Below are positions 1 to 43,838 of a stretch of 43,838 nucleotides of DNA, in pieces. Source of the DNA: Melioribacteraceae bacterium (GTDB lineage: Bacteria > Bacteroidota > Ignavibacteria > Ignavibacteriales > Melioribacteraceae); contig JAIOZI010000046.1 of assembly GCA_021740785.1 (NCBI GenBank), forward strand, positions 1-43,838, in the 5' to 3' direction. The position numbers and the translations under genes were made by a program. Every line of letters starts with the position of its first letter. Within the stretch, counting starts at the first letter, position 1. The notes beneath the pieces were generated by a model, which worked only from the letters and a program-made list of their open reading frames with translations, searched no databases and was not told where the DNA came from.

Positions 1-54
1 ATATAGAAATTTTGGAATTCGTTATTTGAGTAAAATATTTTTCTTACAAATTGT

Positions 55-105
55 CGGGGTTAATCCCGCAACATAAAATGTTTTAATAAAACATTTTATG
101 AGCGG
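55..105. repeat. Perfect 13-bp inverted repeat with a flanking small hairpin
   Basis: The arms CATAAAATGTTTT (72-84) and AAAACATTTTATG (88-100) are exact reverse complements around a 3-base AAT loop. CCGC (66-69) and GCGG (102-105) extend the stem outside a small internal loop. A competing hairpin, CGGG/CCCG, lies at 55-68. It sits about 95 bp upstream of the first gene and could end an upstream transcript, be an operator or be a mobile-element remnant. There is no clean T-run after it, so a standard intrinsic terminator is not clear. Confidence 0.6.
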
Positions 106-196
106 CCAACGGCAAAAAATTTATTTCCAATGAATTTTTGGGGATTATTTTGCTATATTCTTATTACATGTCTTTTAATCATTTTTTGGTTTTGCA

Positions 197-3100
197 ATGA
201 GTGACTTCGACGATAATCTGTTCATTGAACAATCTAAACAAATAAAAGAAAAAATCTTTGCCGGGAGAGCTTCTCTTGATTTGGATCAAATAAATCAATT
301 GATTATTGATTTTAATGATTATCTCGGGATACTAATTAAAGAGAATATATTTACCGGCAACGAGCGTTTAATAAATGAATGGTCAATAATTTTTGAAGCA
401 TTAATCCCTTCTGATCTTTCATATGAAATAGCCGATTCATTGGATACGGATGAATATTTCAATTTCGGTGAAATGATAATTTCTCTCCTCGGATCAAAAA
501 ACAACGGAATCAATAAATTAGCTCATGGCTATTTGGATCTTTTTCGTTCATCTGAATTTTTAACCAAGATTTATGAAGATCAGAAATGGCCGCTACTTAT
601 TGAAAAAATAATTGTGAAAAGCAATTTCAATTTTGCCAGGCTTTTTGAACAGCGGACTAAAGAATACGGAAATAAAACACTGTTTAAATTATTGGATAAC
701 GGTAAAGAGAAAAATTTAGACTGGGATAAAATTGATCGAGAAGTTGCTAGGTTTAGAAAGTCACTAATTCAAAATTTGGTAAAAGGCGACTTAGAAAACG
801 GTAAGGCGGCATTTCTATTAGATAATAGTCTTAATATGGCAATTCTTGATTTGGCATGTTTAACTACGGGCATTGTCAATATTATGATTCCGGCGAATTC
901 GGTATCGCAGCACGTTTCATTTATTCTGAATCAAACGAAAGCGGAATTATTGTTTGTCTCGGATGAGAAACAATTAGCAAAATTAAAAACAATAAAGAAC
1001 AACCTCCCCAATCTAAAAAAAGTTGTTATGCTGATCGGCAACAGCGCTGAGGATTGGGTCATTTCCCTAAAGGAATTTATTAATGAGGGAATTGATATTA
1101 ATGATGAGGATATTCTCAAGCAGGTAGAAAAGATTGAAATCAATGATCTTGCCACTATAATGTACACTTCTGGAACGACTGGTCAACCGAAAGGGATCAT
1201 GTTCTCGAATTTAAATATTGTATATAAAAGATTCTGCCGCGCTATGGCTTTGCCTGAAATTGGAGATAAGGACAGATTCCTTGCATACCTTCCGCTCTTT
1301 CATACTTTCGGTCGTTACCTTGAAATGACCGGTGCAATATTTTGGGGCGCTGAATATATATTTATGGAAAATCCTTCAGCGGAAACCATGATCGAAAATA
1401 TGAAACAGGTTCAGCCGACAATATTTATTTCGATTCCAAAGAAATGGATGCAGCTTTTTGAAATCATTTCGAGCAGAATAAATCTTGAACTTGATGAAAA
1501 AGAACTAATTGAAAAAACTGTTTTGGATGTAACCGGTGGAAAGTTAAAATGGGGATTGTCTGCCGCCGGGTATTTGCCTCCGGAAATATTTCAGTTTTTC
1601 CAATCTTATAATATTGAGTTAATGAGTGGCTTCGGAATGACAGAAGCTACCGGCGGTATTACCATGACTCCTCCGAATAAATATTTTCCGAATTCATTGG
1701 GTAAAGCTTTACCGGGAATTGAAATCAAAGTTGCTGATGACGGTGAACTTTTAATTCGTGGTTCATATGTTATGATCGGTTACTTTGCACAGAAGGCGGA
1801 AGAGGTTTTCATCGACGGTAACTGGTTCCCAACCGGTGATGTAATGAAAATGGATAACGATGGATTTATTGAAATTATTGACCGGAAAAAAGAAATTTAT
1901 AAAAATATAAAAGGGGAGACAATTGCTCCTCAGAGAATTGAGAATCTATTCCGTGATTTTGAATTTGTTAAGCAAGTTTTTCTTGTAGGCGATCATCGTC
2001 CCTTTAACACAGTTCTAATTTTCCCAAACTATGAATCGGAAAATGTTACCCTTGCCGCATGGGATAGTAAGCAGCAGTATGAATATTTTTCATCTGTTGT
2101 TGTAATGGTAAATAAATTTCTTGCTCCATTTGAAAGAATCATCGACTTCCGTTTGATCGAATCTCCATTTACAGAATCAAAAGGCGAACTGACGCCAAAA
2201 GGGACTTACAAACGAAGAGTTATTGAAAAAAATTATAATGATATTATTGAATCGATGTACACAAAGGATTATACTGACATTTTTGTCGGTGATTTAGAAG
2301 TAAGAATCCCAAATTGGTTTTTACGTGAACAGGGCGCCTTAAGCCGCGAGCTTATCGCTTTACCTGAGGGAATTTATCTTCCGAAAAATAAAAATGAACT
2401 TGTTATTAAAAAGTACGAAGACAATAATAAAGTATATCGAATTGGTAATTTTAATTATGAGATAACAAAAAATTATATTGATCTCCAACCGATTATTATC
2501 AACCCGCTTTACTGGCTTGGTAATAAAAATTTATTGGATTTCTGTGGTGAATCTATTTTTCAATGGTACAGGCAGAGAGAATCCGATGATAGGATTAAGT
2601 TTATTTCTGTTGCAGAATTAATTTCATCAGGGATGAACTACAAAGAACTAATTGAAAAAATGGTCAAGAGTAGTGAGAGATCACTTTACGGAGTAAACAT
2701 TGCAGTACTTCTTCTGCAAAGCACAAATTATGAAAATAATAAACTCGGTTCTGATTTTATTAAATATTTAGCAGAAGATGAAACACTTCCAATTTACCCA
2801 TTACTGATTAAGCTGCTTTCAAGACCTAATATTTCTCAGTTGATTGAAATCGCAAGATCGCTTTTTGAAAATTTGGTGTTGAAAACAAAAGGAGATGAGT
2901 TTGCAGATTATCTTTATGTTTATCTGCAATACCACAAAAACTTACTAAACGAAAGTGTAATAAAATTTATTATTGAATATGGTTACCGGGAAAATTATAA
3001 ATCATTCGAGAAAACTCTTGACCGGATAATTAAAGAGACAGATAATCTAGATGATTTGAATAGTACTGCAATTCCGGATTTGATGGATTTATTAAGCGAA

Positions 3101-5014
3101 TATGGAATGCAGCATCCAACTAAGTATGAACATATCAGGCAGATATTTGCAGCTTACCAACTTGATAAAACTCATCCTGATTTATCGGAACTGGCAAGAA
3201 GTTCCCGGAAAACATTGAGGCTTGGATTCAGAAAATGGCTTGGTGAAAATCAAAGTGTTGCCGTTGATATTGAAAACGGTGAGGAATACACTTGGAAAGA
3301 TGTAATTATTTTTGATCAAGATATTGATCCGGAAGATAAAAAAGTATTGACCACTGCGATAAAGAAATCACCAATTCTTCGAGAGGCAATATTTCTATTT
3401 TCCGGTGGTAAATTAATCAGGTTGAATGATATTCTACCCGGTGGAATTTGGATTTCAATCCTAAGGACTTTCAACAATAAAATTGTATTTCGTGCATCGG
3501 TTCAGACCCGGTTTCACGGGGCATTCGATATTTCGCTGACATTAAATAAAAGCATTTCACACGAAGCAATTATTGAAGAAGTAAACTGGATGATACTCGC
3601 AGGATCAAGGTACTTTATCCAGGAACTCGTTGAAGATTTCGGAGGTTATTGGGGTGATTATAATTTATGGAGCGGTAAATATATTCCCGGTGATACAGTT
3701 GGTAAAATGCTGCAGCGCGAAGGTAAGAAAGAAACTGAAAAATCGAAGGAAAGATTTTATCACTTATGGCCTTTCTTTATTTGGAATGCTTCGGCATCAT
3801 TTTTCAATTTTTGGAGAATGACCAATTATTCTCTTGAACTTCAGAATCCCAGCATTTATAAGTTTATTATTCCTTCACACGATTACCAAACCGGAACCAG
3901 GGTTGTGACCTTATCCGAAAGAGTTGAGTATAAAAACATCAGTGAGCTATTCTTTAATTTTTATGATAATTTTATTTCAGCCGCCGAAGAAGAGTATCCA
4001 TATCTGAAAAGAGAAAGATTGTGGAATTATATCTTTTCAGGGTTGATGCATTCGGAGGGTGAAGAAAAGGGTAAAGAATTACTGAAAAAATTTAAAGATG
4101 AAATGACAGACGGGAATACGAAATCGGAAAATTCCGAATTGATTATTAATTCTATCGATAACTATCTAAATAGGATTGAAGAGATCGGTTTTATGCAAAA
4201 ACCGCTTTACTTTGCAATTAAGAGATTCCACCGGTGGTTCAAACTAAATGAAGATGCTGCTGTGAAAGCTCAGGCGGAAATGTTAAACGAGTTATATGAA
4301 ACTTACAGATTGCATGATTTAGAAAAAAAATATCCTGAGACCAGAACAAGATTTTTCCTTGAAACTGCGTTCGCTGAATCTTCGACTCAATTGAAGAATA
4401 TACTTTCCGATATTGTTAAGAAATTACACGATAAATCAATTAATCGTGAAGATGCGATGGCGCTTGTTTCAAATATTCAGACCGAATTTACTCTTAATGA
4501 AAAAGAGAAGTATTTCATTACTCGAATCAGCTATTCACACATTAAACCGACAGATTCAGCGGAATTGGTACATATGCATTTTGACGGAAATGAAGCGGCT
4601 AATCTTGTCGTGCAATATGAGGATCTTGACGGACAGCCGTTTATTATTCGGAATCCCGTTTCTCCTAAGGAAATTTCCAGGCTGCATCAGCTTTACATCG
4701 AAGCAAATCTGCTGGTACATTTTAAACCCGAACACCATTTTCTTGTTGCGATATCCGATAGAGGGTTTATAATCGGCGGATTATTTTACAGTGCTGCACG
4801 TGAAGACTCAGTGCATATGGAAAAGATTGTCGTATCTAATCCGTACCGCAGGAAAGGGATTAGTGATAAGTTGATGAACGAATTTTTTAATAGGATGAAA
4901 AATCAGAATGTTGGATTTGTATCAACCGGCTTTTTCCGTCCCGAATATTTTTACAGGTTCGGTTTCAAAATCGAGAAGAAATATTCCGGTTTAGTAAAAT
5001 CATTGCTTGAATGA
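197..5014 (+). CDS. Fusion: AMP-forming acyl-CoA synthetase-like domain + unassigned middle + GNAT acetyltransferase
   Basis: This 1605-aa protein starts with a short helical region (about 1-145), followed by an ANL-superfamily adenylating domain (about 150-690). Visible motifs are the P-loop TSGTTGQPKG (324-333), GFGMTE (478-483), a GD-x-DGFIEIIDRKKE hinge region near 550-570 and a C-terminal catalytic-lysine-like PKGTYKR near 665. Long-chain acyl-CoA synthetases are usually about 500-650 aa, so about 900 residues are extra. Residues about 690-1475 match nothing I recognise: first a helical, repeat-like stretch, then a mixed region near 1060-1200. Residues about 1478-1600 look like a GNAT domain, with an acetyl-CoA loop in NPYRRKGISDKLM (about 1549-1561). 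An acyl- or acetyl-transfer role is inferred; the substrate is unknown. No membrane segment is evident. The gene stands alone before pyrG, with no strong ribosome binding site. Confidence 0.8.
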   Translation: MSDFDDNLFIEQSKQIKEKIFAGRASLDLDQINQLIIDFNDYLGILIKENIFTGNERLINEWSIIFEALIPSDLSYEIADSLDTDEYFNFGEMIISLLGSKNNGINKLAHGYLDLFRSSEFLTKIYEDQKWPLLIEKIIVKSNFNFARLFEQRTKEYGNKTLFKLLDNGKEKNLDWDKIDREVARFRKSLIQNLVKGDLENGKAAFLLDNSLNMAILDLACLTTGIVNIMIPANSVSQHVSFILNQTKAELLFVSDEKQLAKLKTIKNNLPNLKKVVMLIGNSAEDWVISLKEFINEGIDINDEDILKQVEKIEINDLATIMYTSGTTGQPKGIMFSNLNIVYKRFCRAMALPEIGDKDRFLAYLPLFHTFGRYLEMTGAIFWGAEYIFMENPSAETMIENMKQVQPTIFISIPKKWMQLFEIISSRINLELDEKELIEKTVLDVTGGKLKWGLSAAGYLPPEIFQFFQSYNIELMSGFGMTEATGGITMTPPNKYFPNSLGKALPGIEIKVADDGELLIRGSYVMIGYFAQKAEEVFIDGNWFPTGDVMKMDNDGFIEIIDRKKEIYKNIKGETIAPQRIENLFRDFEFVKQVFLVGDHRPFNTVLIFPNYESENVTLAAWDSKQQYEYFSSVVVMVNKFLAPFERIIDFRLIESPFTESKGELTPKGTYKRRVIEKNYNDIIESMYTKDYTDIFVGDLEVRIPNWFLREQGALSRELIALPEGIYLPKNKNELVIKKYEDNNKVYRIGNFNYEITKNYIDLQPIIINPLYWLGNKNLLDFCGESIFQWYRQRESDDRIKFISVAELISSGMNYKELIEKMVKSSERSLYGVNIAVLLLQSTNYENNKLGSDFIKYLAEDETLPIYPLLIKLLSRPNISQLIEIARSLFENLVLKTKGDEFADYLYVYLQYHKNLLNESVIKFIIEYGYRENYKSFEKTLDRIIKETDNLDDLNSTAIPDLMDLLSEYGMQHPTKYEHIRQIFAAYQLDKTHPDLSELARSSRKTLRLGFRKWLGENQSVAVDIENGEEYTWKDVIIFDQDIDPEDKKVLTTAIKKSPILREAIFLFSGGKLIRLNDILPGGIWISILRTFNNKIVFRASVQTRFHGAFDISLTLNKSISHEAIIEEVNWMILAGSRYFIQELVEDFGGYWGDYNLWSGKYIPGDTVGKMLQREGKKETEKSKERFYHLWPFFIWNASASFFNFWRMTNYSLELQNPSIYKFIIPSHDYQTGTRVVTLSERVEYKNISELFFNFYDNFISAAEEEYPYLKRERLWNYIFSGLMHSEGEEKGKELLKKFKDEMTDGNTKSENSELIINSIDNYLNRIEEIGFMQKPLYFAIKRFHRWFKLNEDAAVKAQAEMLNELYETYRLHDLEKKYPETRTRFFLETAFAESSTQLKNILSDIVKKLHDKSINREDAMALVSNIQTEFTLNEKEKYFITRISYSHIKPTDSAELVHMHFDGNEAANLVVQYEDLDGQPFIIRNPVSPKEISRLHQLYIEANLLVHFKPEHHFLVAISDRGFIIGGLFYSAAREDSVHMEKIVVSNPYRRKGISDKLMNEFFNRMKNQNVGFVSTGFFRPEYFYRFGFKIEKKYSGLVKSLLE

Positions 5015-5103
5015 TGTTAATAATTGATGAATATTTCTCTTTATGACAGGTAATTTTTAGACATCTCAATATTTTTTTTTATTTTAGGCAAACAAATTTT
5101 TAA

Positions 5104-8249
<3,146 letters not shown>

Positions 8250-8320
8250 TTGTTTGCAAAACACTTAGATTGATTCTTAAACTACATTTCGATATCTTTT
8301 TACATTAAATTCTTACTAAT

Positions 8321-8935
8321 ATGTTAAATATAGCTGTTTTTGTCTCGGGCAGGGGATCAAATCTAAAAGCTATTCTCAACTCACAGTCTTCGGAGAAAGC
8401 CAATTTCCGGGTAAGTACTGTGATCAGCAACAAAATTGATTGTCCAGCAATCGAGTATTCTAAGAAACTAAATATTCCGGTTTTTGCAGTAAAAAGTAAT
8501 GAGACAACTGGTTATATTTCCTGGTCGGATTTGCTTGATAAATTTAATGATCTTGGAATTAATTTTATTGTATTGGCGGGATTTTTGAAAAAAATTCCTG
8601 ATATCATTATCGATAATTATGATGGAAGAATAATCAATATTCACCCGGCTTTGCTTCCTGCATTCGGCGGTAAAGGGATGTATGGAATGAATGTACATCA
8701 GGCTGTATTCGATTCCTCTGTTCAAATTAGTGGTCCGACGATTCATTTTGTAAATAAAGTTTACGATGATGGAAAGATCATTGCACAGCGAACTGTTGAT
8801 ATTTCCGATGTGAAATCACCGGAAGAAATTGCCGAGCGTGTTTTGATTCTTGAACATGAGTTGTTACCATTTATAATTAACAAGTTTGCCGAAAATAAAG
8901 TTAGAGTAGTAGGAAAAAGAGTTTTTGTTGATTAA
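8321..8935 (+). CDS. purN: Phosphoribosylglycinamide formyltransferase
   Basis: Transfers a formyl group from 10-formyl-THF to GAR in de novo purine synthesis. The 204-aa length is normal. It opens with AVFVSGRGSNLKAI, the phosphate-binding loop of the family. The catalytic Asn106 and His108 lie in INIHPALLPAFGGKG. The conserved aspartate follows in the VYDDGKII segment that matches the family's VDxG loop. The ATG start is 71 bp after the preceding TPR gene. purH begins only 18 bp downstream, so the two purine genes probably form one transcript. Confidence 0.95.
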   Translation: MLNIAVFVSGRGSNLKAILNSQSSEKANFRVSTVISNKIDCPAIEYSKKLNIPVFAVKSNETTGYISWSDLLDKFNDLGINFIVLAGFLKKIPDIIIDNYDGRIINIHPALLPAFGGKGMYGMNVHQAVFDSSVQISGPTIHFVNKVYDDGKIIAQRTVDISDVKSPEEIAERVLILEHELLPFIINKFAENKVRVVGKRVFVD

Positions 8936-8953
8936 ACATTTTGGAATAGAAAA

Positions 8954-10471
8954 TTGAAAAAATATGCATTGATTAGTGTTTCCGATAAGACTGGTTTAGA
9001 TGTACTAGCTGCAACATTGAATAAAAACGGTTATGAGATTTTGGCGACAGGAAATACTGCAAAGGTAATCAAGGATTCAGGCGTGGAATGTATTGAAATA
9101 TCGGAATATACTTCTTTTCCTGAAGTCTTCAGCGGAAGAGTTAAGACACTTCAACCCCAGATATTCGGCGGTATTTTAATGCGTCGTGATAATGAGTCGG
9201 ATAAACTAGAGGCAGCGAAAAATAATATCAATCCTATTGATGTGGTTTGTGTTAATCTTTACCCGTTTCCTGAAGTTGTGAATAGAACAGAGATTGATCT
9301 TACAACCAAAATAGAAAATATAGATATCGGCGGACCGAGTTTAATTAGAGCCGCTGCTAAAAATTATAAATATGTTTCTATCCTAACCGATCCTTCACAG
9401 TATGATGATTTTATATCCGAGCTGGCTGAGGGTGAAATTTCTCTCGAAACAAATCAAAGATTGGCATACGATGCATTCTCATATACATCATATTACGATA
9501 CCTTAATTGCCAATTATTTCGAAAAAGAATTTCAGCAGGAGCCAACTTCGGTCAGGTATAATTATAAAATACAAAATGAACTTCGATACGGAGAAAATCC
9601 TCACCAGTCTGCGAAATTAAGCGGAGATTTTTACGAATATTTCGAAATTCTTCATGGTAAAGAGTTATCTTATAATAATATTATTGATCTAACTGCAGCA
9701 GTTGAACTTGTGCAGGATTTGGAAGGTAATTCTTGTGCAATTATAAAGCATACAAATCCATGCGGTGCAGCGACTTCAGATAATATATACGATGCTTATG
9801 AAAAGGCATTGTCTTGTGATCCGGTATCTGCGTTCGGCGGTATCGTTTCTTTTAACAGTAAGGTTGATGTAAAAACCGCTGAAAAGATGAACGAAATATT
9901 TATTGAAATTATTTGTGCGCCGGATTTTGAAGATGATGCTTTAGAAATTCTGAAAAAGAAGAAAAACAGAAGATTGGTAAAGATCTTAAAATCAACTGAA
10001 AAGGAAGGGGAGATAGTTAAAAGTATCCCCGGCGGATTTATGATTCAATCAAAAGATAATTCAGTGTTATCGAACAGCGACTTGAAATTAGTTACAAAAA
10101 GAATGTACAGCGAAGCTGAATTGGAAGATTTGAAATTTGCCTGGATTATCTGCAAGCATACAAAATCTAATGCAATAGTTTATGTGAAGGATAAAAAAGC
10201 AATTGGTGTCGGAGCAGGTCAAATGTCAAGATTGGATTCTGCAAAAATTGCAGCAGAAAAAGCGAAAGAGCATAATCATTCTTTAGATGGATCGGTTGCT
10301 GCGTCGGATGCATTTTTCCCGTTTCCGGATGGATTGATAGAAATTGCCGAACAAGGTGCAAGAGCGGTTATTCAACCCGGCGGATCGGTGAGAGATGATG
10401 AAGTAATTAAAGCTGCAGATGAACGCAATATTGCAATGATATTTACAGGTATACGTAATTTTAAACATTAA
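8954..10471 (+). CDS. purH: Bifunctional AICAR formyltransferase / IMP cyclohydrolase
   Basis: Catalyses the last two steps of de novo IMP synthesis. It has 505 aa, with an N-terminal IMP cyclohydrolase (MGS-like) domain starting KKYALISVSDKTGL and including SGRVKTLQPQIFGGIL. The C-terminal AICAR transformylase domain has the catalytic Lys265-His266 pair in IKHTNPCGAA, followed by VGAGQMSRLDSA and FPFPDGLIE. The start codon is TTG; no upstream ATG is in frame, and the resulting N-terminus aligns with the family's usual start just before ALISVSDK. It follows purN by 18 bp and precedes mreB by 8 bp. The cell-shape genes may therefore be read through from the purine genes. Confidence 0.95.
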   Translation: MKKYALISVSDKTGLDVLAATLNKNGYEILATGNTAKVIKDSGVECIEISEYTSFPEVFSGRVKTLQPQIFGGILMRRDNESDKLEAAKNNINPIDVVCVNLYPFPEVVNRTEIDLTTKIENIDIGGPSLIRAAAKNYKYVSILTDPSQYDDFISELAEGEISLETNQRLAYDAFSYTSYYDTLIANYFEKEFQQEPTSVRYNYKIQNELRYGENPHQSAKLSGDFYEYFEILHGKELSYNNIIDLTAAVELVQDLEGNSCAIIKHTNPCGAATSDNIYDAYEKALSCDPVSAFGGIVSFNSKVDVKTAEKMNEIFIEIICAPDFEDDALEILKKKKNRRLVKILKSTEKEGEIVKSIPGGFMIQSKDNSVLSNSDLKLVTKRMYSEAELEDLKFAWIICKHTKSNAIVYVKDKKAIGVGAGQMSRLDSAKIAAEKAKEHNHSLDGSVAASDAFFPFPDGLIEIAEQGARAVIQPGGSVRDDEVIKAADERNIAMIFTGIRNFKH

Positions 10472-10479
10472 GAGGACAA

Positions 10480-11505
10480 ATGGGAATTTTTGATTTTCTG
10501 GCAACTGATGTTGCAATGGATTTGGGCACAGCGAATACTTTGATATATATTAAAGGGAAGGGTATTGTTCTTAATGAACCTTCTATCGTCGCATTCGATA
10601 GAACTACGAAAAAGATTATTGCTTTAGGTAACCAGGCTAAAGAAATGCAGGGGCGTGAGCATCGTGAAATTCGTGTATCGAGACCTATGAGAGATGGAGT
10701 AATTGCTGATTTTGAAATTGCGGAAGGAATGATAAGGGCGTTTATCAGAAAAGTAAGTTCGAGTAGCTTTTCCACCAGAAGGATTATTGTCGCAGTTCCC
10801 AGTGGTGTAACGGAAGTTGAAAAAAGAGCCGTAAGAGATAGTGCCGAACATGCGGGCGCAAAAGAGGTACATTTAATCGCAGAACCAATGGCGGCTGCAA
10901 TTGGCATCGGTGTTGATGTGGAAGCTCCTGTCGGTAACATGATAATTGATATCGGCGGCGGTACAACCGAGATTGCAGTGATTGCTCTTTCTGGAATTGT
11001 TAATGAAGAGTCTATCAGGATTGCAGGCGATGAAATGAATAACGCAATTATGCAATTCTTTAAAAAGAACTATAACCTTTTAATCGGAGAACGAACAGCC
11101 GAATCAATCAAATGTGAAGTTGGATCAGCAGTTCCTCTTAAAGAAGAAATCACAATTCATGTTAAAGGTCGGGATTTGGTTGGTGGAATTCCGAAGACTG
11201 CCGAAGTAAGTTCAGTTGAAATCCGCGAAGCGCTGAATGAAAATATTACACAAATTGTGGAAGCGGTAAAACAAACGTTGGAACGAACACCGCCTGAATT
11301 ATCGGCAGATATTTTGGATCGAGGGGTTATGCTTACCGGGGGCGGAGCATTGTTGAAAGGCTTGGATGAAAGGATCAGAATGGAAACCAATTTGCCTGTT
11401 CATGTTGCCGAGGATCCATTAACCGCTGTTGTACGCGGTGCGGGAAAAGCTTTAGAGGGTATGAATAAATATTCTAAAGTATTTATCCGAAAAAGAAATT
11501 ACTAA
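10480..11505 (+). CDS. mreB: Rod-shape actin homologue MreB
   Basis: A cytoskeletal ATPase that forms filaments under the membrane and guides the cell-wall elongation complex. At 341 aa it has the usual length. The actin-fold nucleotide-binding motifs are present: phosphate-1 DLGTANTLIYIKGKG near the start, phosphate-2 IDIGGGTTEIAVIAL in the middle and the adenosine-binding MLTGGGALLKGLDE near the end. AGAGG stands a few bases before the ATG. The stop overlaps the mreC start (TAATG), so the downstream genes are probably translationally coupled. It heads the complete mreB-mreC-mreD-mrdA-rodA set, so the cells are expected to be rod-shaped. Confidence 0.97.
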   Translation: MGIFDFLATDVAMDLGTANTLIYIKGKGIVLNEPSIVAFDRTTKKIIALGNQAKEMQGREHREIRVSRPMRDGVIADFEIAEGMIRAFIRKVSSSSFSTRRIIVAVPSGVTEVEKRAVRDSAEHAGAKEVHLIAEPMAAAIGIGVDVEAPVGNMIIDIGGGTTEIAVIALSGIVNEESIRIAGDEMNNAIMQFFKKNYNLLIGERTAESIKCEVGSAVPLKEEITIHVKGRDLVGGIPKTAEVSSVEIREALNENITQIVEAVKQTLERTPPELSADILDRGVMLTGGGALLKGLDERIRMETNLPVHVAEDPLTAVVRGAGKALEGMNKYSKVFIRKRNY

Positions 11506-12335
11506 TGCGAAAATTTATTAGTTATCTGCTTCAAAATTTTAAAGAGTATTTACTTTTAATCATTCTACTGGTTACCAGCCTTACACTGCTTTCACAAAAC
11601 GATAAAAAAGGAATAGAAAAAATAAGAACTTTTGCATTCGGTAATTTTGCATTTGTTACTGCCTCATTAAATTCATTAGCGAACATTTTTGTTGATAATG
11701 ATGAGTTAAACCAATTGAGAATTCAGAATGCCGAGTTGATGCTTGAAGTTAACCGGCTCAGAAATTATGCACTTGAAAACCATGAATTGAGAAACTTGAT
11801 GAACTATAAGGATACATCAAGTTTTCCATTCGTACCTGCTGAAGTAATTTCAAAATTAATATCGAATACTCAACATAACTTTATAATAAATGTGGGTAAT
11901 AAAGATAGCGTTTATAAGGGTATGGGAGTAATAAATGAAAAAGGTTTGATTGGATTGATTTCTGAGGCACACTCTAATTTTTCGATGGTTCGAACAATTA
12001 AAAATGCCAGACTTAAAATTGCCGTTACAAATCAGAGAAGCGGAGTTTCGGGGATTATGACATGGGATGGGACACATTTAATCATAAAAAATATCCCGTC
12101 AAATTATGATTTCCAGATGGGAGATCGAATAGTTACTTCTGATTTCAGTACAATAATGCCGCCAATGGTATCTGTTGGAATTGTTACAAAGAAAGAGATT
12201 ACCGTTTCAGGACAGCTCAGTAACATACAGGTTGAACCGTTTGTGGATTTAAATAAAATTTCCGACCTATTTGTTTTAAAGATAATCCCAAGTAAACAGA
12301 TCGACAGCCTGCAATTAAATTTGATGGCTCAATAA
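11505..12335 (+). CDS. mreC: Rod-shape-determining protein MreC
   Basis: A bitopic inner-membrane protein whose periplasmic part links MreB and the elongation enzymes. It has 276 aa: one N-terminal membrane segment (about 13-30, YLLLIILLVTSLTLLS), a coiled coil (about 65-95, rich in Leu, Asn and Glu), then the two-barrel MreC core. The core contains NVGNKDSVYKGMGVINEKGL, the typical G-x-x-GLIG region and a DRIVTSDFSTIMPP loop. The start overlaps the mreB stop by one base, and mreD begins 4 bp after the stop. Identification rests on domain pattern and on its place in the operon. Confidence 0.93.
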   Translation: MRKFISYLLQNFKEYLLLIILLVTSLTLLSQNDKKGIEKIRTFAFGNFAFVTASLNSLANIFVDNDELNQLRIQNAELMLEVNRLRNYALENHELRNLMNYKDTSSFPFVPAEVISKLISNTQHNFIINVGNKDSVYKGMGVINEKGLIGLISEAHSNFSMVRTIKNARLKIAVTNQRSGVSGIMTWDGTHLIIKNIPSNYDFQMGDRIVTSDFSTIMPPMVSVGIVTKKEITVSGQLSNIQVEPFVDLNKISDLFVLKIIPSKQIDSLQLNLMAQ

Positions 12336-12339
12336 TTTT

Positions 12340-12831
12340 ATGCGATATCAAGATCTAATATTGCCCATATTAATCTCAATTCCTTTGATAATAATTCAAA
12401 TTGTCGTGGTACCATTTTTTTCTATTGACAATATTGGTCCGGATTTGTTACTAATATTAGTTGTCTACTTTGCAGTTAAATTTGGACAAATAAATGGATT
12501 GACCGTAGGATTTATAATCGGAATGATGTTCGATTTGTCCAGCGGAGGATTACTAGGCAGTGCAATGTTTTCAAAAACTCTAGCAGGATTTATTGCCGGG
12601 TATTTTCATAATGAAACTTCGGTTGATACTAATCTTTCTACATACAATTTCTCGCTTATTGTTCTGCTATGTGCAATAATCGATTCTGCGACTTATAGCA
12701 TACTTGGAGGAAGTTTGGTAAATCTCAGTACAGCAGCATTAATAATTAATAATGGGTTGTTTCCCGGGTTATATACATCTGCACTTAGTATGCCGCTTTT
12801 TATTTTTAGGTCGAAAAGGAGTTTTAATTAA
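12340..12831 (+). CDS. mreD: Rod-shape-determining protein MreD
   Basis: A small integral membrane protein of the elongation complex. It has 163 aa and is hydrophobic throughout, with about five or six predicted membrane segments. It shows the family's DLLLILVVYFAVKFGQINGL segment and a following GFIIGMMFDLSSGGLLG, matching the usual MreD pattern of a Gly-rich turn with Asp. Sequence conservation in this family is low, so the operon position between mreC and mrdA carries much of the weight. The stop overlaps the mrdA start (TAATG). Confidence 0.9.
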   Translation: MRYQDLILPILISIPLIIIQIVVVPFFSIDNIGPDLLLILVVYFAVKFGQINGLTVGFIIGMMFDLSSGGLLGSAMFSKTLAGFIAGYFHNETSVDTNLSTYNFSLIVLLCAIIDSATYSILGGSLVNLSTAALIINNGLFPGLYTSALSMPLFIFRSKRSFN

Positions 12832-14621
12832 TGTTTTTTGATACAGACCTGAGAAAGAAAATACTGTTTTTTATTATCATTGGATTTTTCTTTGTGTTGG
12901 TTTTTCAATTGTACCAAATGCAGATATTGGAAAATATTTCGTACTCTGAAAAATCTTCTGAGAATAGTGTCAAAGAATATCTTATCAATGCACCCAGAGG
13001 AACAATTTTCGATAGAAATTTTAATGTCCTTGTAAGTAATAAACCAATTTATACGGTTGAATTAATTCCAGCAAATTACAGCAAAGAGAACAATCCAAAA
13101 ATTGAAAAGATATTTAATCTGGAAGACGGATATATCAATGAATTGTTGGAAAAATACAGATCATACTCATCATATTTACCTCGAAGAATTAAACGTAACA
13201 TTGAATTTCAAAGTCTGGTTTGGCTTGAAGAAAATTCAGAAAAACTGAACGGACTTGAGTATATTGTTGACCTCCAGAGGGATTATCCGTATGGAATTAT
13301 GGGATCACATATTTTCGGTTACCTGCGTGAAATATCGGCGGATAAACTGCGAAATTATTCTGAAGAATACCAAATGGGGGACTTGATCGGCTCGCAGGGA
13401 ATTGAAAAGACTTATGAAGATATTCTCCGGGGAGAAAAGGGTGTTCAGTATTATTTGGTAGACTCGCAGCAGAAGAAGATCGGGAAATATCTCAACGGAG
13501 CGAAGGATATTCCCACGACTAAAGGAAATGATTTAGTTCTTTCAATTGATGGTCCGACACAAAAGAAAGCAGAAGAACTCTTTGAAAATAAACGAGGTGC
13601 ATTAGTTGCAATTCAGCCGGCTACTGGTGAAATTATTGCCTTTGTAAGTTCACCGCAATTCGATTTAAATAAACTTAGTTCGGTAACTTCAAGAGATGAA
13701 TGGGCAAAACTTCAGACAGATACCACAAAGCCCTTATTTAATCGAGCTACCATGTCAATATATTCACCCGGGTCAACCATTAAACCGTTGGAAGCGCTGA
13801 TTGCCCTTGAGAACGGGGTAGTCGATGAAAATTTTACAGTTAATTGCCAGGGCGGTTATCAATACGGAAATAGATTTTTTAAATGCACGCATGTTCATGG
13901 GAAAACTGATTTAATTAAGTCAATTGAAAAATCTTGTAATACATATTATTATCAACTCTTTTTAAAGATTGGATTTGAAAACTGGTCGAATTTCATGCAG
14001 AGATTTGGTTTTGGGCATCTTACCGGTGTTGATATCGGAGATGAAACTTCAGGAATATTGCCTACTGTTGAATACTATAACAGAAGACTCGGAAAAGGTA
14101 AGTGGCATGAAGGTATGTTGATAAGTTTAGGCATCGGGCAGGGTGAATTTGCAACTACTCCAATTCAATTAGCTCAATACACAGCGCTGATTGCAAATAA
14201 CGGAATAACTAAAACACCGCATTTTGTTAAGGGTTATATCCGTAACGACGACAATGCATTTGTTCCTTTAGAATATTCTGATTTAAAAGTTGATGTGAGT
14301 AAAAAAACTTTTGATATTGTTAAAGAGGGAATGTATAAAGTGGTTCATGGAGCCGGAACTGCGCAACATATAAAAATACCCGGTATTGAAATCGCAGGCA
14401 AAACCGGGACAGCAGAAAATCCTCATGGTGAAGATCATGCTTTATTTATTGCTTTTGCTCCGTTTGAAAATCCGGAAATTGCCGTTGCAGTTATGGTAGA
14501 AAATGTCGGGTACGGCGGAACTCACGCTGCACCGATTGTAAAAGAAATTATTAAATCATTTTTAATGCCGAATGAGCAAAAGAATATGACAATTATCTCA
14601 GCCGGAATAAAGGGTGAATAG
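12831..14621 (+). CDS. mrdA: Penicillin-binding protein 2 (peptidoglycan D,D-transpeptidase)
   Basis: The class B PBP that cross-links peptidoglycan during elongation, working with RodA. It has 596 aa: one N-terminal membrane anchor (about 10-28), a dimerisation/pedestal region with APRGTIFDRN, and a C-terminal transpeptidase. The three active-site motifs are intact: Ser315-x-x-Lys318 in SPGSTIKP, Ser368-Cys-Asn370, and Lys524-Thr-Gly526 in AGKTGTAE. The start overlaps the mreD stop by one base, and rodA follows after 2 bp. It is expected to be a beta-lactam target. Confidence 0.96.
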   Translation: MFFDTDLRKKILFFIIIGFFFVLVFQLYQMQILENISYSEKSSENSVKEYLINAPRGTIFDRNFNVLVSNKPIYTVELIPANYSKENNPKIEKIFNLEDGYINELLEKYRSYSSYLPRRIKRNIEFQSLVWLEENSEKLNGLEYIVDLQRDYPYGIMGSHIFGYLREISADKLRNYSEEYQMGDLIGSQGIEKTYEDILRGEKGVQYYLVDSQQKKIGKYLNGAKDIPTTKGNDLVLSIDGPTQKKAEELFENKRGALVAIQPATGEIIAFVSSPQFDLNKLSSVTSRDEWAKLQTDTTKPLFNRATMSIYSPGSTIKPLEALIALENGVVDENFTVNCQGGYQYGNRFFKCTHVHGKTDLIKSIEKSCNTYYYQLFLKIGFENWSNFMQRFGFGHLTGVDIGDETSGILPTVEYYNRRLGKGKWHEGMLISLGIGQGEFATTPIQLAQYTALIANNGITKTPHFVKGYIRNDDNAFVPLEYSDLKVDVSKKTFDIVKEGMYKVVHGAGTAQHIKIPGIEIAGKTGTAENPHGEDHALFIAFAPFENPEIAVAVMVENVGYGGTHAAPIVKEIIKSFLMPNEQKNMTIISAGIKGE

Positions 14622-14623
14622 AT

Positions 14624-15853
14624 TTGAAAATTGGTTATAAAATACAAGATAAATTTGATTTCGGAATTTTCCTTCCCTTAATTTTATTGATGATTATCGG
14701 TTTGTTGGTAATCTACAGTGCTACTGTAAACCATCCTACTGCGTCTGGAAATTTCAACAAACAGTTAGTCTCAGCGGTTATATCAATAGTGGCGTTTCTT
14801 GTTATTTATTCAATTCCTGAAAAAACTTTTAGAATATCAGCGTTTCCTGCTTATCTTATTTCGTTGTTATTACTGATCGTGGTTCTGGTTGTTGGCAAAA
14901 CTGTTTATGGAGCAAAAAGCTGGTTAAGTCTGGGTCCTCTGGGATTGCAGCCGTCAGAGTTCGCAAAAATCGGACTCATTTTATTTTTAGCTCATTGGGT
15001 TTCGAGAGATGATAGAGATATAAATAATATCAAGGATATCGGGGTTGCGCTGATGATTGGATTTTTACCGATATTACTAATCTTACTTGAACCTGACCTG
15101 GGGACAGCAATAGTATTTGCAGCTATAACTTTGACGATGATCTTTTGGGGCGGAATTAATTTATTCAGTTTGTTCATTGTACTTTCTCCGGGTATTGTAA
15201 CTTTCGCATCACTCTTCGGTTTGCCTGTTTTGATTATTGCGTTGGTTGGGATTTTGGTAATCCTTATGTTTTTCAAAAGAAACTTATTCACCAGCGCAAC
15301 TGTGTTTGTTGTGAATATTGCATCAGTATTTTTCTTCGATTACGGTGTAAAGCTCCTGCAGCCGCATCAGCAAAAAAGGATTGAAGCATTTTTAAATCCA
15401 TTGGCTGATCCGTTGGGTTCAGGTTATAATGCGTTACAAGCTAAAGTAGCTATAGGTTCAGGCGGTTTGTTTGGAAAAGGATTTTTAAGCGGTAATCAAA
15501 CCCAGCTTAGATTTATTCCTGAACAATGGACTGATTTTATATATTGCGTGATTGGTGAAGAATTTGGTTTTTTTGGCAGTGTGATTACCTTATCCCTATT
15601 TTTGATTATTTTTATTCGATTGCTGAATCTTTCTACGATTACAAAAGATAAATTCAGCAGTTTAATAATTATTGGTATCTTGACATTACTATTTACTCAC
15701 TTTGCTATTAACATAGGAATGAATGTAGGTATTACACCGGTAATTGGTTTACCGCTGCCGTTTTTAAGCTATGGCGGCAGTTCGTTAATGGTCAATACAA
15801 TTTTGCTTGGAATAACCATGAATATTTATAAACATAGAAAATTACATACATAA
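14624..15853 (+). CDS. rodA: SEDS peptidoglycan glycosyltransferase RodA
   Basis: Polymerises glycan strands from lipid II as the partner of PBP2. It has 409 aa and about ten membrane segments. Family signatures are present: GAKSWLSLGPLGLQPSEFAK, EPDLGTAIVF, GSGGLFGKGFLSGNQTQ followed by FIPEQWTDFI, and the C-terminal GLPLPFLSYGGSS. The family's usual length is about 370-400 aa; the small excess lies in hydrophobic segments in the middle. The start codon is TTG, 2 bp after the mrdA stop, with a purine-rich AAAGGGTG just upstream inside mrdA. It is the last cell-wall gene of the run, and pyrF follows after 4 bp. Confidence 0.95.
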   Translation: MKIGYKIQDKFDFGIFLPLILLMIIGLLVIYSATVNHPTASGNFNKQLVSAVISIVAFLVIYSIPEKTFRISAFPAYLISLLLLIVVLVVGKTVYGAKSWLSLGPLGLQPSEFAKIGLILFLAHWVSRDDRDINNIKDIGVALMIGFLPILLILLEPDLGTAIVFAAITLTMIFWGGINLFSLFIVLSPGIVTFASLFGLPVLIIALVGILVILMFFKRNLFTSATVFVVNIASVFFFDYGVKLLQPHQQKRIEAFLNPLADPLGSGYNALQAKVAIGSGGLFGKGFLSGNQTQLRFIPEQWTDFIYCVIGEEFGFFGSVITLSLFLIIFIRLLNLSTITKDKFSSLIIIGILTLLFTHFAINIGMNVGITPVIGLPLPFLSYGGSSLMVNTILLGITMNIYKHRKLHT

Positions 15854-15857
15854 TCTC

Positions 15858-16673
15858 ATGACAGCACAAGATAAATTAAAAAGTCGTATCGGTAATGGGT
15901 TACATATTTGTGTCGGATTAGATTCCGATATAAAAAAAATTCCAAAACACTTACTTTCTTATGATGATCCTGTTTTGGAATTCAATCGTTTATTAATTGA
16001 AAATACGTATAAGGAAGTATGTGCATATAAAATAAACACAGCATTTTACGAGAGCAGCGGAATTGATGGTTTACGTACTATGGAAGAAACGATTAAAATT
16101 ATTCCCAATGATATTCTTATTATTGGTGATGCAAAGAGAGGAGATATCGGGAATACATCGAGAAAGTATGCTCAGTCAATTTATGATTGTTTCAAGTTCG
16201 ATTCCACAACACTTCATCCGTATATGGGATATGATTCTATAAGCCCGTTTCTAGAATACAAAGATAAAATAAATTTTATTTTAGCACTTACTTCAAATCC
16301 GGGTTCAAATGATTTTGAAAAGCTGCAGAGTGATAATAAATATATTTATGAACATGTGATAAAGAAGTGCAGTGAATGGAACACGAACAAAAATATTGGA
16401 ATTGTTTTTGGAGCCACAAATCCGGACGAATTAAAAAATGCTATTGATGATTTTGGAAACTTGTTCGTATTATTACCCGGTGTCGGTGCTCAAGGCGGTG
16501 ATTTGGAAAAGATTGTATCAACATTCGAAAAGAAAAAAAATATTAATTACATCATTAACGTCAGCAGAGCAATTATATATTCAGATTCCGAAGAAGAATT
16601 TCATTTACACGCAAAGAATAAGTTAATAGAATATAACGAGCAGATATTTAATATACTAAAACGTTATTATTAG
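15858..16673 (+). CDS. pyrF: Orotidine 5'-phosphate decarboxylase
   Basis: Decarboxylates OMP to UMP, the last step of de novo UMP synthesis. The 271-aa length fits the longer (type 2) bacterial subfamily rather than the roughly 230-aa form. The catalytic Asp91-x-Lys93-x-x-Asp96 motif is in GDAKRGDIGNTSRKYAQ. The phosphate-binding segment LPGVGAQGG lies near residue 210. The N-terminus contains HICVGLDSDIKKIP with the conserved LD. It begins 4 bp after rodA, so it is probably the distal gene of the purN-purH-mre-rod transcript. Together with pyrG this window carries two pyrimidine-pathway genes. Confidence 0.95.
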   Translation: MTAQDKLKSRIGNGLHICVGLDSDIKKIPKHLLSYDDPVLEFNRLLIENTYKEVCAYKINTAFYESSGIDGLRTMEETIKIIPNDILIIGDAKRGDIGNTSRKYAQSIYDCFKFDSTTLHPYMGYDSISPFLEYKDKINFILALTSNPGSNDFEKLQSDNKYIYEHVIKKCSEWNTNKNIGIVFGATNPDELKNAIDDFGNLFVLLPGVGAQGGDLEKIVSTFEKKKNINYIINVSRAIIYSDSEEEFHLHAKNKLIEYNEQIFNILKRYY

Positions 16674-16712
16674 CATATAATTGGATTATGTAGTATTTTA
16701 GATCAATACAAT

Positions 16713-16747
16713 CGGTAATTTGAAGGGGGCAAAGCTTCTGATTGCCG
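16713..16747 (+). repeat. Stem-loop between pyrF and the DUF2851 gene
   Basis: CGGTAAT (16713-16719) pairs with ATTGCCG (16741-16747) through one G-U pair, and the stem continues after a mismatch with GAAG/CTTC (16722-16725 and 16735-16738). The loop is GGGGCAAAG. No T-run follows, so it is not a standard terminator. It lies 40 nt before the likely ribosome binding site of the next gene and could be a transcript-end, stabilising or leader structure. Confidence 0.45.
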
Positions 16748-16795
16748 TTCAAAATCTAGTCGCAAACAGAAAGAACAAAATATAAAGGCAGCCAG

Positions 16796-18280
16796 ATGGG
16801 GCGAGCTCTTAAGATTTATGAAAAACAACTTTATAAAATCTGGAAAGAGCAGAATTTCCCGAAACATCTAAGTGTTATGAGCGGAGATGATGTGGAAGTC
16901 CTTGATATTGGTATCGAGAATATCGATACATCCGGTCCGGATTTCAAAAATGCGAGAATCCGCATTGGCAACTTAACTTATGTGGGCGATATTGAAATCG
17001 ATACAGATTACCGAAACTGGAAAGCTCATGGTCATAATATCGATAATAAATATAATAAAGTAGTTCTTCACGCAAGCCTTTTCAATCAATTTAACCAGCC
17101 TTATGTTTATACCAAAGACGGGAGAAAAGTACCGACTTTATGTCTCTCCAATTTTATTAATAATGAAATCCGTTCATCGATGGTTCAAGATTTAAAACAG
17201 AATGTTTCCAAAGCAGACAATCACAAACTAAGGTGTAATTCTTCAAATGGTGAAATCGATAATCATCTAAAAGAAAAATTTGTATCACAATTAGGAATTG
17301 AGCGGTTCAAGAAAAAATCGAAAAGAATTTATGACAGATTAAAAGAATTGAAATTTCTGAAGGAGATGAAAATTCATGAACCGGTAATATCTTACGAGTT
17401 GACACCGGAGTTTGAAAAAAGAAAATTCACACAAGAAGATTTTAAGGATAGAGAAATTTGGGAACAGCTTTTTTATGAATTAATTTTCGAGGCGCTCGGT
17501 TATTCAAAAAACAAATCAATAATGCAAAAACTTGCTCAGTCTGCAAATATCGGTGTAATCAAAATGCTCGGACATGATGACGAGACAAGGGAGAGAATTG
17601 AATCACTTCTGTTTAATATTGCCGGGTTGGCTCCTGATACCAATAACTTACCGAATAAGGAAATTTCCGATTATGCATTAATCCTGAAATCTCACTGGGA
17701 TATAATAAGTCGTATTTATGACGGAGAAATTTATGATGAAACAAAATGGCATTTCTTCAAATTGCGTCCGCAAAATTTTCCGACTATTAGAATCGCAGGC
17801 GGCACGAAAATTTTGCTTGATATTATTTTTAACGATTTAATTGGTAAGCTGATTAAAAAGTTTACCGAGATTCGGAATTTAACGGTTCTAATTAATTCAG
17901 TTAGATCACTTTTTGTATTAAGATCGGATGGTTTTTGGCAGAAGCATTATGTGTTTAATAAACCCGCCGGAAATGATATAAAATATTTTGTAGGTGCATC
18001 ACGCGCAGATGAAATTGTAATTAACGTTGTCCTTCCTTACCTCCTGGTTTATTTCGATATTTTTAATAACGAGCAAATGTCGAAAAAGGTAATAAAAATT
18101 TATTCGATTTACCAACAGAGGTCGGATAATAAAATTGTACGGGAAGTAGGAGAAAGTTTAGGATTATCAAGACATATAAAGCGAACAATTTATTCACAGG
18201 GATTAATAGAACTATTCAGGTCCTATTGTTCTCAAAATAAATGCCTTGAATGCGAAATCGGAAAGATAGTTTTCAATTAG
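16796..18280 (+). CDS. DUF2851 family protein, function unknown
   Basis: This 494-aa protein matches my memory of DUF2851, a family of unknown function found mainly in Bacteroidota and relatives. Recognisable parts are the N-terminal LYKIWKEQNF and DIGIENIDTSGPDFKNARI, followed by VGDIEIDTDYRNWKAHGH and KVVLHASLF. The conserved Asp, Glu and His residues in that stretch look like a catalytic or metal site, perhaps nuclease-like, but that is inference. The C-terminus has three cysteines (478, 483, 486) in CSQNKCLEC, a possible metal-binding knuckle. The start is supported by AAAGG 7 bp upstream of the ATG. It is soluble with no signal peptide. It converges with the minus-strand nuclease gene, with only 7 bp between the stops. 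Confidence 0.75.
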   Translation: MGRALKIYEKQLYKIWKEQNFPKHLSVMSGDDVEVLDIGIENIDTSGPDFKNARIRIGNLTYVGDIEIDTDYRNWKAHGHNIDNKYNKVVLHASLFNQFNQPYVYTKDGRKVPTLCLSNFINNEIRSSMVQDLKQNVSKADNHKLRCNSSNGEIDNHLKEKFVSQLGIERFKKKSKRIYDRLKELKFLKEMKIHEPVISYELTPEFEKRKFTQEDFKDREIWEQLFYELIFEALGYSKNKSIMQKLAQSANIGVIKMLGHDDETRERIESLLFNIAGLAPDTNNLPNKEISDYALILKSHWDIISRIYDGEIYDETKWHFFKLRPQNFPTIRIAGGTKILLDIIFNDLIGKLIKKFTEIRNLTVLINSVRSLFVLRSDGFWQKHYVFNKPAGNDIKYFVGASRADEIVINVVLPYLLVYFDIFNNEQMSKKVIKIYSIYQQRSDNKIVREVGESLGLSRHIKRTIYSQGLIELFRSYCSQNKCLECEIGKIVFN

Positions 18281-18287
18281 AATGTAT

Positions 18288-18890
18288 TCAATTATTCCCT
18301 TTAACCAGACTAATTTCATCCCTCAATTTTGCAGCCCGTTCATAGTCTTCTTTTTCGATTGCCTCACGCAATTGATTTTGAAGCGTTGCTAACTTAGACT
18401 GTTTAGTAGATTTTGACGGTTTTTTCTCAGTTTGCGGAGGTTCATCAAGTGGTTCTCCGGGTTCAACATCGTCTATATCACTGGATGGTATAAACGAAGC
18501 GACACGCATAACTTCAGCCGAAACATATATGGGGCAACCAGTTCTAACGGCGAGTGCAATCGCATCACTGGGACGCGAATCAATAACATTTGAAAGTGTA
18601 GAAACATCCAATAAAATCTTTGCAAAAAATGTGTTATCTGTTAATTCATCAATTACAACTTCTTTAATTGATGCACCTAAATTATCAACTAGAGTTTTAA
18701 GAAGATCATGTGTTAACGGGCGTGGAGGTTTTATACCTTCTAATTCTAATGCAATCGCCTGAGCTTCGAAAGCTCCTATTATAATCGGCAGTCTTCTATT
18801 CCCGAATGATTCTTTCAATAATAAGGCATAAGCCCCTCCGGCGGAAGGGCTTGAAGATAAACCTAATATTTCAACTTGAATTTTTTCCAA
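18288..18890 (-). CDS. Bifunctional nuclease (DUF151) with C-terminal UvrB/UvrC motif
   Basis: This 200-aa protein has an N-terminal bifunctional-nuclease (BFN/DUF151) domain (about 1-135). It contains LGLSSSPSAGGAYALLL, LPIIIGAFEAQAIALELEG and RPSDAIALAVRTGCPIYVS, the family's hallmark. A Pro/Lys-rich linker follows, then a UvrB/UvrC-type helical hairpin (about 163-198) with AIEKEDYERAAKLRDEI. Plant and bacterial BFN proteins have reported RNase/DNase activity; the UvrB/C motif mediates protein contacts. The start is TTG, 13 bp after etfA, and it looks like the last gene of the etfB-etfA operon. The domain combination is one I associate with Bacteroidota/Chlorobiota-type genomes. Confidence 0.88.
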   Translation of the reverse strand: MEKIQVEILGLSSSPSAGGAYALLLKESFGNRRLPIIIGAFEAQAIALELEGIKPPRPLTHDLLKTLVDNLGASIKEVVIDELTDNTFFAKILLDVSTLSNVIDSRPSDAIALAVRTGCPIYVSAEVMRVASFIPSSDIDDVEPGEPLDEPPQTEKKPSKSTKQSKLATLQNQLREAIEKEDYERAAKLRDEISLVKGNN

Positions 18891-18903
18891 AACAACTCAA
18901 CTT

Positions 18904-19872
18904 TTATTCTGATTTTAATTTTTTTATCTCTTCAATCAATGCCGGCACTACTTCAAATACATCTCCGGTAATTCCGTAATCTGCAACTTGAAATATGGGA
19001 GCATCTTTATCTTTATTAACTGCAACTATATATTTTGAAGATCTCATACCGGCAAGATGCTGAATTGCGCCCGATATTCCTAAGGCAATATAAAGGTTGG
19101 GCTGAACAGTTTTACCTGTTTGACCCACTTGTTCGCTATGAGGTCTCCAACCGGCATCAACAACTGCGCGGGATGCACCAACTGCAGCGCCCAACGAATC
19201 GGCTAAATCTTCGACAAGGTTGAAATGTTCCGGACCTTTCATTCCTCTTCCGCCTGATACAATTATTTCAGCCTCAGCAACATCAAGTTTCCCTTCGGAT
19301 TTTTTGAGTTCAACAACACGTGATGATAAATCAATATCGGCGGCAGGTTTTACATCGACTTCTGCCGGAGATCCTGAAGGTTCACCTGCAGGGTAAACGT
19401 TTGGTCTAATCGAAAAAACTTTCTTATCGCTTGAAACTTTTACATCAATTAAAGCCTTCCCGGCATACACAGGTCGTGTTGCAACGATATCATTACCTTC
19501 GAATTCAAAATCTAAACAATCCATTGCCAAACCTGCATCAACCCTTACCGCAATTCTCGGAGCCAAATCTTTTCCAAGTGATGTGTTCGGAATAAGAACG
19601 ATATCAACCGACTCTGCTTTAATAAAATCAGCAACAATTTTCGTATAGGCACTTGCCGAATAATTTTCCAACTCGGTATTTTTCAAGTGAACTACTTTTG
19701 GTACGCCATAGTTACCGGTTTTTTCAATATCGCCGACTTCATTTCCTATTACTAATCCAACAACATCACTACCTAATTTATTTGCAAAGTCTGATCCTGC
19801 TTTTGCAGCTTCGAACGATGCTTTTTTTATTTGACCGTTTCTTTGTTCTAATAAAACTAAAATTTTTCCCAT
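18904..19872 (-). CDS. etfA: Electron transfer flavoprotein alpha subunit
   Basis: The FAD-carrying subunit of the heterodimeric electron transfer flavoprotein, which passes electrons from flavin dehydrogenases to the quinone pool. At 322 aa it has normal length. The C-terminal FAD domain shows VSGGRGMKGPEHF, GASRAVVDAGW, EQVGQTGKTVQPNLYIALGI and SGAIQHLAGM. It starts 9 bp after etfB, and its AGGAG ribosome binding site overlaps the etfB stop codon, pointing to coupling. No acyl-CoA dehydrogenase or ETF-quinone oxidoreductase is nearby, so the electron donor and acceptor are encoded elsewhere. Confidence 0.96.
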   Translation of the reverse strand: MGKILVLLEQRNGQIKKASFEAAKAGSDFANKLGSDVVGLVIGNEVGDIEKTGNYGVPKVVHLKNTELENYSASAYTKIVADFIKAESVDIVLIPNTSLGKDLAPRIAVRVDAGLAMDCLDFEFEGNDIVATRPVYAGKALIDVKVSSDKKVFSIRPNVYPAGEPSGSPAEVDVKPAADIDLSSRVVELKKSEGKLDVAEAEIIVSGGRGMKGPEHFNLVEDLADSLGAAVGASRAVVDAGWRPHSEQVGQTGKTVQPNLYIALGISGAIQHLAGMRSSKYIVAVNKDKDAPIFQVADYGITGDVFEVVPALIEEIKKLKSE

Positions 19873-19881
19873 GATAATCTC

Positions 19882-20631
19882 CTATATTACTTTAGCTTCT
19901 TCTCTTAATAAACGAACCAACTCGGGAACAACAGTCGCATCAGATCCCAAAACTTTACCAGGCTGCTTAGAAGCAGGTTTTTTCATTTTAATTATCTCAA
20001 CTTTATTTTCGGCTGCAGCAGGCTGCTTCTCTTCTATTGTTTTTCTTTTTGCAGCCATAATTCCTTTAAGAGAAGCATAGCGCGGATCGTTTAATCCTTT
20101 TTGAGTTGTAATTACAACAGGAAGGGTAGTGGATACAATTTCTTTACCGCCTTCAATTTCACGTTCGCATGTTACTTTTCTGTCATCCAATTTGAAATCA
20201 ACAACCACGGAAATACAATTGTAACCGAGGTATTCTGCGGTCATTTGTCCAACAACTGAATTGTCATAATCAACCGCCTGTTTCCCGAAAAATACTAACT
20301 CAGCTCCTAGTGCTTTTATTTCTTCAGCTAATGCTTTTGCGACCGATGCCGAATCCCTGAACTGATCGTCTTTTAATAAAACACCTGAATCAACTCCCAT
20401 TGCCAGTGCTTTTCGAATTGTTTCTTTATTAGCATCGGGACCCACACTTATTGCAACTACCTCGCCGTCGCCTATTTTTTCCTTTGTTTTTAATGCTTCC
20501 TCTATTGCAAATTCGTCATAAGGATTTACAACGTAAGTTACTCCGTTAGGATCTATTGATTTACCTTCAGCCCCAACATTAACTTTGGTAGCTGTATCTG
20601 GAACATGACTTACACAAACAGCTATTTTCAT
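19882..20631 (-). CDS. etfB: Electron transfer flavoprotein beta subunit
   Basis: The AMP-binding partner of EtfA. It has 249 aa with KIAVCVSHVPDTATKV at the start, VNPYDEFAIEEALK, the ETF-beta signature region VDYDNSVVGQMTAEYLGY and the late TTQKGLNDPRYASLKGIMAA. The sequence AAGGAGG lies just upstream (20636-20642), one of the strongest ribosome binding sites in the window, which suggests high expression. It is the first gene of the minus-strand etfB-etfA-nuclease operon and is divergent from clpS across 250 bp of AT-rich sequence. Confidence 0.96.
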   Translation of the reverse strand: MKIAVCVSHVPDTATKVNVGAEGKSIDPNGVTYVVNPYDEFAIEEALKTKEKIGDGEVVAISVGPDANKETIRKALAMGVDSGVLLKDDQFRDSASVAKALAEEIKALGAELVFFGKQAVDYDNSVVGQMTAEYLGYNCISVVVDFKLDDRKVTCEREIEGGKEIVSTTLPVVITTQKGLNDPRYASLKGIMAAKRKTIEEKQPAAAENKVEIIKMKKPASKQPGKVLGSDATVVPELVRLLREEAKVI

Positions 20632-20818
20632 TCTTCCTCCTTTATTTCCGTTAAATTTGTTAGTCTTCGATATTCAATTTAAACCGTAATATATAAAAAT
20701 TTCCGTTTACCTGTTAATATACAAATTGCTTTTTTTTGATTTGTATCGACTACTTTTTTTGAAATATCAAAATATGTTGGACAGTTGTGAGTCATTCAAA
20801 AAAAAATGAGAAATATTT

Positions 20819-20846
20819 TTGTTATGTATTCATGAAATTTTATAAA
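20819..20846 (+). promoter_or_regulatory. Possible sigma70-type promoter for clpS
   Basis: TTGTTA (20819-20824) and TATAAA (20841-20846) are separated by 16 bp. Transcription would then begin near 20853, after the TTG at 20852. This favours the ATG at 20882 as the clpS start. Confidence 0.4.
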
Positions 20847-20881
20847 TTAGTTTGATCATTCAAACAGTGAGCAGACTTTTA

Positions 20882-21175
20882 ATGATACTAAACGAACAAA
20901 AACCTTTTGAAATAGAAAAACCTGAAATTGATGAAGAAACAACTACCCGTTTTCCGTACCAAGTAGTTTTGTACAATGACGATCATCATACCTTTGAGGA
21001 AGTAATTATTCAATTAATGAAAGCTGTCAATTGTTCATTCGAAAAAGCAAGAGACTTTGCATTCGAGGTTCATGTAAAAGGAAAAGCAATTGTTTTTAAT
21101 GGTTCACTTGAAGACTGTCTTAAGGTTTCATCAATACTTGAGGAAATTGCCCTCCATACTCAAGTAATTTCATAA
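20882..21175 (+). CDS. clpS: ATP-dependent Clp protease adaptor ClpS
   Basis: Binds N-degron substrates and delivers them to ClpA/ClpC for degradation. The 97-aa product has the family core: PYQVVLYNDDHHTFEEVI (the substrate-pocket NDD/H motif), then a VNCSFEKARDFAFEVHVKGK helix-turn with the conserved H-x-x-G-type segment, and an acidic C-terminus. The frame is open from a TTG at 20852, but the ATG at 20882 gives the typical length with a short acidic N-terminal tail and agrees with the nearby promoter-like sequence. The gene stands alone, divergent from etfB. The Clp ATPase partner is not in this window. Confidence 0.92.
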   Translation: MILNEQKPFEIEKPEIDEETTTRFPYQVVLYNDDHHTFEEVIIQLMKAVNCSFEKARDFAFEVHVKGKAIVFNGSLEDCLKVSSILEEIALHTQVIS

Positions 21176-21195
21176 AATTTACTTTCGATCAGAAG

Positions 21196-21227
21196 TTTTT
21201 AGAATTGGCAAATATAAACTATATTTG
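21196..21227 (+). promoter_or_regulatory. Possible Bacteroidota-type promoter for the YchF-like gene
   Basis: TATATTTG (21220-21227) matches the Bacteroidota -7 consensus TAnnTTTG exactly. A T-run (21196-21200) stands where the TTTG -33 element would be, but matches it poorly. It lies 39 bp before the start codon. Confidence 0.35.
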
Positions 21228-21265
21228 TAGTCTAATTATTTATTCAGCCAATTAAGAAGAAAATT

Positions 21266-22345
21266 ATGCAGATAGGATTAGTTGGATTGCAGTACTCCGG
21301 TAAAACCACACTTTTTAATACAATATCCGGCACCGAGATAACACCTGAACAATCAATAAAAGACGAAGCAAATATTGAAGTTGTGAAAATTCCTGACGAA
21401 AGATTGAACAAACTAACCTCAATATTCAACCCGAAGAAACAGGTAAACGCAACAATTGAAGTTTTCGATGTTCCCGGACTCCGAATGTCTGACGACGGGA
21501 AAGTGAAAATAACAAATGCTTTTTTAAATAATGTTAGAAACAATGACGCATTATTTTACGTCATCAGGCAATTTAATGATGAAGCAGTGCATCACCCTAT
21601 GGGTAATATCGACCCTTCACGAGATATTCAATTTCTCGAGACGGAATTTTTGTTGACTGATTTAGCTTTCCTCGAAAATAGGATTGAAAGATTAAAAAAA
21701 GATTTGATGAAAACGAAAGACGAGAAACTTAAGAGGGAATTACCGTTAATTGAAAAGTGCTTGGCTCATGTTGAAGCAGAAAAACCTCTGAGGAGTTTAG
21801 GCATGGATGAATCCGATTTAAGTTTGCTTTCCGGTTATCAGCTGCTCACACTCATGCCGCTTGCGATAGCCGTAAATTTTGATGAAGATTCAATCGATTC
21901 AGTTCCAGAGACAATTGCCGAAATCAAAAGTAAGGTCGGGGATGAATATGAATTGATTCCATTTTTCGCAAAGATTGAATACGAACTTTCTCGTTTGGAT
22001 GATGAAGAAAGGAAAACATTTATGGAGGATTATGGTATTCATGAATCGGCATTAAGTAAAATCTTGAGAACTTCATATGATCTGTTGGGATTGCAGTCAT
22101 TTTTTACAGTCGGAGAAGATGAATGCAGAGCTTGGACAATCAAGAAAAATTATACGGCTCAGGATTCAGCCGGAGTTATTCATACGGATTTTTACAATAG
22201 ATTTATTCGTGCTGAGGTTGTGCATTACGAAGATTTTATAGAGCACGGTTCATTTGCAAAATGTAAAGATGCCGGTGTATGGAGATTAGAGGGCAAAGAG
22301 TATATTGTAAAAGATGGTGATATAATTAACATTAGACATAATTGA
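21266..22345 (+). CDS. YchF/Obg-type TGS-domain GTPase
   Basis: This 359-aa protein has a P-loop GTPase domain and a C-terminal TGS domain (about 275-359, AWTIKKNYTAQDSAGVIHTD, ending KEYIVKDGDIINI), as in YchF. Walker A is GLQYSGKT (7-14), and the G3 region is VFDVPGLR (about 70-77). YchF normally has a G-x-PNVGKST loop, so the QYSGKT form marks a divergent branch. A long helical insertion sits between (about 130-185), as in YchF. YchF proteins are ribosome-associated and can prefer ATP; which nucleotide this one uses cannot be read from sequence. A clear promoter-like site precedes it, and pepD follows after 25 bp. Confidence 0.85.
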   Translation: MQIGLVGLQYSGKTTLFNTISGTEITPEQSIKDEANIEVVKIPDERLNKLTSIFNPKKQVNATIEVFDVPGLRMSDDGKVKITNAFLNNVRNNDALFYVIRQFNDEAVHHPMGNIDPSRDIQFLETEFLLTDLAFLENRIERLKKDLMKTKDEKLKRELPLIEKCLAHVEAEKPLRSLGMDESDLSLLSGYQLLTLMPLAIAVNFDEDSIDSVPETIAEIKSKVGDEYELIPFFAKIEYELSRLDDEERKTFMEDYGIHESALSKILRTSYDLLGLQSFFTVGEDECRAWTIKKNYTAQDSAGVIHTDFYNRFIRAEVVHYEDFIEHGSFAKCKDAGVWRLEGKEYIVKDGDIINIRHN

Positions 22346-22370
22346 TAAATGCTAAAAAAGGAGCAAAATT

Positions 22371-23831
22371 ATGGCAAAAGATGCTATTGAAGGATTAGAA
22401 CCAAAATTATTGTGGGAATCTTTTTATGGAATTACAAGAGTTCCGAGACCATCAAAAAAAGAAGAAAAAATACGAGAGCATGTGATTAAATGGGCTGAAG
22501 AGAATAATTTTAATTTTAGAGAAGATCAGACCGGTAATATTGTAATTGATGTGCCTGCAACTCCCGGTTATGAAAATAAACCTATAATAGTTTTGCAGGG
22601 TCATCTTGATATGGTTTGTGAAAAAAACAAAGGAACAGAACACGATTTTGATAATGACCCGATTGAAATTATGAAAGAAGGGGATTGGATTAAAGCGAAA
22701 GGAACAACACTTGGAGCGGATAACGGAATCGGTGTTGCCGCTGCAATGGCTGCAGCGCTTGATCCTGAGATGGTACACGGTCCGCTAGAAATACTCTGTA
22801 CAGTTGATGAAGAGACAGGTATGACAGGTGTCGGCGGATTGAGTTCAAATTTTCTTAAAGGAAAAACTTTATTAAATATGGACTCGGAAGAAGACGGGGC
22901 ATTTTATGTCGGTTGCGCGGGCGGACAGGATACAGTAGGTGTTTTCGACATTCAAACTACAGATCCAAAAAAGGGAATGAAACCTTATGAATTAACGGTT
23001 ACAGGTTTGAAGGGCGGTCATTCAGGATTGGATATAGCGAACGGTAGAGCTAATGCAATTCGTCTGCTTGCTCAATTACTCCACAGATTGTCTGAGGTAA
23101 ATTTTAGAATTGCACATATTGACGGCGGTTCGTTGAGGAATGCTATCCCTCGTGAAGCGGAGGTAATTATATTTATTGATCCTCAAGATGAAGATAAAAT
23201 TAATAACATAAGTGACAAATTTGTTAAAGAATCGGTACTTGAATTTACGTCGACAGATCCGGGTTTAGTTGTAAATTTCAAAAAAGTTGATAATAAATAT
23301 CATGAGGTGTTCAGAAAGAAATTCGCGAAAAAATTAATTTCATGTCTGCTTGCAATTCCTCATGGAATCATGGCAATGAATCATGATATTCCGGGTTTGG
23401 TTGATACATCAACAAATCTCGCAACTGTAAAAATTGAAGGAGATTCGGTAAAGGTTGGTACGAGTCAGAGAAGTTCAATTGAGAGTGCGAAGATTAATAT
23501 CACAAATATGGTAGCCTCAGTTTTTGAGTTAGCCGATGCCGAGGTGAAAATTGGCGATGGATATCCAGGGTGGCAGCCGAATATGAAATCGGAATTATTA
23601 AAGACCGGCAAAAAAGTATTTGCTGAACAATTTGGTGTAGAGCCGGAAGTTAAAGCTATCCATGCTGGTTTGGAAACCGGTTTGCTTGGATCAAAATATC
23701 CCGGGATGGATATGATTTCATTCGGTCCTACAATTGAAGGCGCTCATTCACCAGACGAGAAAATAAATGTAGTTACTGTGGAAAAATTTTATAAACTACT
23801 TAAAGGAATTTTAGCGGAATACGCTAAATAG
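22371..23831 (+). CDS. pepD: Aminoacyl-histidine dipeptidase (M20C metallopeptidase)
   Basis: Cleaves dipeptides such as beta-alanyl- or Xaa-histidine in the cytoplasm. At 486 aa it has the family length. Zinc-ligand and catalytic motifs are intact: His78 and Asp80 in QGHLDMVCE, Asp117 in GADNGIGVA, Glu147-Glu148 in VDEETGMTG and a late His in EGAHSPDEKINV. The dimerisation lid segment is present between, including GGHSGLDIANGRANAI. A strong AGGAG ribosome binding site (22359-22363) stands 7 bp before the ATG. No signal peptide is seen. A strong terminator follows directly. Confidence 0.95.
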   Translation: MAKDAIEGLEPKLLWESFYGITRVPRPSKKEEKIREHVIKWAEENNFNFREDQTGNIVIDVPATPGYENKPIIVLQGHLDMVCEKNKGTEHDFDNDPIEIMKEGDWIKAKGTTLGADNGIGVAAAMAAALDPEMVHGPLEILCTVDEETGMTGVGGLSSNFLKGKTLLNMDSEEDGAFYVGCAGGQDTVGVFDIQTTDPKKGMKPYELTVTGLKGGHSGLDIANGRANAIRLLAQLLHRLSEVNFRIAHIDGGSLRNAIPREAEVIIFIDPQDEDKINNISDKFVKESVLEFTSTDPGLVVNFKKVDNKYHEVFRKKFAKKLISCLLAIPHGIMAMNHDIPGLVDTSTNLATVKIEGDSVKVGTSQRSSIESAKINITNMVASVFELADAEVKIGDGYPGWQPNMKSELLKTGKKVFAEQFGVEPEVKAIHAGLETGLLGSKYPGMDMISFGPTIEGAHSPDEKINVVTVEKFYKLLKGILAEYAK

Positions 23832-23849
23832 TAAGAAACCTCAGTTAAT

Positions 23850-23886
23850 AAAGCCCGTTCAAGTTATTTGTACGGGCTTTCATTTT
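23850..23886 (+). terminator. Intrinsic terminator after pepD
   Basis: The 9-bp arms AAAGCCCGT (23850-23858) and ACGGGCTTT (23872-23880) are exact complements around a 13-base loop, followed by CATTTTTC. The A-rich side also gives a T-run on the other strand, so it can serve the convergent tyrA gene too. Confidence 0.85.
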
Positions 23887-23912
23887 TCAATAACATTAAA
23901 ATTATTTTGGAA

Positions 23913-25019
23913 TTAACCTCTCGCAATTTCAAAACCTACTTGTTTCAAAAGTCTTTTTGCTTTAATTACATCGCTCTCCGTCTCCAGCGATAACCTAAAT
24001 GTCCCGCCTGTACCTTCACGAATTTTCAATAATTCCATATCCTTAATGTTGATGGAATTTTCAAAAAGAGTGCTGGAAATTTTATAAATCACTCCCGGCT
24101 TATCTTCAACAAAAACAAATATATCGTGCAATGTTGTTAGAAAGCCTTTAGTATCTTTTGGAATTTCATCACGATACTTTCTTGCAGATTCAAAAAGTTC
24201 AGCCAGTTTTGTATAATCTTCGTTTTGTAAATTATACTGAATTTTTTGAAGCTCTGATTTAAGATTTTCAATCGCTGTATGAATCTTTTCTTTATTGAAT
24301 TTTAGTACCGATTCCCAAATCTCAAAATCACTTGATGCAATCCGGGTCATATCTCTAAAGCCGCCGCCGGAAAAATTCATTGTATTCACTTTAGCATCGC
24401 TTACAGCTACGGAATTTATTAAAGATACCGACAGAAGTTGCGGCAGGTGACTAACATTAGCGACAATATTATCATGTGTTTTTGGATTTAGAAAAGTAAT
24501 TCTGGCGCCTAATGATTCAATAATTCGAAGTAACTCGCTATTTATTTCCGATTCATTTTTTAAATTATCTAAATTATCAAAAAAGTCTGATGTAACTACG
24601 TACACGCTATTTTCAAAAAGAAGGGGATCGGAATTAGTATAACCGCCCTTTTCTTTTCCCGTCATAGGGTGCCCGCCAATATAAATTCCGTTACTTTTCA
24701 ATTCCGACCAAACATCAGACAGAATTCCTTTAACACCGGCAACATCTGTAATTAATTGTTCCGGATTTAATTTGGGTGCTAATTCTTTAAGCAGCTGAAT
24801 AGAAACATCGAGAGGAGTGCAAATAAATATTATCTCTGATTCCAAAACACCATCAACTGAATCCAGGGCTTTATCGATCGATCCATCATCGATTCCTTGA
24901 TTTAGAACTGACTTGGAATCGAAAGCAGAAATAATTAATTCCGGCAGAGATTTTTTTAATCCTTTTGCAATCGAACCGCCGATTAAACCGAGTCCTATAA
25001 TTGATACATGCCTAACCAC
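23913..25019 (-). CDS. tyrA: Prephenate dehydrogenase with C-terminal ACT domain
   Basis: Oxidatively decarboxylates prephenate to 4-hydroxyphenylpyruvate in tyrosine synthesis. It has 368 aa: an N-terminal NAD(P) Rossmann domain with GLGLIG (9-14), then GGHPMTGKEKGGYTNSDPLL with the conserved His and Gly-rich loop, and a helical dimer domain with ANVSHLPQLLS. Residues about 298-368 form an ACT domain (FVFVEDKPGVIYKISSTL), a typical site for feedback by tyrosine. The start codon is GTG, 3 bp after the aroF stop, so the two aromatic genes are coupled. No chorismate mutase domain is present. Confidence 0.94.
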   Translation of the reverse strand: MVRHVSIIGLGLIGGSIAKGLKKSLPELIISAFDSKSVLNQGIDDGSIDKALDSVDGVLESEIIFICTPLDVSIQLLKELAPKLNPEQLITDVAGVKGILSDVWSELKSNGIYIGGHPMTGKEKGGYTNSDPLLFENSVYVVTSDFFDNLDNLKNESEINSELLRIIESLGARITFLNPKTHDNIVANVSHLPQLLSVSLINSVAVSDAKVNTMNFSGGGFRDMTRIASSDFEIWESVLKFNKEKIHTAIENLKSELQKIQYNLQNEDYTKLAELFESARKYRDEIPKDTKGFLTTLHDIFVFVEDKPGVIYKISSTLFENSINIKDMELLKIREGTGGTFRLSLETESDVIKAKRLLKQVGFEIARG

Positions 25020-25022
25020 AAA

Positions 25023-26036
25023 CTAAATATCCCTGTTAATTGCTTTTGCAATCAATTTGAGTTCTTGAAAAAGTTTCGAGTAAGTATCGGGCAGCAATGC
25101 CTGCGGACCGTCTGATAAAGCATTTTCAGGATCATGATGAATTTCAATCATTAATCCATCGGCTCCGGCGGCAACAGCGGCGCGAGCCATTGCAGGAACT
25201 TGATCTCGCAGACCGGTTGCATGTGAGGGATCTGCAATTACGGGAAGGTGGCTTTTTTTATGTACGACTGGTATTGATGAAAGGTCGAAAGTGTTGCGTG
25301 TGTACTTTTCAAATGTTCGTATTCCGCGCTCGCATAACATTACATCTTTATTACCGGCTGATAAAATATATTCTGCAGACATAAGCCATTCTTCAATGGT
25401 TGCAGACAATCCGCGTTTTAACATTATCGGTTTATCGACTTTCCCAAGTTCTTTTAGCAGCGGAAAGTTTTGCATATTCCTTGCACCAATTTGAAAAATG
25501 TCTGTGTACTGATTAATTAAATCAATCTGACTAATCTGCATTACTTCTGTAATTACCAATAAATTATTTTGATCGGCGGCAGCGCGCATCAATTTTAACC
25601 CATCTTCACCCATTCCCTGAAATGAGTACGGAGATGATCTCGGCTTAAATGCACCGCCTCTCAAAATTTTTGCGCCGCTTTTGGCAACTACTTCAGCCAG
25701 CTTAAAAATTTGTTCTTCACTTTCAACCGAACACGGTCCGGACATCATTGCAATTTGATTTGCCCCAATTTCTACATCCTTAATTTTGATAACAGTGTTC
25801 GATTCTTGAAAACTGCGGCTTGCCAATTTATACGGCGCTGTTACACGAAAAACTTCCGATACACCATCGAGAATTTTAATTTTTCTCGTATCAAAATTTG
25901 GTTGAACACCTATCGCACCTAATATTGTCCTCTGTGCGCCAATTGATTTATGTATTTCAAACCCGTATTTATGAAGATGTTCTTCGACATTTTTGATTTG
26001 TTCTTCAGTTGCATTATTTTCTAAAATTACTACCAA
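25023..26036 (-). CDS. aroF: 3-deoxy-7-phosphoheptulonate (DAHP) synthase
   Basis: Condenses PEP with erythrose 4-phosphate, the entry step of the shikimate pathway. At 337 aa it is the short type with an N-terminal ferredoxin-like regulatory domain (about 1-70: ATEEQIKNVEEHLHKYGFEI) followed by the barrel. Barrel motifs include MSGPCSVESEEQI, RGGAFKPRSSPYSFQG, LKRGLSATIEEWL, and the metal-site residues in DPSHATGLRD and IEIHHDPENALSDG. The start is TTG; the resulting N-terminus MVVIL...ATEEQ agrees with the family. It sits immediately before tyrA in one operon, with no other aromatic-pathway gene nearby. Confidence 0.95.
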   Translation of the reverse strand: MVVILENNATEEQIKNVEEHLHKYGFEIHKSIGAQRTILGAIGVQPNFDTRKIKILDGVSEVFRVTAPYKLASRSFQESNTVIKIKDVEIGANQIAMMSGPCSVESEEQIFKLAEVVAKSGAKILRGGAFKPRSSPYSFQGMGEDGLKLMRAAADQNNLLVITEVMQISQIDLINQYTDIFQIGARNMQNFPLLKELGKVDKPIMLKRGLSATIEEWLMSAEYILSAGNKDVMLCERGIRTFEKYTRNTFDLSSIPVVHKKSHLPVIADPSHATGLRDQVPAMARAAVAAGADGLMIEIHHDPENALSDGPQALLPDTYSKLFQELKLIAKAINRDI

Positions 26037-26050
26037 TTTTTCGCTCCGCT

Positions 26051-26677
26051 TTAATCATGAAATTTTTTCTCACCGGCTGTGATAGCCAGATCGATATAAT
26101 CTTCTTTTGTTGGAATTGCACACGAGTATTCCGAATTGTATGCACAATACGGATTGTATGCCATGTTGAAATCTATTGTGTACTTAAACTCCGGATCAGT
26201 TTTATATTGAAAATCAATGTACCTGCCTACGCCGTATGTTTCATCGCCGGTTGTTTTATCGGTAAACCAAATTCCAAAATAATACTTCCCGTCTAAAACA
26301 CCGCTTTGGTAAACATTTATGTTATACACCTTCCCGTTTCTTTCTATTTTAACGTATCCAAATCTCACTGACTTTCTTTCTTCACCTTTTGTTCCGAGAA
26401 CTGTGATCGTATCTTTCTGCTCATAATGATACATTTTACTTTTATAAACCCAGGAGGGATCAACATCGAAATAATTCAAAGGTTCGAATTCAATTTTCTT
26501 TTTATTGTTAAATGGTGAATTGACAGCATTCTTCATCTGTAAGTTTTTTTCTTCCCTAAACTTCTGTATTTCTCTTATGTACTCTTGCTCTTCCGGAGTA
26601 TATTTTTCACCGCATCCGGCTATTAAAATCATCACCGAGATAATTAAAAAGTAAAAACTAATTCTGAGCATATTCAT
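26051..26677 (-). CDS. DUF1684 lipoprotein
   Basis: This 208-aa protein begins with a lipoprotein signal peptide ending in LIAGC, so Cys is expected to be lipidated and anchored in a membrane. The rest matches DUF1684: FNNKKKIEFEPLNYFDVDPS, GKYYFGIWFTDKTTGDETYG, GRYIDFQY and the hallmark FNMAYNPYCAYNSEYSCAIP. DUF1684 proteins are of unknown function; the conserved NPYC-AYN residues may form a small binding site. Its ATG overlaps the mutS stop in an ATGA, so it is translated from the mutS transcript. That position probably reflects compact packing and need not mean a repair role. Confidence 0.87.
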   Translation of the reverse strand: MNMLRISFYFLIISVMILIAGCGEKYTPEEQEYIREIQKFREEKNLQMKNAVNSPFNNKKKIEFEPLNYFDVDPSWVYKSKMYHYEQKDTITVLGTKGEERKSVRFGYVKIERNGKVYNINVYQSGVLDGKYYFGIWFTDKTTGDETYGVGRYIDFQYKTDPEFKYTIDFNMAYNPYCAYNSEYSCAIPTKEDYIDLAITAGEKKFHD

Positions 26678-29289
26678 TCATCATCCTGTAATTTTTTCTT
26701 TAGTTCATTGAGTTTATTAAGTGCGTCGATTGGTGTAAGCGAATCAATTGACAAATCAGAAATTTCTTTTCTGAGCCGGTCATCCTTTACTTCAAAAAGG
26801 TTAAACTGCATCTGCTGTTCATCTTTTTTTAACTGGGCAAGTTTTGCTTTTTTTACTTCAACAGGAGTTAACTCTTTATCTTCCAAGTTTGTTAAAATTT
26901 CTTTTGCGCGGTTCGTAACAAAAAGAGGAAGCCCAGCCATTTGAGCAACCTGAATTCCATAACTGTAATCGGCGCCGCCTTTGGATACTTTATGCAGGAA
27001 AATCACTTTGTCTCCATATTCTCTAACCTCAACCTTGAAATTTTCAATCCTCGGAAATATTGCTGCCATCTCATTCAATTCATGATAATGTGTTGCGAAT
27101 ATTGTCTTTGCTGCAATATCCGGGTTTTCATGAAGATATTCCGTAATTGCCCATGCAATTGAAATTCCATCGAATGTACTGGTTCCGCGTCCAATTTCAT
27201 CTAATAAGATTAGGCTCTTATTCGTAGCATTATTCAAAATATTCGCGGCTTCCTGCATCTCAACTAAAAAGGTACTTTCCCCGGCTGATATATTATCGCT
27301 TGCTCCCACACGTGTATAGATTTTATCAACTAATCCGACATGTGCTGATTTTGCTGGAACAAAAGATCCAATTTGTGCGAGCAGAACTATTAATCCGATT
27401 TGACGGAGATAAACCGATTTGCCAGCCATGTTCGGACCGGTTAGAATTATAATTTGTGATTCACTGTTGCTGAAATTACAACTGTTGGGTGTGAATTTTT
27501 GATCGTGCGGTAAAATCCTTTCCACTACCGGGTGTCTGCCGTCCTCAATTTCAATCGCATCTGATTCATCAATCGCAGGACGCACATAATTATATTCTGC
27601 CGCACATTCGGCGAATGAAACCAGGCAGTCGAGCATCGCAATAAGCTGTGCATTTTCCTGGATCGGTTCGACCTCAGCCGCAGCGTATGATCTGATTTCA
27701 TTAAACAACTGAATTTCCAGCGAGTTAATATTATCTTCCGCGTTTAAGATTTTATCTTCATACTCTTTTAATTCCGGGGTTATATAGCGCTCACTATTTA
27801 CAAGTGTCTGCTTACGAATGTAATTTTCCGGAATTTTATTTTTATGTGTATTACTGATCTCGATGTAATACCCGAAAACCTTATTGTAGCTTACCTTTAA
27901 TGAAGGAATTCCGGCTCTTTCTCTTTCGGTTTTCTGCAGATTGGCTATCCATGATTTTGCATTCATCGAAAGATCACGAAGTTCATCAAGTTCTGCGCTG
28001 AAACCTTCTCTTATTACTCCTCCGTCAGAAATATTCAGCGGCGGTTCATCTGAAATTGCCACTTCAATTTTTTCAACAATATGTTCGAGCTCTTTTAATT
28101 TTTCATTAATAGCAACAAGTGTAATCGAATCAGTATTATCAAGCAGCTGCTTTAATAACGGTATTTTTTTAAGTGATAATTTTAAACTAATCAATTCACG
28201 AGGGTTTGCTCTAGCAGTACAGATTCTGGATGTTAATCTTTCAAGATCACCAATTTCTTTTAATTCATTTTTGATGTTATTCCGCAGCACTTTATTTTTA
28301 TGAAAAGCCTCAACAGCTTCCTGTCTTTTTAATATAGGTTCCAATTTCCGGAGCGGAGCTGATATCCATTTCTTCAGCATCCTTCCGCCCATCGCTGTCT
28401 CGGTTTTATCAAGGATTGAAATTAATGTTCCTTCTCTTGATCCCTCCTGAATAGAAAAAGTTATTTCCAAATTTCTTTTTGTAGCATAGTCCAAAAGCAT
28501 ATAATCGGAAGGGTTATATTTCCCGATTTTATTGAGATGTGAGAGATTTACTTTTTGGGTTTCACGTAAATAATTAAGAACTGAACCTGCCGCAATAATA
28601 CCGAGTTCGATATCTTCAATGCCGAATCCCTTCAACGTTTGTGTGTTGAAGTGATTAAGCAGAAGGTCCCTGCCGAATTCATAATTGAAAATCCAGTCAT
28701 CAATCTTTGTGATTCTTACACTTTTATTTGCTTTTTCAATAATAGGAATTACAACATCCTTTTGTTTTTTCGAGATTAAAATCTCGGCAGGATTTATTAA
28801 ACCTATCTGATCATGAAGCTGCGACTGGTGAATTTGGTATGTAAAAAATTCACCGGTTGAAATATCTGAAAATGAAATTCCAACGAATTCGCTTTCAAGA
28901 TATATGGCAGCAACATAATTATTTTTTTTATGGTCGAGTAATTTATCGGAAAGAGCGACGCCCGGTGTTACTACTTCAACTACATCACGCTTTACAATTC
29001 CTTTTGCTTGTTTAGGATCTTCAACTTGTTCGCATACTGCAACTCTGTAACCTGCTCTTACCAGCTTGGGTAAATATGTATCGATAGCATGATGAGGGAA
29101 TCCAGCTAATGGTACATGTTCCGCTGCTCCGTTTGCTCTCTTAGTTAGAGTAATTCCCAAAACTTTTGATGCAATTTTAGCATCATCTTCAAATGTTTCG
29201 AAGAAATCTCCGACACGGAACAGAAGCACTGTATCCTTATTCTGTTCCTTGATCTTATAGTATTGAGTCATTAATGGAGTTGCAGACAT
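26674..29289 (-). CDS. mutS: DNA mismatch repair protein MutS
   Basis: Recognises mismatches and small loops and starts repair. The 871 aa are full length. The N-terminal mismatch-recognition motif Phe-x-Glu is at 29-31 in VGDFFETFED. The ATPase domain has Walker A GPNMAGKS (618-625), Walker B LILLDEIGRGTSTFDG and the following ATHYHELNE. The C-terminal helix-turn-helix dimerisation region (GLPLFVTNRAKEIL) is present, followed by a charged tail. It is the MutS1 type rather than MutS2, as it has the recognition domain and lacks a Smr domain. It is divergent from the GH13 gene. Confidence 0.97.
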   Translation of the reverse strand: MSATPLMTQYYKIKEQNKDTVLLFRVGDFFETFEDDAKIASKVLGITLTKRANGAAEHVPLAGFPHHAIDTYLPKLVRAGYRVAVCEQVEDPKQAKGIVKRDVVEVVTPGVALSDKLLDHKKNNYVAAIYLESEFVGISFSDISTGEFFTYQIHQSQLHDQIGLINPAEILISKKQKDVVIPIIEKANKSVRITKIDDWIFNYEFGRDLLLNHFNTQTLKGFGIEDIELGIIAAGSVLNYLRETQKVNLSHLNKIGKYNPSDYMLLDYATKRNLEITFSIQEGSREGTLISILDKTETAMGGRMLKKWISAPLRKLEPILKRQEAVEAFHKNKVLRNNIKNELKEIGDLERLTSRICTARANPRELISLKLSLKKIPLLKQLLDNTDSITLVAINEKLKELEHIVEKIEVAISDEPPLNISDGGVIREGFSAELDELRDLSMNAKSWIANLQKTERERAGIPSLKVSYNKVFGYYIEISNTHKNKIPENYIRKQTLVNSERYITPELKEYEDKILNAEDNINSLEIQLFNEIRSYAAAEVEPIQENAQLIAMLDCLVSFAECAAEYNYVRPAIDESDAIEIEDGRHPVVERILPHDQKFTPNSCNFSNSESQIIILTGPNMAGKSVYLRQIGLIVLLAQIGSFVPAKSAHVGLVDKIYTRVGASDNISAGESTFLVEMQEAANILNNATNKSLILLDEIGRGTSTFDGISIAWAITEYLHENPDIAAKTIFATHYHELNEMAAIFPRIENFKVEVREYGDKVIFLHKVSKGGADYSYGIQVAQMAGLPLFVTNRAKEILTNLEDKELTPVEVKKAKLAQLKKDEQQMQFNLFEVKDDRLRKEISDLSIDSLTPIDALNKLNELKKKLQDDE

Positions 29290-29346
29290 ATCATCATATT
29301 TTATTTAAAACAAAAATATACCTTAATACGGATATAATATCAATTT

Positions 29347-29361
29347 CTTTAGTCACTAAAG
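29347..29361. promoter_or_regulatory. 15-bp palindrome between mutS and the GH13 gene, operator candidate
   Basis: CTTTAGT-C-ACTAAAG is a perfect inverted repeat with a single central base. It lies 58 bp upstream of mutS and 155 bp upstream of the GH13 start. It could bind a dimeric regulator; no regulator gene is nearby to test this. Confidence 0.35.
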
Positions 29362-29515
29362 GATCAATTTCAATTTATTTTAGTCCGGATGGATGTAAAG
29401 TTTTGCTTATCGCAGATAATTTGATTAAATAACAAAATTACATTAATCCTAACATTTATTTATATTCCTTATTTAAAATATTCCGAAAATAACCTTAGAA
29501 TTACCGGAGAATTAA

Positions 29516-32500
29516 ATGGCTCATGATTTCAGAATGATAAAAATAATTCTAAAAAGAGATCCAAAGAATCTTAGCGAGTACTGCAATGGAATATTCCCGA
29601 CTTATGAATTCCATATCGCAAAAGAATTACGAAAAAAATATGAAATTGAAAATGAATTATTCATATCAAACGGGAATGTTGTATTTGTCAATAATCATGC
29701 TGTAAGACTCTTTGTTCAAAAATTAAATTCAAAAAGAGCAATTGATACCCATGTTAGAATCGGAGAGGTGAATGCAATTGGATTACTTGATGAAATTTAT
29801 CATTTCCTTTTGCGTGAATATGAATTATCTGAGAATCCCGGTGTTTTCAAAAAGGCTTATGATCATCTAAACAATAAGATTGGTGAAAACGATTTTAGAA
29901 AATTGCTTTTTGATTTCATCTCAATCTTCCCGCCGATGGATGTTTACCACGGTCATGTTTCTGCATATGATTATTTAAACTCTTACACGGAAGGCAGAGC
30001 CAACCTGGAAATTACAATCGAAGAGATGCTCTTACTATATTTTTCCAATGTAAATCCGGGCGCTCAAAAGTTACGCGAACTATTTAGCGACGGATATTTC
30101 AGCAATCGAAAGTTATACGACAAGTTTATTTTGGAACTGGACAAATTCTTTCAGAATGAGAAAAAATTCGGACCCGATTCACAGGATATTTTTACATTCT
30201 TACGCACCCCGATTATATCAAGTCCGGATGACCTATACGGTCAGCTTGAGTTTATCCGTACAAAATGGAAAGTGCTGATAGAAAGCAAATTTTTAAAACG
30301 TCTTTTAATCAGCAAAGATTTAATGAAAGAAGATATTGTATTCGAATCAGCAGGCGGGGGTGGTGGTGGAGCTCCGACGATTGTACCGAAGTATAAAGGC
30401 AAAGCTGACGAAGCCGAGGTACTTTCCATCGGGAAATCAATGTACAAGTATGGTAAGGACGCTTACCTTGATTATGAGGAATCCGAACAATTTACACCGG
30501 ATACCAACTGGATGCCGAGAGTGGTTTTAATTGCAAAAAATACGTACGTCTGGCTCGATCAACTTTCAAAAAAATACGGAAGACATATTCACCGTTTAGA
30601 CCAAGTTCCGGATGAGGAACTCGACGAGATGGCGCGATGGAATTTTAACGGTCTGTGGTTGATAGGCATTTGGGAGCGAAGTAATGCTTCTAAAAAAATT
30701 AAACATATACTCGGGAATGTTGATGCTGTCGCCTCTGCCTATTCTCTTTATGATTATCAGATTGCTCAAAATATCGGCGGGGAAGAAGCGTATGATGATC
30801 TGAATAAACGTGCGAAGATCAGAGGAATTCGTTTGGCAAGTGATATGGTTCCGAATCATACAGGAATTTATTCAAAATGGGTTAGTGAGAATCCGGATTA
30901 TTTTATTCAATCGAAATTTTCACCGTTTCCAAATTATAAATTCGGCGGAGAGAACTTATCCGAAGACCCAAACTATCAGGTTAGAATTGAAGACGGATAC
31001 TGGAACAGAACCGATGCCGCTGTAGTTTTCCAAAGAATTGATAATAATACCGGTGATGTCAGATATATTTATCACGGTAATGATGGAACGAATATGCCGT
31101 GGAATGATACTGCTCAACTCGACCTTCTGAAAAAAGAAGTGCGGCAGGCAGTGATTGATAAAATTTTTGAGGTGGCACGAAAATTTTCAATTATTCGATT
31201 CGATGCAGCTATGACTTTGACAAAAAAACATTTTTCTCGACTTTGGTATCCACAACCGGGAATGGGCGGTGATATTCCATCGCGTACCGACTATGCTTTA
31301 ACCCGGGAAGAGTTCGATAACTTTTTCCCCGTCGAATTTTGGAGAGAAGTAGTTGATAAAATAAATGAGGAGATGCCGGAAACTCTATTGTTAGCCGAAG
31401 CATTTTGGTTAATGGAGGGCTATTTTGTTAGATCTCTCGGCATGCACCGTGTGTATAACAGCGCATTTATGCATATGATGATGAAAGAGGAAAATGAAAA
31501 ATACCGTGATCTTATTACCAATACTCTTGAGTTTGAACCGGAAATTTTAAAGCGTTACGTGAATTTTATGAGTAATCCCGATGAAGAAACTGCAATAAAA
31601 CAGTTCGGTACCGGTGATAAATATTTCGGCGTTTGTATGATGATGATAACTCTTCCGGGTCTGCCGATGTTTGCCCACGGACAGATTCAGGGTTTTACGG
31701 AAAAATACGGTATGGAATATCAGCGTGCATACTATAACGAAACACCTAATGCACAATTGATTGAAAGACATGAACGTGAATTATTCCCGTTGATGAAAAA
31801 GCGCTATTTGTTCAGCAATGTTATTGATTTTTGGTTCTACGATGTGATTGATGAATTCGGAAATATAAATGAAAATGTATTTGCATACACTAACGAGTAC
31901 GGTAACGAAAAAGCGTTTGTACTTTACAATAATAAATTTGAGCGTGTCGAAGGCAGGATTTATCATTCAACACCGAAATTAGTCGGTGATAAAAAGTTAC
32001 CCGAAACTATATCATTAAAAGATGCACTCGGAATAAAGGATGAAAAAAATCATTACTACATATTCCGAGAGAGTTCAACAAGACTTGAGTATATAAGGAC
32101 TGCTGCTGAGTTTTCACAGGATGGATACCCGGTTGCTCTGAACGGATTTGAATATAAAATTTTTGTTGATTTCAGAGAAGTTTACGATAGTGATGGAAAA
32201 TATAAACAAGTTGCAGATATTCTAAATGGTGAAGGTGTTCCAAGTGTTGAAAGGAAACTAATGGAAATTGAACTTGAGCCGATTCACAAAGCCTTTGAAA
32301 AATTATTTGATGAAAAATCACTTTCGATTTTTATTGATAATTTTATACTTGAATCGGAAGAAAAAGATGAAACCGATGATGAAAAATTTCTGAAAAACAA
32401 ATTTCATTATTTCCTCAATACAATTGAAACACATTTTAATCTGCGGCTTGAATTAAATCATAGTGTTAGTGAATTTGAGAATTGGTTGGGTGCCGTAAAA

Positions 32501-33361
32501 CTCATGAATGAAAAATTAAGAGAAGGTTGTTTTTATGATAAAAAAGTAATCTTTACTACACTGAATAAGGCAGTTATGATCACGGCGGAAACTAATTATT
32601 TTGAAAATTCCCTTTTGATTTTGATTCATCAAGTTCTTCACCGGGTCGAAAATTTATTTGAAGGTGCTGATGAAAAGTTTAAAAGAATAAGTGAAAAATT
32701 ATTGTTGGATGATCCGATTAAAAGAGTGTTGAAAAGGTTGGGCAGAAGTGATGAAGATATTTATAAAGAGTTCACGATTCTAAACATTTTGCTCGACTAT
32801 GATACTGCATTGTTCAATTTGACGGAAGAAGAAAAAGTATTATTCGATAAAAAAACTCAAGTGAATATTCCGGAATTTGTTGCAAAGAGACGAAAAAAAG
32901 ATTTGCAAAAATTATTTGAGGATGATTACGTTAAAGCATTCCTGGGCGTTAATTTTTATGACGGTATTTGGTATTTCAGCAAGGAAAATTTTGATGAACT
33001 TTTTAACTGGTTATTTACTTTATCAATAGTTTCCTTATTCTATAATAAAAGTAAAGATGCGGATTCAAGCGTTAAAAAATCTTTCCTAATTTATAATCAT
33101 ATAATTAATCAATCGCATAGCTCAGGCTATAAATGGGAAGAACTCAAAGACCATCTGTTTAAGATCGATGTTGATGCTGAAGAACCAAGTAAAGGTGAAA
33201 CATTAGGCTCGGAGGAAGTGAAAAAGGGAAAATCATCATCCGCGAATAAAAAAACAGTTAAGAAAAAAGTTACAAAGAAGAATAAAAGTAATAAAGCTTC
33301 GGTTGAGAAAAACAAATCGACGAAAAAGAAACCAGCTGATAAAAAGAAAGGAGACGAATAG
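29516..33361 (+). CDS. Large GH13 alpha-amylase-family protein with Lys-rich tail
   Basis: This 1281-aa protein has a GH13 (alpha-amylase family) barrel in about residues 330-750. Region I DMVPNHTG carries Asp443, Asn447 and His448; region II is IRFDAAM with nucleophile Asp563; region III LLLAEAFW has acid/base Glu628. Region IV reads SNPDEE, with Asp689 but Pro688 where most family members have His. Ahead of the barrel are about 300 unassigned helical residues and a Gly-rich linker near 280-290 (AGGGGGGAP). After it comes a C-terminal region of about 400 residues with no fold I recognise. The last about 50 residues are Lys/Ser-rich low complexity. No signal peptide is seen, so a cytoplasmic alpha-glucan role is likely; substrate and reaction are unknown. 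GGAG precedes the ATG. Confidence 0.85.
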   Translation: MAHDFRMIKIILKRDPKNLSEYCNGIFPTYEFHIAKELRKKYEIENELFISNGNVVFVNNHAVRLFVQKLNSKRAIDTHVRIGEVNAIGLLDEIYHFLLREYELSENPGVFKKAYDHLNNKIGENDFRKLLFDFISIFPPMDVYHGHVSAYDYLNSYTEGRANLEITIEEMLLLYFSNVNPGAQKLRELFSDGYFSNRKLYDKFILELDKFFQNEKKFGPDSQDIFTFLRTPIISSPDDLYGQLEFIRTKWKVLIESKFLKRLLISKDLMKEDIVFESAGGGGGGAPTIVPKYKGKADEAEVLSIGKSMYKYGKDAYLDYEESEQFTPDTNWMPRVVLIAKNTYVWLDQLSKKYGRHIHRLDQVPDEELDEMARWNFNGLWLIGIWERSNASKKIKHILGNVDAVASAYSLYDYQIAQNIGGEEAYDDLNKRAKIRGIRLASDMVPNHTGIYSKWVSENPDYFIQSKFSPFPNYKFGGENLSEDPNYQVRIEDGYWNRTDAAVVFQRIDNNTGDVRYIYHGNDGTNMPWNDTAQLDLLKKEVRQAVIDKIFEVARKFSIIRFDAAMTLTKKHFSRLWYPQPGMGGDIPSRTDYALTREEFDNFFPVEFWREVVDKINEEMPETLLLAEAFWLMEGYFVRSLGMHRVYNSAFMHMMMKEENEKYRDLITNTLEFEPEILKRYVNFMSNPDEETAIKQFGTGDKYFGVCMMMITLPGLPMFAHGQIQGFTEKYGMEYQRAYYNETPNAQLIERHERELFPLMKKRYLFSNVIDFWFYDVIDEFGNINENVFAYTNEYGNEKAFVLYNNKFERVEGRIYHSTPKLVGDKKLPETISLKDALGIKDEKNHYYIFRESSTRLEYIRTAAEFSQDGYPVALNGFEYKIFVDFREVYDSDGKYKQVADILNGEGVPSVERKLMEIELEPIHKAFEKLFDEKSLSIFIDNFILESEEKDETDDEKFLKNKFHYFLNTIETHFNLRLELNHSVSEFENWLGAVKLMNEKLREGCFYDKKVIFTTLNKAVMITAETNYFENSLLILIHQVLHRVENLFEGADEKFKRISEKLLLDDPIKRVLKRLGRSDEDIYKEFTILNILLDYDTALFNLTEEEKVLFDKKTQVNIPEFVAKRRKKDLQKLFEDDYVKAFLGVNFYDGIWYFSKENFDELFNWLFTLSIVSLFYNKSKDADSSVKKSFLIYNHIINQSHSSGYKWEELKDHLFKIDVDAEEPSKGETLGSEEVKKGKSSSANKKTVKKKVTKKNKSNKASVEKNKSTKKKPADKKKGDE

Positions 33362-34225
33362 TTAAAGCGGATCAAGGTGAATAGTCGTTTCAATATCAAG
33401 TTTCTCCTTAATTGACTGTTCAATATCATCAACTATAGCATGTGCGTCCTTCACGGTCATCTCGCCCGGAAGCATAATGTGGAAAGTTAACTCTTGATGA
33501 TTTCCATAATCATGCAAATGAAGGTGATGCAAGTGTATATTTCTTTCAATTTTTTTGCTGCATATATTTTCAATCTCATTTGTTAGCTTCTCATTCGGTA
33601 TTTCGCCTAGGAGGGGATTAATTGCATCGTGTAAAATTTCATACGAAGCGTAAAAAATTAATATTGCCACCATAAATCCAAGCAGTCCGTCAATCCAAGG
33701 GAAAATACTCTGAAGGAAAATACCAATTAAAATTATTACTGATGAAATTGCATCTGACCTATGATGCCATGCATCTGCGATTAATGATTTCAGATTATTT
33801 TTTTTCCCCGCCCATAATGAATATTGTGCCAATCCTTCTTTAACAATAACAGAAATTATCGTTACGACAATTGCAGCCGTTCCGTATTTCACCGACTCTT
33901 GGTTAATTAATCTCTGGATTGATTCGTAAGCAAAGTTGAAAGCTATTATAGATAAAATAACGCCTATAATTATCGCGGCAATAAGTTCGGCTCTGCCGTG
34001 TCCGAATGGATGTTCGCTGTCCGCGGGTTTTGCCGAAATCTTAACACCGATAAGTACGATTACTGACGATACACTATCTGAGATTGTGTGCCACGCATCC
34101 GCAATAAGAGCAATAGAGCCGGTAATAATACCAACCCAATATTTCAAAATGAATAATACAGTGTTGAGAATTATTGAAACCCACCCAACGCGGTAACCTT
34201 CTTTATAAATGATATTATTGCTCAA
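33362..34225 (-). CDS. Cation diffusion facilitator family transporter
   Basis: A divalent-metal/proton antiporter of the inner membrane, probably for zinc or a similar metal. It has 287 aa with about six membrane segments and a C-terminal cytoplasmic domain. The metal site is visible in segment 2 (DAWHTISD) and segment 5 (DAWHHRSD), each with H-x-x-x-D, and is flanked by the family's GHGRAELIAA. The C-terminal domain has a run of histidines (HLHHLHLHDYG) typical of zinc-binding regulatory regions. The start is TTG with GGAAG just upstream. Its stop abuts the GH13 stop with no gap, so transcription from the two genes must collide or read through. Confidence 0.9.
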   Translation of the reverse strand: MSNNIIYKEGYRVGWVSIILNTVLFILKYWVGIITGSIALIADAWHTISDSVSSVIVLIGVKISAKPADSEHPFGHGRAELIAAIIIGVILSIIAFNFAYESIQRLINQESVKYGTAAIVVTIISVIVKEGLAQYSLWAGKKNNLKSLIADAWHHRSDAISSVIILIGIFLQSIFPWIDGLLGFMVAILIFYASYEILHDAINPLLGEIPNEKLTNEIENICSKKIERNIHLHHLHLHDYGNHQELTFHIMLPGEMTVKDAHAIVDDIEQSIKEKLDIETTIHLDPL

Positions 34226-34332
34226 TGTCTTCCCAAATGATTTTTACAAAATTAGTAAATCTTATCGGAATATTTAATGAATTATCTTTATTTTTAATAG
34301 ATAAACATATCCAAAACAAAATTGGATTTAAT

Positions 34333-36042
34333 ATGAAAAAAGAAAACGTCCTTTACAATGTACCGCAAATCAAATCTATACAAGATATGGTTTTGCAATC
34401 TGCTGAACGGTATTCAACCAAATTAGCTTTTGAGGATTTAAATCAAACACCTTTAGGAAGGGTAACCTACTCCGAATTGCTTGATAAAATATTAAGATTT
34501 GGAACAGCGCTAAGAAAGATGGGATTGGAGGAAAGGTCGCACATTGCGGTTCTCGGTGAGAATCGAGTGCAATGGTCAGTTACATTTTTAACATGTATGT
34601 GTTTCAATTATGTGGTTGTCCCGATTGATAAAAATCTAACGGAAAATGAAATTCTTAACATACTTCATGAATCTGATTCAAAAGCAATTGTTTTTTCGGA
34701 AAGTTTTGCCGAAATGTTTCTCGGTGGTCATTCTTCGCTGAAAAAGATCAACCAGTTTGTTTGTATGGATAGAACAAAATCATCTGAATTCACGGGGATG
34801 ATTGAAATAATTAATTCAACTGATCCTATTGCTAAAGAGGAACTGCCGAAAATTAATCCTAATGATTTAGCGGAAATTATTTTTACTTCAGGCTCACTCG
34901 GCAGGGCAAAAGGTGTTATGCTGAGTCAGAAAAATCTATCTTCTAATTTAATGGATATGTTAAGCATGTTGTGCATGTATCCTGAAGATAGGTTCTTATC
35001 TGTGTTGCCTATTCATCATACATATGAGTGTACTTGCGGAATGATGTGTCCGTTATTTGCAGGTTCATCAATTCACTATGCGCGTTCATTAAAAACGATT
35101 GTTGACGATATACAAAAAGTAAAAGCCACAATTCTACTTGGCGTACCTTTGCTTTATGATAAGATGTATAAACGTGTAACCAAATCAATATCAGATGACA
35201 AAGTAAAGTCGAAGATTGTACCACCTTTAATGAAACTGACAAATTATACTTCTAAGCTCGGCTTGAAAAACTTGAAGAAAAAAATATTTCACGAACTTCA
35301 TGAGAGATTCGGCGGAGAAGTCAGAGTATTTATTGCCGGCGGTGCAGCGCCTGATCCACTGGTGGCAAAAGGTTTGCGGGAATTCGGTTTTAATTTTATT
35401 CAAGGTTACGGTTTAACTGAAACATCTCCGATACTAGCATTAAACAGATTAGATAATTTCAAAGATGATGCTGCGGGAATACCTCTTCCGCATGTTGAAA
35501 TAAAAATTAATAATCCCGATGAAAACGGTTCCGGAGAAATTTGGGCAAAGGGACCTAACATTATGCTGGGTTATTATAAAAATCAGAAACTTACCGAAGA
35601 TACTTTTGAAGCCGGCTGGTTCAAAACCGGAGATATCGGGTATGTTAGTGGTGATGGATTTCTGCACATCAACGGCAGGATGAAAAATGTAATTATATCG
35701 AAAAGCGGTAAAAATGTTTTCCCGGAAGAAATTGAAGACATATTAAATAGAAGTATATATATCCTTGAAAGTTTGGTCTTCGGTGAAGAAGATGTTAAAC
35801 ATGATGAAATTATCGCAGCCCAAATTGTAGTAGATGCGGATGCATTTATAGAACTTGCTGAAAAAGAAGGCAGAACAATTGATGATGAGTTTATTAAATC
35901 AATTATCGATGAAGAAATTAAACTCGTTAATAAACAACTTGCCGGGTATAAACAAATAAAGAAGTTCTATATTAGAGAAAATGAGTTTGAGAAAACCACA
36001 ACTCAAAAGATCAAAAGATATCTTGCAAAGAAAGATGAATAA
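34333..36042 (+). CDS. AMP-dependent synthetase / long-chain acyl-CoA ligase-like protein
   Basis: This 569-aa ANL-family ligase activates an acid by adenylation, probably a fatty acid. Motifs are GYGLTETSPI, GYYKNQKLTEDTF, FKTGDIGYVSGDGFLHINGR and a C-terminal KIKRYLAKKDE with a candidate catalytic lysine. The P-loop is TSGSLGRAKG (185-194): Leu replaces the usual Thr at the fifth position and Ala replaces Pro, while the lysine and glycines are kept. An upstream in-frame ATG at 34225 would add 36 residues, but that region overlaps the CDF start and is unlike the family's N-termini, so I chose the internal ATG. A terminator follows. Active enzyme is probable, not certain. Confidence 0.85.
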   Translation: MKKENVLYNVPQIKSIQDMVLQSAERYSTKLAFEDLNQTPLGRVTYSELLDKILRFGTALRKMGLEERSHIAVLGENRVQWSVTFLTCMCFNYVVVPIDKNLTENEILNILHESDSKAIVFSESFAEMFLGGHSSLKKINQFVCMDRTKSSEFTGMIEIINSTDPIAKEELPKINPNDLAEIIFTSGSLGRAKGVMLSQKNLSSNLMDMLSMLCMYPEDRFLSVLPIHHTYECTCGMMCPLFAGSSIHYARSLKTIVDDIQKVKATILLGVPLLYDKMYKRVTKSISDDKVKSKIVPPLMKLTNYTSKLGLKNLKKKIFHELHERFGGEVRVFIAGGAAPDPLVAKGLREFGFNFIQGYGLTETSPILALNRLDNFKDDAAGIPLPHVEIKINNPDENGSGEIWAKGPNIMLGYYKNQKLTEDTFEAGWFKTGDIGYVSGDGFLHINGRMKNVIISKSGKNVFPEEIEDILNRSIYILESLVFGEEDVKHDEIIAAQIVVDADAFIELAEKEGRTIDDEFIKSIIDEEIKLVNKQLAGYKQIKKFYIRENEFEKTTTQKIKRYLAKKDE

Positions 36043-36077
36043 AAAAAGAGGCTGTCTTAAACGGGCAGCCTCCTATT
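36041..36077. terminator. Bidirectional terminator between the acyl-CoA ligase and ompA-like genes
   Basis: GAGGCTGTC (36048-36056) pairs with GGCAGCCTC (36064-36072), with one G-U pair. An A-run (36041-36047) precedes it, giving a U-run for the minus-strand gene, and the 3' side is T-rich for the plus strand. It lies between the convergent genes. Confidence 0.75.
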
Positions 36078-36099
36078 TATAACGCATTTTTTTATTAAA

Positions 36100-37224
36100 C
36101 TAATCCAATACTTTGAATTCTATCCTACGGTTCATTGCACGTCCCTCGGGAGTTTTATTATCGGCAATTGGATTTGATTCACCGTAACCTATAATACTTA
36201 ATCTATCCTCTTTTACACCTTTTCCCATCAAGTAATTTCTAACAACCTCGGCACGTTTTTCGGAAATTTTCTGATTCATTTTTCCCGGGCCAATATTATC
36301 AGTGTAACCTTGTATTTCAACCTTGATGCCCGGATTTTGCAGTAGAACTTGTGCGGCATGAAGAAGAACCGGAATTGCTTCAGGCCTAAGTTTTGTGCTG
36401 TTGATATCAAAATTAACTCCAACTAGTACCCAATTATCACGCAAAAGTTTTGTCTCTTTATCAACATAAACCGGTTTTTCTACTACAACTTCTTTTACGA
36501 CTTCCTTTGGAATATGCTGCTTCACTATTTCTTCAACATCATCCTTGGTTGCTAAATTCAGGCTTTCAATTATTTCACGCAAACCTTCCGTTTGATCACA
36601 CATTGGTGAAGGCTCGCCCTTATCGAAGAACCATTTTAACCCGATATCAAATGACATATACGTATCGTTGATACTTCCCAGCAAACCGCCGCCATCGGTG
36701 TTTGATAAACCATCAAGTGTTGAGTTTGAAACGGAATAATAACCGAGCTCAGTTGTAAAATTCCAGTTTTTCCATAATCTCCACACTGCGCCAAATCCGA
36801 GTGATATCTGATAATCAATATGACTATCGGTGAATTGAGGATCAGGGGGATTATCAACTGAATAATAAATTAAGCCTGTTCCGGCTAAAATATAAGGCGA
36901 AATTTTTTGGCAGGGAACAAATTCATATATGAATTCAAAGTTACCGGTTATTAAAGTTGTTGTTGATGTTTGATTATTTGCATAATCACCGGAAAGATTA
37001 CTAAATCTTGTATTGAGTCTCAATCCAACACTCTCGGTAAAGTTTCTTTGCAAACCAACAAAGCCGCCAAAATTGAATTCATTAGGTGCGATGTTCGTGC
37101 TTACAAGTCGTGGATAAGACAGACCGAAGTTAAGTGACCAGCTATCCTTCACAGTCTGAGCGTTACTGCTGGTAAACATCAGCAGCAAAAGCAATGATGA
37201 AAATACTAAGTAGACCTTCTTCAT
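36100..37224 (-). CDS. OmpA-family outer membrane protein
   Basis: This 374-aa protein has a signal peptide (about 1-22, cleavage after SNA). A beta-barrel-like N-terminal half (about 30-200) alternates aromatic and polar residues and ends in a short helical linker. The C-terminal OmpA domain (about 255-374) has VGVNFDINSTKLRPEA, VEIQGYTDNIG, KRAEVVRNYL and a final RAMNRRIEFKVLD, matching the peptidoglycan-binding pattern. It should tether the outer membrane to the wall. GAGAGGG stands just before the ATG. The gene is alone on the minus strand, facing the acyl-CoA ligase. Confidence 0.92.
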   Translation of the reverse strand: MKKVYLVFSSLLLLLMFTSSNAQTVKDSWSLNFGLSYPRLVSTNIAPNEFNFGGFVGLQRNFTESVGLRLNTRFSNLSGDYANNQTSTTTLITGNFEFIYEFVPCQKISPYILAGTGLIYYSVDNPPDPQFTDSHIDYQISLGFGAVWRLWKNWNFTTELGYYSVSNSTLDGLSNTDGGGLLGSINDTYMSFDIGLKWFFDKGEPSPMCDQTEGLREIIESLNLATKDDVEEIVKQHIPKEVVKEVVVEKPVYVDKETKLLRDNWVLVGVNFDINSTKLRPEAIPVLLHAAQVLLQNPGIKVEIQGYTDNIGPGKMNQKISEKRAEVVRNYLMGKGVKEDRLSIIGYGESNPIADNKTPEGRAMNRRIEFKVLD

Positions 37225-37525
37225 AAAACCCTCTCTTGATTATTTATATTGTGTCCGATTAAACGAATTATATATTTATAAAGAAAAAAATAATTACGCA
37301 AGTAAAAATTTAAAAATCAGATGAATCTAAGAAATCGAATATTTAATAAAATTGATTATCCTGGTTGAATAGAATAGTTGCAAAAGTTCTTAATTAGGAA
37401 ACTGAGTTTATCTTATGTATTGCTGCAGAGAAAATAAATTGCAATTAAAATAATTTTCATGTTTCGTTTTATAAATTTATTTCAGATATTCAACCTCAAA
37501 ATTCGGAATATATTTCTAATACTAA
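37225..37525. other. Intergenic region between the OmpA-family and MBOAT genes
   Basis: This 301-bp AT-rich stretch lies between two divergent genes and must hold both promoters. I see no clear consensus pair, no RNA gene and no convincing small open frame. Only GAGAGGG (37229-37235), a ribosome binding site for the OmpA-family gene, is evident. Confidence 0.7.
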
Positions 37526-38986
37526 ATGATAGACAAACTTCTTGATTTACTCGCATACAATCCTGAAGCACCGATGCTTTTCAATTCCGGTTTCTTCATG
37601 TTCTTCTTTTTCTTCGTACTAGTATTCCATTACTTGTTTATCAATTATAAAAGAGCCAAGATTGTTTTCCTTACAATCATGTCGCTTTACTTCTATTATA
37701 AATCCAGTGGATTATTTTTCTACCTTATAATTATCAGTTCTATTATTGATTATTACGCGGGTTTGTGGATTCATCAAACAGAAATCCATTGGAAGCGAAA
37801 ATCATTATTATTTTTGAGTATTGTTACCAATCTTGGAATACTGGGGTATTTTAAGTACACGAACTTTTTCATTGATACTATTAATGAAATCGGTGCCGGT
37901 AATTTTGATATGATGAATATCTTTCTTCCGGTCGGTGTATCGTTCTTCACTTTCCAATCGATGAGTTACACGTTTGATATCTATAGAAACAAATTAAACC
38001 CGGAGAAAAATTTTCTTGACTTCATTTTCTTCGTCTCATTTTTCCCGCAGCTTGTTGCAGGTCCCATTGTTAGAGCATCTGATTTTCTACCTCAAATACA
38101 TAAAGAACCTTTTATCACTAAGGAAGATATCGGGAAATCGATCTTTTTGATTGTTTCCGGTTTGTTTAAGAAAGCTGTTTTAGCTGATTACATAAGCATC
38201 AATTTTGTTGATAGAGTTTTTGAGATTCCCGGCAGATTTACTGGTGTTGAAAATTTATTAGCCATATACGGTTATGGGTTACAAATATATTGTGATTTCT
38301 CAGGTTATTCCGATATGGCAATTGGTTTAGCATTGATGCTTGGTTTCAGGCTGCCGACTAATTTTGATTCTCCGTATCAATCTGCAAGCATTACTGAATT
38401 TTGGAGAAGATGGCACATTTCTCTTTCATCATGGTTGAAAGATTATCTCTATATTTTTGGTCTTGGCGGTAACAGGAAGGGTAATGTTCGCACGTACATT
38501 AATCTTATGTTAACAATGCTTCTCGGTGGATTGTGGCATGGCGCTTCCTGGAAATTTGTTTTTTGGGGCGGGCTTCACGGCGGATTTCTTGCTTTTGAAA
38601 AAATGTTTAATATTCCTAAATGGGTTAACAAAAATAAACTAACTAGAATTGTTGGAATCATTATTACTTTTCACCTGGTGAGTTTCTGCTGGATATTCTT
38701 CCGTGCACAGTCATTTGAATTGGGATGGGGTATGCTGGATCAAATTTTCAACAATTTCCAGCCTGCTGTATTTTTCCAATTTGTTGAAGGTTATTCTGTA
38801 GTTTTTGTGATGATCATTATTGGATATATACTTCATTACATCCCACGGAATATTGAACTAAGAACATCAGATTATGTTGGGAAAATGCCGCTGCTTGGTA
38901 AAGTTATGTTGCTAGTAGTAATCATTTGGATTGTAGCTCAAGCAAAAACTGCGGATATTCAACCATTCATCTATTTCCAATTCTAG
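37526..38986 (+). CDS. MBOAT-family membrane O-acyltransferase
   Basis: This 486-aa multi-spanning protein (about ten or eleven membrane segments) resembles AlgI/DltB-type transferases that move acyl groups across the membrane onto polysaccharides. Signature segments are YCDFSGYSDMAIGLALMLGF, EFWRRWHISLSSWLKDYLY with His297, and GGLWHGASWKFVFWGG with the putative catalytic His338. The usual partner, an AlgJ-like or SGNH protein that completes the transfer, is not adjacent; a sodium/phosphate transporter follows instead. The acceptor is therefore unknown. It could O-acetylate an exopolysaccharide, lipopolysaccharide or teichoic-like polymer. Confidence 0.9.
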   Translation: MIDKLLDLLAYNPEAPMLFNSGFFMFFFFFVLVFHYLFINYKRAKIVFLTIMSLYFYYKSSGLFFYLIIISSIIDYYAGLWIHQTEIHWKRKSLLFLSIVTNLGILGYFKYTNFFIDTINEIGAGNFDMMNIFLPVGVSFFTFQSMSYTFDIYRNKLNPEKNFLDFIFFVSFFPQLVAGPIVRASDFLPQIHKEPFITKEDIGKSIFLIVSGLFKKAVLADYISINFVDRVFEIPGRFTGVENLLAIYGYGLQIYCDFSGYSDMAIGLALMLGFRLPTNFDSPYQSASITEFWRRWHISLSSWLKDYLYIFGLGGNRKGNVRTYINLMLTMLLGGLWHGASWKFVFWGGLHGGFLAFEKMFNIPKWVNKNKLTRIVGIIITFHLVSFCWIFFRAQSFELGWGMLDQIFNNFQPAVFFQFVEGYSVVFVMIIIGYILHYIPRNIELRTSDYVGKMPLLGKVMLLVVIIWIVAQAKTADIQPFIYFQF

Positions 38987-39133
38987 CTCCAATCCGGGAT
39001 TATAATTTTCCCGAGCAAAGATTGGTCTTTTCTTATTGAGTATTGAACTGTTGTCAGTGAATTCGACTTGCTTTGAAAACTGTAATTTACAATTCATGTA
39101 AAGAACTAATGTGAATAAATATCAGCACTGTAA

Positions 39134-40918
39134 ATGAGTTTATTAAAAAAAATAATTCTTCTTTTATTACTTGTTGGTTTACTTGCAGTATTTTTATTCA
39201 ATGATAATATTAAAGAAATTGCTGCGGGTGTTTCAATACTGCTCTTCGGGATGTTGTTTCTGGAAGATGGATTTAAATCATTCACCGGCGGTACTCTCGA
39301 AAAAATACTTAAAAGCACAACAAAGACAGTTCCACGAAGTTTATCATTTGGTATAGTAAGCACTTCGCTACTTCAATCCAGCTCATTAGTTTCCATAATT
39401 ACAATTTCATTTCTTGGTGCGGGACTAATGAATTTATCAAGCGGAATCGGTGTGATTTTTGGAGCTAATTTAGGCACAACCACCGGCGCTTGGTTGATAT
39501 CAATTTTCGGATTGAAAGTTAAAATATCTTCATTTGCCTTGCCATTATTAGTTTTTGGAATAGCATTAGTCCTTCAGAAAAGCAGGTCATTGAAGGGAAT
39601 CGGATATATTATTGCCGGTATTGGTTTTTTATTTCTCGGTATACACTTTATGAAAGAGGGATTTGATTCTTTCAAAGATTCGATTGATTTGAAAGAATAT
39701 GCAATGACAGGATTTTGGGGATTAATGGTATTTACCGGATTAGGAATTGCGGCAACTGTAATAATGCAGTCGAGTCATGCAACGCTTGCAATAATTCTCG
39801 CCGCACTCTCTACTTCTCAAATCACATATGTTAATGCTTTGGCGTTGGCAATAGGTGCGAACATTGGAACGACTGTAACTGCTATTATCGGTGCAATAAG
39901 TTCAAACAGTGCAGGGAAGAGATTAGCAGGCGCACATATGATATTCAATTTTACTACAGGATTAATTGCATTAATATTTATATCTCAATTAAGATGGGCT
40001 GTTGATAATATTTCATTGCTGTTAAAAATCGGAGCTGAGGATTTTACATTAAAGTTGTCATTGTTTCATACACTTTTTAATCTCATCGGTGTGCTGCTGA
40101 TGATTCCACTCATCCAACCTATGATTTTAGTATTAAACAAAATAATTAAAGATGACACCGAGAAAGATATTTCGCAACCGAAATATATAAATGATTCCGT
40201 ATTAACAAATGTTACATCGGCAATTCCGGCTTTAGTTAATGAATCCAAACACCTTTTTGATAATGCGTTTGAGATAATCGCACACTCATTAAATATGCAC
40301 CGTGCGGATATTTTATCTGATGATAATCTAAAAGAAATTGTGCCGCGCTCTGTTAAAAATATGCGGATAAATATTGACGATCTCTATTTTAAAAAAATTA
40401 AAATAATTTACGGAAGAATTATTGAATCAGCTACTTCAGTGCAGAGTTTGAACATTTCCGAAGATGAATTAAAGAGAATTTACAAGATAAAAGTTGCAGT
40501 GAGATTAATTGTTGAGGTAGTCAAATTTTTGAAAATCATTCAACCAAACATGGCGAAATTTATTGTTTCGGAAAATGAATTGATAAAAATTGAATATAAT
40601 ACTCTGCGGAGAAAGATCGCAAAAGTAATTCGAGAAATTTATAAAGCCCAAACTTCTGAGAATCCTGAAAGTCATTTTAATAATTTGATGGAGATAAAAA
40701 CCAAATTAGAAAAGCATGATGTTATGATGAGCGGTTCGCTTGATAAATTGATACGTGAACAATCAATCACTCGTGAGATGGCAACATCTTTAATAAACGA
40801 CAGTGGAATCGTTAGAGATATTTGCACAAACCTGATTTCAATCTCAGAACTTATCTATTTGCAAACGGATCAATTTCATATAAATCAATCCGAACAAGAA
40901 GAGATGTTTCAAGGGTAA
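39134..40918 (+). CDS. Na/Pi cotransporter family protein with PhoU-like C-terminus
   Basis: This 594-aa protein has two copies of the Na/Pi cotransporter repeat in the N-terminal membrane half, each with a QSS motif (LLQSSSLVSIITISF and VIMQSSHATLAIIL). Each copy carries the following GANLGTTTGAW or GANIGTTVTAI. Residues about 370-590 are soluble and helical and resemble a PhoU-like regulatory domain. It probably takes up phosphate with sodium, with the tail adjusting activity. It is separate from the MBOAT gene by 147 bp and converges with the CPBP protease gene. Confidence 0.92.
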   Translation: MSLLKKIILLLLLVGLLAVFLFNDNIKEIAAGVSILLFGMLFLEDGFKSFTGGTLEKILKSTTKTVPRSLSFGIVSTSLLQSSSLVSIITISFLGAGLMNLSSGIGVIFGANLGTTTGAWLISIFGLKVKISSFALPLLVFGIALVLQKSRSLKGIGYIIAGIGFLFLGIHFMKEGFDSFKDSIDLKEYAMTGFWGLMVFTGLGIAATVIMQSSHATLAIILAALSTSQITYVNALALAIGANIGTTVTAIIGAISSNSAGKRLAGAHMIFNFTTGLIALIFISQLRWAVDNISLLLKIGAEDFTLKLSLFHTLFNLIGVLLMIPLIQPMILVLNKIIKDDTEKDISQPKYINDSVLTNVTSAIPALVNESKHLFDNAFEIIAHSLNMHRADILSDDNLKEIVPRSVKNMRINIDDLYFKKIKIIYGRIIESATSVQSLNISEDELKRIYKIKVAVRLIVEVVKFLKIIQPNMAKFIVSENELIKIEYNTLRRKIAKVIREIYKAQTSENPESHFNNLMEIKTKLEKHDVMMSGSLDKLIREQSITREMATSLINDSGIVRDICTNLISISELIYLQTDQFHINQSEQEEMFQG

Positions 40919-40928
40919 TTCGATAATT

Positions 40929-40952
40929 GTCCGTTGTAAAACGGTGACTTTT
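40929..40952. terminator. Possible hairpin between convergent nptA-like and CPBP genes
   Basis: CCGTT (40931-40935) and AACGG (40940-40944) form a 5-bp stem with GTAA loop, followed by TGACTTTTAT. It lies in the 32-bp gap between two stops. The stem is short, so the call is tentative. Confidence 0.4.
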
Positions 40953-41595
40953 ATAAACCAATAAAACCCGAGTAAAAATAATCGCCAAGCCCGATTGTGA
41001 ATATTAAAACCCCCCACAATCCGTGTTCGATGGAAGTTATCAGTAATGAATTACTTTTTGAATATGTATAGGCGAACATGATTCCACCCAAAGTACTTAG
41101 AACCGGTGCTGCAAAATTTCCGTAAAACAAGTGCGCTAATCCAAAACAAATTCCGTTAATTATAATTATATGGTAACGGTTACTAAAAAGTGTTTCATAC
41201 CTATGAAAGAAAAACACTCTGAAGAATAACTCTTGTGGAATCACTGACAAAACCGGGTAGAAAATTAAAGCTAGCAGCCAAAGATTTGTGTGTTCAATTA
41301 CAAATGAAAATAATTTTTCAGGTGAATGTAAACTAACCATGGTTATTAGTACTATTACACCGATTGTGAATCTCAAAATAATCAGTTTAATGTGTTTTTT
41401 AAAATTCGATTTACTTAATAATTTTGATTTATCAAAAGTCCGGTCAAAAAGAATAACCAATAGAAAAATACTTCCAAGAATTATATAAAACGGGACAATA
41501 ATTTTTTTGGTTGATTGTGCAATCAACAGCATGATGAGTGGAAGTACAATAAATACTGTGATGAATTCAACAATCAAATAGTTCCTAGATTTCAT
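40951..41595 (-). CDS. CPBP-family intramembrane metalloprotease-like protein
   Basis: This 214-aa protein has about six membrane segments. It carries the CPBP/CAAX-protease motifs with deviations. Motif 1 reads PQELFFR, with Gln121-Glu122 where the family normally has Glu-Glu, and Arg126 is kept. Motif 2 is FGLAH with His155, and motif 3 has a His191 in EHGLWG. Members of this family cleave prenylated or other membrane proteins or act in bacteriocin immunity; no such gene is adjacent. The frame is open from a TTG at 41601, but I prefer the ATG six bases downstream. One substituted acid makes full activity uncertain. Confidence 0.72.
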   Translation of the reverse strand: MKSRNYLIVEFITVFIVLPLIMLLIAQSTKKIIVPFYIILGSIFLLVILFDRTFDKSKLLSKSNFKKHIKLIILRFTIGVIVLITMVSLHSPEKLFSFVIEHTNLWLLALIFYPVLSVIPQELFFRVFFFHRYETLFSNRYHIIIINGICFGLAHLFYGNFAAPVLSTLGGIMFAYTYSKSNSLLITSIEHGLWGVLIFTIGLGDYFYSGFIGL

Positions 41596-41662
41596 ATTCA
41601 ACTTACTCAGTTCTTTGTTTTTGACCTAATTAATGGACTCCAAGTACCTGATATTCAACTTA
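41594..41662. repeat. Direct repeat ATATTCAACTTA, two copies
   Basis: The 12-bp sequence occurs at 41594-41605, overlapping the CPBP start codon, and again at 41651-41662, a period of 57 bp. It may be a regulator site pair or chance in an AT-rich gap. Confidence 0.35.
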
Positions 41663-41776
41663 TAATTTCGATAATAAATTAAATATTTACGGATTTTATG
41701 TTATTTTAAAATGATTCAAAACAACAGAATTGCAAATGAAGTAAATTAATCAATTCAAAGAAAGGACAAAATACAA

Positions 41777-41793
41777 GAGTTAATCGTTAACTC
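41777..41793. promoter_or_regulatory. Palindrome upstream of the sensor gene
   Basis: GAGTTAA-TCG-TTAACTC is a perfect 7-bp inverted repeat with a 3-base centre, ending 23 bp before the sensor ATG. It could be an operator or a leader hairpin that controls ribosome access. Confidence 0.4.
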
Positions 41794-41816
41794 AGGGTAA
41801 TTAATGAATATAAGGG

Positions 41817-43754
41817 ATGTACGTGAATACACCTAGAGCTAAATATCTCCGTAAGAAATATCATATTTTTATTTATACTTTCCTGGTTGCTGTTGTTTTA
41901 TCAATTGGAGGTTATTATTTTTATTCACATGAAGAAACTGCAATTAAGAATGAAAAAAATAATGATCTAATTGCAATCTCAAACTTAAAAATCGACCAAC
42001 TGACTCAATGGTTATATGAGCGCCGTTCCGAGGCTCACTTTTTTTCATCAAATCCAAACTTCATTAAAAATGCAATAAACCTATCGACAGGTATTAATAC
42101 TGATAATGCAGGCAACTATTTTTTGTCTCGGTTAAAGCCAATCTTTATAAGTCACGAATATGAAAACATACTCATAACCGATAAGGATAAAACAATAATC
42201 TTTGCGGTTAATTCCGAAAACAATCATATAGACGATACTTCATTTGTTATGATTGAGAAAGCATTAAGTAAAAGGGAGATTGTATTTACGGATATTTTTA
42301 AATGCGCTATAACCGGCAGGCTTATGTTAGAATTTATTGCCCCGGTATTTGATAGAAAGGGTAATCCAACTGCAGCAATTATCTTTAGAATAAATCCTAC
42401 AAAGTACCTTTATCCATTAATAAATTCTTGGCCTATGCCGAGCAAAACTGCCGAGACATTAATACTGAGAAAGGAAGGTGATTCAGCATTATTCCTTAAT
42501 GAACTCAGGCATAAAAAAAATACTGCGCTGAAGCATAAATTACAGATTATTAATAAAAATGTTCCGACGATTCAAGCTGTACTGGGAACGGAAGGAATAT
42601 TTGAAGGGACCGATTATCGCGGGGTGGATGTTCTTTCTTTTATTTCAAAGATACCAAAAACAGAATGGTTCATGATTGCAAAAGTAGATAAATCCGAAAT
42701 ATATAGTGAACTTAACTTCAAGGCGGCAGTGATTGTTTTATTCATCCTTGTGCTGATTTTATTTTCGGCAACAGGCTTATCATGGATTTATCATTACAAT
42801 CAGAGAAATTTATTTCGAGAATTATTCAGCAAGGAAAAAGAATTATCTGAATTTCACAAACAGTTTAAAACAACGCTTTACAGTATTGGCGACGGCGTAA
42901 TTACAACTGATAAAAATGGAAAAGTGAAAGAAATGAATCCGGTTGCTGAAAACCTAACAGGCTGGAAAGAGGAAGATGCGAGGGGTGAAGAATTAGAAAA
43001 GGTGTTTAATATTATAAATGAAACGACAAGAAACAAAGTCGAAAATCCTGTCGTAAAAGTTTTAAGAGAAGGTTTAGTAGTTGGACTAGCAAATCATACC
43101 TTACTTGTATCAAAGGATGGTACTGAAATTCCAATTTCAGACAGCGGTGCACCGATAAATGATGAAAAAGGAAATATTACTGGTGTTGTTCTTGTTTTCA
43201 GAGATCAGTCAGAAGAACGAAAAAAAAATAGGGAGATTTTAGAGACTACTGAACAGTTAAAGGCTTCACAACGAGTTGCAAGAATTGGTTATTATGTTTT
43301 CGATGTAAGCAAAGGGGAGTGGATAAGTTCAGAAATGCTTGATGAAATATTCGGAATTGATAATAGCCACAAACATGATTTGATTGGATGGCTCGATCTA
43401 ATTCATCCCGAGGATCGTCAAACAATGTCGGATTATTTAGTGAACCATGTGTTAAAGGAAAACAATGATTTCAATCGTGAGTACAGAATTATTAATAAGA
43501 GAACGAAAGAAATATTATGGGTCAAGGGTATTGGAAATTTGGAACATAATGATGAAGGATTCCCGGTAAAAATGTTCGGTACAATTCAAGATATTTCGGA
43601 AATGAAAATAAAAGAAGAAAAAATTCTTCAATTATCCAGGGCAGTAGAGCAAAATCCGATTTCCGTTATTATTACATCTCCGGATGGTACAATACAATAT
43701 ATTAACCCAACTTGGCAAATCGGGGGTATAAGTTGTGTAAAAACAACCACTTAA
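41817..43754 (+). pseudogene. PAS-domain membrane sensor (likely histidine kinase), broken at the 3' end
   Basis: The 645-aa frame has a first membrane segment (about 17-36), a large extracellular sensor region (about 40-300) of the Cache type by appearance, a second membrane segment (about 303-327) and two PAS/PAC domains (about 345-470 and 478-600). A third PAS begins at about 612 with NPISVIITSPDGTIQYINP, then ends abruptly with an unrelated tail (WQIGGISCVKTTT) and stops. A normal member would continue with the PAS and then HisKA and HATPase domains, which are missing. The break coincides with sequence resembling a mobile-element end, so the gene is probably interrupted; an assembly junction is an alternative. 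Without kinase domains it cannot phosphorylate by itself. Confidence 0.75.
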
Positions 43755-43838
43755 AGATTTCAGTGGTACACTACATATTTTTTGACTGCTTTTTGAGTCT
43801 CTTTACATAGAGCTGCATCATAAATTTGTTTGGCTTCT
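43721..43838. mobile_element. Possible insertion-sequence end interrupting the sensor gene (partial)
   Basis: Sensor coding similarity stops near 43712. From about 43721 the sequence reads GGGGGTATAAGTTGTGTAAAAAC. The TGTGTAAAA core resembles terminal repeats I associate with IS256-type elements. On the minus strand a short frame reaching the window edge (43760-43838) ends about 40 bp inside this boundary, as transposase genes often do. The other end is outside the window, so neither the target duplication nor the family can be confirmed. Confidence 0.4.
43760..43838 (-). CDS. Partial open frame at the window edge, possible transposase C-terminus
   Basis: Twenty-five codons on the minus strand end at TGA and read off the right edge. 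The peptide includes EAKQIYDAALCKETQKAV, loosely like the helical IY-x-A segment of mutator-type transposases, but that segment is normally internal and not the C-terminus. A chance open frame of this length is quite possible. No start is present. Confidence 0.25.
   Translation of the reverse strand, partial: EAKQIYDAALCKETQKAVKKYVVYH

Follow-up and report, generated by a model that had tools for sequence, protein, structure and literature searches.

Lysine acetyltransferases fall, in the excerpt of a review that we draw on (PMC11254643), into types with an NDP-forming-like synthetase domain, types with an effector-binding domain and types made up of the GNAT domain only. The Pat-type enzymes of types I and II resemble the protein described here in joining an acyl-CoA-synthetase-like domain and a GNAT in one large chain; in them, as the same excerpt has it, that domain is NDP-forming, whereas here it is AMP-forming with intact core motifs, and helical repeats and a predicted pseudokinase lie between the two. 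The Bacillus subtilis AcuA-AcsA pair shares with our protein the combination of an AMP-forming synthetase and a GNAT acetyltransferase, but AcuA and AcsA are, in the excerpted account (PMC11255334), two proteins that dissociate upon acetylation, while here there is one chain with a kinase-like domain in between. An AMP-forming synthetase together with a pseudokinase is absent from the types given in the excerpt of PMC11254643, and a literature search among openly licensed PMC papers found no description of the architecture in the entries listed.

Every part of the chain that we recognised has a known fold; it is their combination that appears to be undescribed. In eukaryotes, TRRAP/Tra1 of the SAGA complex, built of helical repeats and a pseudokinase, acts with GCN5, which is a separate protein and a protein lysine acetyltransferase. 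For the bacterial chain, the best explanation we can offer is a single-chain, self-fed protein lysine acyltransferase or regulator with a client-binding pseudokinase, a reading that we find quite possible, if short of probable.

One open frame and its relatives

The window analysed here (the whole stretch of 43,838 nucleotides, contig JAIOZI010000046.1 of assembly GCA_021740785.1, a Melioribacteraceae bacterium) is contig C111 of a 4.85-Mb genome that is 99.9% complete and lies in 115 contigs. The frame at 197-5014 on the forward strand encodes 1605 aa from an ATG with zero internal stops, as both the list of open reading frames and the translation show; the opposite strand beneath it is riddled with stops in the one frame translated, and no minus-strand open reading frame of at least 100 aa is listed there. 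Its features, with the basis for each in brackets, are as follows.

197-5014, forward strand: whole gene, acyl-CoA synthetase, helical repeat, predicted pseudokinase and GNAT (open reading frame, 1605 aa; relatives of similar length)
197-637, forward strand: N-terminal variable region, residues 1-147 (no Pfam family found)
644-2266, forward strand: AMP-forming acyl-CoA synthetase (ANL) domain, residues 150-690 (Pfam AMP-binding and AMP-binding_C_3; PDB profiles)
1166-1198, forward strand: ANL P-loop TSGTTGxPKGI, residues 324-334 (conservation)
1832-1906, forward strand: ANL motifs TGD ... DRxKxIYKN, residues 546-570 (conservation)
2186-2215, forward strand: A10 region ELTPKGTYKR, residues 664-673 (K668 invariant; usual lysine column T/S670)
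2267-2566, forward strand: small beta-rich module, residues 691-790 (AlphaFold model; conservation)
2633-3241, forward strand: helical repeat region, residues 813-1015 (AlphaFold model)
3314-4156, forward strand: predicted protein-kinase-like (pseudokinase) domain, residues ~1040-1320 (AlphaFold pLDDT 92.3; Foldseek and VIA)
3665-3697, forward strand: putative kinase hinge equivalent, residues 1157-1167, beta-5 and YIPGDTV (model; weak hhalign match)
3833-3922, forward strand: putative degenerate catalytic loop and DFG region, residues 1213-1242 (model; conservation)
4157-4546, forward strand: C-terminal helical region, residues 1321-1450 (AlphaFold model; conservation)
4604-5011, forward strand: GCN5-like GNAT acetyltransferase domain, residues 1470-1605 (VIA; PDB profile)
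4847-4864, forward strand: acetyl-CoA pyrophosphate loop RxxGxS, residues 1551-1556, RRKGIS (conservation)
5122-6753, forward strand: CTP synthase gene (pyrG), downstream neighbour (Pfam, NCBIfam)

Pfam placed AMP-binding at residues 150-530 (E 1.2e-58), AMP-binding_C_3 at 571-690 (1e-13) and, at the C-terminus, GNAT families, of which Acetyltransf_1 was best (1504-1577, 6.5e-06). No match at E up to 1 fell between residue 691 and about 1490, and at that same threshold the matches comprised AMP-binding and GNAT families only, with no NDP-forming acyl-CoA synthetase-like domain among them. The FAT and FATC domains of PIKK/TRRAP-like proteins were likewise absent from the Pfam matches, where remote versions could escape. 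With NCBIfam, the best 25 of 100 families matched by the whole protein all fall on the synthetase part. A PADLOC search for anti-phage defence gave zero matches, and the candidate role as a defence protein was dropped on that account.

Searched with residues 691-1475, 20 of the 395 phylum genomes contain the middle region, and the open frames around it span 1515-1638 aa (1611 aa for the window's own in that search); by a profile search, 55 of 391 genomes in the class contain it. Frames longer than 1,500 aa account for 50 of the 56 class match rows; in the remaining six either the frame is shorter or the match is partial, and one of these is marginal (E 9.9e-4). A pattern scan of named genomes yielded 88 relatives; we kept 80 loci, 66 of them with closed frames longer than 1,500 aa. 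By label, and metagenome-bin labels can err, the relatives belong to Ignavibacteria (many of them Melioribacteraceae), Calditrichota, Gemmatimonadota, Acidobacteriota and Planctomycetota, with several Bacteroidetes bins and a few Deferribacteres, Caldisericaceae or Chlorobiota. Because the scan patterns were derived from main-type sequences, the scan was probably blind to the divergent type described below.

Excluded from the large alignment were 14 of the 80 named loci, whose frames were open at an end, broken or under 1,500 aa (L054, L061, L068, L084, L085, L092, L103, L113, L117, L118, L121, L122, L123 and L124); removal of sequences more than 80% identical to a kept one reduced 82 sequences to 71. 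Their tree splits into a main clade of 59, with nine Gemmatimonadota grouped as a single clade inside it, and a divergent clade of 12, whose genomes all belong to the window's own class. Over the kinase-like stretch (1016-1355), main-group members share 34-57% identity with the window and three divergent ones 19-22%. Residues 1-145 average 23.7% identity within the main group. Frame length is nearly constant across relatives.

Pairwise distances in the ANL domain track those in the kinase-like, helical and GNAT parts (rho 0.89, 0.86 and 0.93, respectively, over the 71 sequences; for each of the three domain pairs, none of 999 permutations reached so high a value), which fits domains that travel together. 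The sequence-only reading had raised the prospect of an assembly fusion of separate genes; such a joining, whether by assembly or by annotation, has nothing in its favour other than the unusual length, and it is excluded because independent assemblies from several phyla hold the same chain. We regard an artefact as refuted, with next to no probability left to it: the frame is genuine and its architecture is conserved as a unit.

A kinase-like fold in the middle region

An AlphaFold model of residues 690-1605, built with 20 aligned sequences (mean pLDDT 88.8), starts with a beta-rich module (about 692-790), continues with successive helices (814-1015) and the kinase-like domain, and ends with further helices and the GNAT. 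W773, G775 and N776 of the beta-rich module are present in 59/59 main-group sequences, and W1347, R1383 and T1390 of the C-terminal helical region in 71/71. Among the first 15 Foldseek rows for this model were ATM and Vps34, proteins in which helical and kinase domains are joined; the TM-scores were low (0.18-0.30). The protein is like the TRRAP/Tra1-GCN5 pairing in bringing helical repeats and a predicted pseudokinase together with a GCN5-type domain, and with those TM-scores for ATM and Vps34 we do not claim homology.

Because the VIA results for the 916-residue model were filled by its GNAT part, residues 1016-1355 were modelled separately with 62 sequences (pLDDT 92.3). The best VIA match was then Bud32 (4ww7, Z 13.1 over 220 residues at 4.4 A), with PRPK (12.9), PsiK (12.6), choline kinase (11.9) and Rio1 (11.7) behind it; Z values within 1 count as tied, and models without a clear match typically reach a best Z of 7-8. 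Among the 50 matches listed, all are kinase-like (Z 10.6-13.1), with residues 1046-1315 forming the fold; they include chains 8k20_B, 6zxg_z and 6zxd_z, which we take to be Bud32 or a RIO kinase. On the strength of these models, the middle is predicted to contain a protein-kinase-like fold of the Bud32/PRPK/choline-kinase kind.

Sequence comparison is far less telling. In Pfam searches with 20 members over the middle, and in NCBIfam searches with 62 members over the kinase-like stretch, no family was matched by more than one member (best E 0.041 and 0.0053, respectively). PDB profile searches of the middle gave weak matches to the MST1/MST2 kinases at the hinge (E 0.43-0.66 in one search and 0.21-0.97 in another) together with three unrelated chains. 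In hhalign comparisons, which used 24 of 25 and 10 of 11 rows, the kinase-like part had no match to aminoglycoside-phosphotransferase-type proteins and a weak local one to Ser/Thr kinases of related genomes (p 0.004, probability 8%); this alignment pairs YIPGDTV with the hinge and the consensus of 1215-1225 with the HRD loop and next strand, in agreement with the mapping of kinase positions by secondary structure.

The places of the catalytic residues, assigned by secondary structure and, for the catalytic loop, by the weak hhalign match as well, suggest that little of the usual machinery is conserved. The place of the HRD aspartate (1217) holds D in 28, N in 18 and E in 9 of the 59 main-group sequences, and that of the catalytic-loop asparagine (1222) N in 44 and D in 9 of the 59, with N in 12/12 divergent ones. 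Where the DFG aspartate would stand (1238), serine or threonine is found overall, with Ser in 58/59 main and 12/12 divergent sequences, and position 1240 has no conserved Asp either (S in 41/59). Across 1109-1118, where the beta-3 lysine (VAIK) would be expected, there is no conserved Lys (1117 is N in 44/59; 1118 is K in 23/59 main and 1/12 divergent sequences). Because a conserved beta-3 Lys and the DFG Asp are both wanting, the kinase-like part is predicted to be a pseudokinase. Bud32/PRPK, the RIO kinases and choline kinase, then, share with residues 1046-1315 the fold, but not these conserved residues, and no significant sequence match links them to it (best E about 0.2).

We also considered that this part might be an active atypical kinase or nucleotidyl transferase, so that the chain would comprise three enzymes. 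In its favour are D or N at the place of the catalytic-loop Asp in 46/59 main-group sequences, the well-kept Asn place, and D1229 in 59/59 of the main group; against it speak the lack of a conserved beta-3 Lys and of the DFG Asp, and the absence of a glycine-rich loop of usual size, since the modelled turn between beta-1 and beta-2 has only some three residues. D1229-Y1230, in the modelled beta-7/beta-8 loop, is found as a pair in 59/59 main-group sequences (in divergent ones, D in 5/12 and Y in 3/12). An active kinase here seems to us very improbable.

What the sequence-only reading had said of hinge and catalytic loop is consistent with the model. YIPGDTV near 1160, which it called kinase-hinge-like, sits at the hinge of the fold, where the model has beta-5 at 1157-1161 and helix D at 1168-1178; and the HxD catalytic loop that it could not see is degenerate in the equivalent stretch, 1215-1222. 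It had further named the discovery of a well-known domain of a described family as grounds for abandoning its view, and here the outcome is divided: the fold is a known one, but no described family was found for the middle in Pfam, or for its kinase-like part in NCBIfam.

The synthetase and the acetyltransferase

The two end assignments made from the letters, an intact ANL P-loop with related motifs at the N-terminus and a GNAT-like acetyl-CoA loop at the C-terminus, both stand, given the Pfam matches and the conservation across relatives. In the P-loop, T324, S325, G326, [TS]327, T328, G329 and K332 occur in 71/71 sequences, P331 in 69/71 and G333 in 70/71, and the A5 glutamate (E483), the A7 GD (G547, D548) and the A8 DRxK (D562, R563, K565) in 71/71. 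Among PDB profile matches that span nearly all of the ANL domain, carboxylic acid reductase 5mso is the best (E 8e-37; a luciferase outranks it by E-value, but its match is in two pieces), and the best NCBIfam model is of the long-chain type (207.9 bits, below its cut-off of 476). With carboxylic acid reductase and the long-chain acyl-CoA synthetases the protein shares the ANL core and the same type of C-terminal subdomain; it differs in having other C-terminal partners, with no reductase or carrier domain found, and in the position of the A10 lysine.

The column of that usual catalytic lysine (670) is Thr or Ser in 71/71 sequences, while K668, two residues earlier, is invariant. Of five further synthetases encoded by the window's genome, four (C21, C58, C24 and C111b) have lysine in the usual column, as does 5mso; the fifth, on contig C9, has the same shift as our protein (PKLS). 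Because of this displaced lysine we call adenylation by the synthetase, predicted from its motifs, plausible and go no further.

The C-terminal domain is a GNAT by profile, its nearest PDB sequence being Tetrahymena GCN5 (E 4e-10). VIA matched it to YhbS (4rs2, Z 16.2, 133 residues, 1.9 A), Tetrahymena GCN5 (Z 15.4), ArgA (Z 15.0) and the GNAT domain of SlPat with the C-terminal domain of acetyl-CoA synthetase (4u5y, Z 13.4). In the acetyl-CoA loop, R1551 is kept in 59/59 main and 10/12 divergent sequences and G1554 in 58/59 and 12/12, and position 1556 is S/A in 59/59 and G/A in 12/12. The likeness to GCN5/PCAF thus covers the fold, the loop and the best profile match, but the place of the catalytic beta-4 glutamate of GCN5 aligns to H1540, a His in 43/59, and the domain is part of a multidomain chain that is unrelated. 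Among other GNATs, the catalytic base varies.

Put together as a self-fed lysine acyltransferase, the synthetase would activate a carboxylic acid to its acyl-CoA, the helical and pseudokinase part would hold a protein client or sense a nucleotide, and the GNAT would move an acetyl or acyl group onto a lysine of the client. We infer this coupling, by which the synthetase's product would pass through the acyltransferase to a bound partner, as well as the substrate and the client, from the domains and their order. There is a tension within the scheme, as the synthetase is long-chain-like whereas the GNAT is GCN5-like, and GCN5-like domains usually move acetyl.

In another explanation, the GNAT controls its fused synthetase in cis by acylating it (for example at the invariant K668) as a tethered version of AcuA-AcsA, with the middle as scaffold or sensor. 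AcuA acetylates K549, the A10 lysine of AcsA, to which it binds, according to the excerpted report (PMC11255334), and SlPat is among the fold matches of our GNAT; but the usual A10 lysine column is Thr/Ser here, and control in cis leaves nearly 800 intervening residues, as well as the link to citrate synthase described below, without an explanation. We judge it unlikely, if well worth keeping in mind.

Citrate synthase, deacylases and the genomic setting

The pointer to a client for the putative acyltransferase comes from the neighbouring genes. For these statistics we used 71 loci with a recovered frame of more than 1,200 residues (the short or broken L103 and L122 included) and the window, 72 main-type loci in all; citrate synthase copies were clustered by blastp, and Pfam confirmed 3 of the 35 clustered copies. 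A citrate synthase gene lies within three open reading frames in 33/72 of these loci, and directly upstream on the same strand, with gaps of 22-644 bp, in 24 of the 66 that have an upstream open reading frame. It lies that near in 28/46 loci outside the groups named next, mostly Ignavibacteria; in Gemmatimonadota, Acidobacteriota and Planctomycetota it is seen in 5/17, in other places or orientations and always in Gemmatimonadota or their sister L109, and it is absent from all nine Calditrichota/Caldisericota loci and all 15 divergent-type loci.

The window's genome yielded a single citrate synthase gene, which is located at one end of contig C51 and points to that end; the last 102 bases of C51 are the first 102 of the window. 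That overlap is no proof of adjacency, because the stretch is a dispersed repeat; the support comes from synteny in relatives, and it is likely that the citrate synthase gene is directly adjacent here as well.

Because citrate synthase recurs nearby, the client or process served by the putative acyltransferase may be at the entry of acetyl-CoA to the TCA cycle, the first candidate being citrate synthase itself; in Escherichia coli the activity of this enzyme is altered by acetylation, according to the review excerpt (PMC11254643). The boldest form of the proposal would make the chain a bacterial, single-chain, pseudokinase-scaffolded acetyltransferase (as in TRRAP/Tra1-GCN5) with its own acyl-CoA supply and a client probably at the citrate synthase step, and in all these particulars together we think it distinctly unlikely.

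Other neighbours bear on a biosynthetic role, in which the GNAT would N-acylate a small molecule (an amino acid, a polyamine or a lipid head group) with the synthetase's acyl-CoA while the kinase-like part binds the substrate, in the manner of choline- and tryptamine-kinase-like folds. Squalene-synthase-like and HpnE-like genes, as we would label them from their sequences, lie upstream in 19 loci; the synthetase is most like long-chain enzymes, choline kinase and PsiK are among the fold matches of the middle and ArgA among those of the GNAT, and GNATs often act on small amines. Set against this, the PDB sequence nearest to the GNAT is that of GCN5, the squalene-type neighbours are confined to the Ignavibacteria group, and no constant biosynthetic cluster was found among the neighbours. 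A biosynthetic function is unlikely in our estimation, with some real weight nevertheless.

Were the chain a protein acyltransferase, its acyl marks might be removable. We compared 24 of 26 carriers of the window's family (G629 and G670 left out) with 20 non-carriers among those listed, and found a histone-deacetylase-type gene (PF00850) in 12/24 carriers and 0/20 non-carriers (one-sided 1.3e-4). Counted by genus, the figures are 9/18 and 0/7 (one-sided 0.024), and the association is confounded by kinship, leaving the link of PF00850 to carriers suggestive and reversible acylation possible. The window genome's own PF00850 match is a 138-residue frame. Sirtuins do not discriminate, because they are present in 44/44 of the genomes tested.

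If protein acylation proves true, the chain would add a type with an AMP-forming synthetase to the lysine acetyltransferase classification as excerpted from the review (PMC11254643), and it would tie acyl activation and a pseudokinase to citrate synthase, concretely and testably, in phyla that have been little studied. If the scaffold reading is also true, the chain would represent a new class of lysine acyltransferases, with the AMP-forming synthetase supplying the GCN5-like domain and the helical-repeat pseudokinase choosing the client.

Downstream, pyrG is the next gene in the window and in the loci of 14 relatives; in the window it is followed by genes for a TPR protein, purN, purH, mreBCD and mrdA (Pfam, NCBIfam).

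A divergent subtype of the architecture

Fifteen loci, L137-L148 and L045-L047, carry the same architecture as the 1605-aa protein at about 1,510-1,555 aa and constitute a divergent subtype, hosted by other genomes of the window's class. The GEEY motif (residues 1030-1031) is mostly a gap in these sequences, and the citrate synthase neighbour is absent from all of these loci. Within one taxonomic family, the main type is found in some genera and the divergent type in others.

Other synthetases and ORFs of the genome

Other AMP-forming enzymes and ORFs in the same genome were as follows:
Window 34225-36042: 605-aa protein, the second AMP-binding enzyme in this stretch (Pfam, 4.5e-73)
Contig C9, 8807-10597 (L002, L006): stand-alone synthetase, 621 aa
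Window 16796-18280: DUF2851 protein, function unknown (Pfam)
Window 29516-33361: ORF, 1281 aa, with zero Pfam matches at E 1e-10

The 605-aa enzyme shares ~24% identity with the ANL part of the 1605-aa protein, and the 621-aa synthetase has its A10 lysine, in the motif PKLS, shifted as in that protein.

Gene overlap in Calditrichota

At four Calditrichota loci (L087, L088, L093 and L096), the 3' end of the fusion gene is overlapped over ~30 bases by a gene on the opposite strand, which in L093 is an MFS transporter (Pfam); those of the other three fall into one blastp cluster with it.

A dispersed repeat at the window start

One copy of a dispersed repeat of ~150 bp, with an internal palindrome (72-100), occupies window positions 1-147. 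The genome holds at least 40 near-full copies at 93-100% identity, the window copy included (40 of 225 candidates scored), and several contigs start inside the repeat.
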